Below, one piece after another: positions 1 through 64,000 of a DNA stretch of 64,000 nucleotides (position 1 is its first letter; the number at the start of each line of letters is the position of its first letter). The notes under the pieces are model-generated. The model saw only the letters and a program-made list of their open reading frames with translations. It made no database searches and was not told the DNA's origin. Source of the DNA: Lachnoanaerobaculum umeaense (lineage in GTDB: Bacteria; Bacillota; Clostridia; Lachnospirales; Lachnospiraceae); the NCBI RefSeq assembly GCF_003589745.1, contig NZ_CP032364.1, positions 1,674,001-1,738,000 of the forward strand. The letters run 5' to 3'. A program made the position numbers and the translations under genes.

Positions 1-533
1 GAATATGCAGCTACAGCTATAGGTCCAAGATATTCAGTCTGTCCAAGCTTACCGGCAAGGAAGATTGAAGTAGGACCGTCAGCACCACCTATAATTGATA
101 TGGCAGCTGCTGCCTTATCATTAAAGCCCATAAGTATTGCTATAAAATAAGCTGCATAAATTCCAAACTGTGCCGCTGCACCAAGTAAGAAAGATTTCGG
201 ATTTGCTATAAGCGGACCGAAGTCAGTCTGTGCACCTACACCCATAAATATAAGTGATGGCAATATACTCCATTCATCCAATACATAGAAATAGTGAAGC
301 AAACCTCCCACACCATTTCCGGAATTCTCAGGCCTTAACATTATATCAGGATAGATATTTACGAGTAACATACCAAAAGCAATTGGAACCAGCAAAAGTG
401 GCTCAAAACCTTTTTTTATTGCCAAATATAGGAATATAAAGGCGACAAAAATCATTATCAAATTACCAAAGGTAAGATTCAAGAATGCAGTCTGAGCAAT
501 CAAATTGGATAATGTATTTAATATATAATCCAT
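1..533 (-). CDS. Sodium-ion-translocating decarboxylase, beta subunit (OadB/MmdB/GcdB family), partial
   Basis: Membrane subunit that couples decarboxylation of carboxybiotin to outward Na+ pumping. Translating from the ATG at 533 gives MDYILNTLSNLIAQTAFLNL, then hydrophobic segments, the stretch SLIFMGVGAQTDFGPLIANP and the family signature IIGGADGPTSIFLAGKLG, with the Asp of GGADGPT in the ion pathway of known OadB proteins. The frame is open to base 1, so about 177 residues of a usual 370-380 are here and the C-terminal half lies outside. The ribosome site GGAGGG sits just upstream. It follows the biotin carrier by 18 bases as last visible gene of the decarboxylase operon. The family is clear; the substrate is set by the carboxyltransferase subunit, not by this one. 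Confidence 0.93.
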   Translation of the reverse strand, partial: MDYILNTLSNLIAQTAFLNLTFGNLIMIFVAFIFLYLAIKKGFEPLLLVPIAFGMLLVNIYPDIMLRPENSGNGVGGLLHYFYVLDEWSILPSLIFMGVGAQTDFGPLIANPKSFLLGAAAQFGIYAAYFIAILMGFNDKAAAAISIIGGADGPTSIFLAGKLGQTEYLGPIAVAAY

Positions 534-551
534 TTTTTCTCCCTCCGGATA

Positions 552-917
552 TTAGTTGATTGTTACAAGAGTTTGATTAGTTTCAACACTGTCTCCAACA
601 TTTACATTTATACTTGCAATTATACCGTCCTCAAGTGCTACTATATCATTTTCCATCTTCATAGCCTCTAACACAGCTACAACTTCACCCTTTTTCACCG
701 CCTGATTAGGGCTAACTTTTATTCCAAGGATCTTTCCGCTCATAGGTGCTACTATTTTTACTCTGCCCTCGCTTCCACTTGTAGCAGATGCCGCCGGCTT
801 TGCAACCGGTACCACTGGTGTCTGTGCTGCAGATACCACAGGTGTACTTGATCCACCTCTTTCTTCAACAGAAACCTCATATGACTTACCATTTACTGTA
901 ATAGTATAATTTTTCAT
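552..917 (-). CDS. Biotin carrier subunit of the Na+-pumping decarboxylase (MmdC/GcdC type)
   Basis: A 121-residue biotinyl carrier that moves CO2 from the carboxyltransferase to the membrane beta subunit. Residues 1-20 form a short N-terminal strand region, 21-50 are a Ala/Pro/Val-rich flexible linker, and 52-121 a biotinyl/lipoyl domain with the biotinylation motif EAMKMEND, Lys87 being the acceptor. A GTG lies in frame at 929, but the ATG at 917 is chosen because GGAGGG ends five bases before it. The gene follows the gamma subunit and precedes beta, the usual order alpha-gamma-carrier-beta. A pyruvate carboxylase carrier is unlikely at this length and in this context. Confidence 0.93.
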   Translation of the reverse strand: MKNYTITVNGKSYEVSVEERGGSSTPVVSAAQTPVVPVAKPAASATSGSEGRVKIVAPMSGKILGIKVSPNQAVKKGEVVAVLEAMKMENDIVALEDGIIASINVNVGDSVETNQTLVTIN

Positions 918-928
918 TTTTCCCTCCA

Positions 929-1660
929 CTATCTTTTAACTCTCTTTATTGAACGAACAATAAGATTTGACGCATCTGTATTACTAAACTCTGCTATAGC
1001 CGCAGTAATCACTGCAATAAGTTCTAAGTCATCAACAAGGCTTTCATGGTTTTCAGTATTTTGCGGCTCACTATTCTCTACAATATCATTAACCACCGGC
1101 TTTGCATTTTTCTTAGATTTTAACTTGTTTTCAAACACACTTATATATTTAAACAAGCTTATAAGGAATGATATAAAAATAAGTATTATAAATACTGTTC
1201 CCATTCCCAAAATTGTATTAAGTGCAGCCTTCTCCATTTTCTCTGCTAATGAATATCTTGGTAAAAAAGATACAGCCACTAAATTATTTGTTTCTTCACT
1301 TATTCCTATTGCAAACTCAGCTTTTCCTAATGTTCCCGAATAATATAATTTAACAACATAATTTCCATCTTCATATGCTGTAGCAATTTTATCAATACTT
1401 ACCAAATCACCTACTGATTCTTTGGTTGTTATAAAACTGTTGATTCCCTCAGCAATTACAGGCTGACCATACTGCTGTGCATTCATACTTTCCTGAATTA
1501 ATTCGCCCTCATCCATCTTATAGAGTTCATGTAAAAAACTCTCAGCATCTGAAGTAAGCATACTCGAAATATCTTCCGGAACTTTTTTTCCACATGCACA
1601 AAGTGCCATTATGATGAACACAAATAGACATAAATATAAATACTTTATTCTCTTTTTCAT
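929..1660 (-). CDS. Decarboxylase gamma subunit (OadG family) with lipoprotein-type N-terminal extension
   Basis: A 243-residue protein. OadG subunits are small, with one membrane span, and hold the alpha and beta subunits together. The C-terminal part fits: a span around residues 145-170 (ILGMGTVFIILIFISFLISL), a charged linker, then LELIAVITAAIAEF and a final VRSIKRVKR typical of OadG tails in Clostridia. The N-terminal 140 residues are extra: a signal peptide with Cys at 21 and 23 (ALCACG, lipobox-like), followed by an extracytoplasmic domain I cannot name with certainty (it resembles DUF3887). OadG is normally 80-120 residues, so this is a fusion. The start has GAGGTG at a good distance. 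It lies 9 bases after the carboxyltransferase gene. Confidence 0.82.
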   Translation of the reverse strand: MKKRIKYLYLCLFVFIIMALCACGKKVPEDISSMLTSDAESFLHELYKMDEGELIQESMNAQQYGQPVIAEGINSFITTKESVGDLVSIDKIATAYEDGNYVVKLYYSGTLGKAEFAIGISEETNNLVAVSFLPRYSLAEKMEKAALNTILGMGTVFIILIFISFLISLFKYISVFENKLKSKKNAKPVVNDIVENSEPQNTENHESLVDDLELIAVITAAIAEFSNTDASNLIVRSIKRVKR

Positions 1661-1669
1661 GTTTCACCT

Positions 1670-3121
1670 CTAAATTGTTCCATGCTTCTTATATGGACGA
1701 TCTTCTTTCTTTGTAAAAAGCATTTCAAATGCAGCTATCAATCTCTTTCTTGTATCTGCTACTGTAATAATATCATCTACATATCCTCTTCTTGCAGCAT
1801 ATACAACAGAATTTTGGAGGTTCTCATACTCTTTTATCTTTTCATCAAGAGTCGACTTTATATCCTCGCTCGAATCTATTTCCTTGGAATAAATTATCTT
1901 TACAGCCTCACTTGCATTCATCATACCCATTTTTGCACTTTCCCATGCAAATACTATATCTGCACCTATTGATTTTGAATTCATTGAAAGTGCTGCACTT
2001 CCATAAGCATCACCGACTATAAGACTTACTTTAGGTACTGTTGCATTGGCATATGCAAATGTAAGTCCTGCACCGGATTTAGGCATTCTCTTTTCACTAC
2101 ATTTTGTAGCTCTATATCCCTTTACATCTACCAATGTAAGCATTGGAATATTGAATGCATCACAAAATTCTATAAACCCGGCTGCCTTATCACTTCCCTG
2201 ATGAGATAGAACATTCTCAAACTCCTGTGCGATCTCACCCTTTTCATCATATAGAACTCTTCTATTTGCTACAACTCCTACAGTATTACCATTTAATCTT
2301 ATAAATCCGGTAAACATCTCTCTTGCGTAATTTTTCTTTACCTCAAGCACATATCCGCTGTCTGAAATTGTATTCATTGCAAGTGCCGGATCACTTATTC
2401 TATCTATAAGTTCAGGTGTAGTTCTGTTCAAATCGTCACTACACTCAATATAAGACATATCATCTTCATTATTTGCAGGAAGTACTGAAATAAGTTCTCT
2501 TATTCCGGAAATAATTTCTGTCTCTGTTCCTATAAAATCCACAAGAGCTGTTGACTCTGACTGAAACTTTGCAGATGAAAAATCGTTTTTGTCCTGTGAA
2601 TTTCCTGCAATAGCATTTGGAGAATTAACAAAAACTTTTGCCTTATCTTGCTCCATAAACACGAAATCACTCAGTCCATTGCTGATTGCCATACCGCCAC
2701 CACTAAGACCAAATACTGCCTGTATCTGTGGTATCACACCACTTGCTTTTGTCTGTGCTAAATATATCTTTCCAAAGGCATCCAATGCATCAAAAGACTC
2801 TTCCAGTCTCAAACCGGCACAATCTATAAGTCCAATTACAGGTGCCCCCATCTTCATTGCCATATCATATAATGCAACTATTTTTTTAGCATGCATCTCT
2901 CCTATAGAGCCACCAAGCACTGAAGAGTCTTGACTATATACATATACCAGACTGTCATTAATCGTACCATAACCTGTCCAAACACCATCCTTTGGAGTAT
3001 CCTTGTCAGATAGATTAAAATCTGTGTTCCTTGAACTTATATATGAGCCAATTTCCACAAAACTTCCGATATCTAGCAAATCTTCAATTCGTTTCATAGC
3101 AGAAACTCCTATTTGAGCCAT
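1670..3121 (-). CDS. Acyl-CoA carboxyltransferase, decarboxylase alpha subunit (methylmalonyl-CoA decarboxylase MmdA-like)
   Basis: A 483-residue crotonase-fold carboxyltransferase (PccB/MmdA superfamily) that moves CO2 from an acyl-CoA to biotin. Visible are SVLGGSIGEMHAKKIV in the N-terminal half and the second oxyanion region with GDAYGSAALSMNSKSIGAD and FAWESAKMGMMNASEAV in the C-terminal half. It is not the pyruvate carboxylase-like OadA alpha, so oxaloacetate is an unlikely substrate; methylmalonyl-CoA or malonyl-CoA is likelier. Glutaconyl-CoA decarboxylase alpha is about 100 residues longer. At 483 residues it is a little short for MmdA (about 510). The in-frame TTG at 3127 is rejected because GGAGG is seven bases from the ATG at 3121. 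First gene of the operon. Confidence 0.85.
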   Translation of the reverse strand: MAQIGVSAMKRIEDLLDIGSFVEIGSYISSRNTDFNLSDKDTPKDGVWTGYGTINDSLVYVYSQDSSVLGGSIGEMHAKKIVALYDMAMKMGAPVIGLIDCAGLRLEESFDALDAFGKIYLAQTKASGVIPQIQAVFGLSGGGMAISNGLSDFVFMEQDKAKVFVNSPNAIAGNSQDKNDFSSAKFQSESTALVDFIGTETEIISGIRELISVLPANNEDDMSYIECSDDLNRTTPELIDRISDPALAMNTISDSGYVLEVKKNYAREMFTGFIRLNGNTVGVVANRRVLYDEKGEIAQEFENVLSHQGSDKAAGFIEFCDAFNIPMLTLVDVKGYRATKCSEKRMPKSGAGLTFAYANATVPKVSLIVGDAYGSAALSMNSKSIGADIVFAWESAKMGMMNASEAVKIIYSKEIDSSEDIKSTLDEKIKEYENLQNSVVYAARRGYVDDIITVADTRKRLIAAFEMLFTKKEDRPYKKHGTI

Positions 3122-3175
3122 ATACAAACCTCCGTATAATTAATAAGTTGTTTTGGTCAAAATTTTTTCAACCTT

Positions 3176-3198
3176 GTGACAATACAATATAGTGTCAC
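3176..3198. promoter_or_regulatory. Inverted repeat in the leader of the decarboxylase operon
   Basis: GTGACA (3176-3181) and TGTCAC (3193-3198) form a 6-base dyad 11 bases apart, extended by flanking TTG and CAA with one bulged base. It lies between the proposed promoter (3231-3259) and the first gene, where a repressor or RNA hairpin could act. No known regulator is assigned. Confidence 0.35.
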
Positions 3199-3230
3199 CA
3201 ATATTGTTAAATACAAAACAATCTTAGTCT

Positions 3231-3259
3231 ATTTTATAATGAAACTAATAAAAAAACAA
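3231..3259 (-). promoter_or_regulatory. Probable sigma-A promoter of the decarboxylase operon
   Basis: On the minus strand TTGTTT (3254-3259), 17 bases, then TAAAAT (3231-3236). The start of transcription would fall about 100 bases before the carboxyltransferase ATG. Confidence 0.5.
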
Positions 3260-3343
3260 GTGGATAAAACTGAAAATTACATTCATTTTAATAATAATCC
3301 GTTTTATTTCAAATAATTGGTAATATACTTTACTTCAAAATAA

Positions 3344-3366
3344 AAAGGAGGCTAAAGCCTACCTTT
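3344..3366 (-). terminator. Terminator of the nucleoside operon
   Basis: The stem AAAGG-A-GGC / GCC-TA-CCTTT (one internal bulge region, four-base loop) begins right after the purine nucleoside phosphorylase stop; on the minus strand it runs into TTTATTTTG. It marks the 3' end of the ten-gene operon. Confidence 0.65.
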
Positions 3367-3367
3367 A

Positions 3368-4189
3368 CTAAATATTCTTTATAATAGTCTTTACCAAACT
3401 CTCAAAAACATGTGCAACCTTATTTGCAGCCTCCGATACTTCCTCATGGCTAAGTGGCTGATCTAAAATACCTGCTGCCATATTTGTAAAGCAGGATATA
3501 CCACAGATTTCTGCACCCATATGATTAGCAGCTACAGCCTCTATAGCAGTTGACATACCTACTGCATCTGCACCAAGCAGCCTTGCTAATTTTACCTCTG
3601 CAGGTGTCTCATATGCAGGACCACTAAACTGCATATATACTCCCTCTCTAAGACTTACTCCAACTTCCTTTGCAGAATCTCTCACTACATCCTGTAGTCT
3701 CTTGGAGTATACATTGCTCATATCAGGGAACCTTGTGCCGAACTCACTTATATTCTCACCAATAAGTGGTGAAGGTACTATAGTTGATATATGATCTGTA
3801 ATAAGCATCAAATCTCCAGGCTTATATGAAGTATTTACAGCACCTGAAGCATTAGTAAGGATAAGTTTCTTTGCTCCAAGCATTATCATAAGTCTTGTTG
3901 GAAGTACGACATCAGTTACAGGGTAGCCCTCATAATAATGCACTCTTCCCTTCATTATAACAGTCTTTACTCCCTCAACTGTACCAAATAAAAACTTGCC
4001 GTCATGTCCTGCTACTGTAGATACAGGAAAACCCTCAATACTTGAATATGGTATCTCACACTCAACTTCCATATGCTTTGCAAACTCTCCAAGTCCTGAG
4101 CCAAGCACCAAAGCTACCTCCGGCATTAAATCTGTAACACTTCTAATGTAGTCATAGCTTCTTTTTACCTTCTCAAATATCTGATTCAT
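3368..4189 (-). CDS. punA: Purine nucleoside phosphorylase (trimeric, inosine/guanosine type)
   Basis: Splits purine (deoxy)ribonucleosides with phosphate into base and (deoxy)ribose-1-phosphate in the cytoplasm. 273 residues, the usual size of trimeric PNP. Motifs: VALVLGSGLGEFA (phosphate loop, residues 26-38), GRVHYYEGYP (His of the active site), LTNASGAVN, YMQFSGPAYETPAE and the late VGMSTAIEAVAANHMG with the base-binding region. Ribosome site GGAGG is five bases before ATG. It is the last gene of the operon; its product is used by phosphopentomutase encoded just upstream. A distinct UdP-family phosphorylase is encoded at 14337-15110, so the two enzymes divide purine and pyrimidine substrates. 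Confidence 0.95.
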   Translation of the reverse strand: MNQIFEKVKRSYDYIRSVTDLMPEVALVLGSGLGEFAKHMEVECEIPYSSIEGFPVSTVAGHDGKFLFGTVEGVKTVIMKGRVHYYEGYPVTDVVLPTRLMIMLGAKKLILTNASGAVNTSYKPGDLMLITDHISTIVPSPLIGENISEFGTRFPDMSNVYSKRLQDVVRDSAKEVGVSLREGVYMQFSGPAYETPAEVKLARLLGADAVGMSTAIEAVAANHMGAEICGISCFTNMAAGILDQPLSHEEVSEAANKVAHVFESLVKTIIKNI

Positions 4190-4209
4190 AAAACCTCCAT
4201 TTCAAATAC

Positions 4210-5397
4210 TTATATACTGTCCAAAATACTATAACCAATAGTATTTTCAGGCATCTCCAAATCAAAATTATCTACTATACTTGCACCTATTACTGCAAAT
4301 GTATTGGTTGTATCAAGTAATTTCCCACCATCAAACTTCTTTGAATATGACATAAAGAATACAGCTTCTCTGGTGTGATCTGTTCCTGAATGAGTTGGAT
4401 CATTTCCATGGTCTGCAGTAAGTATGATCAAATCATCATCATTCATCTTCTCCATAAACTCACCAAGCTTAATATCAAACTTCTCTATTTCCTTGGCATA
4501 GCCTACAGGATCTCTTCTATGACCCCAAAGTGCATCAAAATCTACCAGATTTGTGAAACAAAGACCGGTGAAATCTTCATTAAGCATATCTATAGTCTGC
4601 TCCATTCCATGTACACTTGAATCTGAATGATATGCCTTAGTAATACCCTCTCCAACAAATATATCGTTTATCTTACCGATAGAGATTACATCTAATCCAT
4701 TATCTTTCAAAACATTGAGTGCTGTCCTACCAAATGGCTTAAGTGCATAGTCATGTCTGTTTGAAGTTCTCTTGAACTCACCTTTTTTCTTGCCAAGATA
4801 AGGTCTGGCAATAACTCTACCAACTTTCCATTCATCCTTCATTGTAAGTTCTCTGGCAATTTCACAACATCTATATAGATTTTGTAAATCAAATGTCTCT
4901 TCATTTCCACAGATTTGCAGTACTGAATCGGCTGATGTGTATACAATCATTGCACCTGTATTTATTTCTTCTTCAGCAAGTTCTTCAAGTATCTCAGTTC
5001 CTGAAGCCGACTTATTACCTATTACTCTTTTACCGCATCTTTTTTCAAGCTCATCTATAAGCTCCTTTGGAAATCCTGTATCAGTGAATGTCTGGAAAGG
5101 CTTTTCAATTCTAAGGCCCATCATCTCCCAATGACCTGTCATAGTATCCTTACCATTACTCATTTCTTCCATTCTACAAAATCTTCCAAGAGGTTTTTCT
5201 ACCCCATTATCTCCTTCTACCGGATGAAGGTTAAACATTCCAAGTTTTTTCAAGTTTGGAATATTCAGCTTCCCATAACTTTTAACAATATGTCCAAAGG
5301 TATCAGTGTTCACATCTCCAAATCTCTCAGCATCAGGCATTGCACCAATACCTAGAGAATCCAATACAACAACAAATATTCTCTTATATTTTTTCAT
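4210..5397 (-). CDS. deoB: Phosphopentomutase
   Basis: Converts (deoxy)ribose-1-phosphate to the 5-phosphate. 395 residues, the normal length. It belongs to the alkaline phosphatase-like metalloenzymes: metal site near the N terminus [14 protein letters not shown] (residues 9-22), the catalytic Thr region [15 protein letters not shown], and the C-terminal metal ligands [24 protein letters not shown] lies eight bases from ATG. It sits between add and punA in the salvage operon: PunA supplies the substrate, and DeoC consumes deoxyribose-5-phosphate made here. Confidence 0.96.
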
Positions 5398-5413
5398 AAA
5401 TTATACCTCTCGA

Positions 5414-6382
5414 TTAGCATTCCTTCCAAAGCATTTCCTTAATCTCATCACTTGCAAAAGATACCTCTATAGCATTTTTAATACCTTTTACAATCTCTTC
5501 GTCATTTATCATAGATTTATCTTGTAAAAACAATATTTCTTTTGTAATGCTGGTATTGCTAACCAATCTATTATCTGTATTGATAGTAGCAAGTATACCT
5601 TTCTTTATATAATCGGAATACGGATAAAGATCTTCTCTACCTACCGCCTTAGTCTGATAATTACTTATTGGACACATTTCTATACCAATACTTTTATCTT
5701 TAGCCAGTTTCAAAAGTCTTTCATCATTTCTCATAGCAATGCCATGTCCAATTCTTTTTGCACCATATTCTATAGCACCCTCAATATTGGACTTCGGTCC
5801 TGCCTCTCCTGCATGAATAGTGAAATTCATACCCAATTCTTTGGCAAAGCCAAAAAGCTCTTTAAATTCACCTATAGGATGATTTGCCTCATCTCCTGCC
5901 AAATCAAGTCCGGCTACTCCACTGCCATAGTATTCTCTTGCAATTTTAAACATTGACATACTGTCCTTTATATCATGATGAGTCATAGCACAACATATAG
6001 CATTGCCATGAATATTGAAAGTTTGACTTCCCAATTTAAGTCCCTCTATCACAGACTCAATAACATCTCTTGTATTCACATTACCTGAGACAGACAAAAG
6101 TGGGGCGAATCTTATCTCAATGTATCTTACTCCCTCATCAGCTGCAGACTTCATTACATCAATAGTTGCAGCCTTTATATTATCTCTGCTATTCATAGCC
6201 TCCAATGGAACATCAAATTTCTCAAGATATTCCACCAAACTGTTACAGTCCATACTTATAGACAGTTCTTCCATAGTAAAATTTCTTCCCAGAGTATTTT
6301 CTAAAAATACTTTAGATAAAGAGCCGTCCAAATGACAATGTAAGTCAAGCTTCGGTAATTTTATAATATCTTCTCTGTTCAT
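5414..6382 (-). CDS. add: Adenosine deaminase
   Basis: Deaminates (deoxy)adenosine to (deoxy)inosine, making it a substrate for the neighbouring phosphorylase. 322 residues, TIM-barrel amidohydrolase. Zinc and catalytic motifs: LDLHCHLDGSLSK (HxH, residues 13-25), MNFTIHAGEAG, KRIGHGIAM, EMCPISNYQ and ATINTDNRLVS. The chosen ATG is the first in the frame and matches the family N terminus; AGG lies very close to it. Spacing to deoC is 13 bases, so it is translated from the same transcript. An adenine deaminase is less likely given the HAGE motif and the operon. Confidence 0.93.
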   Translation of the reverse strand: MNREDIIKLPKLDLHCHLDGSLSKVFLENTLGRNFTMEELSISMDCNSLVEYLEKFDVPLEAMNSRDNIKAATIDVMKSAADEGVRYIEIRFAPLLSVSGNVNTRDVIESVIEGLKLGSQTFNIHGNAICCAMTHHDIKDSMSMFKIAREYYGSGVAGLDLAGDEANHPIGEFKELFGFAKELGMNFTIHAGEAGPKSNIEGAIEYGAKRIGHGIAMRNDERLLKLAKDKSIGIEMCPISNYQTKAVGREDLYPYSDYIKKGILATINTDNRLVSNTSITKEILFLQDKSMINDEEIVKGIKNAIEVSFASDEIKEMLWKEC

Positions 6383-6395
6383 ATCCTACCCAATA

Positions 6396-7052
6396 TTAAA
6401 CATCATAAAAAGCTGATTCCACTATTTTTATAGTAGCACTTGTTCCAAGTCTTGTAGCTCCTGCTACAACAAGCTCTTTTGCAAACTCCTTATCATGGAT
6501 TCCACCACTTGCTTTCACTCCCATGTTTTCGCCTACAGTATCTCTCATAAGCTTCACATCTTCCACCTTGGCACCGGCAGTACTAAATCCTGTGGATGTC
6601 TTTACAAAATCAGCATTTGCCTCCTTTGAAAGCTCACAAGCCTTTATCTTTTCCTCATCAGTCAAAAGGCATGTTTCAATAATTACCTTTAATATAGCCT
6701 TTCCACATGCCTCTTTTACAGCCTTTATATCTTCTAAAACTGCAGCATAGTCCTTATCCTTAAGTGCACCGATATTTATAACCATGTCTATTTCATCAGC
6801 ACCATCTATTACGGCAATCTTTGCTTCAAGTGCCTTTGCTTTGGTAGACATTGCTCCCAATGGAAATCCTACTACACTGCATATCTTTACATCACTTCCA
6901 TGTAGAAGTTCTCTTACATAAGGTACATAGTATGAGTTCACACATACTGAACAAAAGCTATATGCCATAGCCTCATCACATATTCTTTTTACATCTGCCT
7001 TTCTAGCATCTGCCTTTAATATTGTATGATCAAATAATTTTGTTGATAACAT
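6396..7052 (-). CDS. deoC: Deoxyribose-phosphate aldolase
   Basis: Cleaves 2-deoxyribose-5-phosphate to glyceraldehyde-3-phosphate and acetaldehyde. 218 residues, class I aldolase barrel. The Schiff-base lysine is in the motif [10 protein letters not shown], with the second catalytic lysine in [15 protein letters not shown] and EIDMVINIG are also family signatures. GGGGG precedes the ATG. It lies just downstream of the transporter genes. The acetaldehyde released here is worth noting next to a glycyl radical enzyme of unknown substrate in the same operon. Confidence 0.96.
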
Positions 7053-7059
7053 ATTCCCC

Positions 7060-7995
7060 CTATCTGGACTTCAAAAAAGGTTTACCGTTTGCAGCCGGTA
7101 CTCTTGCACTACCTACCACAAGTACAAGTGCTAAAATAGTAACTACATAAGGAATCATTGATATCAAGTTTGGTGATACCACATTTCCTGCTCCAAGAAG
7201 TGCCTTGATACCATTACAAAGGCCGAAAAGTAAACAAGCCTTAAGTGCTCCCTGTGGTTTAAACTTTCCAAAAATTACTGCTGCAATGGCGATAAAACCT
7301 TGACCTACTATTACAGAAGGTCTAAACTGATTCACTGTCGCCAATGTAACAAAAGCTCCACCAAGTCCTGCCAAAAATCCTGAAAGTATAACGCAAATAT
7401 ATCTTGTACGATATACATTTACTCCTAATGTAGCACAGGCTTCCGGGTGCTCTCCTACAGCTCTAAGATGCATGCCGAATTTTGTCTTGTAAAATACAAA
7501 CCATATAACTAAAACCAGTAAAAAGCTTAAATATGCAACTGAATATGTTGAAAAAACATTATATCCAAAAGATCCTGATTTGAATACACCATTAAACATT
7601 TTTGGAAGCTTAGCCGCTGTATCAAGTGCAGGTGAGTCTGATGAATTGTCAAAAATAGCCTTACATAGGAATACCGCAAGTCCCGGTCCTATGAAGTTGA
7701 TTGCAGTACCTGATATAGTCTGGTCTGCAGCACAGTGTATACAAGCGATCGCATGTACTACTCCAAGTAATGCCCCGGCAAGTCCACCTGCGAAAAATCC
7801 TACCCAACCATTTCCGGTAAAATATGCTACACAAGCACCGGTAAAAGCTCCTATGGTCATCATCCCTTCAATACCGATATTTACTACTCCACTTCTCTCT
7901 GAAAAGCAGGAGCCAAGAGCTGCTAAAAGTAGTGGTGGAGTTGCAATCATTATAGCATTTATTAATAGACCTAAATCCTTTATCAAAACTTCCAT
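7060..7995 (-). CDS. Nucleoside ABC transporter permease (NupQ/YufQ-like)
   Basis: One of two inner-membrane subunits of a BmpA-type nucleoside importer (branched-chain permease fold, Pfam BPD_transp_2). 311 residues with about 8-9 hydrophobic segments. The conserved [19 protein letters not shown] and [20 protein letters not shown] are typical of the shorter permease of the pair. Start overlaps the stop of the preceding permease by one base. Context (binding lipoprotein, ATPase, and nucleoside catabolic genes) supports nucleosides, not sugars, as cargo. Confidence 0.9.
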
Positions 7996-9062
7996 TATGC
8001 CGCTCCCTTCTTTACACGATTTAAGATTATGGTTTTAAACAGACCTGATATAGCTATGAATACAATAATTATACCCATGATAATATCTACTACCTCAGCC
8101 GGTGCATTAACAAGTGAAAGTTTTCCACCACCATACTTCATTGCTCCATAGAATATGCCTGCAAATATACAACCAAGCGGATTTGATGCACCTATAAGTG
8201 CTACTGTAATTCCCTGGAAACCATAACCCTCCTGACCTGAGAACTGTGATATTCTTCCACTCATACCTAGAAGCTGTACCGCACCTCCGATACCTGCAAG
8301 TGCACCTGAAAATGCCATTGCCGTCAAGAATGATTTTCCGGTATCTATACCTGCATACTCTGCGGCACTATTACTAAATCCTACTGCTCTAAGTTTAAAG
8401 CCTAATGTTGTTTTATTTATAACAAACCAAACGATTATTGCAAATATAATTGCTAAAACAAATCCCCAGTTAGCAGCTGATGCACCTGTTGCATTCCTTA
8501 TAGACTCAGGTAAAAGTATTCTGGCACTGTCTGCAACATCCTTTGTGGCCTCACCTCCACCATCTTTGTGGATTATAGTAAGATTCACTACAAAGTTTGA
8601 AAAATAGAAGGCAATCCAGTTAAACATAATGTAAGAAAGTACTTCATTTACTCCCTTTTTAATCTTTAGCACTCCAACTATAGCTCCCCATGCAGCCCCT
8701 GCAAGTGCAGCACCTATAAAACATAATGGTATATGAATGATTGCGGGTACCTTTATTAGTATACCGATTACACAGGCTGTAAGTGAACCTACTACAAACT
8801 GTCCCTCTGCACCAATATTAAATACACCTGTTTTAAAAGAAAAAGCCACACTAAGTCCTGTAAATATAAGTGGTGCTGCATATATGAGACACCAAATCAT
8901 AAACTTAGGCTTTCCAAAAATCCCTTTAAGTAGCTGCCCATATGCCTCTACAGGATTAATTCTTGCCACTGCAAGCAATATAGCTCCAACAATAAAGCCT
9001 ACTATTATTGATATAAGAGTATAAAAAGCACTACTTGCGAGTATATTATTCTTCTTACTCAT
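7995..9062 (-). CDS. Nucleoside ABC transporter permease (NupP/YufP-like)
   Basis: The longer permease partner, 355 residues, with an N-terminal span (about 11-30) and further segments. Family markers are AAPLIFTGLSVAFSFKTGVF, NIGAEGQFVVGSL and the cytoplasmic loop LRAVGFSNSAAEYAGI that contacts the ATPase (EAA-like). The ATG lies inside the end of the ATPase gene (8-base overlap) with GGAGG just before it, implying coupled translation. The two permeases would form a heterodimer. Confidence 0.9.
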   Translation of the reverse strand: MSKKNNILASSAFYTLISIIVGFIVGAILLAVARINPVEAYGQLLKGIFGKPKFMIWCLIYAAPLIFTGLSVAFSFKTGVFNIGAEGQFVVGSLTACVIGILIKVPAIIHIPLCFIGAALAGAAWGAIVGVLKIKKGVNEVLSYIMFNWIAFYFSNFVVNLTIIHKDGGGEATKDVADSARILLPESIRNATGASAANWGFVLAIIFAIIVWFVINKTTLGFKLRAVGFSNSAAEYAGIDTGKSFLTAMAFSGALAGIGGAVQLLGMSGRISQFSGQEGYGFQGITVALIGASNPLGCIFAGIFYGAMKYGGGKLSLVNAPAEVVDIIMGIIIVFIAISGLFKTIILNRVKKGAA

Positions 9063-10572
9063 TCTTTTTTCCTCCTGCCATCAAAAGTCCAAGTTCATTT
9101 TCATCAGCCTCATCTCCTGCCACTTCTCCGGTAATCTGTCCATCAAAAATAACCTCTATTCTATCTGATAGATTCATTATCTCATCAAGTTCAAATGAAA
9201 CCAATAAAACTGCCTTATTCTTATTTCTCTGTTCCACAAGATACTTATGGACAAACTCTATAGCACCTACGTCCAAACCTCTTGTAGGATTTACTGCAAT
9301 CAAAAGGTCAGAATCATTTGTAACTTCTCTGGCAATTATTACCTTTTGTTGATTTCCTCCTGAAAGAGTCTTTGCTGCCTTTTTTGAACAATCATTTGGT
9401 CTGATATCAAATTTCTTTATCATATCATTAGCATGACTTTCAATGTCAGCTTTATTTAAAATACCGTTTTTTGAGAAAGGCTCTTTTTCAAAATTTTGTA
9501 ATATAAGATTCTCCGCCACACTAAAATCAAGTACCAATCCGTGCTTTTGTCTATCCTCGGGTATACTTGTAATACCCATCTCAAAGCTCTGCTTAGGTGT
9601 AACATTGAAAGCATTTTGACCCAAAATTGTCACGCTTCCAGACTCCGCCTTTTTCAAGCCTGTCAATATCTCTACAAGCTCAGACTGTCCGTTACCGTCG
9701 ACTCCGGCTATACCCACTATCTCTCCTCTACGAACAGATAAGCTTAAAGACTTAAGTATCTCAACATTTCTATAATCTTTAGCACATAAATCTTTAACTT
9801 CAAGTACTACTTCTCCGGGTTCTCTTTTTTCTTTTTCTACTGTAAATGACACATCTCTACCAACCATCATAGATGCTAATTCACTTTCGGTGGTATTTTT
9901 TACGTCTACAGTATTTATATACTTACCATGCCTAATAATTGTACAGGTATCTGCACAAGCCTTTATCTCTTTTAACTTATGTGTAATCAATATAACGGAT
10001 TTACCGTCATTAGTAAGGCTTTTTATAATTTCAATAAGCTCTGCTATTTCCTGTGGTGTGAGGGAAGCTGTCGGCTCATCCAATATCAATGTATTGGCAC
10101 CTCTATACAACACTTTAATGATCTCTACTCTTTGTTGCATACCTACTGAAATATCTTCTATCTTTGCATCAGGATCTACTGATAATCCATATTTCTCAGA
10201 AAGCTCAACTATTTTTTCTCTTGACTTTTTTAAATCAAGCACAAGTCCATTGGTATCTTCCATTCCAAGTACTATATTTTCTGTTACAGTAAATGGCGGT
10301 ATAAGCATGAAATGTTGATGCACCATACCAATACCTAAATCAATTGCCCTCTGTGGTGTACCAATAATGGTCTCTTTACCGTCTATGAATATCTGTCCTG
10401 ATGTAGGGTTGTATAAACCATACAAAATATTCATAAGTGTAGATTTTCCGGCACCATTCTCTCCCAAAATGGCATGTACTTCTCCTTTATGTACAGTAAG
10501 ATTGATACCATCATTTGCAACAAAATCGCCAAACTTCTTGACTATGTTTTGCATTTTGACAGCTACGTCCAT
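9055..10572 (-). CDS. Nucleoside ABC transporter ATP-binding protein, two ATPase domains (NupO/YufO-like)
   Basis: A 505-residue tandem ABC ATPase. First domain: Walker A GENGAGKSTLMN, Q-loop HQHFML, signature ISVGMQQRVEI, Walker B LILDEPTASL. Second domain: degenerate Walker A GVDGNGQSELVEIL, signature LSGGNQQKVI, and AVNPTRGLDVGA in place of a canonical Walker B, as usual in this subfamily. The duplicated architecture is shared by ribose and nucleoside importers; neighbours point to nucleosides. GGAGGGAAAATG gives a strong start. It follows the YjjW gene by 32 bases. Confidence 0.92.
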   Translation of the reverse strand: MDVAVKMQNIVKKFGDFVANDGINLTVHKGEVHAILGENGAGKSTLMNILYGLYNPTSGQIFIDGKETIIGTPQRAIDLGIGMVHQHFMLIPPFTVTENIVLGMEDTNGLVLDLKKSREKIVELSEKYGLSVDPDAKIEDISVGMQQRVEIIKVLYRGANTLILDEPTASLTPQEIAELIEIIKSLTNDGKSVILITHKLKEIKACADTCTIIRHGKYINTVDVKNTTESELASMMVGRDVSFTVEKEKREPGEVVLEVKDLCAKDYRNVEILKSLSLSVRRGEIVGIAGVDGNGQSELVEILTGLKKAESGSVTILGQNAFNVTPKQSFEMGITSIPEDRQKHGLVLDFSVAENLILQNFEKEPFSKNGILNKADIESHANDMIKKFDIRPNDCSKKAAKTLSGGNQQKVIIAREVTNDSDLLIAVNPTRGLDVGAIEFVHKYLVEQRNKNKAVLLVSFELDEIMNLSDRIEVIFDGQITGEVAGDEADENELGLLMAGGKKNE

Positions 10573-10604
10573 TTTCCCTCCTCATCCTATAAAAGCCATA
10601 GATA

Positions 10605-11447
10605 CTATATAATCACAATATCATTAAAGCCATTTTTTTCTACTATATCCTTAGCTTCATTCATCTCTTTTTCTGTCGGCATTCTATAATCTCTAAATTC
10701 TTTTCTAACTCCGTTTTCCCTATAGGAGATAAGCTTGTATCTGATATTTGACTTTTTAAGGAAAGGTGCCAAAGCCGCTGATGTATCATATACGGTCTTT
10801 CTAAAGTCAAATAGTTCCGGTACAATAACAGTCCTCACTTCAAATAGTTTACCTATATACGCCAAGTATAGTGCATTCTTTAATACAATATCATTGCTAA
10901 AGTCTGTTACCTTTATATGTTCCTTAAGGTCATATGCCTTCACATCGAGCATAACACCATCTGTAACATCTAAAAGTTCCTTCATCTTTTCAAAATCTAT
11001 ACTTCCATTACTATCTATCAAGGTACCCAGATTTTTCTCTTTACAAAGTTCAAATACCTCTCTCATAAAGTCTGGATATAACATACACTCCCCACCTGAA
11101 AATGTGACTCCCCTTATAAAAGGTATATTTTCACATATCTTTTCAAATGTTTCCCGGGAAGTTAATCTTACTATCTTTGGTGTAGCACCATATTTGCAAA
11201 TTTTTATACATGTATCACAACCTATACATTTTTCAGGGTAGAATCTCACCCTATTTTCTTCATTTTTCAATGCATTCACCGGACAATGCTCTACACAATC
11301 CAAGCAGTTAATACATTTATTTCTAGTTTCAGGATTATGACAATATTTACAGTTAAAATTGCATCCTTGTAGAAATATAGCTGTACGATTTCCGGGTCCG
11401 TCTACACTACTGAAAGGTATGATTTTATTGATATCGGCACTGTGCAC
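10605..11447 (-). CDS. yjjW: Glycyl radical enzyme activase, YjjW family (radical SAM)
   Basis: A 280-residue activating enzyme that would put the radical on the neighbouring YjjI-type protein using S-adenosylmethionine. The radical SAM cluster motif is CNFNCKYC (Cys29, 33, 36). Two ferredoxin-type 4Fe-4S motifs follow: CINCLDCVEHC (45-55) and CIGCDTCIKIC (74-84), as in other glycyl radical activases. VTFSGGECMLYP is the SAM-binding GGE motif. The start is GTG, overlapping the TAG stop of the enzyme gene by one base; AGAGG lies about 11 bases upstream, so translation is probably coupled. In E. coli yjjW-yjjI also lie next to deoCABD, which matches this context. Confidence 0.88.
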   Translation of the reverse strand: MHSADINKIIPFSSVDGPGNRTAIFLQGCNFNCKYCHNPETRNKCINCLDCVEHCPVNALKNEENRVRFYPEKCIGCDTCIKICKYGATPKIVRLTSRETFEKICENIPFIRGVTFSGGECMLYPDFMREVFELCKEKNLGTLIDSNGSIDFEKMKELLDVTDGVMLDVKAYDLKEHIKVTDFSNDIVLKNALYLAYIGKLFEVRTVIVPELFDFRKTVYDTSAALAPFLKKSNIRYKLISYRENGVRKEFRDYRMPTEKEMNEAKDIVEKNGFNDIVII

Positions 11448-12991
11448 TAACGAACTTTCCTCTCAAGTATCTTGCCGTTGTGCTTTGCACCCATTCCAAG
11501 TGCTGTAGTATCCTGAAGTACACTTTGTCCCTTTTCAAGCTTATTTATCTCTGATTTTTTTACAAGATAACCTGTAATCCTTATCACATCTGAATCTGAA
11601 GAATAAAATGACAAATATCGGATATTCTCCTGCATAGCACCCTTTATTATATCAAGTACATATTCATGGTTTTTATGTACTGTCAGGTCTATTGGGAATA
11701 TATCTCCTGTTCCTGATGGAAAATACTTATGAAATCTTGAGCAATGTTTCAAATGATCAATAAGATTCTCCGGCTCCTCGCCTATAGGAATTCTTGTTCC
11801 CGGTGATACATTCACATCACTTGCAATGCCAACCTGTGCATGTAAAAGGAAATGCCCCTCTGTTACTTCACAGTATTTATTAAAATGATTTCTATTGAAT
11901 TCATCTATAATATCCATTATTTCCACAGCTAATTTATCTGCTGCTTCACTATGTCCATATCTACCTTCAATATTTTCTTTTTCTAATAAAATATTTACAG
12001 CCTCAGCTAAACCTACCAATCCGAACATAGCGGAGAATCTGTTTCGGCTTATGAAGCCCTCTTTTGACAGAAAATTATTTTCAAAAAATCCACTCTCTTC
12101 TACTTCAAATCTAATTCTTTCATCCATATATCTTGCCATAATATCCATAACATATGGCAATGTATTCTTCTTAAAATCCTCCACGCCCTTCGCACGCTTT
12201 GCAATATTTCCTAAAATCATTCTTGCCAGAGTATATGAACCCCCACCTAAAGGCAGCCCATTATAGCAACTTGCTATAACATATCTTTCACTCAATTCAG
12301 ATGAAAACATTTTGTGATTTGCAAAACTTGGTTTTGCACTGTGAAGTGCTGTATTTATAGCCATAAGTGCAAATTCATCACTTGTGATATCAGGATCATA
12401 CTTTAATGTGATATTTGGAACAGCCTGTTCAAGTTCAGCCTCCACTTCAAGTATTATTCTACCTGCTAAAGTGTCTTTTGGCCCTATATTTGCATGTGAA
12501 AATGAATCTAAAATAGTTCTGTCCATATTTATAAAAAACAATCGTATCATCTTCTTGGCAAGGCCTCTGTCCATATCCTGAACAAAAGGATCCAGTAACT
12601 CATCAAGTTGTCCTACATACACTGGGAAATTTGTCACGCTTGGTACATGACGATAGAAAATAAGTAGTGAATTCAGAGCCTCATACAAGTCCTTTGGTGG
12701 CTCTAATTGAAGGAACTGACTTCCTTCTTTCATGAATTTTTCATAGTCAGGTATAATGTATCTCGGTCTTAAAGGTGCATGACCTTCAAATAAATCACAT
12801 ATACATTGACTATCTATATCAGCATCCAGTAGCTCCTCAAGTCCATCCGGCTTATCCAACACCTCAATTAATGAATCGGCATGGTTTGCCATATTAGCTA
12901 CTTTTTGTTCATGAGTAAGGCTTACACTTTTTACAGTCTCAAGCATCTTCTCTCTTATCTCGTTTACCTTTTCAAGGCTAATATCTCTCAT
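11447..12991 (-). CDS. yjjI: Glycyl radical enzyme, YjjI family (substrate unknown)
   Basis: 514 residues, the length of E. coli YjjI. The C-terminal radical motif is RITGYL with Gly474 as likely radical site. A conserved cysteine lies in ASCYNGLPLGGG (Cys242) and is the candidate thiyl radical residue; the CxE motif of pyruvate formate-lyase and diol dehydratases is not present there, so the chemistry may differ from those. The substrate of YjjI is, to my knowledge, not settled. Placement between the nucleoside-binding protein and the nucleoside ABC ATPase suggests action on a nucleoside, base or pentose derivative; this is inference. GGAG precedes the ATG. Confidence 0.88.
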   Translation of the reverse strand: MRDISLEKVNEIREKMLETVKSVSLTHEQKVANMANHADSLIEVLDKPDGLEELLDADIDSQCICDLFEGHAPLRPRYIIPDYEKFMKEGSQFLQLEPPKDLYEALNSLLIFYRHVPSVTNFPVYVGQLDELLDPFVQDMDRGLAKKMIRLFFINMDRTILDSFSHANIGPKDTLAGRIILEVEAELEQAVPNITLKYDPDITSDEFALMAINTALHSAKPSFANHKMFSSELSERYVIASCYNGLPLGGGSYTLARMILGNIAKRAKGVEDFKKNTLPYVMDIMARYMDERIRFEVEESGFFENNFLSKEGFISRNRFSAMFGLVGLAEAVNILLEKENIEGRYGHSEAADKLAVEIMDIIDEFNRNHFNKYCEVTEGHFLLHAQVGIASDVNVSPGTRIPIGEEPENLIDHLKHCSRFHKYFPSGTGDIFPIDLTVHKNHEYVLDIIKGAMQENIRYLSFYSSDSDVIRITGYLVKKSEINKLEKGQSVLQDTTALGMGAKHNGKILERKVR

Positions 12992-13014
12992 ATTACTCCA
13001 TTCTATAAGGGTAT

Positions 13015-13057
13015 CCCCTTAAATAAATCTATGAATTTCATAGACTTATTTAAGGGG
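13015..13057 (-). promoter_or_regulatory. Long intercistronic hairpin between bmpA and yjjI
   Basis: Arms 13015-13035 and 13037-13057 pair over about 19-21 bases, with a single A/C mismatch on the plus strand that becomes G-U in the minus-strand RNA. No U-run follows, so it looks more like an mRNA processing or stability element than a terminator. Its right arm overlaps the next hairpin by two bases. Confidence 0.7.
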
Positions 13058-13075
13058 GCAGCAAAAATGCTGCCC
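13056..13075 (-). promoter_or_regulatory. GC-rich hairpin just after bmpA
   Basis: Perfect 8-base stem GGGCAGCA / TGCTGCCC with a four-base A/T loop, 25 bases after the bmpA stop. It could protect the bmpA message 3' end and lower read-through into yjjI. There is no clean T-tract after it, so complete termination is not expected. Confidence 0.65.
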
Positions 13076-13099
13076 ATTTAGAATATATACAGTGTAGAA

Positions 13100-14161
13100 T
13101 TAATCTAAATCGTAGATATCGCCGTACTTAGCTTCAAAGTCTGCCTTATTGTTTGGAACTTTAACTTCTCCTGCTATTATCTTAGCCTTAACATCTTCTA
13201 CTTCCTTAAGGAGTTCTTCCGGAAGATTTGTTGTTGTAGGTGCTATATCAACACCACCATCACTTAAACTATAAGTCTTTACACCTGACTTATATGTACC
13301 ATCAAGTACAGCCTTTGTCTCATCAAATACAGCATTATCAACTCTCTTCATAGCTGATGTAAGAATTGTCTCAGGTGCATCTTTTGACTGATCCGAGTCA
13401 ACACCTATAGCCCAAATTTTCGCCTCTCTTGCTGCCTCAATAACGCCATGTCCACTGCCGCCTGCAGCATGGAATACAACGTCTGCATTGTTTGCTATCA
13501 TATTGTTTGTAGCTGTCTTTCCTGCACTTGCATCTGCAAAGCTATTGATATTTGCCTGTAATACATTTGCATCTGCATTTGCATCCTTAACACCTGAAAT
13601 GTATCCATAACCAAACTCATTCATTGTACTGGTAGCCATACCTAGTACAAAACCTACATTATTTGTCTGTGTTGTCTTTCCTGCAATATATCCTACAAGA
13701 TATGAAGCCTGAGCCTGCTCAAACATAAGACAAGCCACATTATCAAACTCTATTGATTGATCATCCACTATTGCAAACTTCTTATCAGGATTTTTTGCAG
13801 CCTCTTCCTTAAGTGCATCTGCCAACTGATATCCTATACAGATAATAAGATCATAATCATCATCTACAAACTGCTCGATATTTGGAATATAATCTGCATC
13901 TGTTTTTGACTCCAAATACTTTGCCTGTACTCCAAGTTCCTTCTGTGCTCTCTGAAGTCCTTCCCATGCTGACTGGTTGAAAGAACCATCATTAACACCA
14001 CCTACATCAGTTACCATACCAATCTTGTAATCTGTTGAAGCCTTTTCTCCTTCACCTACGTTCTCTGTCTTTTCTCCTGTTTTAGGCTTGTCTGAAGAAC
14101 ATGCCACAAGTGAAAGTCCCATAAGTGTTGCCATAGCGATAGCCAATAATCTTTTTTTCAT
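13100..14161 (-). CDS. bmpA: BmpA-family nucleoside-binding lipoprotein
   Basis: Extracellular substrate-binding component of the nucleoside ABC importer, anchored by lipid. 353 residues; signal peptide with lipobox LSLVACSS, Cys21. The mature part shows the BmpA/PnrA fold signs: IGMVTDVGGVNDGSFNQSAW near the N terminus, then FAIVDDQSIEFDNV, NVGFVLGM and DVVFHAAGGSGHGVIEAA. AAGGAGG lies just before ATG. First gene of the operon under a near-consensus promoter; two hairpins follow it, which would let the binding protein be made in excess over the membrane parts. Confidence 0.94.
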   Translation of the reverse strand: MKKRLLAIAMATLMGLSLVACSSDKPKTGEKTENVGEGEKASTDYKIGMVTDVGGVNDGSFNQSAWEGLQRAQKELGVQAKYLESKTDADYIPNIEQFVDDDYDLIICIGYQLADALKEEAAKNPDKKFAIVDDQSIEFDNVACLMFEQAQASYLVGYIAGKTTQTNNVGFVLGMATSTMNEFGYGYISGVKDANADANVLQANINSFADASAGKTATNNMIANNADVVFHAAGGSGHGVIEAAREAKIWAIGVDSDQSKDAPETILTSAMKRVDNAVFDETKAVLDGTYKSGVKTYSLSDGGVDIAPTTTNLPEELLKEVEDVKAKIIAGEVKVPNNKADFEAKYGDIYDLD

Positions 14162-14210
14162 TTTTCCTCCTTAAAAACGAACATAAACATTACATATAAA
14201 CATCCATTTA

Positions 14211-14239
14211 AGTATATCGTATAAAGCACTTGTAATCAA
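14211..14239 (-). promoter_or_regulatory. Sigma-A promoter of the nucleoside operon
   Basis: On the minus strand TTGATT (14234-14239), 17-base spacer, TATACT (14211-14216). The transcript would start about 45 bases before bmpA. Confidence 0.7.
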
Positions 14240-14241
14240 GT

Positions 14242-14259
14242 TGTTATATTTAAATAACA
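14242..14259. promoter_or_regulatory. Candidate operator upstream of the nucleoside operon promoter
   Basis: TGTTAT and ATAACA form a perfect 6-base dyad six bases apart, directly behind the -35 box of the bmpA promoter. A nucleoside- or deoxyribose-responsive regulator would be expected for such an operon, but none is encoded here and AT-rich dyads arise by chance. Confidence 0.35.
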
Positions 14260-14336
14260 TGTTAATTACTTTTTATCATTAAATTACTACATGTTTTGAA
14301 TATTTTTTAACTAACTTTTATACTCAATATCATTAT

Positions 14337-15110
14337 TTATTTTTTCTTTTTTATCATTGTTCTGATAGCTTCAACTGCAGTCTTTATAGCACCACTGGTA
14401 TCATGCACCTGCTCATTACTTAGACCTTTTTTTGCTCTTTCCTGATTTGCAATAACCAGGAATATTGATCCCATCTTAACTCCCAGATAGGATGCCACTG
14501 TAAAAAGTGCAGCTGACTCCATTTCTGAAGCCAATGTTCCAAGCCTTAACCAAGCTTCCCATTTGTTTACAAGTTCATAGCTTACCGGCTTATTCTCAGG
14601 CTCATGCTGACCGTAAAATGCATCTTTACACTGTACAACTCCTATATGTGACTTAAAGTTTAAATTATCAGCAGCTTCTTTCAACGCACTGATTACTTCA
14701 AAATTAGCTACTGCCGGAAATTCTATAGGTGCATACTCCCTACTGGTTCCCTCCATTCTAATAGCACCATTTGCTATTACCAGATCTCCACCGCATACAT
14801 CTAATTGCATTCCACCACAAGTTCCTACTCTTATGAAAGTATCCGCACCACATCTTACAAGCTCCTCAAGTGCAATAGCAGATGAAGGACCTCCTATACC
14901 TGTAGATGTCACCGACACCTTCTCTCCCTCCAAGTAGCCTGTGTAAGTTACATACTCTCTGCTGTCTGCCACAAGCTTTGCATCATCAAAATACGCTGCA
15001 ATCTTCTCACATCTTTTAGGATCTCCCGGAAGTATCACATACTTACCGATATCGCCCTTAGCTACGCCAATATGATATTGAACTCCTGCTCCTTCAGTAT
15101 AATCTATCAT
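14337..15110 (-). CDS. udp: Uridine phosphorylase (nucleoside phosphorylase-I family)
   Basis: Cleaves uridine (and possibly deoxyuridine/thymidine) with phosphate. 257 residues of the hexameric NP-I family. Visible: [14 protein letters not shown] (phosphate binding), [26 protein letters not shown] and the ribose/base site [15 protein letters not shown]. The [12 protein letters not shown] region, with Gln for base recognition, favours uridine over purine specificity. It has its own promoter and no obvious terminator before bmpA, so it may read into the nucleoside operon. Ribosome site AAGGGG is about nine bases from ATG. Confidence 0.88.
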
Positions 15111-15139
15111 ATTTTTATCCCCTTCTATTTTATAAAAAT

Positions 15140-15168
15140 ATTATATATATCAATTCAAAATTTTACAA
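15140..15168 (-). promoter_or_regulatory. Sigma-A promoter of udp
   Basis: TTGTAA (15163-15168), 17 bases, TATAAT (15140-15145) on the minus strand, just after the terminator of the cell-wall hydrolase gene. Confidence 0.65.
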
Positions 15169-15194
15169 TCAAAATTATAAATACATAGTAAAAA

Positions 15195-15220
15195 AACCTA
15201 TATTCTTGTGAATATAGGTT
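15195..15220 (-). terminator. Terminator of the NlpC/P60 gene
   Basis: Perfect 11-base stem AACCTATATTC / GAATATAGGTT, four-base loop, followed on the minus strand by a run of T. Confidence 0.85.
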
Positions 15221-15235
15221 AAAATTAATATATAT

Positions 15236-16828
15236 TTAGAATATTCTCCATGCAACAATGAAGTTATTTCTCCACCAGCCTGACATACTGCTTCTCTTTA
15301 CTCTACCTCTTGAAGATGAAGCATCTATTACTTCACCACCTCCGGCAGCAATACCTACATGACCTGAAACCACTACAATATCTCCTGCCTGTATATCAGA
15401 GAATGAACTTATTCTAGTATATCTTCCCGGATTTCTCCAACCCGATGATGTAAGATATGATTGACCTACTCCCATCTGCTTTAAAACCCAGTACACGAAT
15501 CCTGAACAGTCAAAGGAATCTGAACCCTTTGCCCCCCATACATATGGACTACCAATTTTTGAAGATGCAATACTTATCATGTTTCCAACACTACCTGAAT
15601 ATGAACCACCTGAAGAAGAACCGCCCGAACTTCCTCCGGAATCACCTCTGGAAGGTCCGTTTATACCACCGGAATTCAATTTTGCAAATGTCTGTGCTCC
15701 GGCTCTACCATCTGCTGAAAGCCCATTATTACTTTGGAATCTCTTCAATGCATTCTCAGTTATTTCCCCAAAATATCCTGTGGCATTATCCTCATTCAAA
15801 TATCCTGCCTTTGCCAGGAGATTTTGAAGTCTGGTAACCTGCTCATTTTGATCACCCAAGCTTAGTCCATTTGCCTTTGCTTCACTTGAAAGTATAATCG
15901 CTCTTGTAGATGGTCCCAAGTATCCGTCCACTACAAGGTCATTCTTTGACTGAAATAATCTTACAGCAAGTTCTGTATCATTTCCATAAGTACCGTCAGG
16001 ACTTGTAGTAAGATATCCTAACTCGAAAAGTCTGTTCTGTATAGCCTGTACAACCTCACTGTGTTCACCTAAAGAAAGGGTATTTGCTTTTATCGCATCA
16101 GAATACAGCAAGTTCATAGTCTCGCTTCCAACTTTTCCATCCTCACTTAAAGAGTTGACTTTTTGAAGCTTCAATGCAGCCTCCTGAGTCTTTTCATCAT
16201 AATTACCAGTTATCATTTCTGCTGAAGCCAGATATCCCAACTCGTACAGACGATGCTGTATTCTTTTAACATCCTCACCAACATCACCAAGCTTTGCTGC
16301 ATAATGCTTTGCATTTGCATCCATCAAAAGTGGCAATGTAGAAGGTCCAATAATACCGTCTTGTGCAAGACCATTCTGTCTTTGGAAAATCATTACTGCT
16401 GATTTTGTAACATGTCCAAAGTAATCTGTTGGCTCATCATTATCCATGAATCCAAGTTGCATAAGCCTTTCCTGGACTTTGGCAATATACGAATGTTGTA
16501 CGCCCTCTTCCAAAAGTTCAGGTCTTGGTTCCTCAGTTTCAACTGTAATATCAAGTGAAGGGAACTCATTTCCGGCCTTCTCCATAGGCATAACCTGTGC
16601 GGCCGCCACTTGCTCTACTGTAGTGGTTTCAACTTCAGATGAAATACTTGTATTTGTAGCAACACTTCTTGCACTCTTTCCTGTAGAAGACACTCCAATA
16701 ATAGCTGCTATAGCTACTACTCCTATCACTCCTCCAGCCATTAATTTTTTACTTCTATCCATATCCTGTATGGCTTCTACTTTATCTTTTACACTTCTTA
16801 AAAATTCATTCTTTTTTTTCTTGCTCAT
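15236..16828 (-). CDS. Membrane-anchored cell-wall hydrolase: four peptidoglycan-binding repeats plus NlpC/P60 domain
   Basis: 530 residues. A positively charged N terminus and a hydrophobic segment (around 33-50, MAGGVIGVVAIAAIIGV) act as membrane anchor. Four PG_binding_1 repeats follow between about 100 and 385, each with a pattern such as VQERLMQLGFM...DGIIGPSTLPLL. A Gly/Ser linker leads to an NlpC/P60 peptidase with DCSGFVYW (Cys441) and SGHVGIA (His490), which cuts peptide stems. The in-frame ATG at 16870 inside rsmA has no good ribosome site; the ATG at 16828 has AAGGAAG, hence the start chosen. Likely co-transcribed with rsmA. It probably acts in septum cleavage or wall turnover (inference). 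Confidence 0.88.
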   Translation of the reverse strand: MSKKKKNEFLRSVKDKVEAIQDMDRSKKLMAGGVIGVVAIAAIIGVSSTGKSARSVATNTSISSEVETTTVEQVAAAQVMPMEKAGNEFPSLDITVETEEPRPELLEEGVQHSYIAKVQERLMQLGFMDNDEPTDYFGHVTKSAVMIFQRQNGLAQDGIIGPSTLPLLMDANAKHYAAKLGDVGEDVKRIQHRLYELGYLASAEMITGNYDEKTQEAALKLQKVNSLSEDGKVGSETMNLLYSDAIKANTLSLGEHSEVVQAIQNRLFELGYLTTSPDGTYGNDTELAVRLFQSKNDLVVDGYLGPSTRAIILSSEAKANGLSLGDQNEQVTRLQNLLAKAGYLNEDNATGYFGEITENALKRFQSNNGLSADGRAGAQTFAKLNSGGINGPSRGDSGGSSGGSSSGGSYSGSVGNMISIASSKIGSPYVWGAKGSDSFDCSGFVYWVLKQMGVGQSYLTSSGWRNPGRYTRISSFSDIQAGDIVVVSGHVGIAAGGGEVIDASSSRGRVKRSSMSGWWRNNFIVAWRIF

Positions 16829-16848
16829 CTTTTCTTCCTTGTCAAAAT

Positions 16849-17727
16849 TTATATGCTCTCTTTTAAACATCCTGCCAACTTTGCAAACTCTTCTAAAGTA
16901 AGAGCTTCACCTCTTATCTTTTCAGACTTTCCAAGCAATGACAAAGCGTGAATTATCTTCTCCTTTGAAAAATTTAATCCCTCAAAATTAGTCAGTGAAT
17001 TTACCAAAGTCTTTCTTCTTTGATTAAACCCTGCACGAATAATCTGAAACATCAATTTTTCGTCCTCTGCTTTTACAGGTTTATCTTTATAAATATCTAA
17101 TCTTATCACGCTTGAGCCGACCTTAGGTCTTGGAATAAAACAATTCGGAGGAACAAATGCTACCACGTATGGATCCGAATAATACTGTACTGCCAAAGAC
17201 AATGCACCATAGTCCTTACCACCCGGTAATGCTTGCATCCTATCTGCAACTTCCTTTTGAATCATAACTGTAATGCTGTCTATATGTGTATGTGATTCCA
17301 ATACATTCATGATAATCGGTGTTGTAATGTAGTATGGTAGGTTTGCAACTATTCTGATGTTCTCAAACTCTCCAAATTTTTTCTTACATTCATCAATCAG
17401 ATTCTCTAAATCTATTTTTAGAAAATCAGCATTTATTATACTTATGTTTTTGTGATTTGCCAATGTTTCATTTAAAATAGGTAATAAATTTTTATCAATC
17501 TCAACTGCTACAACCGCCTTGGCTGTATTTGCAAGGTATTGTGTCAATGCACCTATTCCGGGACCTATTTCAATCGCCAAATCATTTTCACCAAGCCCTG
17601 AGGCTAAACATATCTTATCTAAAACATGAGTATCTATCAAAAAATTTTGACCAAACTTCTTTTGAAAGTTAAAATCATATTTTTTAATCATCTCTATGGT
17701 ATTTGCCGGATTAGCAATATTTGTCAT
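16849..17727 (-). CDS. rsmA: 16S rRNA (adenine-1518/1519-N6) dimethyltransferase
   Basis: Dimethylates two adjacent adenines near the 3' end of 16S rRNA in late 30S assembly. 292 residues. Motifs: KKFGQNFLID (N-terminal clamp), LAIEIGPGIGALTQYL (SAM motif I), VVAVEIDKNLLPIL (motif II) and VANLPYYITTPI (catalytic NLPY). The C terminus has NQRRKTLVNSL. A GTG at 17739 is in frame, but GGAG suits the ATG at 17727. In many Firmicutes rnmV (RNase M5) lies between tatD and rsmA; here only 42 bases separate them and rnmV is absent. Confidence 0.96.
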   Translation of the reverse strand: MTNIANPANTIEMIKKYDFNFQKKFGQNFLIDTHVLDKICLASGLGENDLAIEIGPGIGALTQYLANTAKAVVAVEIDKNLLPILNETLANHKNISIINADFLKIDLENLIDECKKKFGEFENIRIVANLPYYITTPIIMNVLESHTHIDSITVMIQKEVADRMQALPGGKDYGALSLAVQYYSDPYVVAFVPPNCFIPRPKVGSSVIRLDIYKDKPVKAEDEKLMFQIIRAGFNQRRKTLVNSLTNFEGLNFSKEKIIHALSLLGKSEKIRGEALTLEEFAKLAGCLKESI

Positions 17728-17769
17728 TTCAATCTCCACAACTCTTACAGTGGTAATAATGAAAAATCA

Positions 17770-18555
17770 TTATTTCATCTTCGGATACAATCTTCTGGCA
17801 TTTTCAAAGGACTGCTCTATAATAAAATCCCTTGAAACTCCTTTTATCTCACTTATTCTGTCTATAATATAAGTCAAGTTTAAGGATGAATTTCTCTTTC
17901 CCCTATTTGGTACAGGTGATAGATATGGACAGTCAGTTTCTAGCACAAAATCTTTGAATGAAATATCTTTTATTGTATCTTCAAGTTTTTTTGCATTCTT
18001 GAATGTGGAAACACCACCAATACCCAAAACATATCCAAGTTTTATAAACTCCTTTGCCATTTCCTGACTATAGGAATAGCAATGTATGACTCCCTTAACA
18101 CCTTTATATTCCTTTAAAATATCCAATGTATCTTTTGCCGCATCTCTGGAATGAATAACTACAGGCAAAACATGTCTTTTTGCTAAATCAAGCTGTGCAA
18201 TAAAGCACTTTCTTTGAATATCTCTTGACGGCTCATCATAGTAATAGTCAAGTCCTATTTCCCCTACGGCCACGACTTTCTCATCTGAAAGCATATCTTT
18301 CAATATCGAAATACTTTCCTCATCTAATTCTTCACTTGAAGATGGATGTATACCTACAGCTGCATAAACAAATGGATATTTCCTTGTCAGCTCAAGGCTT
18401 GATCTTGAACTCTCCATTGAAGCACCTATATTTACAACTCTCTTTATATCATTTGCCTCAAAGCTTTTTAAAAGCTCTTCTCTATCATCTTCAAATGCCT
18501 CATCATCATAATGGGCATGTGTATCTATTATATAAAATTCTTCTTTTTTGTCCAT
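17770..18555 (-). CDS. tatD: TatD-family metal-dependent DNase
   Basis: 261 residues, TIM-barrel metallohydrolase of the TatD/YcfH group, shown elsewhere to have 3'-5' exonuclease or D-aminoacyl-tRNA-related activities depending on the member. Metal ligands: DTHAHYDDEAF near the N terminus, VGEIGLDYYYD, PVVIHSRDA, GVIHCYS and LETDCPYL. The ATG has only a weak ribosome site (a GAAA stretch), so expression may be modest. The gene lies between a TraX-like gene and rsmA; in many Firmicutes it follows metG directly. Confidence 0.92.
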   Translation of the reverse strand: MDKKEEFYIIDTHAHYDDEAFEDDREELLKSFEANDIKRVVNIGASMESSRSSLELTRKYPFVYAAVGIHPSSSEELDEESISILKDMLSDEKVVAVGEIGLDYYYDEPSRDIQRKCFIAQLDLAKRHVLPVVIHSRDAAKDTLDILKEYKGVKGVIHCYSYSQEMAKEFIKLGYVLGIGGVSTFKNAKKLEDTIKDISFKDFVLETDCPYLSPVPNRGKRNSSLNLTYIIDRISEIKGVSRDFIIEQSFENARRLYPKMK

Positions 18556-18586
18556 GTAATATTTTCTTAAAATTTATGTAATATTT

Positions 18587-19258
18587 TTATCTCAACAAAT
18601 TTTTCAAGAGAACCAATACAAGTAAATGTACAGGATAAAAGAAATAAAACAGATATTTAAAGCTCTTTCCCTTTTTACCATTGTACATATTTATAGGTAT
18701 CAGACTAAAAATAGCCGGTGGTTCAAATGAAAACACAAGTGCAGTAGCGACATTTTTATATATTATCCAGTCTCTAAACAAGTACATACAGGCAACTGCT
18801 AATGGACCGATATAGACATAGTCACATCTACAAATCCAAGCAATAAAGCAACCTATACCTACAAAAATTATACTGAAATCAGGATACTTCCTCATCATAT
18901 GCATCATTATCACGCAAATGAGTAGTGACCACATCACATTCTGATGATAAAACTCCAGTATATGCCCCCAAAATACCAAATCAAAAGGTATTTCAGATAA
19001 TACTGCAAAAGCTGCTATTCTAATTATATATTTTTTTATGTCCTTTGTGTGAACAAATCCTTCAACCAGCAAAAATAGATATATAGGAAATGATATGCGA
19101 CCTACCATTCTGGATATATGATACAATCTTACAGATATGCTACTATTAAACAAGATAAATATCAATCCACTTGCTCCTATATGGTCTATAAGCATTGTCA
19201 GCATTGCAATATACTTTAATGCTGCAGAAGAAAAAATTTTAAAATTAATTTTTTTCAA
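18587..19258 (-). CDS. TraX-like multi-spanning membrane protein
   Basis: 223 residues with about seven hydrophobic segments and the family pattern LKYIAMLTMLIDHIGA at the start, then ISRMVGRISFPIYLFLLVEG and a lysine-rich C-terminal stretch (NGKKGKSFKYLFYFFYP). TraX acetylates F-pilin in enterobacteria; chromosomal homologues in Firmicutes are common and their role is unknown, possibly acyl transfer to a surface polymer. There are no conjugation genes nearby. It sits between metG, from which a hairpin separates it, and tatD. Confidence 0.8.
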   Translation of the reverse strand: MKKINFKIFSSAALKYIAMLTMLIDHIGASGLIFILFNSSISVRLYHISRMVGRISFPIYLFLLVEGFVHTKDIKKYIIRIAAFAVLSEIPFDLVFWGHILEFYHQNVMWSLLICVIMMHMMRKYPDFSIIFVGIGCFIAWICRCDYVYIGPLAVACMYLFRDWIIYKNVATALVFSFEPPAIFSLIPINMYNGKKGKSFKYLFYFFYPVHLLVLVLLKNLLR

Positions 19259-19286
19259 TACTTTTCCCTTTATTATTATTTTAAAA

Positions 19287-19318
19287 TTAGGGAAATGCTA
19301 AGAAAAGCATTTCCCTAA
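19287..19318 (-). terminator. Terminator after metG
   Basis: Perfect 13-base stem TTAGGGAAATGCT / AGCATTTCCCTAA with a six-base loop, starting five bases past the metG stop; TTTTAAAA follows on the minus strand. Confidence 0.8.
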
Positions 19319-19322
19319 TATA

Positions 19323-21293
19323 TTATGCTATCTCCGCACCTGTTTTAATATTTTTTTCCGGTGATACCAATACTGCATTTCCGGCATCATCTTCTGCCAT
19401 AAGTATCATACCTTGACTTTCAAGCCCTGCAATATTTCTAGGTGCAAGATTTGTCACCACCAAAACCTGCTTTCCTAGCATATCCTTGGCAGAGTACCAC
19501 TGCTTGATACCACTTAGTATCTGCCTTGTTGTACTTCCAATCTGTACCTGTGAACATAATAGTTTCTTTGACTTCGGAACTTCTTCGCATTTTACCACCT
19601 GTCCAACCTGTATCTGAAGCTTTGCAAAGTCATCATATTCTATGGTAGCCTTAGCTTCTACATCTATACCGTCTACTACTTCTTCCTTCTCTACACTCTG
19701 TGTATTAAGGTTTAAAGCCTCCACTTGCTTTAATACTTCTTCTAAATCCAGTCTCTTAAACAATATTTCTGGTTCTTCCACTACCTTTGTACCACTCATA
19801 AGAAGTCCGAATTTGTCCATATCCTCTAGACTTCTCTTATTTGTTCCAAACATATCCAGAATTTTTTCAGAAGTTTCAGGCATAAAACTATATAGTAATG
19901 AAGCACCTATAGCAATAGACTCTGACAAATTGTAAAGTACTGTTTGAAGTCTTTCCTTTTTGTCCTCTTCCTTTGCAAGTATCCATGGTGTAGTCTCGTC
20001 AATATATTTATTGCATCTCTTAAACAATGTCCATATCTCTGTAATAGCATCTGCAACACGAAGTTCAGACATCTTCTTTACAACCTTTTCTACAGACATA
20101 AGTACTACGTCTTTCAAGTCTGTATCTATTTCAGTAGCTCCCGCTACGCTCTCATCCTTTGCATCAGTCAATATACCACCAAAATACTTGTTTGTCATAG
20201 ATATGGTTCTGCTAACAAGATTTCCAAGTACATTTGCAAGATCAGAATTAAACCTCTCCACCATTAAATCCCAACTGATAACTCCATCATTATCAAATGG
20301 CATTTCATGCAATACAAAATATCTCACCGCATCTACACCAAAGAAATCTACCAAAGTATCTGCATACAGCACATTTCCCTTGGACTTACTCATCTTCCCT
20401 TCACCCTGCAAAAGCCATGGATGACCAAACACCTGCTTTGGAAGCGGTAAATCAAGTGCCATAAGGAATATAGGCCAATAAATAGTATGGAATCTAATAA
20501 TATCCTTACCTATCAAATGAAGGTCTGCCGGCCAGAATTTCTTAAATCTGTCACTGCTGTTTCCATCTACATCGTAGCCAATACCTGTAATATAGTTTGA
20601 AAGTGCATCAAGCCAAACATAAGTGACATGCTTTGAATCAAAATCAACCGGTATTCCCCAAGTGAAACTTGTTCTGCTTACACAAAGGTCCTGTAGTCCC
20701 GGTAAAAGGAAATTATTCATCATTTCATTTTTTCTTGAAACCGGTTGAATAAACTCAGGATGCTCATTTATGTGCTTAATAAGTCTATCTGCATATTTAC
20801 TCATTTTAAAGAAATAAGCATCTTCCTTTGCAGGATAAACTTCACCTCCACAATCAGGACATTTTCCTTCTACAAGCTGAGAATCTGTGAAGAATGATTC
20901 ACAAGCAGTGCAGTACATACCCTCATAAAATCCCTTATAAATATCTCCCTGATCATAAAATTTCTTAAATATCTTTTGAACCTGTTTTTTATGATCTTCA
21001 TCTGTAGTTCTGATAAATTTATCATATGATGTGTTCATCATATCCCAAATTTTTCTGATCTGACCTGCGGCATTGTCTACATACTCCTTTGGAGTGATAC
21101 CTGCATCCTTTGCTTTATTCTCTATCTTTTGACCATGCTCATCTGTACCGGTTTGAAAAAAAACTTCAAGTCCTTCCTCTCTTCTAAATCTAGCTATAGC
21201 ATCCGCTAAAACTATCTCATATGTATTACCAATATGCGGTTTTCCTGAAGCATATGCAATGGCAGTTGTTATATAATATGGTTTCTTACTCAT
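19323..21293 (-). CDS. metG: Methionyl-tRNA synthetase with C-terminal tRNA-binding domain
   Basis: 656 residues, class I synthetase. The HIGH-type motif is PHIGN (19-23), the zinc knuckle CTACESFF...CPDCGG, and the KMSKS loop GKMSKSKGNVL near residue 300. The anticodon-binding helical domain contains RVADAITEIW. The last 110 residues form an EMAP/Arc1p-like tRNA-binding domain (KLQIQVGQVVKCEEVPKSKK...LVVTNLAPRNIAGLESQGM). GGTGG lies about nine bases before ATG. No T-box or SAM riboswitch signature is seen in the 208-base gap upstream. Confidence 0.97.
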   Translation of the reverse strand: MSKKPYYITTAIAYASGKPHIGNTYEIVLADAIARFRREEGLEVFFQTGTDEHGQKIENKAKDAGITPKEYVDNAAGQIRKIWDMMNTSYDKFIRTTDEDHKKQVQKIFKKFYDQGDIYKGFYEGMYCTACESFFTDSQLVEGKCPDCGGEVYPAKEDAYFFKMSKYADRLIKHINEHPEFIQPVSRKNEMMNNFLLPGLQDLCVSRTSFTWGIPVDFDSKHVTYVWLDALSNYITGIGYDVDGNSSDRFKKFWPADLHLIGKDIIRFHTIYWPIFLMALDLPLPKQVFGHPWLLQGEGKMSKSKGNVLYADTLVDFFGVDAVRYFVLHEMPFDNDGVISWDLMVERFNSDLANVLGNLVSRTISMTNKYFGGILTDAKDESVAGATEIDTDLKDVVLMSVEKVVKKMSELRVADAITEIWTLFKRCNKYIDETTPWILAKEEDKKERLQTVLYNLSESIAIGASLLYSFMPETSEKILDMFGTNKRSLEDMDKFGLLMSGTKVVEEPEILFKRLDLEEVLKQVEALNLNTQSVEKEEVVDGIDVEAKATIEYDDFAKLQIQVGQVVKCEEVPKSKKLLCSQVQIGSTTRQILSGIKQWYSAKDMLGKQVLVVTNLAPRNIAGLESQGMILMAEDDAGNAVLVSPEKNIKTGAEIA

Positions 21294-21501
21294 TTATCAT
21301 TCCACCTTCTTATAGTTTGTATTATATTCAAAATCCGAAGAAATTGTTTCTCTATTAAGCTTACTATCTATCTGCTGCAATTCCTGTAGATATATGCTCT
21401 ATAATATTAATCATTTTTACATTCAACTGCTGAAAACATCGCCTATGCAGCAAGCATTGTAACTGCAGTTTTTTATTCTTCTTAACTTATATCTCCTTGT
21501 A

Positions 21502-21942
21502 TTAAGGCAGTCTTTTTTTGATCCAACGATTTATTTTTACAAGAGCACTCATCAAAGTGTCCATCTCTACATCGCCCATATTTTCAAGCATAGACTTAAC
21601 CATTTCATCATTAAACTCTTCATATTTTAGGAATGCCCTCTCACCCTTTTGTGAAAGGTTTACCAAAACCACCCTCTTATCCTTTTCAGATCTTTCCTTT
21701 ACAACATATCCCTTTCTTACCAGGCTATTCATTGAAATAGTTAATGTACCGAAAGTGACTGTCAATTCCTTGGCAATCATTGACATACTCTTTTTAGTAT
21801 TCATACCTATCGCACTTATAACATGTATATCATTATTGGTCAAATCCTTAAATTCAGTGGTACTGAGAGCACTCTCCTGATACTCAAGTATATCATTAAA
21901 TAACTTTACAAGGATTATTTTAAATTCCTGTGAACCTTTCAA
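21502..21942 (-). CDS. MarR-family regulator resembling FabT
   Basis: 146 residues. A winged-helix domain covers about 35-115, with MSMIAKELTVTFGTLTISMN (recognition helix) and VKERSEKDKRVVLVNLSQKG (wing). The pattern, including EFKDLTNNDIHVISAIG, is very like streptococcal FabT, which represses fatty acid synthesis genes when bound to acyl-ACP. FabT genes usually head a fab operon; here metG follows and no fab gene is near, so the target could lie elsewhere or differ. Two copies of a TTGATAAAT element overlap its promoter, which suggests autoregulation. Confidence 0.8.
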   Translation of the reverse strand: MKGSQEFKIILVKLFNDILEYQESALSTTEFKDLTNNDIHVISAIGMNTKKSMSMIAKELTVTFGTLTISMNSLVRKGYVVKERSEKDKRVVLVNLSQKGERAFLKYEEFNDEMVKSMLENMGDVEMDTLMSALVKINRWIKKRLP

Positions 21943-21984
21943 AATACTCTTCCTTTTTGCAACAAATTTAAAAATCTGTCACCT

Positions 21985-22029
21985 AATTTATCAAGCAAAT
22001 ATTATACTAGATTTATCAAAGAATATCAA
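21985..22029 (-). promoter_or_regulatory. Promoter and candidate operator repeats of the FabT-like gene
   Basis: TTGATA (22024-22029), 17 bases, TATAAT (22001-22006) on the minus strand. The -35 box contains the TGA stop of the upstream PurF-like gene. TTTGATAAATC lies in the spacer and CTTGATAAATT just downstream of the -10 box; both resemble half of the FabT site TTTGATTATCAAA, so the gene may repress itself. Confidence 0.55.
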
Positions 22030-23435
22030 GCTTCCTTACCGTTCCAACAATATGTACACAGCTTACATGGGCTTATACCTATGGATTCGATAAGATCATC
22101 CAGTCTGTGAAATCTTAAACTTGAGAAATTTTGAATTTTTCTTATCTCTTCCACCATATCTTTATAATTTTTGCTGTCAGGATCAGCATAATCAAAAAGT
22201 ATCTCCTGATTTACATTTTCTCCTTCCCTATCTCTTATTATTCTTCTGGTAATGAGGTCGTAGTCGGATTTGGATCTTGAAAAGTTGAGATATTTACATC
22301 CAAACAAAAGTGGTGGACAGGCAGGCCTGACATGCACTTTCTTTGCACCGGAATTATATAAAAACTCTGTAGTTTCTCTCAGTTGTGTACCCCTAACTAT
22401 GGAATCATCTATCAGCAATATATCATTATCATATATCAATTCCTGTACAGGTATAAGCTTCATCTTAGCTATCAAGTTTCTCTGACTTTGATTGGTGGGC
22501 ATAAAAGATCTAGGCCATGTAGGGGTATACTTTATAAAAGGCCTGGCAAAAGGTATACCTGATTCATTTGCATAACCTATGGCATGAGCTGTACCGGAAT
22601 CCGGTACTCCTGCTACAATATTAGCATCTACATCATCTCTTTTTGCTAAAAGTTCGCCACATTTATATCTCATTTTCTCTACATTTACACCCTCATATGA
22701 AGCTGTAGGATAACCATAGTATACCCATAGGAAGGAACATATCTTCATATCATTTTTAGCAGGTGATATTTCTCTAACTTCATTTGGCGTAATAAATACT
22801 ATCTCTGAAGGACCAAGTTCCTTATAAAAGCTATATCCCAGGTTCAAATATGCATGATTTTCAAAAGTTATACAAAAAGTATCTTCTTTGTGGCCTATAA
22901 CAAGAGGCGTTCTGCCAAATCTGTCTCTAGCAGCGTATATTCCCTCCTTTGTCAAAAGCAATATACTCATAGAGCCTCTTATAATGTCTTGCACATATTC
23001 TATACCCTCTTTAAATGAAGGCTTTGATGATATCAAAGTTGCAATCAACTCATTATCATTTATACGCCCCCCACTCTGTTCTTGAAAATGCACCCTGCCG
23101 TTTGTATAAAGTTTTTTAATTATTTCATCACGATTGTCTACTTTACCCACTGTAGTTATAGCATAGCTTCCAAGATGTGATTGTATCAAAAGTGGCTGTG
23201 GATCTTCATCAGAAATACATCCTATACCCATAGGGCCTCTAAGATCTTCCACGTCTTTTTCAAACTTTGTTCTAAATGGTGAGTTTTGAATATTATGAAT
23301 CACTCTATTAAAATACTCCCCATCAAATACTGCCATTCCTCCACGCCTTGTTCCCAGATGCGAATGATAATCCACTCCAAAAAACAAATCCATAACACAA
23401 TCATTTTTACCTACTACACCAAAAATACCGCCCAT
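22026..23435 (-). CDS. PurF-like amidophosphoribosyltransferase homologue lacking the N-terminal nucleophile cysteine
   Basis: 469 residues with a class II glutaminase-like half and a type I phosphoribosyltransferase half. PurF starts MCGI and uses Cys as nucleophile after Met removal; this one starts MGGIFGVVGKND, so the glutaminase should be inactive. The PRPP motif DILLIDDSIVRGTQ is intact, and cysteines expected for a 4Fe-4S cluster are kept (KICSFLWVYYG, RPACPP, CKLCTYCWNG). A TTG at 23459 is in frame, but AGGAAGG precedes the ATG at 23435. Either it uses free ammonia or it has another phosphoribosyl role. It follows tkt after a hairpin, far from visible purine synthesis genes. Confidence 0.82.
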   Translation of the reverse strand: MGGIFGVVGKNDCVMDLFFGVDYHSHLGTRRGGMAVFDGEYFNRVIHNIQNSPFRTKFEKDVEDLRGPMGIGCISDEDPQPLLIQSHLGSYAITTVGKVDNRDEIIKKLYTNGRVHFQEQSGGRINDNELIATLISSKPSFKEGIEYVQDIIRGSMSILLLTKEGIYAARDRFGRTPLVIGHKEDTFCITFENHAYLNLGYSFYKELGPSEIVFITPNEVREISPAKNDMKICSFLWVYYGYPTASYEGVNVEKMRYKCGELLAKRDDVDANIVAGVPDSGTAHAIGYANESGIPFARPFIKYTPTWPRSFMPTNQSQRNLIAKMKLIPVQELIYDNDILLIDDSIVRGTQLRETTEFLYNSGAKKVHVRPACPPLLFGCKYLNFSRSKSDYDLITRRIIRDREGENVNQEILFDYADPDSKNYKDMVEEIRKIQNFSSLRFHRLDDLIESIGISPCKLCTYCWNGKEA

Positions 23436-23461
23436 GTTTTTCCTTCCTGATATAAGCACAA

Positions 23462-23490
23462 AAACAGATATAGAATTTCTATATCTGTTT
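23462..23490 (-). terminator. Terminator or attenuating hairpin after transketolase
   Basis: 14-base near-perfect inverted repeat AAACAGATATAGAA / TTCTATATCTGTTT with almost no loop (inner pairs will open), then TTTTTG on the minus strand, between the tkt stop and the PurF-like start. Confidence 0.6.
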
Positions 23491-23499
23491 AAAATTTAT

Positions 23500-25491
23500 T
23501 TATTGATTGAATACTTCCTTAGCAAGGGATACAACATTTTCCTTTGTAAATCCAAACTTCTTAAATAACAGATCCTGTGGTGCCGAAGCTCCAAAAGAAT
23601 TCATAGAAAGTACTCTTCCATCAAGACCTGTGTACTTGTCCCATCCAAAACCTGACAATGCCTCTATTGCAACTCTGTTTCTAACAGCTCTTGGCAGGAC
23701 TTCTTCCTTATATTCCTTACTCTGATTCTCAAAAATATCCATACATGGCATACTTACGACTCTTGTAGAAATACCGTCATTTTCAAGCTCTACAGCTGCA
23801 TCAACAGCAAGAGAAACCTCTGATCCTGAGGCTATTAAAATCATATCAGGAGTGTTCTTTGAAGCCTCTTTTATAATATATCCACCATTAAGCGCTTTCT
23901 TTCCGCTGCCATTAAGCTGTGGCAGATTTTGTCTTGTAAGAACAATAGCTGTAGGTGTGCTCTTTGAAGACATTGCTGCATACCATGCTGCAATAGTTTC
24001 TCTAGCATCTGCCGGTCTAAATGTATTAAAGTTTGGTAATGATCTAAGCATAGCAAGCTGCTCAATAGGCTCATGTGTAGGTCCGTCTTCACCTACTCCT
24101 ATAGAGTCATGTGTGAATACAAATATAGTAGGTATATTCATAAGCGCTGACAATCTTGCCATAGGCTTTGTATAATCGCTAAATACAAAGAAAGTTGCAC
24201 AATATGCTCTTAATCCGCCATGCAACACAATGCCGTTGGTTATAGCAGTCATTGCAAACTCTCTTACACCAAAATGTATATTTCTACCAGAGAAATCATC
24301 CTTTGACATATAACCTACAGACTTCATTTCTGTTTTATTTGAAGGTGAAAGGTCAGCTGAACCTCCTACAAGATTTGGGAATATATCCTTTAATCTGTTT
24401 ATAATACTTCCTGAAATATTTCTTGTAGCTGCCGGTGCATCATCCCAACTCCAGAATTCCTCATTATCTATTAGAGCTGTATTTATTTCAGAATGATAGT
24501 TATCCCAATCCTTTGCTTCCTGTGGATACTTGCTTGCGTATTCTTTAAAACGCTCATTCCACTCTTCTTCCAACTTTGCATTCTTTTCATTTATTGCTTT
24601 AAAGTTTTCATATACATCTACATCAACATCAAAACTCTTCTCAGGGTCAAAACCAAATCCTGTCTTTAATGCAGCCAAAGCTTCACTTCCAAGAGGCTCA
24701 CCATGTACTCCTGCAGTTCCTTGCTTCTTACCTGCACCATAACCTATGATAGTATTTATCTTAATAAATGAAGGTCTGCTCTTATCCGCTTTAGCCTCTT
24801 CTATAGCCTTTCCTATAGCTGCAGTATCATTGCCATCCTCTACCTCTATAGTTTGGAATCCAAAAGCTTTCATTCTATCTACTACATTCTCTGTAAACGC
24901 TATATCTGTACTTCCCTCTATAGATATACCATTTGAATCATAAAATACTATAAGTTTTGAAAGTCCAAGTGTTCCTGCAAGTGAAAATGCCTCTGATGAA
25001 ATACCCTCCATCATACATCCATCACCACCAAGAACATAGGTATAGTGATCTACAATATCAAAACCGTCCTTATTGAATACACTTTCCATATGTGCTTCAG
25101 CCATAGCCATACCTACAGCCATACCCATACCTGCTCCAAGTGGACCTGTAGTAGCTTCCACACCTATTGTATGACCATACTCAGGATGTCCCGGAGTTTT
25201 TGAGTCCAACTGTCTAAAACTTTTCAAATCTTCCAAACTTAAATCGCCATATCCAAAAAGGTGGAATAAAGAATATAAAAGCATAGAACCATGACCGGCA
25301 GATAAAATAAATCTATCTCTGTTCTTCCATCCAGGATTCTTTGGATTATGTTTCATATGATGTGCAAAAAGTTCATATGCAATAGGTGCTGAACCTAATG
25401 GCAACCCTGGGTGACCTGATTTTGCTTTCTCTATACCATCTGCACTTAAAGTTCTTATGGTATTTACTGATTTGATGTCAATATTACTCAT
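23500..25491 (-). CDS. tkt: Transketolase
   Basis: 663 residues, full length. Thiamine diphosphate enzyme of the non-oxidative pentose phosphate pathway; moves two-carbon units between sugar phosphates. Motifs: KSGHPGLPLGSAP and SAGHGSMLLY in the N-terminal domain, VLGGDGCMMEGISSEA (TPP/Mg site, GDG), GSADLSPSNKT, then FVFTHDSIGVGEDGPTHEPI in the pyrimidine-binding domain and a C-terminal transketolase domain. With the small transaldolase at 25982-26632 it links pentose phosphates from nucleoside breakdown to glycolysis. A candidate extended -10 (TGGTACAAT, minus strand, near 25566-25574) lies upstream. Confidence 0.96.
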   Translation of the reverse strand: MSNIDIKSVNTIRTLSADGIEKAKSGHPGLPLGSAPIAYELFAHHMKHNPKNPGWKNRDRFILSAGHGSMLLYSLFHLFGYGDLSLEDLKSFRQLDSKTPGHPEYGHTIGVEATTGPLGAGMGMAVGMAMAEAHMESVFNKDGFDIVDHYTYVLGGDGCMMEGISSEAFSLAGTLGLSKLIVFYDSNGISIEGSTDIAFTENVVDRMKAFGFQTIEVEDGNDTAAIGKAIEEAKADKSRPSFIKINTIIGYGAGKKQGTAGVHGEPLGSEALAALKTGFGFDPEKSFDVDVDVYENFKAINEKNAKLEEEWNERFKEYASKYPQEAKDWDNYHSEINTALIDNEEFWSWDDAPAATRNISGSIINRLKDIFPNLVGGSADLSPSNKTEMKSVGYMSKDDFSGRNIHFGVREFAMTAITNGIVLHGGLRAYCATFFVFSDYTKPMARLSALMNIPTIFVFTHDSIGVGEDGPTHEPIEQLAMLRSLPNFNTFRPADARETIAAWYAAMSSKSTPTAIVLTRQNLPQLNGSGKKALNGGYIIKEASKNTPDMILIASGSEVSLAVDAAVELENDGISTRVVSMPCMDIFENQSKEYKEEVLPRAVRNRVAIEALSGFGWDKYTGLDGRVLSMNSFGASAPQDLLFKKFGFTKENVVSLAKEVFNQ

Positions 25492-25598
25492 TTATATGCT
25501 CCTTTTCACATAATATTATGATTTTATAGTTCATAAGATATAAATTCTAAACTCTAATGCACTCTATTGTACCACAATATAATAAATTATAAAATGTC

Positions 25599-25627
25599 TT
25601 GCAAATAGTATTTTTCTTTGGTAAAAT
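25599..25627 (+). promoter_or_regulatory. Sigma-A promoter of rpmB
   Basis: TTGCAA (25599-25604), 17-base spacer, TAAAAT (25622-25627), about 100 bases before the rpmB start. Confidence 0.6.
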
Positions 25628-25638
25628 GTATTCGTTAT

Positions 25639-25707
25639 GGATTTTGCAAGGGTTTTTCCCGATTGTGATGAAGTCCAATCCAAAATAATTATAAATTTTT
25701 ATAATTA
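25639..25707 (+). promoter_or_regulatory. Structured 5' leader of rpmB
   Basis: The roughly 95-base leader has a stem closed by GGATT (25639-25643) and AATCC (25677-25681) with an inner GGG-TTTTT-CCC (25650-25660), followed by a perfect 10-base A/T inverted repeat at 25686-25707 just before the ribosome site. It could be an autoregulatory r-protein leader; no described leader family is recognised. Confidence 0.35.
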
Positions 25708-25727
25708 AAGTCAAAGGAGGTGTAACC

Positions 25728-25913
25728 GTGGCAAAATGTTCAATATGCGAAAAAGCTGCTCATTTTGGTAATGCAGTAAGCCATTCTCATAGAAGATCCA
25801 ACAAAATATGGAAGGCTAATGTCAAGTCCGTTAAAGTCAAAACAGAAGGTGGATCTAAGAAGATGTATGTATGTACTTCATGTCTTCGTTCAGGTTTTGT
25901 AGAGCGTGCTTAG
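25728..25913 (+). CDS. rpmB: 50S ribosomal protein L28 (zinc-binding form)
   Basis: 61 residues, complete. MAKCSICEKAAHFGNAVSHS and MYVCTSCLRSGFVE hold the two CxxC pairs that bind zinc in the Cys-containing form of L28, with the basic RRSNKIWKANVKSV between. Starts with GTG, fixed by AAAGGAGGTG six bases upstream and by the universal MAKC start. Monocistronic: own promoter, own terminator. Confidence 0.97.
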   Translation: MAKCSICEKAAHFGNAVSHSHRRSNKIWKANVKSVKVKTEGGSKKMYVCTSCLRSGFVERA

Positions 25914-25947
25914 TTTATATTAGAGAATACGTATTTTTAAAGAACAA

Positions 25948-25970
25948 AAAAGAGCCTTTAAGGCTCTTTT
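25948..25970. terminator. Bidirectional terminator between rpmB and tal
   Basis: AAAAGAGCC / GGCTCTTTT, nine-base stem and five-base loop, with T after it on the plus strand and A-rich (T on the minus strand) on the other side; serves both convergent genes. Confidence 0.88.
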
Positions 25971-25981
25971 TATTATTTAGA

Positions 25982-26632
25982 TTATTTTACTGAATTCTCA
26001 TAGTCCGCTATAAACTTCTTGATACCTGCATCTGTAAGTGGATGACTTAGCATTGACTTGAATACAGAGTATGGCACTGTAGCTATATCCGCCCCTGCCT
26101 TGGCACACTCTATTACATGCATATTGTTGCGTACAGAAGCTGCTATAATCTCTGTCTCAATACCATGTACCTCAAATACCTCTACAATATCTTCTATTAA
26201 ATCCACTCCATTAGTTCCCACATCATCAAGTCTTCCAAGGAACGGAGAAACATAAGTCGCACCTGCTCTTGCTGCCAATAGTGCTTGAAGTGGTGTAAAT
26301 ATTAAAGTACAGTTAGTAGCGATTCCCTCTTTACTGAGTACTGCTATTGCTTTTAAACCCTCATCAGTCATAGGAATTTTTACAACCATATTCTTATGGA
26401 TCTTTGCAATCTCTCTACCCTCTACTACCATATCCTCAGCCTTTGAAGTAGTTGCCTTTACTTCGCCACTTATAGCACCGTCCACTATATCAGTGATTTC
26501 TTTGATAACATCTTCAAACTTTCTTCCTGACTTTGCAACAAGTGAAGGATTGGTTGTAACTCCTGCTAACACGCCCCAAGATGCGATTTCTCTGATCTCA
26601 TCCACATTCGCAGTATCAATAAAAAACTTCAT
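25982..26632 (-). CDS. tal: Small transaldolase (TalC/fructose-6-phosphate aldolase family)
   Basis: 216 residues, the short class of transaldolase. Motifs: [39 protein letters not shown] (Schiff-base lysine in the VKIP strand), [20 protein letters not shown] and [10 protein letters not shown]. The family contains both transaldolases and fructose-6-phosphate aldolases; with transketolase 500 bases away, transaldolase in the pentose phosphate pathway is the better guess. GAGGTG precedes ATG. Own promoter at 26662-26689. Confidence 0.92.
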
Positions 26633-26661
26633 AAATTCACCTCACATATATTATTTATTCT

Positions 26662-26689
26662 ATTTTACCACTTCTATATATTATTTCAA
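26662..26689 (-). promoter_or_regulatory. Promoter of tal
   Basis: TTGAAA (26684-26689), 16-base spacer, TAAAAT (26662-26667), minus strand, about 30 bases before the start codon. Confidence 0.55.
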
Positions 26690-26713
26690 TTCATTTTGTA
26701 TATGATATTAGAC

Positions 26714-26989
26714 TTAATTTATAGGAACAATCCATTTGCAAACTCCGTATTCAAGATAAGCTGCCAATATAGGCAGCTTATTTATCACACTCTTAATTCT
26801 ATCACTGTCAGCATTTTTATCAATTGATAGTTCATGTAAATTTGTATAAGGAAAATAGCTTTTTTCTGCTGAAACTTTTTGAATCACCTGATTTCTCTGT
26901 GCTTTTACAGCAGACATACTACATCCTACTAAAACAAAAGCGGTACAACTCAATACTACACATGTCGATAATTTCTTTTTAATAATCAT
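26714..26989 (-). CDS. Small predicted lipoprotein of unknown function
   Basis: 91 residues. A basic start and hydrophobic stretch end in the lipobox FVLVGCS, Cys23, so the protein is probably exported and lipid-anchored. The mature 68 residues (YTNLHELSIDKNADSDRIKS, then VINKLP) faintly recall the start of DUF4825 domains (a pattern near VGDNSKV...LP) but stop early, so it may be a truncated member; I am not sure. AAGGAGA gives a good start, and it follows the DUF308 gene by 22 bases, so it is probably the last gene of the valS-folC operon. A 10-base perfect stem (ATAAGCTGCC / GGCAGCTTAT, near 26757-26783) lies inside its 3' part. Confidence 0.6.
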   Translation of the reverse strand: MIIKKKLSTCVVLSCTAFVLVGCSMSAVKAQRNQVIQKVSAEKSYFPYTNLHELSIDKNADSDRIKSVINKLPILAAYLEYGVCKWIVPIN

Positions 26990-27011
26990 ACTATTCTCCT
27001 TATTGCATTAT

Positions 27012-27557
27012 TTATTTCAACTTTCTTTCCATTCTATTTAATCTAAAGAATCTGAAAATAGCAACTATAGCCTGTACAATTAGAGATATAGCAATAATTA
27101 AAGATATATAGCTTGCAATTAGCAATGGATTCAATATAACTATAATACCAAATATAATTTGTATTACTGCTATTACAATAAGTCGCTGCCCTATATTTTT
27201 TTCAAACTTTACAACTCTCATTCCCATAAGCAATTTGCTTATGCCGATAAAAAACAACCAGATACCTATTGCCACAATAATAGTAATAGGTAATCCCAAA
27301 GGATATCCTATGACCAAATATATTCCTATAATTATTGAAATAATTCCTTCAACCAATCTCCAATTACTTCTGCCTTCTCTTTTTTCAGATAAATATGCAC
27401 TTATTTGTGAAATACCCTCTATCAAAAGCATTACACAGAAAATAATATTTATTGTGTACGCTATAAATAAAGGCCTTGTTATAATATATATTCCCACTAT
27501 CAAAAAGATTATTCCTGATATAAGTGAGAAATATTTTGTTCTGGAAATATCGTTCAT
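27012..27557 (-). CDS. DUF308 (HdeD-like) multi-spanning membrane protein
   Basis: 181 residues with about six hydrophobic segments in three repeated pairs, e.g. FSLISGIIFLIVGIYII, LVEGIISIIIGIYLVIG and IAVIQIIFGIIVILNPLL; the repeated gxxxxxxG-I-x-L pattern is that of HdeD/DUF308 proteins. The E. coli relative HdeD is linked to acid resistance, but the activity is unknown. The ATG shares its A with the TGA stop of the TPR gene and has AAAGGGG before it, so translation is coupled; the two proteins probably work together at the membrane. Confidence 0.85.
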   Translation of the reverse strand: MNDISRTKYFSLISGIIFLIVGIYIITRPLFIAYTINIIFCVMLLIEGISQISAYLSEKREGRSNWRLVEGIISIIIGIYLVIGYPLGLPITIIVAIGIWLFFIGISKLLMGMRVVKFEKNIGQRLIVIAVIQIIFGIIVILNPLLIASYISLIIAISLIVQAIVAIFRFFRLNRMERKLK

Positions 27558-28894
27558 CAATAACCCCTTTCTTTCTTTGAATCATTTACAAACCTGTCAT
27601 CCGGATAATTTGTAATAATTTCAGTAAATAAATTATTTGCAGTTTCTATATCTCCCATTGCCTTATATGATAGAGCTTTCTTGTACTTCGCCTCCACATA
27701 ATCCGGTGAAATTCTAAGTGCGGCATCATAATAACCTATTGCTCCTGCAAAATCTCCTGATCTGTTCAACTCATCTGCAACTTTTATCAAAAGTTTTGGT
27801 CCTTCCTCTCTCATCTTAGGTGCAATTTCTGCAAATATCCCGGTTACAGATATTTCTAATCCATTGTCCACATCTGTAAGCTGACCAACATCCAGATTTG
27901 AAAAAATCTCTGCAGCTCTTGTATAATTCTTGGTATTATACTCCTTTATAAGTCCAAGAAAATAAACATACTGTAAAAGTTTATAGTTCATATTCTCTGT
28001 AGAAGTATTATTGACCTCAGTCAGTTTGTTTACCTGCTCATTTAAATCCTCATTCTGAGTTTTTAAACTCTCCATTGCAAGATTTGTATCACTAAGTTTC
28101 TGTGATACTTCCACTATTTCCTTATTGTGGATATTACTTAGTGATACTTTCATAGTAGGCATATACAAAAATACCATGGCACATGCTCCTATTATAAGAC
28201 CTATACCAACATTGATTGCAGTAAATAATCCTGAATAGTTTCTGTAAATATCTGTCACAGGCATACTCGTATTCATATTTTCTGCAGCTTTTGCTTTTTT
28301 TACCGGACTACCTATAACATCAAGTTTTTCTTTCCTTACACTTTTCCCTTTTAATGGCTTTAGCTCATCTAAATAAGCAATAGCCTTTGCATTAAATCTG
28401 TCTATTGATATGACAGATTCCAAAAGTTTTTTAGCTTCACTTGCTCTGCCTTCTCTAATATCTAAGATTGAAAGTGCAAGCATAGCCTTCACATAATGAG
28501 GTCTTATATCCACAGCCTGCTTTAAGGTGATTCTTGCCATATCATAATTCATAGTTCTGATTTGAGAAATCGCCTTATTATACTTTGAAATAGCATCCTG
28601 TGATTTTTCTAAATACGAAGATCTATTTCTTAATTTTTGCAAATAATTTTGTGCCATATTATTTATAGGGTTTATATTTATACTGATTACCCATGAAATA
28701 AGTGCCTTTGCCTCCTCACCCATCTCAAATTGAATAAGGCCGTATAGATTTCTGGCATCTATATTTTTCTTATTCAATCCCATAGCTATGCTCAATGCAT
28801 TCAATGCCGAAGATAAATTTCTTTCCTTTGCCAAAGACAAGCCCAAATTATAATATCCGTTTGAAGCCTGCTCCAGTTTTCTTCTTTTCTTCAT
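27557..28894 (-). CDS. TPR-repeat protein with one membrane span and a coiled coil
   Basis: 445 residues. N-terminal TPR repeats (about 10-175: GYYNLGLSLAKERN, DARNLYGLIQFEMGE, YVKAMLALSILDIREG), a transmembrane segment near 225-250 (TAINVGIGLIIGACAMVFLY), a coiled coil (near 262-305, LSDTNLAMESLKTQNEDLNE) and C-terminal TPRs (GDFAGAIGYYDAALRISPDY, then AKYKKALSYKAMGD). There is no signal peptide; the two TPR blocks lie on opposite sides of the membrane. Such proteins usually hold protein complexes together. It lies between a 46-residue ORF and DUF308, with one base between its ATG and the previous stop. Confidence 0.8.
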   Translation of the reverse strand: MKKRRKLEQASNGYYNLGLSLAKERNLSSALNALSIAMGLNKKNIDARNLYGLIQFEMGEEAKALISWVISININPINNMAQNYLQKLRNRSSYLEKSQDAISKYNKAISQIRTMNYDMARITLKQAVDIRPHYVKAMLALSILDIREGRASEAKKLLESVISIDRFNAKAIAYLDELKPLKGKSVRKEKLDVIGSPVKKAKAAENMNTSMPVTDIYRNYSGLFTAINVGIGLIIGACAMVFLYMPTMKVSLSNIHNKEIVEVSQKLSDTNLAMESLKTQNEDLNEQVNKLTEVNNTSTENMNYKLLQYVYFLGLIKEYNTKNYTRAAEIFSNLDVGQLTDVDNGLEISVTGIFAEIAPKMREEGPKLLIKVADELNRSGDFAGAIGYYDAALRISPDYVEAKYKKALSYKAMGDIETANNLFTEIITNYPDDRFVNDSKKERGY

Positions 28895-28895
28895 A

Positions 28896-29036
28896 TCAGC
28901 CCTTTACTTGCTCTTTTAACATTTCCATCAAAATATCATTCATATCTGAAATATCACTTTTTGATATGATATCCTCCACAGCTGAAACATCCAGTGAAGG
29001 TTTAAATTTTTTTAATTCTTCTTCAAAATCTATCAT
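28896..29036 (-). CDS. 46-residue acidic conserved-looking small protein
   Basis: ATG at 29036 overlaps the folC stop (ATGA), stop TGA at 28896-28898, one base before the next ATG. The product starts MIDFEEELKKFKPSLDVSAV and ends LMEMLKEQVKG; it is acidic, helical in outlook, with no span or signal. GAGGAAAA in the folC tail is a ribosome site about five bases from the ATG. The exact fit between two genes with ATGA-type junctions is the main evidence that it is real. Function unknown; it might regulate or bind the TPR protein. Confidence 0.72.
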   Translation of the reverse strand: MIDFEEELKKFKPSLDVSAVEDIISKSDISDMNDILMEMLKEQVKG

Positions 29037-30235
29037 CTGTTTTCCTCTAATATCTCTCCTATTAAATACAGTGAGCCAACACAGAACAAAATTTCATCAT
29101 CTTTTTTTTCTTCTCTGGCTCTATCAAAAGCTTCTTTACTAGTATTATAGCAGGCAATGTCTGTGCTTCTTTTATTTTTTTCTAAAAGTATATTTAAGCT
29201 ATTATAAAGTTCACTGATGCTATTTGTTCTATAAGAATCTATGGATGTCAGGTAGTATTTTTCAACTTTCAAATTTGATACAATAATATCAAAAACCTTA
29301 TCCATCTCCTTATCCTTCACCAAAGAAATCAAAAGCTTAATTTTCTTTTTTTTTGTTTTCACAATATTTAAGACATTATCAATAAATTCACGTATAGCCG
29401 GCTCATTATGTGCCCCATCTATGATAATATCTTTTTCTATTTCTTCCATCCTGCCATGCCATATTGTATTTCGTATGGCTGCATCAATATTCTCTATGTT
29501 ATTAAGCAGCTGCCTTGCTCCAAGTATTGCAAGTGCAGCCGCCTTCTTCTTATATTTTATACAGGTAAAATCCAAACTTTCATATTCAAAATCTGAAAGT
29601 GCTATTAGTTTTGCATTCTGTTCTTTCGCCTTTTTTGTAATTATTTCATTTACTTCTTTATTTGAATCATCAAAAATAACCGTGGAATTACACTTTATAA
29701 TGCCTGCCTTTTCAAAAGCAATATCTCCTATATTATTCCCCAGATACTGCATATGATCCATTCCAATACTTGTGATAATTGAAAGGTTGTCATCAAAAAC
29801 ATTTGTAACATCAAGTCTTCCGCCCATACCGGTTTCCAATATTACAAAATCCAGATTGGAATTTGAAAAATGAACCATTGCAATATAAAAAAGATATTCA
29901 AAATATGTAGGAGAAATCTTGCTATTATTTAACCTCTCTCTTACATATTTTGATATACTTTCCAGGTCATCGTCACTTATAGGTATCATATCAAGCAATA
30001 TTCTTTCATTTACTTCTATCAAATGAGGTGAAATAAATGTTCCCACCCTCATTTTATTAGCTATCAAAATATTGCTCAAATATGCACATACAGAACCCTT
30101 CCCATTGGTACCGGCTACATGTATTAAATTAGGTAGCCTGATACCAAGAGCTTTGATATTTTTTTTCACTTCAGAAAGTGTATTTTTTTCCTTTGCCCAC
30201 ATGGGAATATTCTCTATATATTCTTTTTCACTCAT
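29033..30235 (-). CDS. folC: Folylpolyglutamate synthase / dihydrofolate synthase
   Basis: Adds glutamate to dihydropteroate and folates. 400 residues, somewhat shorter than the usual 420-430. ATP-binding P-loop HVAGTNGKGSVCAYL (GTNGKGS at 42-48), TFISPHLIEVNERI, ETGMGGRLDVTNVF (metal/omega region), and SIGMDHMQYLGN. The C-terminal Mur ligase domain includes DGAHNEPA. A TTG at 30256 lies inside valS; the ATG at 30235, one base after the valS stop, is chosen. No clear ribosome site, so expression relies on coupling to valS. The order valS-folC is common in Firmicutes. Another folate gene, folA, lies at 47649-48143. Confidence 0.95.
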   Translation of the reverse strand: MSEKEYIENIPMWAKEKNTLSEVKKNIKALGIRLPNLIHVAGTNGKGSVCAYLSNILIANKMRVGTFISPHLIEVNERILLDMIPISDDDLESISKYVRERLNNSKISPTYFEYLFYIAMVHFSNSNLDFVILETGMGGRLDVTNVFDDNLSIITSIGMDHMQYLGNNIGDIAFEKAGIIKCNSTVIFDDSNKEVNEIITKKAKEQNAKLIALSDFEYESLDFTCIKYKKKAAALAILGARQLLNNIENIDAAIRNTIWHGRMEEIEKDIIIDGAHNEPAIREFIDNVLNIVKTKKKKIKLLISLVKDKEMDKVFDIIVSNLKVEKYYLTSIDSYRTNSISELYNSLNILLEKNKRSTDIACYNTSKEAFDRAREEKKDDEILFCVGSLYLIGEILEENR

Positions 30236-30236
30236 A

Positions 30237-32879
30237 TCAGTCAGATAATCTTGCAAGCTGCTCTCTTACTTGAGAAAGCATCTGTTCATAGTTTTCAAGT
30301 TTTTTCTTCTCTTCATCTATTTTTGCCTGCGGAGCCTTGCTTACAAATTTTTCATTTGAAAGCATACCTGTTGATCTTGCCACCTCACCGATAAGCTTCT
30401 TTTCTTCTTTTTTAAGTCTTTCAACTTCTTTTTCTATATCTACAAGCTCCTTTAGAGGCAGACAAATAGATGCATTGGGTATTGCAACTCTCACAGAATC
30501 TTTCTCAACATTGCTGTCATCAGATTCTATTATCAGCTTATCAAGTCCTGCCAGCTGCTTAAAGAAATCTCCGGCACTTTCAAATGTATCTCTAATCTTT
30601 TCACTTTCACTTACTACAATTCCTTTTGCCTTATGTGAAGGAGGTACATTCATAGATGCTCTTACATTTCTTATTGCCCTTACAGCTTCCTTTATAAGTT
30701 CAGCCTTGTTTTCATCACCCTCAAAATTACATTCAGGATTTTCTACCGGCCAAGGTTCAACCATTATGCTCTTTGCATCTTCATTGATTGTACAATAAAT
30801 TTCCTCTGTGATAAATGGCATAAAAGGATGTAAAAGTTTTAAAATAATATTCAAAACCTCAGTAAGAACTGCAAGTGCTGTATCTCTGCTCTCATCTTCC
30901 TTATTCCAAAGTCTTACCTTTACCATCTCAATATACCAGTCACAGAACTCTTCCCATGCAAAGTCATAGATCTTTGAAAGTGCTATACCAAGTTCAAATT
31001 TATCAAGATTTGTTGTAACTTCCTTTATAAGTCGGTTTGACTTTGAAAGAATCCACTTATCAGAAAGTAAAAGCTTTGAACTGTCTATATTCTTAGGCTT
31101 TGTGTCTCCAATATTCATCATAATGAGTCTGGCTGCATTCCATATCTTATTTGCAAAGTTTCTGGCACTTTCCACTCTTTCATAGTAGAATCTCATATCA
31201 TTACCGGGTGCATTTCCGGTTATAAGCATCATTCTAAGAGCATCAGCACCATACTTATCTATTACCTCAAGAGGATCTATACCATTTCCAAGGGATTTAC
31301 TCATCTTTCTACCCTCAGAATCTCTTACAAGACCGTGAATAAGTACTGTATGGAAAGGTGATTTTTTGGTCTGCTCATAGCCTGAGAATACCATTCTTAC
31401 TACCCAGAAGAATATAATATCATATCCTGTTACAAGTACATCTGTAGGATAAAAATATTTCATCTCTTCAGTATCATCCGGCCAGCCAAGCGTTGAGAAA
31501 GGCCAGAGTGCAGAAGAAAACCAAGTATCTAAAGTATCTTCATCCTGTACAAGTTCATGACAACCACATTTTGGACAAGCATTTGGTTTATCCTTTGCAA
31601 CTGTTATTTCACCACATTCAGAACAAGTATATGCGGGTATCTGATGTCCCCACCAAAGCTGTCTTGAAATACACCAATCCCTTATGTTTTCAAGCCAATG
31701 TAAATATGTCTTTGCATAACTTTCAGGTACAAACTTAAGTTCTCCCGTTTCTATAGCTTTTATAGCCGGCTTCGCCATCTCAGACATCGAAACAAACCAC
31801 TGTGGTTTTATAAGAGGTTCAACTACAGTCTTACATCTATCATGTCTTCCTACATTGTGACTATGTGGCTCAACCTTTACCAAAAGTCCTGCTGCATCAA
31901 GATCCTTTACTATAAGCTTTCTTGCCTCATATCTGTCCAAACCGTCATATACTGTACCCTTACAGTCGATAGTTGCATCATCATTCATTATATTGATTTG
32001 AGCAAGATTATGTCTCTTTCCTACCTCAAAATCATTAGGATCATGTGCCGGTGTTATCTTCACACATCCTGTTCCAAAAGCCTTGTCAACATACTCATCT
32101 GCAACAACCGGTATCTCTCTGCCTACTAATGGTAGAATAAGCTTTTTACCTATAATGTCCTTATATCTTTCATCTAATGGATTTACTGCTACTGCAGTAT
32201 CTCCTAAAAGAGTCTCAGGTCTTGTAGTTGCAATTTCAACAAACTTGCCTTCTTCTCCGGCAATAGGGTATTTTATATGCCAGAAATTACCTTCCATCTC
32301 AATATGCTCAACCTCAGCATCTGAAATAGATGTCTTACAAACCGGACACCAGTTTATTATTCTGTTTCCCTTATATATATACCCCTTTTCATACAATCTG
32401 ATAAAGACTTCTTTTACAGCCTTTTGTCCATGTTCATCCATGGTAAATCTTTCTCTATCCCAATCAGCTGATGATCCCAGTCTTTGTAACTGGTTAATTA
32501 TTCTTGTACCATAGTCATTTCTCCATGCCCATGCTTCCTTCAAGAATCCCTCTCTTCCAAGTTCATGCTTATCCTTGCCCTCTGATTTGAGCTTTTCAAT
32601 AACCTTTACCTCTGTAGCAATGGCTGCATGGTCGGTTCCCGGCTGCCAAAGTGCCTCATAACCTGACATTCTTTTATATCTTATTAGAATATCCTGCATA
32701 GTATTGTCCAAGGCATGACCCATATGTAACTGCCCTGTAATATTAGGTGGAGGCATTATAATAGTAAAAGGTTTTTTATCTTTATTTACCTTTGCATGAA
32801 AGTACTTTTCTTCCAACCACTTTTTATATATTCTGCCCTCTATTTTTTCCGGACTATATGTCTTTTCCAATTCCTTCAT
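30237..32879 (-). CDS. valS: Valyl-tRNA synthetase
   Basis: 880 residues, full length class I synthetase. PPPNITGQLHMGHALDN carries the HIGH motif (HMGH 52-55); GRKMSKSLGNGIDPLE is the KMSKS loop; the editing CP1 domain holds ATTRPETLLGDTAVAV. Two Cys pairs (CPVCKTSISDAEVEH and CSECGE...CPKCGCHE) suggest zinc sites. The C-terminal 60 residues form the usual coiled coil (IEKEVERLKKEEKKLIGEVA). It lies 11 bases after the 272-residue TPR gene, so this housekeeping synthetase shares a transcript with the DUF5717/DUF5716 module. No T-box leader is present. Confidence 0.98.
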   Translation of the reverse strand: MKELEKTYSPEKIEGRIYKKWLEEKYFHAKVNKDKKPFTIIMPPPNITGQLHMGHALDNTMQDILIRYKRMSGYEALWQPGTDHAAIATEVKVIEKLKSEGKDKHELGREGFLKEAWAWRNDYGTRIINQLQRLGSSADWDRERFTMDEHGQKAVKEVFIRLYEKGYIYKGNRIINWCPVCKTSISDAEVEHIEMEGNFWHIKYPIAGEEGKFVEIATTRPETLLGDTAVAVNPLDERYKDIIGKKLILPLVGREIPVVADEYVDKAFGTGCVKITPAHDPNDFEVGKRHNLAQINIMNDDATIDCKGTVYDGLDRYEARKLIVKDLDAAGLLVKVEPHSHNVGRHDRCKTVVEPLIKPQWFVSMSEMAKPAIKAIETGELKFVPESYAKTYLHWLENIRDWCISRQLWWGHQIPAYTCSECGEITVAKDKPNACPKCGCHELVQDEDTLDTWFSSALWPFSTLGWPDDTEEMKYFYPTDVLVTGYDIIFFWVVRMVFSGYEQTKKSPFHTVLIHGLVRDSEGRKMSKSLGNGIDPLEVIDKYGADALRMMLITGNAPGNDMRFYYERVESARNFANKIWNAARLIMMNIGDTKPKNIDSSKLLLSDKWILSKSNRLIKEVTTNLDKFELGIALSKIYDFAWEEFCDWYIEMVKVRLWNKEDESRDTALAVLTEVLNIILKLLHPFMPFITEEIYCTINEDAKSIMVEPWPVENPECNFEGDENKAELIKEAVRAIRNVRASMNVPPSHKAKGIVVSESEKIRDTFESAGDFFKQLAGLDKLIIESDDSNVEKDSVRVAIPNASICLPLKELVDIEKEVERLKKEEKKLIGEVARSTGMLSNEKFVSKAPQAKIDEEKKKLENYEQMLSQVREQLARLSD

Positions 32880-32890
32880 ATCTACCTGCC

Positions 32891-33709
32891 TTATTTCATA
32901 TTTCTATAATCAGATTTTAGCTTAGCAATATACTCATTTATTAATTTTTTCTTCTCTTCCTTATCATCAAGCATAAAAATAGCTTCCAGATTTTTAATTC
33001 TTTCGCCCTCTCTTATACCGTTTACGGCTATATCAAATGCTTTTCTTGCTTCTACCATCAATTCCGACTTAAGTATTGCTTCTATTTCCTCATCCTTTTT
33101 TAACTTGTCATAAGGATCAAATATTCTTTTCAAGAAATATAATTCAACCAAAATCACTTCATCATTTGTAAGTTCATAAGCTTTCTTAAAAGCATCATAG
33201 GCCTCATCATATAAGAAAAGATTCGCATATACTACTCCAAGATTGTGATAAATACTTCCGACAAAACCGTTTTCAACATTTGTATCCATCTCTATTATCT
33301 CAAGATAATATTTTTTAGCCAAATCATACTTGCCTATATAAAACATATAGTCAGCTCTCTGCTTTCCAACTTCCCAAACTGCCATTTTCTTGATTTTTCC
33401 AATGACATTTCTAAAAATTATAGATTCAGCATTATTATATAAATCACATGAATCAATGATGTAGACTAGAATGTCTTCATCACATACTCCATTAGCTATT
33501 TTCCTATTTAAATTTTCAGCTAAATCCGGTAATTTTAAATCTTTTCCAATAAAATCCACCAAAGCATCACTTACTATTCCCTCCGTGACTAATATCGGAT
33601 TTTCAAATATTACATAGCATAATTCCTCAAAGCTATAAATATCCAAAGGCAAGACATCTATATGAAAAGGATTTTTCACTTCCAGAGATTCACATAAAAT
33701 CAATCCCAT
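32891..33709 (-). CDS. TPR-containing protein, partner of DUF5716/DUF5717 (unknown function)
   Basis: 272 residues, soluble, no signal peptide. Residues about 140-190 form TPR-type helices (GSIYHNLGVVYANLFLYDEA, then AFKKAYELTNDE); the N-terminal 110 residues are a separate helical domain beginning MGLILCESLEVKNPFHIDVL with SFEELCYVIFENPILV. The C terminus is a charged helix. Its ATG lies 10 bases inside the end of the DUF5716 gene with GAGG seven bases before it, indicating coupled translation and a likely physical partner. I do not recognise a named family. Confidence 0.72.
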   Translation of the reverse strand: MGLILCESLEVKNPFHIDVLPLDIYSFEELCYVIFENPILVTEGIVSDALVDFIGKDLKLPDLAENLNRKIANGVCDEDILVYIIDSCDLYNNAESIIFRNVIGKIKKMAVWEVGKQRADYMFYIGKYDLAKKYYLEIIEMDTNVENGFVGSIYHNLGVVYANLFLYDEAYDAFKKAYELTNDEVILVELYFLKRIFDPYDKLKKDEEIEAILKSELMVEARKAFDIAVNGIREGERIKNLEAIFMLDDKEEKKKLINEYIAKLKSDYRNMK

Positions 33710-34929
33710 ATATTTACCTCAATATTTCTTTTTACACCAGTGGCAGGATACATATCTCCAAATCCGGCATCTGATATTTCCAGGTTCATTACCTTATCAC
33801 TTAAAAAGTGACTTTTCAAACAAAATCTTCTGGTTTTCACCGGTCTCTTCGGCAAGAAATCCAGAGTAATAGGAATATTCTTTTTACTTTTTCCATCTAC
33901 ACTTACTATATTTATATCTATTGATTCTCTTTCATCAGGTATTAAAAATAGTTCCTCATTAGGCTCATCCCAAATATCTCCGGCTTTTCCCAAATACATC
34001 TTGCAGCTCTTACCATTACTGAAAACATTTATAAATACATCTGATTTCAGTCTTCCTTCACAAGTAGCCAATATATTATAAATCGAATTCTCACTTGCCA
34101 GATCAACTCCCTTAAATGCCGCACCTTTGGCAAAGATATTTGTGTCCAAATACACTCTGCCTCTGGAACACAGGAAACCTATAAAACCTTCTGCCCATTC
34201 ATGCTCCGCAAACACCTGCCCTGTAAGGAAAATAGAAGAGAACTTCTTTCTATCCATTACCTTCTCGGCCACAGAGGTCAATATTTTATCTGCAAGTTTT
34301 GCACCTGACGGATTATTCAATATTTGTAAGTTAAATGCCTCATCCATATTTTCAGATTCAGCATTCACAGAAAGTTTTCTTGTGTTTCTATTTACCATCA
34401 TTTCATAATATGTAAGACTTACATCTGATAAGTCAAACATTCCAACTCTATTACTCCAAATATCCTTTTTTAAGGAAAGCACAAAATATATAAAACTTTC
34501 TTCTTTACTTATAACATGTATATGATTAGGCTGATATCCAAGTCCAACAAAAGCTTCTCTGATATCTCTCACTATATATTTATCTAACTCGGCTATAGCT
34601 ATGACTACTTCATCAGGTTTTTCCTTATACAGTTTTTCCATTCCTACATTTATTATTTCTTTGAAAAAAATCTTTAGTATTTCTTTTCCATCATATTTTG
34701 TACCATCAATAGTTGCAGTACCGTTTTTTCTTGCTAATTTTAATAATTTATCAGTAATTATTCCTTTTCCATCCAGTGCAAGAGCATAGGCTTCTTCTCC
34801 CACTACCCAAGCTTCTTCACTCTTTTTCTTACTTATGATAGTAGGGAATATTATCGCTTCATCATCAGGATAAAATATAAGGCCTGTACTTATATCAGAT
34901 AAAGCAATTCCAAGCACTCTTGGATTCAT
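33700..34929 (-). CDS. DUF5716 family protein with Hsp70/actin-like layout
   Basis: 409 residues. I read an Hsp70-like order of elements: an N-terminal strand-turn-strand (RVLGIALSDISTGLIFYP) where phosphate loop 1 would be, FPTIISKKKSEEAWVVGEEA resembling the Hsp70 P-V-G-A stretch, EVVIAIAELDKYIVRDIREA with NHIHVISKEESFIYFVLSL, then VGMFDLSDVSLTYYEM in the place of the DLGGGT loop and FSSIFLTGQVFAEHEW for the adenosine loop. Glycine-rich nucleotide contacts are weakened, so ATP binding is uncertain. The first ATG (34941) has no ribosome site; GGGAG serves the ATG at 34929. No membrane signal. Partner genes on both sides suggest a cytoplasmic complex. Confidence 0.75.
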   Translation of the reverse strand: MNPRVLGIALSDISTGLIFYPDDEAIIFPTIISKKKSEEAWVVGEEAYALALDGKGIITDKLLKLARKNGTATIDGTKYDGKEILKIFFKEIINVGMEKLYKEKPDEVVIAIAELDKYIVRDIREAFVGLGYQPNHIHVISKEESFIYFVLSLKKDIWSNRVGMFDLSDVSLTYYEMMVNRNTRKLSVNAESENMDEAFNLQILNNPSGAKLADKILTSVAEKVMDRKKFSSIFLTGQVFAEHEWAEGFIGFLCSRGRVYLDTNIFAKGAAFKGVDLASENSIYNILATCEGRLKSDVFINVFSNGKSCKMYLGKAGDIWDEPNEELFLIPDERESIDINIVSVDGKSKKNIPITLDFLPKRPVKTRRFCLKSHFLSDKVMNLEISDAGFGDMYPATGVKRNIEVNIWD

Positions 34930-34957
34930 CGTATCTCCCATTTTAGATAAATTTTAG

Positions 34958-34977
34958 ATGTAAACAAATGTTTACAT
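34958..34977. promoter_or_regulatory. Perfect inverted repeat between the DUF5717 and DUF5716 genes
   Basis: ATGTAAAC (34958-34965), four bases, GTTTACAT (34970-34977), 14 bases past the... start-proximal side of the 62-base spacer. It can be a protein operator or an 8-base RNA hairpin before the DUF5716 start; no T-run follows, so it is not a terminator. Confidence 0.45.
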
Positions 34978-34991
34978 TCCTTTCATATTTT

Positions 34992-37900
34992 TTATATCAG
35001 TGTAAATAAATTATTCACCAACTCATCTTTGTATACAAATTCTGTCAGCTTTTCCTTCATTTCATCATCTTTTCCATCCGGCAAATCTTCCAAGTCATTT
35101 ATCATAATAAATCTGCTTTCCTTGGCATCAGGTTCTTTGTTAAATTGAACACAATCGGTTGTAAGTACATTGGCTGTACCCTCTGTATTTTCTAAAATCT
35201 GATACTCCCAAATTTCATCCGCAAAGATCTTTTTATGCTTAACAAAAACATTTTTATAAATATTTGGAAATTCCTCTTCTTCAAATTTATCACTAATTGG
35301 GAAAATCCTTGATTTAAATATGATGGACTCACTATTTGATTTATATTCTACAAATGCAGACTCTAAAATATCTCTGTCTATAGATATAAATCTTGACAAT
35401 GACTTAAAATATGAAAATATCATGCCCAAATCACAAAGATTTTTTACAATTAATTCGCAAAGTCTTGTCTGTTTAAAATTAAGTGTATCCTTTTTTGAGT
35501 AATACTTAGACAATGCAAGCATGTATATATTAGGAAATTCCTTCATATCATCAAAATCACTGAGTCCATCTTCCAAGTAATCAAAGACATCATCCTTAGT
35601 AAACTCGTCATTCATAAAGAATGCATCACTCTTTATTGTAAAGTATGCCCTAATAATGATATCTGTAACTCTTTTTCTATCTGTATAAATACTAAATGCC
35701 TCATCCAAATCTTTAGTTTGATTAGAGAAAAGCATTTGTATCAGTATTCTTTCCTCAAAATCATATGTTTCAACATTTCTTTCCACACATAATTTCAGGC
35801 ATTCAAACATATCTTTTGTTCTACCATTGTATACTCTGGCAATCAAGTCCAATGTTTTATCTGTAAATTTTCCTTCTTTATATAACATAAAGGCAATGCT
35901 TGCCCTGAATGTATCGTAATCTACTGCCTTTGAAATAAGGCTGAGGAGTTCCTCCTCCTTAATATGTTCTATACCAAATGCTTTTATTATATCTATTGCC
36001 TCTTTTATATTTCCGGTATTCATTAATGTATCACAATACATAAAAATATTGTCTTCATCCAAATTCAACTCACCTGTCCTATTTAAGAGTTCAAGATTAA
36101 TTATATCCTCATCCTTAGAGGATCTCCAAAAATATTCTATAAGCTTTGACAAAAGCAGGTTTTTAAAGCGGACATCAATATCTATCTCTTCAAGTGCAAC
36201 CTCAACAAGTTCAACATCTTCCAGATCTATACTATCACTCTCAGATATTATTCCCAGTTTTTCAAGCCTGTTCATATCATGATTTTCATCTATATCATAG
36301 GCTCTGTCTATCAAATTCTGCATATGGAATATCTTATCTACAACCATATCTTTAGAATAATATCTGTTTCCAAATGCATCACCAGTCAAAATTATAGCAT
36401 TTTCAGAATACAATGCTACAAACGCCCTTCCATCTACAAGATCATATATCTTTTCACCATTTAACTCCGGATATACTACAACAATGGATCTTGCTGCTTT
36501 ATCCGGAACATAAACCTCATAGGAATTCATTAAAAACGGAATTATCTTTGCCAGTCTTTCATCTACATCATCCTCTTCCAGTATTCCTGCATAGATATTT
36601 ATTAAATGCTCATCCATCCTCAACTTCATAGCATTGTCAATAGTAAATATCTTTATTCGCTTTATATAAGCTCTATAAATCTCACTATTATGAGGATAAT
36701 GTTCTACAACATTTTCAAAAATTCTCAGTTTAAAATCATCCGCCATTGAATTTATTCTTTCAAAATATTTCAATACAGACTCAGGCATAGGTAAATCATA
36801 TTTTTCAGGAAGCGAATATAAGAAATACTCGTATATCCTATCAACATTCAATCCTTTTTGAATGCATCTTTCGTACCACATGTTTACATGCTTTTTTCTT
36901 ACATTACCATTTATAAGTATTTCACATATGTCAAAAAGTAACTCATCACTTGGTAATGCATTGTATATGGAAAATAATATATTAAGTATTGCACCATTTA
37001 TCTTCTTTGTCTCTCTTACAACGACTAAAATTCTCTCAGAGAGATTAATTGATATAAGATTATTCCTTATTCCAAAGCTCAATGCCATAACTTCAAATTT
37101 TCCACACACAGTCAATAAGTGTGGATTCTTACAAAGCAGTTTTGCATACTCCATCATCAAAAGCTTTGATCTGTCTCCAAGCTCAAATGCTCTCTTTAGG
37201 ACTTTCTGCTTTTCTACAGGATTGTCTTTCAAATTATCATCTATATTTAAAATAAGAACAAGCTGAATAATGGAATGATATTTCTTATATAAATCCTTTA
37301 TCAGCTTTGTCAAATCTCTAGCCTTATCAGCATCCGGATACATATAAGTGTCCAAATATTCCAAAATCAAATACTCATCTCTTAGTTCATGCCTGTTTTC
37401 CTTGATCTTAGAAGTTAAGCTGTTGATGATAGACTTTGCACTTGCCTTATCTCCCAGTATCAAATATATCTCTGCCTTTAAAAGCTTTACTAAGAAACTT
37501 TTATATGTGCTTGCCAATAATCTATCAAGTACTGCCATCATTTTAAGTAAAATCTCATTTTTTTGTATTTTTTCACTACTAAGTTCGGCTTCAACTCTCA
37601 GCTTAAAATAATCTATCCACTGCTTTCTTTCAAAAATCCTAGCTTCTCTTTGATATTCCTTTTCAAGATTCTTATTTATTATGACTTCCAAATACTTTTC
37701 ATTCAGGCCATTTTTGAACTTTATATTTGCAATATTTTTTCTATCTTCCAACAAATTTGGATCAATAGTAAACTCCAGTTCATATACATTATCTATGAAA
37801 TCTTCATTCTTTATCTTTCCGGTATTTAACTTAATAAAAGAAGCATTTGTAGATACATCAATGTCAAGAAGTCCCCAGTTTTCCTTATAGACCTTTATGG

Positions 37901-38534
37901 TAAAGCTCTTCTCTTCTTCTATTGTAGAAATATCCAACTCATTTGACTCAAGCTCAAAGTTTACAGCCTCTTTATTACCTACAGCCTGTAAGAAATTCTC
38001 TAGATTCGATCTGGAATCTGCACCTTTACTTAATGCATCATAGATTTTTTGCAATCTTATGTCTTTCATAAATCTTGACTTACAAAAATCTTTATACATA
38101 AAAATAGCCAGTGCAATATTTATGTCTTCTTTAGCAATCACCATAAAATCATCCACTGTCTTTAATGAGTCCAGTACCAGTACTGTATCTGTATTTTTTG
38201 TATAGAAAATATAGGGTATATCTCTCTCACCTGCATTTGTAACCAAAGTGATATTACCCTCTATCTTTTCTTCACTATTAAGATTTCTGGAGTTGATTTC
38301 CAGTACAAGCTTGCTTTCTAAACCGCCAAAGGTTGCATCAACTATTCTTACTCTAATATTGTCAGAATAAGCCACGCCTCTTAAAGGTACATTGTTCTCA
38401 CTTCGTATCTCTATCTCAAAGCGAACAGCTTCATCCACCTTTATAGGCAGGTCTATATTTCCCGGCTCACAGACCAATATCGGTAATTCCTCTTCTATTA
38501 TTCCTTTAGCCAAACGATTGATTCGCTCTCTCAT
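34992..38534 (-). CDS. DUF5717 family giant protein: N-terminal beta domains plus helical repeats
   Basis: 1180 residues, the largest gene in the window. The first 110 residues look like a beta-sandwich (LPILVCEPGNIDLPIKVDEA, alternating strands up to IPYIFYTKN). A second beta domain follows near 190-295 (ISTIEEEKSFTIKVYKENWG ...). From about 300 to 1000 the sequence is helical with repeat-like spacing (AEIYLILGDKASAKSIINSL; GNIKEAIDIIKAFGIEHIKE), probably a superhelical scaffold. No signal peptide or membrane span, so cytoplasmic. AGAGGTG precedes ATG. First gene of the operon with DUF5716, a TPR protein, valS and folC. The family is conserved in Lachnospiraceae; function unknown. Confidence 0.8.
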   Translation of the reverse strand: MRERINRLAKGIIEEELPILVCEPGNIDLPIKVDEAVRFEIEIRSENNVPLRGVAYSDNIRVRIVDATFGGLESKLVLEINSRNLNSEEKIEGNITLVTNAGERDIPYIFYTKNTDTVLVLDSLKTVDDFMVIAKEDINIALAIFMYKDFCKSRFMKDIRLQKIYDALSKGADSRSNLENFLQAVGNKEAVNFELESNELDISTIEEEKSFTIKVYKENWGLLDIDVSTNASFIKLNTGKIKNEDFIDNVYELEFTIDPNLLEDRKNIANIKFKNGLNEKYLEVIINKNLEKEYQREARIFERKQWIDYFKLRVEAELSSEKIQKNEILLKMMAVLDRLLASTYKSFLVKLLKAEIYLILGDKASAKSIINSLTSKIKENRHELRDEYLILEYLDTYMYPDADKARDLTKLIKDLYKKYHSIIQLVLILNIDDNLKDNPVEKQKVLKRAFELGDRSKLLMMEYAKLLCKNPHLLTVCGKFEVMALSFGIRNNLISINLSERILVVVRETKKINGAILNILFSIYNALPSDELLFDICEILINGNVRKKHVNMWYERCIQKGLNVDRIYEYFLYSLPEKYDLPMPESVLKYFERINSMADDFKLRIFENVVEHYPHNSEIYRAYIKRIKIFTIDNAMKLRMDEHLINIYAGILEEDDVDERLAKIIPFLMNSYEVYVPDKAARSIVVVYPELNGEKIYDLVDGRAFVALYSENAIILTGDAFGNRYYSKDMVVDKIFHMQNLIDRAYDIDENHDMNRLEKLGIISESDSIDLEDVELVEVALEEIDIDVRFKNLLLSKLIEYFWRSSKDEDIINLELLNRTGELNLDEDNIFMYCDTLMNTGNIKEAIDIIKAFGIEHIKEEELLSLISKAVDYDTFRASIAFMLYKEGKFTDKTLDLIARVYNGRTKDMFECLKLCVERNVETYDFEERILIQMLFSNQTKDLDEAFSIYTDRKRVTDIIIRAYFTIKSDAFFMNDEFTKDDVFDYLEDGLSDFDDMKEFPNIYMLALSKYYSKKDTLNFKQTRLCELIVKNLCDLGMIFSYFKSLSRFISIDRDILESAFVEYKSNSESIIFKSRIFPISDKFEEEEFPNIYKNVFVKHKKIFADEIWEYQILENTEGTANVLTTDCVQFNKEPDAKESRFIMINDLEDLPDGKDDEMKEKLTEFVYKDELVNNLFTLI

Positions 38535-38680
38535 TTATACACCTCTTTTATAAACCGTATCCTACATTCTATCATAAATAAAAATGAATTTCTATATCTA
38601 ATAAGTAGTTGTCACCATAGCCCAAAATAAAACATCTCAATTATACTGCTTAAATACTTTATATACAGAACTCATTCTGC

Positions 38681-38709
38681 TTTACAGACCATAACATTTG
38701 TTGTAAAAT
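38681..38709 (+). promoter_or_regulatory. Promoter of the DUF4364 gene
   Basis: TTTACA (38681-38686), 17 bases, TAAAAT (38704-38709), about 27 bases before the ATG with AGGAGGT between. No equally good promoter was found for the divergent DUF5717 gene in the 202-base gap. Confidence 0.6.
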
Positions 38710-38736
38710 CTTTTATAAGACACAGGAGGTCCGACG

Positions 38737-39264
38737 ATGCTCTCAGAACCTATGACATTATATAAATTAATGATACTATATATGTTAAAGCAAGTGAAAT
38801 TTCCACTTACAAACTCAAATATATCAGACTTTTTTGTCAGCAAAGAATATACCACCTATTTTATAGTTCAACAAGCTCTATCCGAGCTTTTAGAATCGAA
38901 CCTGCTTAGTATGGAAAATATAAATAATAATTCCAGGTATGAAATGACAAAGGAAGGCGAGGAAGCACTGTCTTTTTTTGAAAAACAGATTTCCCCTGCT
39001 ATTATCACTGATATAAACGAATTTATACAGACTAATAAATTTAGAATGAGAAATGAAGTCTCAACTACAGCAGAATATTACAAACTTCCGGGAAACGACC
39101 TCATTGTACATTGTGAGGTGTTAGAAGGTAAGACTCCACTTATAAATATTGAGATCAATTCACCTGATGAAGAGCAGGCAAGTATTATGACAAATAATTG
39201 GCGTTCTTGCAGTCAGGATATCTATCAATATATTATGAAAAGACTTCTTGGTGGCATGGACTAG
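38737..39264 (+). CDS. DUF4364 family protein, winged-helix-like regulator
   Basis: 175 residues. The N-terminal 90 residues resemble a PadR/MarR-like winged helix: LYKLMILYMLKQVKFPLTNS, NISDFFVSKEYTTYFIVQQA (recognition helix region), YEMTKEGEEALSFFEKQI. The C-terminal 85 residues form a mixed domain with the strands DLIVHCEVLEGKTPLINIEI. Divergent from the DUF5717 operon, so it may control it and itself through the shared 202-base gap; this is inference. AGGAGG is a strong ribosome site. It ends at a terminator shared with livF. Confidence 0.82.
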   Translation: MLSEPMTLYKLMILYMLKQVKFPLTNSNISDFFVSKEYTTYFIVQQALSELLESNLLSMENINNNSRYEMTKEGEEALSFFEKQISPAIITDINEFIQTNKFRMRNEVSTTAEYYKLPGNDLIVHCEVLEGKTPLINIEINSPDEEQASIMTNNWRSCSQDIYQYIMKRLLGGMD

Positions 39265-39289
39265 AAAAAGGACACATTGTGTCCTTTTT
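39265..39289. terminator. Bidirectional terminator between the DUF4364 gene and livF
   Basis: AAAAAGGACAC / GTGTCCTTTTT, 11-base stem with a three-base loop directly after the DUF4364 stop codon; works for both converging genes. Confidence 0.88.
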
Positions 39290-39998
39290 ATTCGCCTAAA
39301 TATGCCCTTTTTACACTGTCATCATTAAGCAATGTCTTTGCATCTCCATCCAATACAATATTCCCGGTTTCAAGTACATATGCTCTATCTGCAATACTAA
39401 GTGCCTTCTTTGCATTTTGCTCAACCAAAAGCACTGTAGTTCCACTTTCATGAATCTCTCTAATTATATCAAATATCTCATTAACGTATAGTGGTGAAAG
39501 TCCCATAGAAGGCTCATCCATAACGATAACCTTAGGATTACTCATAAGAGCTCTTCCCATTGCAAGCATCTGTTGCTCACCGCCTGATAGAGTACCTGCC
39601 ACCTGTAACTTTCTCTCAAACAGTCTTGGAAATCTCTTATATATCTTATCAAGACTCTCTTCGATACCTGCCTTATCATTCCTGATATATGCACCAAGTT
39701 TCAAGTTTTCAAGTACTGTCAAATCTCCAAATACTCTTCTGCCCTCCGGTACATGTGCCATACCAAGCTTAACTATATCATGAGCTCTAGCCCTTGTTAT
39801 ATTCTTACCATCAAATTCTATACTTCCTTCTTTTGCACTGATCAGCCCTGTAACAGTATGTAGTATAGATGTCTTGCCTGCACCGTTTGCACCGATAAGC
39901 GCAACTATTTCACCTTTATTTACGGTAAAACTTGCACCCTTTACAGCTTTTATCATTCCATAGTTCACGACAAGATCTTTTACTTTTAATATTTCCAT
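39288..39998 (-). CDS. livF: Branched-chain amino acid ABC transporter ATPase LivF
   Basis: 236 residues, the short ATPase of the Liv importer. Walker A GANGAGKTSILHTVT, signature TLSGGEQQMLAMGRAL, Walker B VIVMDEPSMGLSP, switch His replaced by the VEQNAKKAL typical of LivF. Last gene of livJHMGF. Eight bases from livG, with AGGAGG before ATG. Confidence 0.95.
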   Translation of the reverse strand: MEILKVKDLVVNYGMIKAVKGASFTVNKGEIVALIGANGAGKTSILHTVTGLISAKEGSIEFDGKNITRARAHDIVKLGMAHVPEGRRVFGDLTVLENLKLGAYIRNDKAGIEESLDKIYKRFPRLFERKLQVAGTLSGGEQQMLAMGRALMSNPKVIVMDEPSMGLSPLYVNEIFDIIREIHESGTTVLLVEQNAKKALSIADRAYVLETGNIVLDGDAKTLLNDDSVKRAYLGE

Positions 39999-40006
39999 CG
40001 TTCCTC

Positions 40007-40759
40007 CTATTCTCCCAAATACGCTGTAATAACATCAGAGTTATTAAGTACCTCACCAGGTGTACCGCTTGCAAGCTCCGTACCAAAGTTTAGCACTGTA
40101 AGCTTTTCACAAATTCCTGCTACAAGCTTCATATCATGCTCTATCAACAGTATGGTCATATCATACATATCTCTGATTTTTCTTATAGTATCCATCAACT
40201 CTTCTGTTTCATTAGGATTCATACCTGCCGCCGGCTCATCCAATAAAAGTAAAGATGGTCCTGTTGCCAACGCTCTGGCAATCTCAAGTTTTCTTTGTTC
40301 ACCATATGGCAAGTTTCCTGAAAGTATATCTTTCTTATCTCCAAGAGAAAATACATCCAGTATCTCCAATGCCATATCATCCATCTCTTTTTCTTTCTTA
40401 TCAAATCCGAACAAATGAGTCATAGATGTTATAAGTGGATATTTTACTTTTTCATGCAATGCCACCTTTACATTGTCCAAAACTGACATATTTGAAAAAA
40501 GTCTTATATTTTGGAATGTTCTGGCAACTCCCATATTATTTATTTGTGTAGGTGTTTTCCCATTTATCAAATTTCCATTCAGCCTTATAGTACCGCTGCT
40601 AGGCTTATATACTCCTGTCAGAAGGTTAAAAACTGTAGTTTTTCCGGCTCCATTCGGTCCAATAAGTCCGTAGAGCATTCCTTTTTCTATATTCAGATTA
40701 AAATTATCTACCGCTTTTAATCCGCCAAATTGTATTCCCAGATTTTTACACTCCAGCAT
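40007..40759 (-). CDS. livG: Branched-chain amino acid ABC transporter ATPase LivG
   Basis: 250 residues. Walker A GPNGAGKTTVFNLLTG, LivG-specific ARTFQNIRLFSNMSVLDNV, signature NLPYGEQRKLEIARAL, Walker B LLLLDEPAAGMNP, and switch LLIEHDMKLV. Pairs with LivF to drive the importer. Start overlaps the livM stop by one base with AGGAGG upstream. Confidence 0.95.
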   Translation of the reverse strand: MLECKNLGIQFGGLKAVDNFNLNIEKGMLYGLIGPNGAGKTTVFNLLTGVYKPSSGTIRLNGNLINGKTPTQINNMGVARTFQNIRLFSNMSVLDNVKVALHEKVKYPLITSMTHLFGFDKKEKEMDDMALEILDVFSLGDKKDILSGNLPYGEQRKLEIARALATGPSLLLLDEPAAGMNPNETEELMDTIRKIRDMYDMTILLIEHDMKLVAGICEKLTVLNFGTELASGTPGEVLNNSDVITAYLGE

Positions 40760-41718
40760 TAATCCTCCTTTCCAAGCTTTCTAAACGTTTTATTCAGTGA
40801 TAAACTTGTCTTAAATTTACTATTATTAAATATCATAATTAAAATCAACACTATTGCATACAATAACATTCTAAGGTTATCTGCGCCTCTAAGGAACTCA
40901 GGCAATACTGTAAGTATAATTGCTGAAATTATAGATCCCGGAATATTTCCCATACCTCCAAGGACTACAAATACCAGTATCTCAATTGATTTATTATAGT
41001 CAAATATACTTGGCTTTATAATTCCTACATTATGTGCATATAGTGAACCTGCAAGTCCGGCAAAACCCGCAGCTATAACAAATGCACTAACCTTATATTT
41101 ACTTATTTTTATGCCGATAGATTCAGCTGCAATATCATTATCACGAATAGACTTTATTGCTCTTCCGTCTCTTGAATTGATAAGATTTGAAATCAATACA
41201 ATGCATATTGCCATGATAATAAATACAATAGTAAAATTATTGTAATCTGAATATAAAGGAATTTTACTGAGTCCCTTTGATCCTCCGGTAAAATCCAAAT
41301 AATTTATAATAGACTTTATTATCTCACCAAAAGCAAGTGTTACTATAGCCAAATAGTCTCCCCTAAGTCTAAGTACAGGTACACCGATTAAAAATCCAAA
41401 TACAGCCGCCAAAATACAACCACATACCAATGCTATAAAGAAAGATAGCACAGGTGGCAAAAAGCTTGTATTTATTGATATCAGTGCACTTGTATATGCA
41501 CCTATTGACATAAATCCTGCATGACCTAATGAGAGTTCTCCCAAAAATCCGGTTACCAAGTTCAGTGATACCGCCAACATTATATTTACACATATTGGAA
41601 CTATCAATGATTTATATTGTCTGCTGAGCAGTCCTAAGTTTATCAATACAAAAACCAATGCATAGGCCAGCAACATTATCGCTATATTAAATATAGTTTT
41701 TTTATTTAATATCTTCAT
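40759..41718 (-). CDS. livM: Branched-chain amino acid ABC transporter permease LivM
   Basis: 319 residues, about ten hydrophobic segments. Markers: LNLVTGFLGELSLGHAGFMS, PVLRLRGDYLAIVTLAFGEI and the ATPase-contact loop RDGRAIKSIRDNDIAAESIG followed by KVSAFVIAAGFAGLAG. Eight bases after livH. Forms the heterodimeric channel with LivH. Confidence 0.95.
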   Translation of the reverse strand: MKILNKKTIFNIAIMLLAYALVFVLINLGLLSRQYKSLIVPICVNIMLAVSLNLVTGFLGELSLGHAGFMSIGAYTSALISINTSFLPPVLSFFIALVCGCILAAVFGFLIGVPVLRLRGDYLAIVTLAFGEIIKSIINYLDFTGGSKGLSKIPLYSDYNNFTIVFIIMAICIVLISNLINSRDGRAIKSIRDNDIAAESIGIKISKYKVSAFVIAAGFAGLAGSLYAHNVGIIKPSIFDYNKSIEILVFVVLGGMGNIPGSIISAIILTVLPEFLRGADNLRMLLYAIVLILIMIFNNSKFKTSLSLNKTFRKLGKED

Positions 41719-41725
41719 ACCACAC

Positions 41726-42607
41726 CTACACCTTTACAATCTTCTTCTTACCCAAAAGTCCTGAAGGTCTGAATAATAAAACGACTATCAAAACTCCAAA
41801 TACAATAGCATCAGCAAGCTCAGTTGAAATATATGCCTTTGAAACACTTTCTATAAGTCCAAGCAGTATTCCTCCAAGCATTGCCCCGGGTATGCTTCCT
41901 ATACCTCCAAGAACCGCAGCTACGAAAGCCTTAATACCCGGCAGGGCACCTAAAGTAGGTTTCATAGACTGATACTGGCTTATATATAAAATACCTGCTA
42001 CTGCAGCCAATGCAGATCCAATGGCAAAGGTCATAGAAATAGTGCTGTTAACATTAATACCCATAAGCTCTGCAGCACCCTTATCTTCTGAAACAGCTCT
42101 CATTGCCGAACCAAGCTTGGTTTTGTTTATAAACAATGTAAGCAATATCATTGCAATAGCAGTAACCACTAAAGTAACCAAAGTAATACTTGAAATTACA
42201 ACCGGTCCTATCTTTATATTTACATTCGGAATTACTGATTGAAAAGGTATCGGTGTAGAACCGAAGAATAACAAAGAGCTACTTTGTAAAAAGAAACTCA
42301 TACCTATAGCTGTAATAAGTACTGCCAATGGTGGTGCTTTTCTAAGCGGCTTATATGCTATCTTTTCAATCAAAACTCCCAAAACAGAGCACACAACAAC
42401 AGTTATTAAAAGTGATACCGGAACAGGTAAACCCAATACCGATATACTAAAATAAAGAGCATACGCTCCCACCATTATTATATCTCCATGAGCAAAATTT
42501 ATCATTTTAGCTATACCATATACCATTGTATAACCGATAGCTATCAATGCATAAATGCTGCCGGTCCTCAATCCGTTTATTAACTGTTCAATAAAGTTAA
42601 TTAACAT
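41726..42607 (-). CDS. livH: Branched-chain amino acid ABC transporter permease LivH
   Basis: 293 residues, about eight spans. Typical stretches: GLRTGSIYALIAIGYTMVYG, MINFAHGDIIMVGAY, TKLGSAMRAVSEDKGAAELM (coupling loop) and GALPGIKAFVAAVLGGIGSI. Separated from livJ by 121 bases holding two hairpins, so it may be made at a lower level than the binding protein. Confidence 0.95.
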   Translation of the reverse strand: MLINFIEQLINGLRTGSIYALIAIGYTMVYGIAKMINFAHGDIIMVGAYALYFSISVLGLPVPVSLLITVVVCSVLGVLIEKIAYKPLRKAPPLAVLITAIGMSFFLQSSSLLFFGSTPIPFQSVIPNVNIKIGPVVISSITLVTLVVTAIAMILLTLFINKTKLGSAMRAVSEDKGAAELMGINVNSTISMTFAIGSALAAVAGILYISQYQSMKPTLGALPGIKAFVAAVLGGIGSIPGAMLGGILLGLIESVSKAYISTELADAIVFGVLIVVLLFRPSGLLGKKKIVKV

Positions 42608-42633
42608 TTCTTTACCCCTCTTTACCTAAACTA

Positions 42634-42667
42634 CGGAAAACTCCTACCATATGCTAGAAGCTTTCCG
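42634..42667 (-). promoter_or_regulatory. Second intercistronic hairpin between livJ and livH
   Basis: 13-base stem in the minus-strand RNA (CGGAAAGCTTCTA with TAGGAGTTTTCCG, two G-U pairs), eight-base loop, about 25 bases before livH. May protect the livHMGF message end after termination or cleavage upstream. Confidence 0.6.
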
Positions 42668-42684
42668 AGGTCTATGTCAGAAAA

Positions 42685-42712
42685 AGAGGATGGGACAATT
42701 ATCCCGTCCTCT
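42685..42712 (-). terminator. Terminator-like hairpin after livJ (probably leaky)
   Basis: 11-base stem AGAGGATGGGA / TCCCGTCCTCT (one G-U) with a six-base loop, followed by TTTTTCTG on the minus strand. Partial read-through would still express livHMGF. Confidence 0.75.
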
Positions 42713-42728
42713 CTAAAAATTTTATAAA

Positions 42729-43898
42729 TTACTCAAAAAGCTTATACTCACCATTTTTTATAGTGACAAACATAGGCTCTTTATTTGGCTCACCGTCAGC
42801 ATTAAATGATACCTTTCCTGTGATACCGTCAACCTCTATCTCAGTCATAGCCTTGATAAGGTCGTCACTCTCAATGCTTCCTGCCTTCTCCATTGCAGCC
42901 TTGATTACATATACTGTATCATATCCATCAGCTGCGAACTGATCAGGTGTTGACTTATAATCGCTCTCATACTTTGAAGTGAAATCAGCCGCTGTTGGTG
43001 CTGTAGCTAAGAACGGACTTAAGAATACTGCACCCTCAACTGTACTTTTATCTGTAACCTGTGATAATACACCGTCCCATCCATCAGAACCTACAAAAGC
43101 TGCTTCAATTCCCTGCTGCTTTGCCTGCTGAACAATATAAGCTGCTGCCTCATAGTATCCCGGTACAAATATAGCCTTAGCACCTGAAGCCTTGATCTTT
43201 GTCAACTGAGTTGTGAAATCAACATCACCATCTGCAAATGACTGTTCCTCTACAAGCAATTCACCCTTGCCACTCTTACTTAGTTCCTCTTTGAAAGACT
43301 CGTAAACTCCGGTTGAATACTCATCAGAGTTATTATAAAGAACAGCAACACTCTCATATCCCTGATCTACTATAAAATCTGCAATCATCTTTCCCTGAAG
43401 AGGATCTGTAAAGCAAAGTCTGAAAACATTAGGATTCTCAGTAATTGCCTTTGCTGAACCTGAAGGTGTAATCTGCAATATATTGTCCTTTGCAGTTAAA
43501 TCAGTAAGTGCAAGTGAAGAACCACTTGTTACAGCTCCCATAAACACATTGATGCCACTATCCATCAAACTGTTATATGCGTTTACAGCCTTATCTTCCT
43601 TGGCTTCATCATCCTGGAAGTTAAGTGCCAACTTATAGGTCTTATCTCCCACCTTCACACCACCTGCAGCATTGATTTCATCAATAGCTATAGTAGCACC
43701 GTTCTTTACTGAATTACCGTAAGATGCAGCACTTCCTGTAATTGGTCCTGTAGTTCCTATTGTAAATACATCTCCATCAGCAGAAGCTGCCGCAGTCTCA
43801 GCTTTTGAACCTGAATCTGCATTATTTGCATTGCCACAGGCTGTAAGTGCCAACCCGAAAGTCAATGCCAATGCTGACATTAATACTCTTTTCTTCAT
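42729..43898 (-). CDS. livJ: Branched-chain amino acid-binding lipoprotein LivJ-like
   Basis: 389 residues. Signal peptide MKKRVLMSALALTFGLALTA with Cys21 as lipid anchor (LTACGN). Mature part is a type I periplasmic-binding fold: FTIGTTGPITGSAASYGNSV, NGATIAIDEINAAGG, FQDDEAKEDKAV and VAVLYNNSDEYSTGVYESF. An upstream in-frame start at 43937 is rejected because GGAGG lies five bases before the ATG at 43898. First gene, with a fully consensus promoter; branched-chain amino acids are the likely ligands, though other amino acids are possible. Confidence 0.93.
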   Translation of the reverse strand: MKKRVLMSALALTFGLALTACGNANNADSGSKAETAAASADGDVFTIGTTGPITGSAASYGNSVKNGATIAIDEINAAGGVKVGDKTYKLALNFQDDEAKEDKAVNAYNSLMDSGINVFMGAVTSGSSLALTDLTAKDNILQITPSGSAKAITENPNVFRLCFTDPLQGKMIADFIVDQGYESVAVLYNNSDEYSTGVYESFKEELSKSGKGELLVEEQSFADGDVDFTTQLTKIKASGAKAIFVPGYYEAAAYIVQQAKQQGIEAAFVGSDGWDGVLSQVTDKSTVEGAVFLSPFLATAPTAADFTSKYESDYKSTPDQFAADGYDTVYVIKAAMEKAGSIESDDLIKAMTEIEVDGITGKVSFNADGEPNKEPMFVTIKNGEYKLFE

Positions 43899-43940
43899 AA
43901 TACCTCCAAAAATTAACTTAAATTTTGTAAAACTCATCTC

Positions 43941-43969
43941 ATTATATTTATTTCAAATAATTCTGTCAA
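43941..43969 (-). promoter_or_regulatory. Consensus sigma-A promoter of liv operon with CodY-like dyad
   Basis: TTGACA (43964-43969), 17 bases, TATAAT (43941-43946). The spacer contains AATTATTTGAAATAA, a dyad that matches the CodY box AATTTTCWGAAAATT at 10 of 15 positions. CodY control of branched-chain amino acid uptake is well known in Firmicutes, but this match is weak. Confidence 0.7.
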
Positions 43970-44031
43970 TAAACACATCTCAAATACATATATATTTTTT
44001 TTATGGTAGGTATAACAAATAGGTATATCAA

Positions 44032-44076
44032 AACCCTTATCGATAGTATTTTTAATGATACATATCAATAAGGGTT
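44032..44076 (-). terminator. Terminator of nfnAB
   Basis: Outer stem AACCCTTAT / ATAAGGGTT, extended by GATA-type pairs with a bulge and an A/T loop, then TTTTGATAT on the minus strand. Confidence 0.75.
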
Positions 44077-44094
44077 AAATTTAAAGTCTAAATT

Positions 44095-45486
44095 TTATTT
44101 TTCTGACAGATACTCGTCTATTCCTCTTGCACCTGCTCTTCCGGCCTCCATAGCCAAAATAACAGTAGCTGCGCCTGTTACAGCATCACCACCCGCGAAA
44201 ACTCCTTTTCTTGAGGTTTGTCCGGTTTTCTCGTCAGCTTCAATACATTTCCACTTGTTAATATCAAGACCATCGGTAGTTCTTGCAATAAGCGGATTTG
44301 GTGAAGTACCAAGTGACATAATAACAGTGTCACAATCAATAACAAATTCACTATCCTTTATCTCTACAGGTCTTCTTCTTCCACTGGCATCCGGCTCTCC
44401 AAGTTCCATTCTGACAACCTTCATTCCCTTTACCCATCCTTTTTCATCCTCAAGGATCTCAACAGGGTTTGTCAAAATATCAAATATAATACCTTCCTGC
44501 TTTGCATGGTGAACTTCTTCAACTCTTGCAGGCAATTCAGCTTCACTTCTTCTATAGACTACATGCACCTCTGCACCAAGTCTTAAAGCAGTTCTTGCAG
44601 CATCCATAGCCACATTTCCACCACCTACAACACATACCTTTTTGCTCTTTATGATAGGTGTATGATAGTCATCTCTGAAGGCCTTCATAAGGTTGTTTCT
44701 TGTAAGATACTCATTAGCTGAGAATACACCGTTTGCATTCTCACCCGGAATACCCATAAACATTGGAAGACCTGCACCTGAACCGATAAATACAGCATCA
44801 AATCCCTCTTCTTCCAAGAGTTCATCTATAGTAACAGTTTTTCCAATAATAACATCTGTCTCAATTTTCACTCCAAGATCTACAACATTTTGTATCTCCG
44901 GTAGAACCACATCATCTTTTGGTAATCTGAACTCAGGTATACCATATATCAAAACTCCACCCGGCTCATGCAGTGCTTCAAATATGGTCACTTCATATCC
45001 AAGCTTTGCCAAATCACCTGCACAGCTAAGTCCTGCAGGACCTGAACCTATTACAGCTACTTTTTTTCCATTCTTATTAGGATTTGCCTTAGGCTTAATA
45101 CCCATTTTTCTTGCAGTATCAGCCACATATCTTTCAAGCTTACCGATAGAAACAGCCTCACCTCTGTTTCCTCTAATACACACACCTTCACACTGTGTTT
45201 CCTGTGGACAAACTCTTCCACATACTGCCGGCAATGAGCTTGACTGTGCAATAACATCTGACGCACCTTCAATATTGTCCTTTAAAATCTCCTGAATAAA
45301 TGCAGGTATATCTATTGATACAGGGCAACCCTGTATACATTTTGCATTCTTACAATTAAAGCATCTTGTAGCCTCTGCCATAGCCTCTTCTTTAGAGTAT
45401 CCAAGACATACCTCTTCAAAGTTTCTAGCTCTTACCTCAGGCTCCTGTTCAGCAACAGCAACTTTCTTCCACATATCCTGTGCCAT
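44095..45486 (-). CDS. nfnB: NfnB-type large subunit (NADPH-dependent glutamate synthase small-chain family, GltA)
   Basis: 463 residues. N-terminal domain with two 4Fe-4S motifs (CFNCKNAKCIQGCP and CGRVCPQETQCEGVC), then FAD-binding GSGPAGLSCAGDLAKLGY and NADP-binding VVGGGNVAMDAARTALRLG. The fold is shared by glutamate synthase small chain and NfnB. Because it directly follows a FAD/NAD-binding ferredoxin-NADP reductase-type subunit with a one-base overlap and there is no glutamate synthase large chain, it is read as NfnB of the electron-bifurcating NADH-dependent reduced ferredoxin:NADP+ oxidoreductase. Glutamate synthase use is the alternative. Confidence 0.88.
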   Translation of the reverse strand: MAQDMWKKVAVAEQEPEVRARNFEEVCLGYSKEEAMAEATRCFNCKNAKCIQGCPVSIDIPAFIQEILKDNIEGASDVIAQSSSLPAVCGRVCPQETQCEGVCIRGNRGEAVSIGKLERYVADTARKMGIKPKANPNKNGKKVAVIGSGPAGLSCAGDLAKLGYEVTIFEALHEPGGVLIYGIPEFRLPKDDVVLPEIQNVVDLGVKIETDVIIGKTVTIDELLEEEGFDAVFIGSGAGLPMFMGIPGENANGVFSANEYLTRNNLMKAFRDDYHTPIIKSKKVCVVGGGNVAMDAARTALRLGAEVHVVYRRSEAELPARVEEVHHAKQEGIIFDILTNPVEILEDEKGWVKGMKVVRMELGEPDASGRRRPVEIKDSEFVIDCDTVIMSLGTSPNPLIARTTDGLDINKWKCIEADEKTGQTSRKGVFAGGDAVTGAATVILAMEAGRAGARGIDEYLSEK

Positions 45487-46379
45487 TATTTGTCACCTCC
45501 ACATACGCCACATCCTCCATGATGTGTTTCGCCTTCTATGATCTTCAAAAGTTCTTTGCCTTCTTCTGTCTTATAAATCTGCAATCTTTGAAGTGCTTCG
45601 TTAAAATTGATCTTATGAGCATCAAACTCAGGACCATCAACACATGCAAATTTAATTTCATCACCTACAGACAGTCTGCAAGCACCACACATACCTGTAC
45701 CGTCTACCATTATAGTATTCATACTTGCGATTGTAGGTATGCCAAGTTCTTTTGTAAGAAGTGAAACAAATTTCATCATAATCATAGGACCGATAACTAC
45801 GCAATGATCATATTTCTTGCCTTCATTTTCAACAAGATCTTTCACCTTATCCGTTACAAGTCCCTTGAATCCATAAGAACCGTCATCTGTACATACATAT
45901 AAATTATCAGAAACCGACTTAAGTTCATCCTCAAGAATAACAAAATCCTTACTCTTTGCACCTTGAACAACATCAGCCTTTATACCTCTCTCAAAGAGCC
46001 ATTTAACCTGTGGATATACAGGTGCTGTTCCAAGTCCTCCGGCCACAAAAAGAATTTTCTTCTTCTTCAGCTCCTCTATATCCTCTGAAACAAGATCGCT
46101 TGCATTTCCAAGAGGTCCTACAAAGTCCATAAACTCATCGCCTTCTTTAAGTTCATCTGCAATCAGTCTGGTTGAGCCACCAATAACCTGAATAACAATA
46201 GTAACAGTTCCTGCTTCGCGATCATAATCACAGATAGTCAAAGGAATTCTCTCACCCTGCTTATCCTGTTTTACAATAACAAACTCTCCGGGGAGACATT
46301 TTGCTGCTACTCTTTTAGCCAAAACATCAAACAAAAAAATGTTCTCAGCTAATTGTCTTTTCTTCACAATAGGAAACAT
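45486..46379 (-). CDS. nfnA: NfnA-type small subunit (ferredoxin-NADP reductase / dihydroorotate dehydrogenase electron-transfer family)
   Basis: 297 residues. FAD-binding barrel (RIPLTICDYDREAGTVTIV), NAD-binding half with FVAGGLGTAPVYPQ, and a C-terminal 2Fe-2S site in GTGMCGACRLSV with a further Cys in KFACVDGPEF. A Gly/Cys-rich HHGGCGVCGGDK tail follows. NfnA carries the FAD that takes electrons from NADH side. GGAGGG lies before the ATG. First gene of the nfnAB operon. A PyrK role is unlikely because no pyrimidine genes are near and NfnB follows. Confidence 0.88.
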   Translation of the reverse strand: MFPIVKKRQLAENIFLFDVLAKRVAAKCLPGEFVIVKQDKQGERIPLTICDYDREAGTVTIVIQVIGGSTRLIADELKEGDEFMDFVGPLGNASDLVSEDIEELKKKKILFVAGGLGTAPVYPQVKWLFERGIKADVVQGAKSKDFVILEDELKSVSDNLYVCTDDGSYGFKGLVTDKVKDLVENEGKKYDHCVVIGPMIMMKFVSLLTKELGIPTIASMNTIMVDGTGMCGACRLSVGDEIKFACVDGPEFDAHKINFNEALQRLQIYKTEEGKELLKIIEGETHHGGCGVCGGDK

Positions 46380-46418
46380 ATTGCTTATCCCTCCAAAATT
46401 AGATAAAATCTCATATCT

Positions 46419-46447
46419 ATACTATCATAAAAATTTAAAAAAACCAA
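46419..46447 (-). promoter_or_regulatory. Promoter of nfnAB
   Basis: TTGGTT (46442-46447), 17 bases, TAGTAT (46419-46424) on the minus strand, about 40 bases before the ATG. Confidence 0.55.
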
Positions 46448-46516
46448 GCTAAATAAAGCACTTTATCAGATAAATCGTTATTTTTTTAGCTATTTTGATA
46501 ATAAATATTATTATTG

Positions 46517-47542
46517 CTATCTATTCATTTCAAACTTATACCCCTCAGTCATGTTATGGTCTGCTATAATACTGTCTATATCATTTCTATTTGATGATGG
46601 AACATCTCCAGGTATAGTATTTTTTACTGCCGAATATGCATTACCATATGCAATAGCTTTTGCACAGTCCAGTCTATAGTGAAGCAGACCATACAATGCC
46701 CCTGCTATATAAGCATCACCACTACCTATCCTATCCACTACATCAATAGATTTATATGGTTTTTCAGTATAATATTCATCCTGATAAGCATTATATATCA
46801 CTGATCCGAAATCATGTACCTTAGGAGAATGCACTGTTCTTTGTGTTGAAGCTACAATAGATATAGGGTATTCATCCGTAAATGACTTCATAATTTCCCG
46901 TACATCTCCACTCTTTCCAAAGGTAAGTCTGGCAGTATCCTCAGAACAAAAGAAAATATCCACATATGGCAATACTTTCTCTATAACCTCTCTTGCTTCC
47001 TCGCCTGACCACAAATTCGCTCTAAAATTTACATCAAAAGATATTATTGATCCGTTTTTCTTAAATCTCTTTATCATTTCTATAGCAGTTTCTCTGGATT
47101 TTTCACAAAGTGCCAATGTAATGCCGGTTGTATGAAAACAGGTAGTAGACTTGTACATATTTTCTTTAAATTCATTTATATTTATATTTTCAAAGCAAGA
47201 ATTTTTTCTATCATATATTACATTAGGCTTTCTTGGGTAGGCACCATTTTCATAAAAATATATTCCTACCCTTGCATCTTTATTTGAATCATAGATTATA
47301 TAATCATCACTTATACCATAAGATCTTATAGTATTCTTTATGTATGCCCCTATTTCATGTGATGGTAGTTTAGTAATAACCCCTGTCTTAAGTCCAAGTA
47401 AAGATGCACCCACAGCTACATTCAGCTCTGCTCCTCCCACTTGCCTTATAAGTGTATCCCCCCTTACAAGTCTGTCATCTCTGACAGGTGAAAGTCTTAA
47501 AAGTGCCTGACCTAAAGTCAATAAATCAAATGTTTTCTCCAT
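46517..47542 (-). CDS. kdgK: PfkB-family sugar kinase, probably 2-keto-3-deoxygluconate kinase
   Basis: 341 residues. Ribokinase fold: N-terminal LTLGQALLRLSPV and VGGAELNVAVGASLLGL, catalytic motif DRIGSGDAYIAGALYG with Asp as base, and ISFDVNFRANLW in the middle, typical of KdgK. A TTG at 47557 is in frame; the ATG at 47542 has AAGG about eight bases away. No other pectin or Entner-Doudoroff gene is visible here, so substrate is assigned on sequence type alone; another sugar acid or ketose is possible. It lies 106 bases after folA. Confidence 0.78.
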   Translation of the reverse strand: MEKTFDLLTLGQALLRLSPVRDDRLVRGDTLIRQVGGAELNVAVGASLLGLKTGVITKLPSHEIGAYIKNTIRSYGISDDYIIYDSNKDARVGIYFYENGAYPRKPNVIYDRKNSCFENININEFKENMYKSTTCFHTTGITLALCEKSRETAIEMIKRFKKNGSIISFDVNFRANLWSGEEAREVIEKVLPYVDIFFCSEDTARLTFGKSGDVREIMKSFTDEYPISIVASTQRTVHSPKVHDFGSVIYNAYQDEYYTEKPYKSIDVVDRIGSGDAYIAGALYGLLHYRLDCAKAIAYGNAYSAVKNTIPGDVPSSNRNDIDSIIADHNMTEGYKFEMNR

Positions 47543-47648
47543 CTCTTTGCCTTTCAAAAATATATTATAAGTTTTATAGTCCTTATTTTTTAATCAACAC
47601 AGCAATTCTTTCCAGCCTATGCAGTGATCGTAAAATTACGGACCCATA

Positions 47649-48143
47649 TCACTTTCTCTTATATAACCTGAATGTATATGGTATATCAAAATAAGTTTCT
47701 TCCTCAGTTTCAAGGACCATAATCCATTCATTATCTGCATCTAAATTCAAAAAATACCTGTCTGCTTCATACTCATAGTCAATATATGTAACATGGGCAA
47801 TATTACAATAGGGCAAGAAATCCCTATAAATACTTTCTCCCCCTATAATAAAAACATCACCATCATTTATATTATTTTCTTTCAGGTACTCAATACATGA
47901 ATCTACACTATTCAATACAGTGGCACCCTTTATCTTTAAATTTTTATCATTTGATAAAACTATATTTTTTCTTTCAGGTAGCGGCTGAGAGCCGGGAAGA
48001 GATAATAATGTATTATGTCCCATTATTATCACCTTTCCCATAGTCTCCTCTCTAAAAAGCTTTTTATCTCTAGGTATTGAAACCAAAAGTTTTCCTTTAT
48101 TTCCTATACCCCATTTTTTGTCTACTGAAACAATTATATTCAT
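47649..48143 (-). CDS. folA: Dihydrofolate reductase
   Basis: 164 residues. MNIIVSVDKKWGIGNKGKLL carries the Met20-loop motif (WGIGN), then IPRDKKLFREETMGKVIIMG, and DVFIIGGESIYRDFLP holds the NADPH-binding GG. Reduces dihydrofolate, which is produced when ThyA-type thymidylate synthase works. Only one base separates it from the preceding ThyX-like gene, a pairing of functional interest because classical ThyX makes tetrahydrofolate directly. Confidence 0.93.
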   Translation of the reverse strand: MNIIVSVDKKWGIGNKGKLLVSIPRDKKLFREETMGKVIIMGHNTLLSLPGSQPLPERKNIVLSNDKNLKIKGATVLNSVDSCIEYLKENNINDGDVFIIGGESIYRDFLPYCNIAHVTYIDYEYEADRYFLNLDADNEWIMVLETEEETYFDIPYTFRLYKRK

Positions 48144-48144
48144 T

Positions 48145-48768
48145 CTATTCCTCAGCTATAATAATTTCATCTGAATATGGCAATGTCTTTATCCAATCAC
48201 AAAAGCTTCTCCACTCATCAAGCTTATGATTCTTTCTGGATCTATATATATTCACAAGTGTCTCATAATTCAATGTACATGTTCTCATCTGATTATAGCT
48301 TGATGGCAAAAGTTGTATCAAGTCATACCACAACACCTTATCCTTATTATCTACATACTCAAGTCTTATCTTTTCCAACTCATCAACAAGATTTCTAAGA
48401 ACATTCATACCATTGTCTGTAAGATGATCATGTGAAAAATCATCTATTTCAAAAGGTTTTGAATGAATCTTATGCATAGTAGATGTAGAATTCGCAACTG
48501 TACCAACTTTGTATGTATCGTATTCTTTCCACCAATATAGTGGTGCCGTTATATCGACTGAAAGCATTATCTGTCTTATAAACTTTCTATGGTCACTCGT
48601 TCCGGCATTCCTAAGTCTTTTCGCAAGCGAAAGATCATTTTCACCCAAAATATATTGTCCGTTTTCATCATAATAGCTATCCGATCTTGCCCAAGAGTTC
48701 ATAGGATTTCTCGCTCCTCTTATGGCATTCTCAAAATTCATCACATAGCATCTATCAAAATCTATCAT
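48145..48768 (-). CDS. ThyX-like protein (divergent FAD-dependent thymidylate synthase homologue), function unproven
   Basis: 207 residues, near the usual ThyX length. The block SDHRKFIRQIMLSVDITAPL followed by YWWKEYDTYKVGTVANSTST (about 58-97) sits where ThyX proteins have the substrate region ending in RHRxxSxNExSxRY; that signature is not conserved here (TYKVGTVANSTST). Helices before and after fit the ThyX layout. The similarity is by eye only. The ATG at 48780 lacks a ribosome site and GGAG serves the ATG at 48768. The gene overlaps the Nudix gene by 14 bases and precedes folA by one base, a nucleotide/folate context. Possibly an altered thymidylate synthase or a relative with another pyrimidine substrate. 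Confidence 0.55.
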   Translation of the reverse strand: MIDFDRCYVMNFENAIRGARNPMNSWARSDSYYDENGQYILGENDLSLAKRLRNAGTSDHRKFIRQIMLSVDITAPLYWWKEYDTYKVGTVANSTSTMHKIHSKPFEIDDFSHDHLTDNGMNVLRNLVDELEKIRLEYVDNKDKVLWYDLIQLLPSSYNQMRTCTLNYETLVNIYRSRKNHKLDEWRSFCDWIKTLPYSDEIIIAEE

Positions 48769-49201
48769 CCCATCTCCCATTTCTCTTTAATTCCATATAA
48801 ATATTATAGCCTCTTTCTAGCATCATCCTTTCATTTGAAAATTTTAAAAGATGAAAGGACTCATGATATTTATAATAACCTGAATCTACAAAATACTCTT
48901 CTCTTTGCGGCCTTGAAAAGTAACTGTCAGTCTTCATCAAGAACCAATGTACTCTCTTATCAATTATCTCCGTACTTGTATTAAATGTATAATGGCTTGT
49001 ACCTATAAATTGTACTATCCTTGCCTTTGCTCCGGTTTCTTCGTAAACCTCTCTTAGTGCAGTCTGTTCAAATGTTTCGCCCTCTTCCACAGTTCCCTTA
49101 GGCAAAACCCATCCCTCATATTTATTTTTATAATTCTTAAACAAGGTCAATATCTTACCATGATATATAACTACACCACCGCAGCTGGTTGCTTCTATCA
49201 T
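48755..49201 (-). CDS. Nudix hydrolase
   Basis: 148 residues. A perfect Nudix box runs from Gly36 to Ala58: GTVEEGETFEQTALREVYEE then TGA. The fold begins EATSCGGVVIYHGKILTL. Members cut nucleoside diphosphates linked to another group (8-oxo-dGTP, ADP-ribose, diadenosine polyphosphates); the sequence does not tell which, although WVLPKG resembles the diadenosine tetraphosphate-type group. Overlaps the ThyX-like gene, so both are made together. A ribosome site (AGGTGTGG) precedes ATG. Confidence 0.9.
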   Translation of the reverse strand: MIEATSCGGVVIYHGKILTLFKNYKNKYEGWVLPKGTVEEGETFEQTALREVYEETGAKARIVQFIGTSHYTFNTSTEIIDKRVHWFLMKTDSYFSRPQREEYFVDSGYYKYHESFHLLKFSNERMMLERGYNIYMELKRNGRWDDRF

Positions 49202-49269
49202 TCCACACCTCCACTTTAGTGATACCTAAAAGAAGTATAAACCAATGCAGCATTATAGTAAAGAACATA

Positions 49270-51510
49270 TCACTCTATACCTCTCTTCAAATGCCCTCTC
49301 GTAAAATCAGATATATTACTTACATCAATACCCTTCCAAAAATCATCTATATATTTTTTCAAAATAACTTTTGTTTCTTTGTAGTCTTCAGTAGTAAACC
49401 AAATTCTCAATATGGCGGGATCAAGTTTCTTTATATCCTTTTCCATACCTATTATTGAAAGAGGTTTGGAGTTCAATATAGTATTATAGCAAAAATCACA
49501 ATGTGTCTTAACCTGCATCTCAATATTTTTCCTGTCTTTTAATATAAGGATCTCTTTCTTATGGTCACAACCCTTTGTAGTCTTTTTAAGGCATTGTGCT
49601 GATACCATCATTGGAATCTTGCCATAAGCTATCATTTCATTTCCGTAATCTTTCAGCTGTCTCATCTCATTAAGATTCAACTCCAGAGGATATGTAAGCC
49701 TTTTTACATCAAATTTTTCATTATAAAAATTCATAGTACTCTTATTATAGGCATATATATTATAGTCAAGTATAATATTGGCATCTTTATCTATATTTTC
49801 TCTGATATAAAAGATCTCTTCTAAACTTCTAACTATAAAGTTGTCAAATTTATAACTCATTATTAAGTCCAAATTCTTCTCAAAAAATTTCTTTGCCTCT
49901 TCTCTAAAAATATGTGGCATATACAGATTACATGCTCCGGTATATAACTTTATATTGTTAAAAAATTTTCCAAACGAAGGAGTGCCAATAAGTTCACTTT
50001 CTATACTCAACTCATCAAATATTATATTTTCATTCTTTGCGAAATCAATAGTCGCCTCTATTTGCTCTATACTCTCACAAAGTATATTAAATTTTATTTT
50101 CTCATTATTTTTTCTGTTTATAGATGGATATATAAAGCCCTCATACTCTCTTACATTAGAATCATCTCTTGTATATCTTTTCAAGATTTCAAGGCTTAAT
50201 TTCTCCAAAGCCTCTCTCCTTATTTCATTCAATGCTTTTAACGGTACAAAAATATTATCATCCATATCAACATTCAAATTTTCAAAATAAAAAAAAGTAT
50301 TGCCCGTCTTTTTAAGCTGCTTATCCACATCTTCATAGCAGATTGCCTTCGTCTTTGCCTGCTGTACCAAATCTCCGTTAACTTCAACAGCTATATGATT
50401 GTCTTTACAGTCTCTTCTATATACTTCCTTTAAATCATTTGCACTAACCTCAAAGACAATCGGAGTATTTTCCTTGATTTTTATAGAGCCAAAAATCGGC
50501 AGCTGTCTCTTACCTTCTACAAAAGTCTTATCCAGATATTCAAAATACTTAGCATTGGCCTGCTTGTTATCAGGCTTTTCATTAATCGCTATCATATCCC
50601 TGCCATTATGTTCCTTGTAATAGCCATCTGTTTGTCCGCCTCTATCAAATAGATCTAAAAGAAGCTTCCTATCAGCCTTATCCACCTTATAACCGGCTCT
50701 CCCTCTTTCTTTATAAAGGTCTAAATATTTCCTCCAAATACTTACAACACCTGCAGTGTATCTTGGTGCTTTCATCCTTCCCTCTATCTTTAGAGAATCA
50801 ATACCGGCATCTATTATATCCGGCAAAATATCCAAACTACAAAGATCCTTACAACTGAGCAAATTTCTTTCATCGGATTTATTTAACTTTTTCTCATCAT
50901 CATATACATCATATGGCAATCTGCATGTTTGTGCACACCTACCTCTATTTCCGCTCCTGCCACCAATCATAGAGCTCATAAGGCATTGACCTGAATAAGA
51001 GTAACATAATGCTCCATGTACAAAACATTCTATTTCAATATCGCTCTTTTTATCAATATCTCTTATCTCTTCTAAAGATATCTCTCTAGCCGGAACTATT
51101 CTGCTTGCCCCTTGATTTTTCAAAAATATAGCACCATAGCTTCCGGTTATAGTCATCTGAGTACTGGCATGTATAGGTAAATCCGGAAAATGTTTCCTTA
51201 TAAACTCAAACACTCCCAAATCTTGTACTATAACTGCATCAACTCCGGCATGGTAATAAGTCTTTATATAGTCAAAAAGCTCTCCCATCTCATTTTCCTT
51301 TAAGAGAGTATTTATTGTCATATAGACATTCACTCCAAAGGTATGAGCGTATTCAATACCTTTTATCAAAACATCTTCATCCGGATTATCAGCATATGCT
51401 CTGGCAGAAAACTTTTTTCCTCCGATATATACTGCATCCGTCCCTGCATTGACAGCCGCCACAAGACTCTCATATGATCCGGCAGGGGCCAAAAGCTCTA
51501 TATTATTCAT
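49270..51510 (-). CDS. Peptidase U32 family protein with DUF3656 domain (RlhA/YdcP-like)
   Basis: 746 residues. The N-terminal U32 barrel has ELLAPAGSYESLVAAVNAGT, AVYIGGKKFSARAYA, EIECFVHGALCYSYSGQCLM and GGRSGNRGRCAQTCRLPY, the conserved Cys-rich signature of the family. Residues about 380-470 fit the DUF3656 domain. E. coli RlhA, of this long type, is needed for hydroxycytidine at 23S rRNA position 2501, so an RNA-modification role is likelier than collagenase. CDHKKEIL and HCDFCYN near the C terminus add four-Cys pattern. Two bases from ruvB. Confidence 0.88.
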   Translation of the reverse strand: MNNIELLAPAGSYESLVAAVNAGTDAVYIGGKKFSARAYADNPDEDVLIKGIEYAHTFGVNVYMTINTLLKENEMGELFDYIKTYYHAGVDAVIVQDLGVFEFIRKHFPDLPIHASTQMTITGSYGAIFLKNQGASRIVPAREISLEEIRDIDKKSDIEIECFVHGALCYSYSGQCLMSSMIGGRSGNRGRCAQTCRLPYDVYDDEKKLNKSDERNLLSCKDLCSLDILPDIIDAGIDSLKIEGRMKAPRYTAGVVSIWRKYLDLYKERGRAGYKVDKADRKLLLDLFDRGGQTDGYYKEHNGRDMIAINEKPDNKQANAKYFEYLDKTFVEGKRQLPIFGSIKIKENTPIVFEVSANDLKEVYRRDCKDNHIAVEVNGDLVQQAKTKAICYEDVDKQLKKTGNTFFYFENLNVDMDDNIFVPLKALNEIRREALEKLSLEILKRYTRDDSNVREYEGFIYPSINRKNNEKIKFNILCESIEQIEATIDFAKNENIIFDELSIESELIGTPSFGKFFNNIKLYTGACNLYMPHIFREEAKKFFEKNLDLIMSYKFDNFIVRSLEEIFYIRENIDKDANIILDYNIYAYNKSTMNFYNEKFDVKRLTYPLELNLNEMRQLKDYGNEMIAYGKIPMMVSAQCLKKTTKGCDHKKEILILKDRKNIEMQVKTHCDFCYNTILNSKPLSIIGMEKDIKKLDPAILRIWFTTEDYKETKVILKKYIDDFWKGIDVSNISDFTRGHLKRGIE

Positions 51511-51512
51511 TT

Positions 51513-52511
51513 CTAACCTTTCATTTCAATACCAAGGTGAATATATGCATTTTCAGTTGCAACTCTCCCACCCGGTGTTCTGTTTATAAGTCCATTCATT
51601 AAAAGATATGGCTCATACACTTCTTCCAGTGTACCGGCATCCTCACCTATTGCCGCACTCAAAGTATTTAGACCTACAGGACCTCCTCCAAACTTCTCTA
51701 TAATTGTCAAAAGTATCATCCTGTCATTATTATCAAGTCCCAACTTATCTACGTCCAAAGTATCAAGTGCATAGTCCGCTACTTTCTTATCTATAACCCC
51801 ATTATATTTTACCTGAGCAAAATCTCTTACTCTCTTTAATAGTCTGTTTGCAAGCCTTGGAGTACCACGACTCCTTCTTGCTATTTCTACAGCACCACTC
51901 TCATCTATTTCTACTCCCAAAACTATTGAAGAACGTTTCACAATCTCCTTTAACTCCTCAGTAGTATAAAACTCAAGTTTCTGTACCACTCCAAATCTGT
52001 CTCTAAGTGGTGCTGTAAGTAATCCGGCTCTGGTAGTCGCACCCACCAATGTAAACCTCGGCAAATCAAGCCTTATACTTCTGGCACCTGCATCCTTACC
52101 TATTATTATATCTATGGCAAAATCCTCCATAGCCGGATAAAGCACTTCTTCCACCTGTCGATTTAGCCTATGTATCTCGTCCACAAAAAGCACATCACCC
52201 TCATTTAAGTTATTTAAAATAGCAGCCATATCTCCGGGCTTTTCAATAGCCGGACCTGATGTCACTTTAAGATTTGTACCCATCTCATTTGCAATTATAT
52301 TACAAAGTGTAGTCTTTCCAAGACCCGGAGGTCCATAAAACAGCACATGGTCAAGACTTTCTTTTCTCAGCTTTGCAGCATCTATATAAATCTTAAGATT
52401 TTTTCTGATTTTCTCCTGACCTATATACTCATTCAAAAATTGCGGCCTTAAAGTTTTCTCTATTTGCTTATCTTCCTTAGTTACTTCTGTTGATATTATC
52501 CTCTTATCCAT
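51513..52511 (-). CDS. ruvB: Holliday junction branch migration ATPase RuvB
   Basis: 332 residues. Walker [14 protein letters not shown] (60-67), Walker [18 protein letters not shown], sensor region [21 protein letters not shown]-terminal winged helix with [16 protein letters not shown]. The motor that moves Holliday junctions with RuvA. A GTG at 52523 is in frame, but the ATG at 52511 matches the family N terminus. Directly downstream of ruvA. Confidence 0.98.
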
Positions 52512-52539
52512 TTTTATGCTCACTATACTTTATTGATTT

Positions 52540-53130
52540 CTAAAATATTGCCATTTTTTTCAAAGCAATCTTGAGTATATCTTCTGTTGTATCTGAATCA
52601 TTTATTTCAATACTTCTTACAGCCTTATACGCTTCACCGCTTGAATATCCCAAAGAGATTAGTGCTTCTACCACCTCTCCAAGAACGCCTGAATTACTTG
52701 TATTTTCAACCTCAACTGTAGTGATATAATTCAAATCCACCTTTTCCTTAAGATCAAGAATTATCCTCTTTGCAATCTTTGGACCGATACCCTGAGCAGC
52801 ACTTATAGCCTTATGATCCTCTGATACTATCGCCATCTTCAAATCAAATGTACTAAGTGTTGACAATATACTAAGGGCGGCCTTTGGTCCCACTCCATTT
52901 ATACCGATAAGTTTTTTAAACATAAGTAAATCATCCTTATTTAAAAAACCGTAAAGACTATGTGCATCTTCTGAAATCTTTAGATATGTATGTAGAAGGA
53001 CTTCACTTCCTTTTGTTATTTTCTCTATATCTCTAACACTGACAAACACCTCATATCCCAATCCGCCACATTCCACTATCACATTGTCAATACTTTTTTC
53101 TATTACAATTCCTTTTATATATGCAATCAT
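52540..53130 (-). CDS. ruvA: Holliday junction DNA-binding protein RuvA
   Basis: 196 residues, three domains: OB fold (MIAYIKGIVIEKSIDNVIVE), tandem helix-hairpin-helix (FKKLIGINGVGPKAALSILS and AISAAQGIGPKIAKRIILDL), and the C-terminal UBA-like domain (LGEVVEALISLGYSSGEAYK) that touches RuvB. AGGAAG precedes ATG. The upstream region carries a LexA-like box, consistent with SOS control of ruvAB. Confidence 0.98.
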   Translation of the reverse strand: MIAYIKGIVIEKSIDNVIVECGGLGYEVFVSVRDIEKITKGSEVLLHTYLKISEDAHSLYGFLNKDDLLMFKKLIGINGVGPKAALSILSTLSTFDLKMAIVSEDHKAISAAQGIGPKIAKRIILDLKEKVDLNYITTVEVENTSNSGVLGEVVEALISLGYSSGEAYKAVRSIEINDSDTTEDILKIALKKMAIF

Positions 53131-53162
53131 ATTTCTTCCTAAATATTTTCTATCTTTCCACT

Positions 53163-53192
53163 ATAATATCATATATCAAGATTACAAATCAA
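53163..53192 (-). promoter_or_regulatory. Probable promoter of ruvAB
   Basis: TTGATT (53187-53192), 18 bases, TATTAT (53163-53168) on the minus strand. An alternative pairing TTGTAA/TATAGT with 16 bases overlaps it. The LexA-like box begins eight bases behind the -35 box. Confidence 0.5.
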
Positions 53193-53199
53193 ATAAAAT

Positions 53200-53213
53200 C
53201 GAACACACTTTCG
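53200..53213. promoter_or_regulatory. LexA-type SOS box between ruvA and the YprB-like gene
   Basis: CGAACACACTTTCG fits the Gram-positive LexA consensus CGAACRNRYGTTYG with one mismatch (T for G at position 10). It lies between the divergent promoters and could control both. Confidence 0.65.
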
Positions 53214-53220
53214 TAAATTC

Positions 53221-53249
53221 TTGATTTAAATACGCTCAAACATTATAAT
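53221..53249 (+). promoter_or_regulatory. Promoter giving an apparently leaderless mRNA
   Basis: TTGATT (53221-53226), 17 bases, TATAAT (53244-53249). The ATG of the nuclease gene begins six bases after the -10 box, where transcription should start. Confidence 0.7.
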
Positions 53250-53255
53250 ACATAT

Positions 53256-54332
53256 ATGAAAGAAATAATAAAGAATTTTCCAAATAATATAAAATATAAT
53301 TTATCAAAAATTTGTGAACCAAAGAAAACACTCTTTTTTGATATCGAAACCACAGGGCTTAGTCCTAAAAACTCAAATCTCTACCTTATAGGCTGTATCA
53401 GCATTGTTGAAGATAAAATTATTTTTAAACAATGGTTTTCTGAGAGTCTGTCTGATGAGACTGCTATATTACAGGCATTTTACGAGTATGCCGGAAGTTT
53501 TGATACCTTAATACATTTTAACGGTGATAATTTTGATTTGCCCTATATAAAAGAGTGTGCAAAACAATACTATCTTTTTAACCCTTTAGAAAACTATAAA
53601 AGTATTGATATCTATAAAAAGATAAGACATCTTAAGAAACCACTTTTGCTTACGAGAATGAATCAAAAATCTCTAGAGGAATATCTGGGACTTTATAGAA
53701 ATGATATGTACGATGGCGGTACTCTGATAAAATTCTACTATGAATATGTAGAGAGCAAAAATCAGAACATATTGAACGTACTGCTTTTGCATAATGAAGA
53801 AGATCTTCTTGGTATGTTAAAGGTAGTTGAAATGCTTTCATTTATAGATTTCTTTAATTCAAGTTTTACTTTTATTAATAGTTTTAGAGAAGAAAATGTT
53901 TTACACCTTGATTATATCTCCAACGAAACACTCAACTATAATTTATTATTAAATGAAGAAGTATGCATAGAAATTTCAGATAATAGAATGCGTATATCAG
54001 TTCCTATACTTAAAGATGAGCTAAAGTATTTCTTTGAAAACTATAAGGACTACTACTATCTGATAATTGAAGATTATGCCATACATAAAAGCATAGGAGA
54101 ATTTGTAGATAAAAGTGTAAAGAAAAAAGCGACAAAACAGACCGCCTATATCAAACAAATATCTGAGTACATACAATGTTATAATTCTCAGCACATTGGC
54201 GAAATATTTAGAAAAGATTATAAATCAAAAGAAAAATATATGAATTTGGCAAAAATCGATTTTAGCAACAAAGATTTTTTCAACGAATATGCCGTCGAAG
54301 TGCTCAAACAATTTAAACTATTAAAACAATAA
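53256..54332 (+). CDS. YprB-like RNase H-fold DEDD exonuclease
   Basis: 358 residues; DNA-Q-like 3'-5' exonuclease fold of the YprB group (RNase_H_2). Acidic motifs: LFFDIETTGLSPKNSN (Exo I, DxE, near residue 29), LIHFNGDNFDLPYIKECAKQ (Exo II) and LHNEEDLLGMLKVVEML (Exo III). The C-terminal 160 residues are a lysine-rich region without a named domain; ending KQFKLLKQ. No ribosome site exists before the ATG and the -10 box abuts it, so it is predicted leaderless. The LexA-like box next to its -35 suggests DNA-damage control with divergent ruvAB. Function in B. subtilis YprB is not well defined. Confidence 0.85.
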   Translation: MKEIIKNFPNNIKYNLSKICEPKKTLFFDIETTGLSPKNSNLYLIGCISIVEDKIIFKQWFSESLSDETAILQAFYEYAGSFDTLIHFNGDNFDLPYIKECAKQYYLFNPLENYKSIDIYKKIRHLKKPLLLTRMNQKSLEEYLGLYRNDMYDGGTLIKFYYEYVESKNQNILNVLLLHNEEDLLGMLKVVEMLSFIDFFNSSFTFINSFREENVLHLDYISNETLNYNLLLNEEVCIEISDNRMRISVPILKDELKYFFENYKDYYYLIIEDYAIHKSIGEFVDKSVKKKATKQTAYIKQISEYIQCYNSQHIGEIFRKDYKSKEKYMNLAKIDFSNKDFFNEYAVEVLKQFKLLKQ

Positions 54333-54386
54333 TTATATTGTTCAGAATATAGGTGTAAAAATCATCAAAATAATCCTTTATTTTGT

Positions 54387-54419
54387 AAAACCCTTATAAT
54401 TTCAGATTATAAGGGTTTT
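54387..54419. terminator. Bidirectional terminator between YprB-like and DUF5662 genes
   Basis: 14-base perfect stem AAAACCCTTATAAT / ATTATAAGGGTTTT with a five-base loop, T-rich on both strands. Confidence 0.88.
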
Positions 54420-54458
54420 TGTTTAAAAATATCGTTTTTTTTAAATAGTTTGCACAAT

Positions 54459-55007
54459 TTAGTATAAATATGGATGTTTTAGTAACCATCTCATGTATGC
54501 TAACGCTTTCTTTTCACCCTCATTCTTATTTATCAAGAGTATTTTTTCAAGCAAAGTCCTAGTATCATCATGCAAGTGAATATAGTTCTTTCTTTTACAG
54601 TAATAATTCCATGGCACATCTGTGGTATACCCATCCCCCGAATATACTTTTGAAGCCGCAATCCTGTCACAACACATCTCAAGCACATATTTTAAAGGCA
54701 TTTTCATACCCATAAGCCCATCTTTCTCGTCAGGTCCGTAGTCAATCCAGTACTCAAAATGATGCTTATTTCTCCCCTTATGATGAAGCCAAGCACTGGA
54801 ATATCCCTTTTCCAGCTTTTCTACAGCATTAGGACTTCTGTCCCCTTGATAATATTTCACACCTACAAGGAACTCTTCAGGGGAATATTTGCTTAGATCG
54901 TGTAAAAAACCCTGCTTAATTAAACCCACTTTAAAGCATAGGTCCATTACAGTAATCTTATGTTTATTAATAGTCTTCAAGTGATTAAACATACTGTTAT
55001 TATGCAT
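54459..55007 (-). CDS. DUF5662 family protein (HD-domain-like histidine pattern)
   Basis: 182 residues, soluble. Carries histidine/aspartate motifs suggestive of a metal site: GFLHDLSKYSPEEF and WLHHKGRNKHHFEYW, as in DUF5662 proteins, sometimes wrongly called catalases. Many HD-type phosphohydrolases show H..HD pairs, but I cannot name a substrate. GAGGAG is ten bases from the ATG, a little far. Single gene, flanked by terminator and the divergent cold-shock promoter. Confidence 0.8.
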   Translation of the reverse strand: MHNNSMFNHLKTINKHKITVMDLCFKVGLIKQGFLHDLSKYSPEEFLVGVKYYQGDRSPNAVEKLEKGYSSAWLHHKGRNKHHFEYWIDYGPDEKDGLMGMKMPLKYVLEMCCDRIAASKVYSGDGYTTDVPWNYYCKRKNYIHLHDDTRTLLEKILLINKNEGEKKALAYMRWLLKHPYLY

Positions 55008-55035
55008 AATTATCTAACTCCTCTAATTAAAATAT

Positions 55036-55064
55036 TTGACAATACATACATTCCATGATAATAT
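55036..55064 (+). promoter_or_regulatory. Promoter of the cold-shock gene
   Basis: TTGACA (55036-55041), 17 bases, TAATAT (55059-55064). The predicted leader is about 165 bases, as is usual for cold-shock mRNAs. Confidence 0.65.
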
Positions 55065-55234
55065 TAAATTGCAGATAAAGATTACAACATGAATGCTTGT
55101 TGATAGAAAGTATTACTTTCATCAAAACAAAGAAAGACTTACAATAATCCCCTAAATGGATTTTTGAGCCAGTAATCTTTCAAGCTATTTAACTTTTTTC
55201 TGTAGTTACACTTTTTGATTTGGAGGCATTATTT

Positions 55235-55438
55235 ATGAACAGAGGTACAGTTAAGTGGTTTAATAACCAAAAAGGTTACGGTTTCATCTCAGATGAAGGT
55301 GGAAGTGATGTATTTGTACATTTTTCTGATTTGAACATGGAAGGGTTTAAGACTCTCAACGAAGGAATCTCAGTTGAATACGATCTAACCGAGGGCGCCA
55401 AGGGTCCACAAGCTGTAAATGTTACAGTAGTCAGATGA
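55235..55438 (+). CDS. Cold-shock protein (CspA family)
   Basis: 67 residues, one cold-shock OB fold. RNP1 motif KGYGFISDE and RNP2 motif VFVHFSDL are both present after [12 protein letters not shown]. Binds single-stranded RNA/DNA and opens RNA structure. An ATG at 55220 is in frame, but GGAGG is eight bases before 55235 and the family starts there. Long structured leader upstream suggests post-transcriptional control. Ends at its own terminator. Confidence 0.95.
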
Positions 55439-55449
55439 TCGGATATTTT

Positions 55450-55473
55450 AAAGAGCTCTAAAAAGAGCTCTTT
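55450..55473. terminator. Terminator after the cold-shock gene, shared with hslO
   Basis: AAAGAGCTC / GAGCTCTTT nine-base stem with a six-base A-rich loop, then TTTATATA on the plus strand. Confidence 0.85.
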
Positions 55474-55505
55474 TTATATAACACTTACATCCAAAGAATC
55501 AAATC

Positions 55506-56390
55506 CTATTTTGATGTAGCCTTTTCAAGCATCTCCTTTAGCTCGTTTACATCAAAATCATATGCCTTATTACAGAAATGACATTTTACTTCTATCGACT
55601 TACCATCATCAATCATTTCCTGTAATTCCTTTTCTCCAACACTTATAAGAGCTTTCTCTATTCTCTTCTTATCACAATTACATTTAAAGCAAAGATCCAA
55701 ACTTTCATTAAATTCCAGATCCATATCACCTAAAATATCTCTAAGAATATCATTCGGTGACATCCCCTCACTTAGCATTGTAGTAACAGAACTCAAATTA
55801 TTTATTTTTGACTCTAATTTATCTATTATCTCATCAGGACATCCGGGCATTAACTGTATTATAAAACCACCTGCTGCCTTTATTGTATTGTCTTTATTTA
55901 AAAGTACACCAAGTCCTACACTCGAAGGTGTTTGCTCACTTGTCGCATAATAATATGTCAAATCCTCAGCTATCTCCCCTGAAAGAAGTGCAACCTGACC
56001 AACATATGGCTCCTTCATACCGGTATCTGCTATAACACTCATAAGGCCCACACCTATAGCTTCTGCAACATCCAACTTACCCTTGGCATTTGGAGGAATG
56101 ATAACTGTAGGATTAAAAGGGTAACCTTTTACCTCACCCTGATTATTTGCAGTTGCAATAACACCTCTCAAAGGTCCATCACCTTCTATCTTCAAAGTTA
56201 GAAGATCTTCTTCACCCTTCATCATGCTTCCCATCATAGCCGCTGCAGTAAGCATTCTTCCCAATGCTGCAGTAGCCACCGGAGAAGTATTGTGGTCATT
56301 TTTAGCTTCTTCAACCAAATCTTTAGTACTTGCAGCAAAGGCTCTAATATAACCGCCTGCCGCTGTAGCTTTTACCATATAATCCTTCAT
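55506..56390 (-). CDS. hslO: Redox-regulated chaperone Hsp33
   Basis: 294 residues. N-terminal domain KDYMVKATAAGGYIRAFAAS and ALGRMLTAAAMMGSMMKGEE; C-terminal zinc/redox domain with LCFKCNCDKKRI and VKCHFCNKAYDF giving the four cysteines (CxC...CxxC). Zinc release and disulfide formation under oxidative stress switch on chaperone holding activity. ATG follows the methyltransferase stop directly, with AAGGG upstream. Confidence 0.96.
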   Translation of the reverse strand: MKDYMVKATAAGGYIRAFAASTKDLVEEAKNDHNTSPVATAALGRMLTAAAMMGSMMKGEEDLLTLKIEGDGPLRGVIATANNQGEVKGYPFNPTVIIPPNAKGKLDVAEAIGVGLMSVIADTGMKEPYVGQVALLSGEIAEDLTYYYATSEQTPSSVGLGVLLNKDNTIKAAGGFIIQLMPGCPDEIIDKLESKINNLSSVTTMLSEGMSPNDILRDILGDMDLEFNESLDLCFKCNCDKKRIEKALISVGEKELQEMIDDGKSIEVKCHFCNKAYDFDVNELKEMLEKATSK

Positions 56391-57143
56391 CTACTTACCC
56401 TTCTCTCTAGCTATAAAAAGTATTCTCTCTGTGTTTTCACTTATTTCACCATAAGTATCTGCATCCATATATCTCTCAAGAGACATTTTACTTGATTCTA
56501 TGGCAGAAACTATTTCATCAAATGTATAAGCTCTTTGCACATGCCTTTCTTCAAATCTTTTATATGTATCATCTTCAAGCCTTATAAATAGATTTAAATC
56601 ATATTCATTTATTCTTTCTTCAATATCATATGTATTTTCCCATATAAAGCTTGCTTGTTCCCTTACCTCAGCAAAAGTATTTTCCCCAAGAATATCCTGA
56701 TATTTATGGATAGTATTCATATCAAAAATAAAAACACCTTTAGGATCTAAATAATTATTCACCAAGGAAAACACCTCTTTTAGTTCCGATAAACTTTGTA
56801 TATAATTTAGGCTGTCGCATCTGGATATTACAGCTCTCACCGTACCATACAACTCAAACTCTCTCATATCTTGACAAAGATATAGTATATCATTGCCTGA
56901 AGCGTATTTTTTCTCCATTGCAATATCTAACATATCATACGAATTATCTATACCTATCATATCATATCCTATATTTGAGAGTCCCTCAGTAATAGTTCCG
57001 GTACCGCAGCCCAGATCGCATATCAACCCATCAAAAATATTTTCCTTATGTAAAATATCTTTTATCTGTTCAATCCATTTATCATATGGTACATTATCCA
57101 TGAATAAATCATATACTTTTGCAAAGTTCGTATATTGTTCCAT
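56391..57143 (-). CDS. Class I SAM-dependent methyltransferase
   Basis: 250 residues. Rossmann methyltransferase with motif I ICDLGCGTGTITEGLSNIGY, acidic post-I DMIGIDNSYDMLDIA, and a later DPKGVFIFDMNTIHKY. The N-terminal YTNFAKVYDLFMDNVPYDKW is common in small-molecule or tRNA-like methyltransferases of Firmicutes placed near hslO; substrate unknown. AAGG lies eight bases before ATG. Contiguous with hslO, separated from the SEC-C gene by a hairpin. Confidence 0.87.
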   Translation of the reverse strand: MEQYTNFAKVYDLFMDNVPYDKWIEQIKDILHKENIFDGLICDLGCGTGTITEGLSNIGYDMIGIDNSYDMLDIAMEKKYASGNDILYLCQDMREFELYGTVRAVISRCDSLNYIQSLSELKEVFSLVNNYLDPKGVFIFDMNTIHKYQDILGENTFAEVREQASFIWENTYDIEERINEYDLNLFIRLEDDTYKRFEERHVQRAYTFDEIVSAIESSKMSLERYMDADTYGEISENTERILFIAREKGK

Positions 57144-57158
57144 TGTATAACCTTAAAA

Positions 57159-57190
57159 TTTTAGGTGACGATTCAAACCGCCACCTAAAA
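57159..57190 (-). terminator. Hairpin after the SEC-C gene
   Basis: TTTTAGGTG-A-CG / CG-C-CACCTAAAA, about 11 paired bases, followed by ATTTTAAGG on the minus strand. Weak U-run, so it may attenuate rather than stop transcription into the methyltransferase gene. Confidence 0.6.
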
Positions 57191-57202
57191 CAATACCTTT
57201 AT

Positions 57203-57706
57203 TTAGTTCTTGCCACAGCAGAATTTATACTTCTTTCCACTTCCACAAGGACATGGATCATTTCTGCCAATCTTCTTTTCCTTTACTACAGTTCCACTCT
57301 TCTTCTGAGTCTTGTATAGATCTTTTCTCTTCTCTTCATCCAAAAGAGAATCCCACTCAGGCAAGTTATAAAGCCAATCAGCTTTAGCCTCTACCATATT
57401 GTAGTAAAGCTTTTCAAGGTCTATATCAAGGCTTATAGTAGTATCTTCATTCATCTCCTCAATAGGATTTGGTGTATTTAATGAATCATTTATTCCATCT
57501 AAGAAGCCTGTAATAGTTTGTATATCAGTATCAAATTTTGTTGCCAGTTCAGCTACAGTACATGAGATAACATCCTTAGGGTTCTTCAAAATCTTCTCAT
57601 ATATACCCTTTTCAACAATAAAGTAATTTTTCCAAATTTCTTCTTTTTGCTTGTTATCTGTTGCGTCACCGTATGCTTTATTTCTCCAATTTTCCAATAA
57701 GGTCAT
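57203..57706 (-). CDS. SEC-C zinc-motif protein
   Basis: 167 residues. The C terminus is a SEC-C motif, [20 protein letters not shown], a zinc-binding module known from SecA tails that binds SecB or ribosomes. The rest (residues 1-145) is helical with no domain I can name. Could interact with the ribosome or export chaperones (inference). AAGGGG precedes ATG. Confidence 0.85.
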
Positions 57707-57740
57707 TGTTATTTCCCCTTTTTCTTAAACTTGATTAAGT

Positions 57741-57769
57741 ATTATATACTAAATTCTATTCAAAAGCAA
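57741..57769 (-). promoter_or_regulatory. Promoter of the SEC-C gene
   Basis: TTGCTT (57764-57769), 17 bases, TATAAT (57741-57746) on the minus strand, about 30 bases before the ATG. Confidence 0.65.
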
Positions 57770-57824
57770 GCCGGTAGGTTTGTATAATATTCTGACTATT
57801 GGTAACTTTTATTAAAATTGCATA

Positions 57825-57844
57825 GTTAGTAAGGCTTTACTAAC
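57825..57844. promoter_or_regulatory. Inverted repeat upstream of the ferredoxin promoter
   Basis: GTTAGTAA, four bases, TTACTAAC: a perfect 8-base dyad 33 bases before the ferredoxin -35 box and some 55 bases behind the SEC-C promoter. It suits a dimeric regulator of one or both genes; no known box matched. Confidence 0.5.
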
Positions 57845-57876
57845 TTGTATTTTATTCAATACATGAAAATTTACTC

Positions 57877-57905
57877 TTGTTTTTTTACATTGAATAGATT
57901 AAAAT
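57877..57905 (+). promoter_or_regulatory. Promoter of the ferredoxin gene
   Basis: TTGTTT (57877-57882), 17 bases, TAAAAT (57900-57905), about 45 bases before the ATG. Confidence 0.6.
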
Positions 57906-57937
57906 AGCATCAAGTAAGAGAAACATATATATTTTAG

Positions 57938-58117
<180 letters not shown>

Positions 58118-58153
58118 TTATTACTTGCTCAGGTAATAATTGCTTATCATGCG

Positions 58154-58173
58154 AGGCCTGCTTTTGCAGGTCT
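58154..58173 (+). terminator. Terminator of the ferredoxin gene
   Basis: AGGCCTGC / GCAGGTCT eight-base stem (one G-U), TTTT loop, then a run of T. Confidence 0.88.
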
Positions 58174-58197
58174 TTTTTATTTTATCTAAATAAAAAA

Positions 58198-58218
58198 GAG
58201 ATAGAATAAATCTATCTC
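58198..58218 (-). terminator. Terminator of the gdpP-rplI-dnaB operon
   Basis: GAGATAGA / TCTATCTC, loop of five; the stem includes the dnaB stop codon and is followed by TTTTTTA on the minus strand. Confidence 0.82.
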
Positions 58219-59543
58219 GCCATATTCACAAATTTTGTTATATCCGGCTTCCAAACAAGATTAATCGTACCTATTGCACCATTTCTTTGTTTTGCAATAA
58301 TTACCTCAGCCTCATTTGGATGTTCCGTATCCTTATGATAGTAATCATCTCTGTATAAAAACATTACCACATCAGCATCCTGCTCTATAGCACCTGACTC
58401 CCTAAGATCCGAAAGCATAGGTCTATGGTCAGGTCTTGTTTCACAAGCTCTTGAAAGCTGTGATAATGCAATCACCGGTGCTCTCATCTCTCTAGCCAAA
58501 GCTTTTAAACTTCTGGAAATATCTGAAATCTCCTGCTGTCTACTTATATTCGATTTACCACTTCCTGTCATCAACTGCAAATAATCAATGATTATGATAT
58601 CCAATCCTTTTTCAAGTTTCATCTTCCTACATTTGGATCTAAGCTCATTTATAGATATACCCGGAGTATCGTCAATAGCCAAAGTAGATGAACCCACACT
58701 CACAGCTCCCTCTATCAGACTGTTCCAGTCATTATCATTTAAATTTCCGGTGCGAAGCTTTTGTGAGTCTACATTACTCTCCATACTCAAAAGTCTGTTT
58801 ACCAGCTGCTCTGCACTCATCTCCAAAGAAAACACCATACAGGATATTTTCTTTTTCATTGTAATATTTTGCACTATATTTAACACGAAAGCTGTCTTAC
58901 CCATTGAAGGTCTAGCAGCTACCAAAATCAAATCTGAAGGCTGTAAACCACTAGTTTTATAATCCAGATCTACAAATCCCGTAGGTATACCGGTAACTGT
59001 CTCATTATTTTTTGATGCAGCCTCTATTTTATTAAGAACATTCAAAACCACTTCATTAATTGGTACAACATCCTTAGTTTCCTTTGTTTCAAGAAGTTTA
59101 AATATCTCATTCTCTGTTTTTGCAAAGAGTTCCTCAACATTTTTTTCTCCAATATAGCAATCATTCACTATCTCCTCAGATACCCTTATTAGTTTTCTGA
59201 GACTGGATTTATCTTTAACAATTTTAGCATAATTCTTTATATTGGCAGAAGTAGGAACCGAATCCATTATACCTCTAAAGAAGTCCAAACTTGTTATTTC
59301 AGGTGGTACTTGCTTTTCAAGCAATTTATTTTGAATTAACACCAAATCTATAGGCTTTCCCTCATTAAAGAGTTCTACCATACATTCAAATACAATGCCA
59401 TATGCTTTGCTGTAAAAATCCTGTTTTTCAAGAATTTCTATAGCACCTGTAACAGTTTCCTTATCAATCAGTATAGACGCCAAAACAGCTTTTTCGGCGT
59501 CTATACTGTTTGGCATAACTCTCTTAATCAGAGATTCTTCCAT
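58212..59543 (-). CDS. dnaB: Replicative DNA helicase DnaB (DnaC in Bacillus naming)
   Basis: 443 residues. N-terminal helical domain (SIDAEKAVLASILIDKETVT), linker, and RecA-like motor with Walker A ARPSMGKTAFVLNI (211-217), Walker B IDIIIIDYLQLM-type stretch (DIIIIDYLQLMTGSGK), and arginine-finger region ESGAIEQDADVVMFLYRDDY. Unwinds DNA at the replication fork as a hexamer. Its ATG shares an A with the rplI stop TAA. Confidence 0.97.
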   Translation of the reverse strand: MEESLIKRVMPNSIDAEKAVLASILIDKETVTGAIEILEKQDFYSKAYGIVFECMVELFNEGKPIDLVLIQNKLLEKQVPPEITSLDFFRGIMDSVPTSANIKNYAKIVKDKSSLRKLIRVSEEIVNDCYIGEKNVEELFAKTENEIFKLLETKETKDVVPINEVVLNVLNKIEAASKNNETVTGIPTGFVDLDYKTSGLQPSDLILVAARPSMGKTAFVLNIVQNITMKKKISCMVFSLEMSAEQLVNRLLSMESNVDSQKLRTGNLNDNDWNSLIEGAVSVGSSTLAIDDTPGISINELRSKCRKMKLEKGLDIIIIDYLQLMTGSGKSNISRQQEISDISRSLKALAREMRAPVIALSQLSRACETRPDHRPMLSDLRESGAIEQDADVVMFLYRDDYYHKDTEHPNEAEVIIAKQRNGAIGTINLVWKPDITKFVNMAR

Positions 59544-59989
59544 TATTCTTCTCCAACTTTTACCTTTAAATTAGCTGTAACATCCTTGTGCAGCTTAACT
59601 TTTACCTCATGACTTCCAAATGTCTTTATAGGTTCTGCAATAACCAGCTTCTTCTTGTCTATTTCAAGTCCAAGCTGAGTTTTTATAGCCTCCTCAATTT
59701 CTTTTGATGATACTGATCCAAATGTTCTTCCATCTTTTCCACCCTTTATAGTCAAAGATACACTTGCCTCGTTCAACTTTGAGGCTAACTCTTTTGCTGC
59801 TTCAAGTTTTTCCTTAGCAATCTTCTCTTCATTTGCTTTTTGCAGTTTTAAAGTATTTAAATTTTCCTGATTAGCCTCTACGCCCTTTTTCTTCGGTATA
59901 ATAAAGTTTCTTGCATATCCTTCACTTACCTCTACAATATCTCCCTTTTTCCCAAGTGATTTTACATCCTCTAATAAAACAACTTTCAT
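59543..59989 (-). CDS. rplI: 50S ribosomal protein L9
   Basis: 148 residues, full length. MKVVLLEDVKSLGKKGDIVE, then VSEGYARNFIIPKKKGVEAN (RNA-binding N domain), a long connecting helix (LKLQKANEEKIAKEKLEAAK) and the C domain. The start shares an A with the gdpP stop; GAGAGGTG upstream. The gdpP-rplI-dnaB order is widespread in Firmicutes. Confidence 0.98.
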   Translation of the reverse strand: MKVVLLEDVKSLGKKGDIVEVSEGYARNFIIPKKKGVEANQENLNTLKLQKANEEKIAKEKLEAAKELASKLNEASVSLTIKGGKDGRTFGSVSSKEIEEAIKTQLGLEIDKKKLVIAEPIKTFGSHEVKVKLHKDVTANLKVKVGEE

Positions 59990-61983
59990 TATATTTCACC
60001 TCTCTCAATCATTTCTTTAAGAACATCCTTAACTCGGTTTTTAACCTCATCAATCGTTCCATCTTTTATCTGTGCCCCGGCAACCGAACGGTGACCTCCA
60101 CCTCCAAGTTTTTCCATAATTGTTTGTACATTTACTTCATCCATGGACCTTGCACTAATGTATATCATATCATTATATATTGTCAAAACAAAGCTGGCTT
60201 TAATACCCTTTATGTTCAAAAGATCATTTGCAGCCTGAGCACATACCAAAGTAGGTGACGCTGTATTTTTTGAATCACATTCACTTATGGCATAAAAATC
60301 TCTAAAAATCTCTGCATTATGTATAGCCTCAGCCTTTGCTAAATAATCTGCAGCATCCTCTCTGAAAAGTTTTCTAACCCTTGTTACATCTGCACCGCAG
60401 CGCTTCAAAAATGCTGCGGCTTCAAAAGTTCTGACACCGGTTTGTACATTGAAATTTTGTGTATCAATGACTATTCCGGCATACATAGCATCAGCTTCTA
60501 AAGTCTTTAGTTTTATATCATCAGATATGTACTGCACTATTTCAGATACCATTTCACAGGCAGATGACGCAAAAGTCTCTACATAAGATAGTGTAGCATT
60601 AGTTATTATTTCTGAACTCTGCCTATGATGATCCAGAACTACAATATTTCTCGCTTTTTTTAGAAGAGATGGACCCTCTGTTATACTTGGTCTATTTACA
60701 TCTACAACAACCACCAAAGAATCATTGCTTATACTGTTAAAAGCTTTTTCTTCTGAAATAAATAAATCTTCAGGATATTCACCCGCTTTAAATTTCTTTA
60801 TCATCGGTTTTGCAGAAGGATTCACATCACCCATAAGTATATGTGCCTTTTTATTTAAACTTGTAGCAATTCTCCAAATTCCTATTGCTGCACCAAAGGC
60901 ATCCATATCCAGCATCTTATGCCCCATTATAATAACCTTATCCTTATTTTCAAGCAACTCTCTAAAAGCCTGTGCTTTAACCCTTGCTTTTACTCTTGTT
61001 TGTTTCTCCACTGTTTGAGCTTTACCGCCAAAGTATCTTATATCATTTTCAGTTTTTACAACAGCTTGATCGCCACCTCTTCCCAGTGCCATATCCATTG
61101 CCATTCTGGCAAGCTCATAGTTTCTTATAAGTTTATCACTGCCATATCCTATACCTATACTCAAAGTAATTCTCATCTCATTACCAATATTTACAGTCTT
61201 TACATCCTCCAAAATATCAAACCTTACTTCTATTGCAGAATCAAGATTTTCCTTTTTTATGATAAAGAAAAACTTATCTTTTTCCAATTTTTTTACAATG
61301 CCGCTAAAACTATTTATGTACTGGTTTATCTTTCTATCTATTAATGCCTCTAAAAGCGAGCGTCTTACCTCTTCCACACTCTCCATAGCTTCATCATAAT
61401 TATCCATATACATAAGTCCGATAACAAGCTTTGAATTATCTTTTTGAATCTTAAGTTCAGTCAAATCAGTTTCATCAAAGAGACAAACAGTGTACACAAA
61501 CGATTCTTCAACATATAATCTCGTTATTCTTATCCTATACTTCTTTTCCTGATATTCTCCATGAAAATCAGCTTTATCTGTAATATTTCCAATATCATCC
61601 TCACTGATATTTTCAAACATTGCATTAATATCCTTCTTCGCCTGTCTATCCCTTTGTACCAATGCATTAAAAGCTCTGTTTCTCCAAGCTATAATACCAT
61701 TCTTATCCATAAGGGCATAGGGTATATCCAGATCCTGCGAAAATATATTCTGCGTACTTTCACTTGCCATGGCATACTCCACCATGTAATTTGACAAATT
61801 ATTAGATAATATAATATTCCATAGTATAATAAATATTATCCCTGAAAGTGCCAGCAAAAAAATTATTGCACCACATCCTCTTCTTGGTGCAACAAGTAAT
61901 ATTCCAAGGAAAAATACCAAGACTATCAGCGAATACGCCAAATTTTTTCTTAATAGTGCTTTTGTATTTTTTGTATTTTTCAT
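59989..61983 (-). CDS. gdpP: Cyclic-di-AMP phosphodiesterase GdpP (YybT)
   Basis: 664 residues. Two membrane spans near the N terminus (LAYSLIVLVFFLGILLVA and GAIIFLLALSGIIFIILW), a PAS-like domain, a degenerate GGDEF domain (SIGIGYGSDKLIRNYELARM, lacking the GGDEF catalytic motif), then DHH (GHKMLDMDAFGAAIG, VVLDHHRQSS) and DHHA1 (MEKLGGGGHRSVAGAQI). Breaks down c-di-AMP and so sets potassium and wall homeostasis. An ATG at 61995 is in frame; GGAG serves the ATG at 61983. Promoter at 62075-62103. Confidence 0.96.
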   Translation of the reverse strand: MKNTKNTKALLRKNLAYSLIVLVFFLGILLVAPRRGCGAIIFLLALSGIIFIILWNIILSNNLSNYMVEYAMASESTQNIFSQDLDIPYALMDKNGIIAWRNRAFNALVQRDRQAKKDINAMFENISEDDIGNITDKADFHGEYQEKKYRIRITRLYVEESFVYTVCLFDETDLTELKIQKDNSKLVIGLMYMDNYDEAMESVEEVRRSLLEALIDRKINQYINSFSGIVKKLEKDKFFFIIKKENLDSAIEVRFDILEDVKTVNIGNEMRITLSIGIGYGSDKLIRNYELARMAMDMALGRGGDQAVVKTENDIRYFGGKAQTVEKQTRVKARVKAQAFRELLENKDKVIIMGHKMLDMDAFGAAIGIWRIATSLNKKAHILMGDVNPSAKPMIKKFKAGEYPEDLFISEEKAFNSISNDSLVVVVDVNRPSITEGPSLLKKARNIVVLDHHRQSSEIITNATLSYVETFASSACEMVSEIVQYISDDIKLKTLEADAMYAGIVIDTQNFNVQTGVRTFEAAAFLKRCGADVTRVRKLFREDAADYLAKAEAIHNAEIFRDFYAISECDSKNTASPTLVCAQAANDLLNIKGIKASFVLTIYNDMIYISARSMDEVNVQTIMEKLGGGGHRSVAGAQIKDGTIDEVKNRVKDVLKEMIERGEI

Positions 61984-62074
61984 TAGCATCTCCATTATTT
62001 TAAAACACTTCTTGATTTACACTATTTGTGCAAATCCATAATGCCATTACTTTTATTGTAAAAAGTATGAATTT

Positions 62075-62103
62075 ATTATACCAAGAAAACCTTAATCTAT
62101 CAA
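62075..62103 (-). promoter_or_regulatory. Promoter of the gdpP-rplI-dnaB operon
   Basis: TTGATA (62098-62103), 17 bases, TATAAT (62075-62080), minus strand; leader about 85 bases. Confidence 0.75.
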
Positions 62104-62141
62104 GCAAAGTAAGTTCATCAATGAAATTCCAAAAAAAATAA

Positions 62142-62159
62142 GGGCTGTCTTCACAGCCC
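62142..62159 (-). terminator. Terminator of the glgC-glgD-spoVG operon
   Basis: GGGCTGT / ACAGCCC stem with a CTTC-type loop; eight to nine T follow on the minus strand. Confidence 0.88.
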
Positions 62160-62193
62160 CTAATTTTAAGATGTAAATTTCACACTCATCAAA

Positions 62194-62475
62194 TTATACA
62201 TTTACATCTGCCGCATCTTCAAGCAGCATTGCCTCATACTTCCCTATGACCGTATCTGAAATAAGTTCTCTCGTTTGAGAATTTATAGGATGTGCAATAT
62301 CTCTGTATTCACCATCTGCTGCCATTCTACTTGGCATAGCTATAAATAAACCTTTTTCACCTTCAATCACCTTTATATCATGAATAACAAACTCATTATC
62401 TAAAGTAATTGATACAACGGCTTTCATCTTACCCTCTTTATCAATTCTTCTAACTCTGACATCAGTAATCTGCAT
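62194..62475 (-). CDS. spoVG: SpoVG family RNA/DNA-binding regulator
   Basis: 93 residues, the family size. [40 protein letters not shown] and [14 protein letters not shown] are the signature. SpoVG binds nucleic acid and affects septation, sporulation and virulence gene expression. An in-frame start at 62508 is rejected because GGGGG is seven bases before 62475. Follows glgD by 22 bases, so it is made from the glycogen operon transcript. Confidence 0.96.
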
Positions 62476-62497
62476 TTTTGAACCCCCCTTAATCTCA

Positions 62498-63619
62498 TTA
62501 AAGAGCATATCTTTCGTTTTGTTCTATTACTATTTTGACCTTCTCTGCTGTCCCAATATAAGTCGAATTTGCACGTATTGTATCGCGGCTCTCCACAACA
62601 CAATTTTCTATAACTGTATTATCACCAACGTATACATCATTCAAAATAACAGAATTCCTAATCACACAACCGTTACCTATGTACGATTTGTTAAAAATAA
62701 CCGAATTTTCAACTGTACCATTTATGATACAGCCACTTGCAACAAGCGAATTTGACACCTTAGCACCCGGATTATACTTTGCCGGTGGCAAATCATCAAC
62801 TTTAGAGTACACCCCCGGATATTCTACAAAAAAATGATCTCTCACTTCCTTCTTCAAGAAATCCATATTTGTTTTATAATATGATTCTACTGAAGCTATA
62901 TTGCTCCAATATGAATTGATTTTGTATGCATAAATCCTTTTTAGATTTTTGTATCTAATCAAAATATCTTTTACAAAGTCGTATCTATCCTCAGCAATAC
63001 TTCTCTCAATCAATTCAATAAGCTGCCTTCTTCTGATAATATATATACCACAAGATATATTCAAAGAATCTGTAACTATCGGTTTCTCTTCAAAACCAAC
63101 TATTCTACCATCGTCATTTATTGAAACCATACCGAATCTTGTCACATCATCCGAAGCATTTGCTTTTTTGCAAACTACAGTAATATCTGCTTTCTTTTCA
63201 ATATGATACTCCAATACTTTATTATAGTCAAGTTTATAAATACCATCACCTGCACATATAATAACATACGGCTCATGAGACCTCTTTAAAAACACCAAAT
63301 TTTGATAAAGTGCATCAGCAGTTCCTCTATACCAATCTGAACTCTCTGCTGTAATGGTTGGTGTGAAAACAAATAAACCGCCTTGTTTTCTTCCAAAATC
63401 CCACCATTTTGATGAACTAAGATGTTCATTCAATGATCTTGAGTTGTACTGTGTAAATACAGCCACCTTCTGTACATGTGAGTTTGACATATTGCTAAGT
63501 GCAAAATCTATACTTCTGTAACTTCCGGCTATGGGCATTGCTGCAATAGCCCTCTTGTTGGAAAGTTCCTTCATTCTCTTTGAGTTTCCGCCTGCCAACA
63601 CTATTCCTATTGCTCTCAT
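62498..63619 (-). CDS. glgD: Glucose-1-phosphate adenylyltransferase, GlgD subunit
   Basis: 373 residues. Nucleotidyltransferase domain: [68 protein letters not shown]-terminal left-handed beta helix ([20 protein letters not shown]). The N-terminal region departs from catalytic GlgC ([10 protein letters not shown] in place of GGEGTRLx[10 protein letters not shown] for DHIYKMDY), typical of the regulatory GlgD. ATG overlaps the glgC stop by four bases. With GlgC it forms ADP-glucose for glycogen. Confidence 0.93.
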
Positions 63620-64000
63620 ATCCTGCCACCTGCCTTTACAATAAAGTCTCCACTTGGAAGTATTCCATCTACATAATCTTCTTTGGTTGTATTTCCAACA
63701 ATGGCTGTATTCTTACCTATAACAACTCCATCAGGGATAGTTGTTCTCTCCCCAATCACTGCCAGATCACAATTATAAACCTTGTCATCATACTTGCTTT
63801 CACTAAATTCAAAAGCTCCTATCTCACAATTCTTTCCAACTTCGGAATTCTCAGCAATAATAGCTTTATTTACTCTAGAGTTTGCACCTATTTTGCTGCC
63901 TTTCATAACTATAGAATCATTTACTACAGCACCTTCTTCGATAACCACTCCGGCACCTATTACCGAATTGTTTACTTCTCCATATACTTCTACACCTTCT
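63616..64000 (-). CDS. glgC: Glucose-1-phosphate adenylyltransferase GlgC, C-terminal part (cut by window edge)
   Basis: The frame is open to the window end, so only about 127 C-terminal residues are seen, beginning EGVEVYGEVNNSVIGAGVVI and ending FIVKAGGRI. This is the left-handed beta helix with hexapeptide repeats (KGSKIGANSRVNKAIIAENS) used for oligomer contact and allosteric control. DKVYNCDLAVIGERTTIPDG and ILPSGDFIVKAGG match GlgC C termini. The catalytic half lies beyond base 64000. TGA stop overlaps glgD's ATG. Confidence 0.92.
   Translation of the reverse strand, partial: EGVEVYGEVNNSVIGAGVVIEEGAVVNDSIVMKGSKIGANSRVNKAIIAENSEVGKNCEIGAFEFSESKYDDKVYNCDLAVIGERTTIPDGVVIGKNTAIVGNTTKEDYVDGILPSGDFIVKAGGRI

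Follow-up and report, generated by a model that had tools for sequence, protein, structure and literature searches.

A DUF5717-DUF5716-TPR gene set of Lachnospiraceae encodes a predicted pseudo-Hsp70 and may represent a reduced chaperone machine

The described systems closest to the locus analyzed here are DnaK with GrpE, Ssz1 of yeast, and the GAP1-N2 GTPase systems. Ssz1 is regarded as a fixed binding or scaffolding subunit of the yeast ribosome-associated complex (PMC2685646). As described by Kaur et al. 2020 (PMC7159879), a second theme of the GAP1-N2 systems, which occurs in Firmicutes too, combines HSP70 and GrpE with an FNIII protein that is fused to DnaJ or TPR; a subset has an additional HSP70. 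For the families DUF5716 and DUF5717, the literature searched named no function, and no operon description appeared in titles or abstract openings; the one paper matched for the two families deals, judging from its title, with another topic.

The three genes considered here lie on the minus strand of a 64,000-nucleotide stretch of the Lachnoanaerobaculum umeaense genome (NZ_CP032364.1, positions 1,674,001 to 1,738,000; hereafter, the window). The first, encoding the DUF5717 protein (1,180 amino acids [aa], the presumed scaffold), was called at 34992..38534, the second, encoding the DUF5716 protein, at 33700..34929, and the third, encoding a 272-aa TPR protein, at 32891..33709. Because GGGAG lies upstream, residue M5 is near-invariant across 125 alignment rows, and a 62-base gap to the preceding gene is thereby obtained, we preferred the start at 34929 (409 aa) to that at 34941 (413 aa) for DUF5716, which overlaps the TPR gene by 10 bases. 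This arrangement is as given in the preliminary description, as is the absence of a membrane span from the three proteins (19-residue Kyte-Doolittle windows all below 1.6). As context only, valS (30237..32879, minus strand; ORF call and Pfam) follows 11 bases downstream of the TPR gene, folC (29033..30256, minus strand; TIGR01499, 2.7e-93) lies downstream of valS, overlapping it by 20 bases if TTG is the start, and a divergent DUF4364 gene (38737..39264, plus strand; PF14277, 2.8e-56) lies upstream of the set. A scan of the window for the CIRCE heat-shock element with up to 3 mismatches returned none, and searches of the same stretch for Rfam families and tRNAs also came back empty. Promoter-like sites were not in excess (53 versus 52.4 in shuffles) and terminator-like sites numbered 6 versus 3.5; given these counts, we claim neither promoters nor terminators. 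NCBIfam returned no family match for any of the three proteins.

Kinship of DUF5716 to Hsp70 emerged at the level of the family. The window protein by itself had a single Pfam entry over cut-off (DUF5716_C, PF18980, 8e-78), no Hsp70 (PF00012) match over cut-off, and, by sequence, no PDB match up to an E value of 1, whereas the family profile searched against PDB found DnaK. An AlphaFold2 model, run without a ligand and perhaps reproducing known states, has the actin-like nucleotide-binding domain (NBD) fold of Hsp70, and the whole model matches DnaK residues 2-504. Residues 290-409 (33715..34074, minus strand; strands at 290-410 in the model) form a predicted beta sandwich aligned with the substrate-binding beta domain (SBD-beta) of DnaK. 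The sequence-profile alignment there (domain 2) is weak taken alone; the assignment comes from the model strands together with the whole-chain DnaK match, with a spacing of 98 residues as in DnaK. The DnaK linker VLLLD was not conserved in the alignment, as judged by eye. Taken together, the family-profile match to DnaK, the model fold, and the structural matches bear out the relationship to Hsp70 proposed earlier, and on this profile and model evidence DUF5716 has the Hsp70 fold, with a beta domain at the place of the substrate domain.

Much of what drives DnaK appears to have been lost from this fold. Where DnaK has the phosphate-1 loop GIDLGTT, the window protein aligns GIALSDI (residues 11-17; 34891..34911, minus strand); the G[ST]x motif, absent here, was kept in 1 of 31 diverse DUF5716 members and in none of the 125 in a wider alignment. 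The GGGT of the phosphate-2 loop (DLGGGT in DnaK) was found in 0/31 and 0/125, and any GG at that place in 0/31 and 1/125. An adenosine-motif remnant, commonly LTGxGF in the family, is recognizable by alignment as LTGQVF (residues 239-244; 34210..34227, minus strand). Its distance from phosphate-2 is 71 residues in the window protein and 59 to 78 among the 31 diverse members, versus 143 in DnaK. This spacing and the strand order of the model, rather than a superposed IIB, indicate that DUF5716 is without subdomain IIB, some 70 residues of lobe II being gone. Ssz1 retains subdomain IIB. The helical lid (SBD-alpha) is missing as well, with 23 to 28 residues past the end of SBD-beta in six DUF5716 rows (25 in the window protein) versus 162 in DnaK. 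With both phosphate-loop motifs lost and no segment of IIB length left, the ATP-driven, Hsp70-like "switch" envisaged in the preliminary description is unsupported. That DUF5716 nevertheless binds and turns over nucleotide through an unusual pocket, making the trio a working folding machine, is quite unlikely given the same losses and a model that was built with no ligand and may mirror known states.

Less can be said of the fold of the DUF5717 protein, which matches DUF5717_N (PF18984, 9e-187) and a C-terminal DUF5717 domain (PF18983, 1e-55). The "beta domains plus helical repeats" ascribed to it earlier are unconfirmed: the best PDB match of its family profile had an E value of 0.12, with none below 0.1, and an AlphaFold2 model built with seven close relatives was poor (pLDDT 46) and was discarded. 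The third gene encodes a TPR protein, as had been stated, with repeats over the Pfam cut-offs (TPR_8, 3e-8, 33.6 bits against 25.7; TPR_2, 30.7 bits against 27).

The linkage of the three genes, also proposed at the outset, held across the family. Among 150 Lachnospiraceae genomes, DUF5716 was matched in 145 (all but G031, G092, G099, G129, and G147) and DUF5717 in 147 (all but G022, G031, and G092); G022 carried DUF5716 alone and G147 DUF5717 alone, both mid-contig. The two genes were adjacent in 138/138 genomes with both on the same contig, a TPR gene was present in 45 of the 47 loci from which neighborhoods were taken, and DUF5716-TPR fusions occurred in 5/145. The locus was mostly single-copy. 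In nine comparisons (three genes by three relatives), dN/dS was 0.05 to 0.10, with dS at or beyond saturation; judging from these sequences, the three genes are under constraint, which together with their presence in nearly all genomes favors a core role. In a class-wide sample, DUF5717 was matched in 11 of 291 genomes, one of these under cut-off.

Elsewhere in the order, a longer operon reads DUF5717, Hsp70-A, GrpE, DUF5716/Hsp70-B, Hsp70-C, Hsp70-vWA (D), TPR; the short order is collinear with it, minus A, GrpE, C, and Hsp70-vWA. Gene B carries both PF18980 (2.6e-27) and PF00012 (7.2e-17), and it outscored gene C with the DUF5716 profile in 14/15 longer-type loci showing both, the exception being L136, where C scored slightly above B; the gene at the B place in L135 and L140 had no match. 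A 47-row tree placed B and DUF5716 on one side and A, C, D, and DnaK on the other (support 100/100), in the presence of long branches, a program warning of false joins, and a B group that is not one clade by itself. The profile of the 272-aa TPR protein matched the gene that closes the longer operons (E values of 2e-24 to 2e-35 in nine of them), and a divergent aminotransferase beside 12/20 longer-type loci had as its best match the aminotransferase of the family loci (43 to 59% identity). Three of the 20 longer-type loci (L130, L139, and L142) were without Hsp70-A and GrpE beside DUF5717. Hsp70-A, C, and D (eight each) keep the G[IV]DxGTT and GGGT motifs. A chaperone setting, suggested in the preliminary description, is supported, because the orthologous locus carries a GrpE gene alongside those of three Hsp70s whose ATPase motifs are complete.

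Compared with DnaK and GrpE, then, the likeness lies in the predicted NBD and SBD-beta fold of DUF5716 and in the three full-motif Hsp70s and GrpE-type protein of the longer operon; the differences lie in the phosphate-loop motifs, IIB-length segment, and lid missing from DUF5716 and in the partners themselves. In the single genome for which this was determined, Hsp70-A and C likewise extend only 19 and 31 residues past SBD-beta, and D has a vWA domain; DxSxS, the metal-site motif of vWA domains, was found in 0/8 Hsp70-vWA proteins. The longer-operon GrpE, with its extended N-terminal part, is 564 to 644 aa (12 rows). Searched against the 150 family genomes (E up to 0.001), it gave 17 matches, none full length: 16 covered the GrpE end only, and one was a weak N-terminal piece. 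That no dedicated full-length GrpE was found in these genomes also counts against an ATP-driven trio. Class-wide, 92/291 genomes were matched and none was counted as the long type, the matches listed all aligning from model position 394 or later in open frames of at most 335 aa.

The same gene content invites comparison with the GAP1-N2 systems, which likewise bring Hsp70 and GrpE together with another Hsp70-like protein and one containing TPRs (PMC7159879). A defense or conflict system akin to these would accommodate that combination and the Hsp70-vWA protein, and yet we consider it highly improbable: none of the operon proteins scanned with Pfam had a GTPase or GAP1 domain, PADLOC returned 0 matches among six proteins, and a near-universal, mostly single-copy locus is unlike patchy defense systems. 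The Lachnospiraceae set differs from GAP1-N2 systems in being near-universal in one family, and the longer operon in having more Hsp70s.

Neighboring genes offered other clues to function. valS fell inside the fetched stretch in 18/47 loci, and the link to translation suggested earlier is weak: valS was there in 7/7 cases for the window and close relatives but in only 11/40 loci outside the genus, immediately past the TPR gene in 5/40. The DUF4364 cluster was shared by 12/47 loci. The label "cytoplasmic" suits the three proteins themselves, but a fourth gene, encoding a membrane protein, was present in 64/150 family genomes; in 63 of these it lay shortly after the set, and in the remaining one on a separate contig. 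Its family recurs next after the TPR gene in L146 (8.6e-40) and, in L151 (4e-35), behind a 308-aa gene that occupies the TPR position, and a different membrane gene precedes DUF5717 in 6/20 longer-type loci. These observations favor a membrane-linked platform for envelope or division assembly, in which the set and the fourth-gene product place or tether a membrane complex, the chaperone ancestry being incidental. Because 86/150 genomes were unmatched, the Lachnoanaerobaculum genomes G001 and G002 included, the fourth gene is not core everywhere, and the 47 loci had no constant envelope neighbor as far as annotated; we regard such a platform as unlikely.

The reading we prefer is that the three genes probably encode one obligate assembly, derived by reduction from a multi-Hsp70 chaperone machine. 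DUF5716 would go through no ATP cycle. Anchored on DUF5717 and connected with the TPR protein, it would act as a fixed binding or scaffolding subunit, by analogy with Ssz1. The analogy has limits: Ssz1 was crystallized with ATP, by the title of entry 4gni, and has a J-domain partner, whereas no DnaJ domain was found among the Pfam-scanned neighbors of the set and longer operons. Clients might be held via the lidless beta domain, although client binding by this domain is a guess, and they might be handed to the ordinary DnaK/GrpE, or to membrane assembly where the fourth gene exists; an ordinary DnaK, separate from the set, was present in 5/5 genomes checked. In four longer-operon orthologues (gene B), the phosphate-2 to adenosine-motif spacing is 134 to 152 residues. 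As gene B thus keeps the IIB-length segment, we infer that the change was a loss in Lachnospiraceae and not a gain elsewhere. More tentatively, and with somewhat less than even confidence, the order may own an undescribed giant machine comprising a DUF5717 scaffold, four Hsp70-type subunits including one pseudo-Hsp70, a long dedicated GrpE, an arm with a vWA domain, and a TPR adaptor, in some cases with a membrane anchor; Lachnospiraceae would have lost every ATPase of it, the pseudo-Hsp70 frame becoming a core assembly platform that works without ATP.

Lachnospiraceae rank with the principal bacterial groups in the human gut, and nearly all sampled genomes of the family keep a set whose function is unnamed in the literature searched. 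DUF5716 as a pseudo-Hsp70 would give two families of "unknown function" a testable place. The passage from four Hsp70-type genes with GrpE to one pseudo-Hsp70 would be a natural experiment on what an Hsp70 machine still requires of its parts once ATP is no longer used and, if the proposal is true, an example of a chaperone surviving the loss of its own motor.

All three genes were recovered by ORF calling at the place given in the preliminary description, and they lie on the minus strand of the window: a DUF5717 protein (34992-38534), a DUF5716 pseudo-Hsp70 (33700-34929), and a TPR protein (32891-33709). The spacing claimed for them (a 62-base gap, then a 10-base overlap) was borne out by the coordinates, and their Pfam matches were to the two halves of DUF5717, to DUF5716_C, and to TPR. 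The nearest named DUF5716 proteins were labeled Lachnoanaerobaculum or Lachnospiraceae; identity was 82 to 83% in six named genomes (five Lachnoanaerobaculum and one Lachnospiraceae oral taxon), all 6 of which kept the arrangement of the trio with valS as the next gene. In a 150-genome sample of the family of one of these near relatives, taken as Lachnospiraceae on the basis of record names, DUF5716 was found in 145 genomes and DUF5717 in 147; in a sample of the phylum, DUF5716 was found in 4 of 348 genomes. Listed positions of both genes covered 142 family genomes, with the genes on different contigs in 4 and on the same contig in 138, and a neighborhood survey upheld the proposed linkage: DUF5717 and DUF5716 were adjacent, with identical strand and order, in 138/138 same-contig genomes.

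Gene-by-gene inspection covered 47 loci, namely, the window, the six relatives, and 40 stretches picked by hand to give varied loci on long contigs, including seven selected as odd cases. The TPR gene was present in 45, the exceptions being a DUF5716 (locus L077, 9544-10773) and a DUF5717 (locus L078, 8424-11957) without partners, both mid-contig in small genomes (1.2 and 1.6 Mb). At locus L103, DUF5716 was absent from the picked ORFs yet was placed there by the phylum-wide search (genome G372). The DUF5716 open frame reached 690 to 727 aa in 5/145 genomes, and in all five the TPR profile matched the same ORF. Two DUF5716 and five DUF5717 matches were seen in family genome G130 (contigs C18 and C39), perhaps reflecting two copies or a mixed assembly.

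A longer version of this gene set was encountered elsewhere in the order. A profile search yielded DUF5717_N matches in 94 of 196 genomes, split at an E value of 1e-90 into 24 close and 70 diverged; one close genome (G500) had DUF5717 split into two frames, as in many diverged ones. Twenty of the 70 diverged loci were fetched, 12 with extended DNA. Contig permitting, the gene order was DUF5717 (one or two genes), Hsp70-A (PF00012, 5e-76 in the example scanned), GrpE (644 aa; PF01025, 5e-12, at the C terminus), Hsp70-B (PF18980, 2.6e-27, and PF00012, 7e-17), Hsp70-C (PF00012, 4e-63), Hsp70-vWA, or gene D (PF00012, 1.5e-96, and vWA, 1.5e-10), and TPR (TPR_2, 5e-26). Hsp70-A and a GrpE-type protein followed DUF5717 in 17/20 loci, neither being beside it in L130, L139, and L142. 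The TPR gene lay 3' of Hsp70-vWA in 10 of 11 sufficiently long loci (L134, L144 to L150, L152, and L155); L151 had a 308-aa gene without a match at that place, L154 showed neither Hsp70-vWA nor TPR, and L153 stopped at a contig end.

The short and longer operons were collinear. With the DUF5716 profile, gene B outscored gene C in 14 of 15 loci showing both (L136 being the exception), and in L135 and L140 the gene at the B place had no match. A 47-row tree set DUF5716 and B apart from the A, C, D, and DnaK proteins with 100/100 support, although it carried a long-branch warning and B was not one clade. A divergent aminotransferase adjoined DUF5717 in 12/20 longer-type loci and lay upstream and divergent in 14/47 family loci, whose aminotransferase was the best match of the longer-type one (43 to 59% identity). 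None of the 150 family genomes gave a match along the full length of the long GrpE; of 17 matches at E ≤0.001, 16 were to the GrpE end alone, and that in genome G149 was weak and limited to a portion of the N-terminal region. Ordinary DnaK was found in 5/5 genomes checked. One Lachnoanaerobaculum genome had an additional Hsp70-like match (G001:C1:930924-932090; loci L165 and L174), lying in a 932-residue open frame and separate from DnaK.

A fourth gene, for a membrane protein, lay 3' of TPR in 17/47 loci. Its product (379 to 504 aa in ten aligned) had two hydrophobic segments in three of four proteins checked and one in that of L095, the remainder being coiled-coil-like as judged by eye; three scanned proteins had no Pfam match, and PDB matches were weak and coiled-coil (best E, 0.056). 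By profile, the gene occurred in 64/150 family genomes; in 63 of these it lay immediately 3' of the set, and in the remaining one it was on a different contig. Two genomes from the genus of the window, G001 and G002, were not among the 64. In the longer-type loci L146 and L151, the profile matched the gene following TPR and the gene 3' of the 308-aa gene, respectively. Other proteins with hydrophobic segments were observed nearby: (i) a 354- to 461-aa protein 5' of DUF5717 in 6/20 longer-type loci (L127, L131, L132, L138, L142, and L143), with two or three such segments and a long tail (two examples were scanned, and neither had a clear Pfam family), and (ii) a 445-aa protein after folC in the window (27557-28894, minus strand), which has TPR at each end and a single hydrophobic segment in the middle and whose cluster was seen in 11/47 loci.

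An Hsp70-like switch had been proposed for DUF5716, and a switch driven by ATP was not supported. When 47 Hsp70-type proteins were aligned, both phosphate loops were seen to be kept in ordinary DnaK (n = 5) and in longer-operon A, C, and D (n = 8 each). Among 31 diverse DUF5716 members, the phosphate-1 loop G[ST]x was found in 1 and the GG of phosphate-2 in none. The spacing from phosphate-2 to the adenosine motif was 143 residues in DnaK and 134 to 152 in four longer-operon orthologues versus 59 to 78 in the 31 members; the shortened segment is presumably the place of subdomain IIB in DnaK, in agreement with the strand order of the DUF5716 model. Only 23 to 28 residues followed SBD-beta in six DUF5716 rows versus 162 in DnaK; DUF5716 has no lid. 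The glycine motif of the adenosine site persists. Because the phosphate loops, the IIB-length segment, and the lid are lost, an Hsp70 ATP cycle is, judging from sequence, unlikely in DUF5716.

The link to translation was likewise proposed from the neighboring valS (30237-32879, minus strand) and folC (29033-30256, minus strand). That neighborhood is a feature of the genus, with valS also found in 11/40 other loci, and we therefore give the idea little weight. An Rfam scan found no T-box or other family at gathering score before valS or in the entire window; valS transcription may therefore depend on upstream genes here. In the literature searched, DUF5716 and DUF5717 were mentioned by name in a single paper, which from its title deals with something else. 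The nearest published arrangement found was the HSP70/GrpE theme of GAP1-N2 systems (PMC7159879); as described there, those systems carry GTPases, whereas none was found among the longer-operon proteins scanned here. DnaK duplication in bacteria has been surveyed (PMC11019930), and a word search of that survey's main text found neither "Clostridi" nor "Lachnospir." Taken with the linkage and the kinship to the longer operon, the predicted fold and the losses of DUF5716 suggest what the set may do: a pseudo-Hsp70 retained alongside a very large protein and a TPR protein would most plausibly be a fixed part of an assembly. In such an assembly, clients might bind the beta domain, DnaK might take them over, and the membrane protein might serve as an anchor. 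Ssz1, which is a non-ATPase Hsp70 lacking a lid and has a proposed scaffold role in its own complex (PMC2685646), would be a model for such a role of DUF5716.
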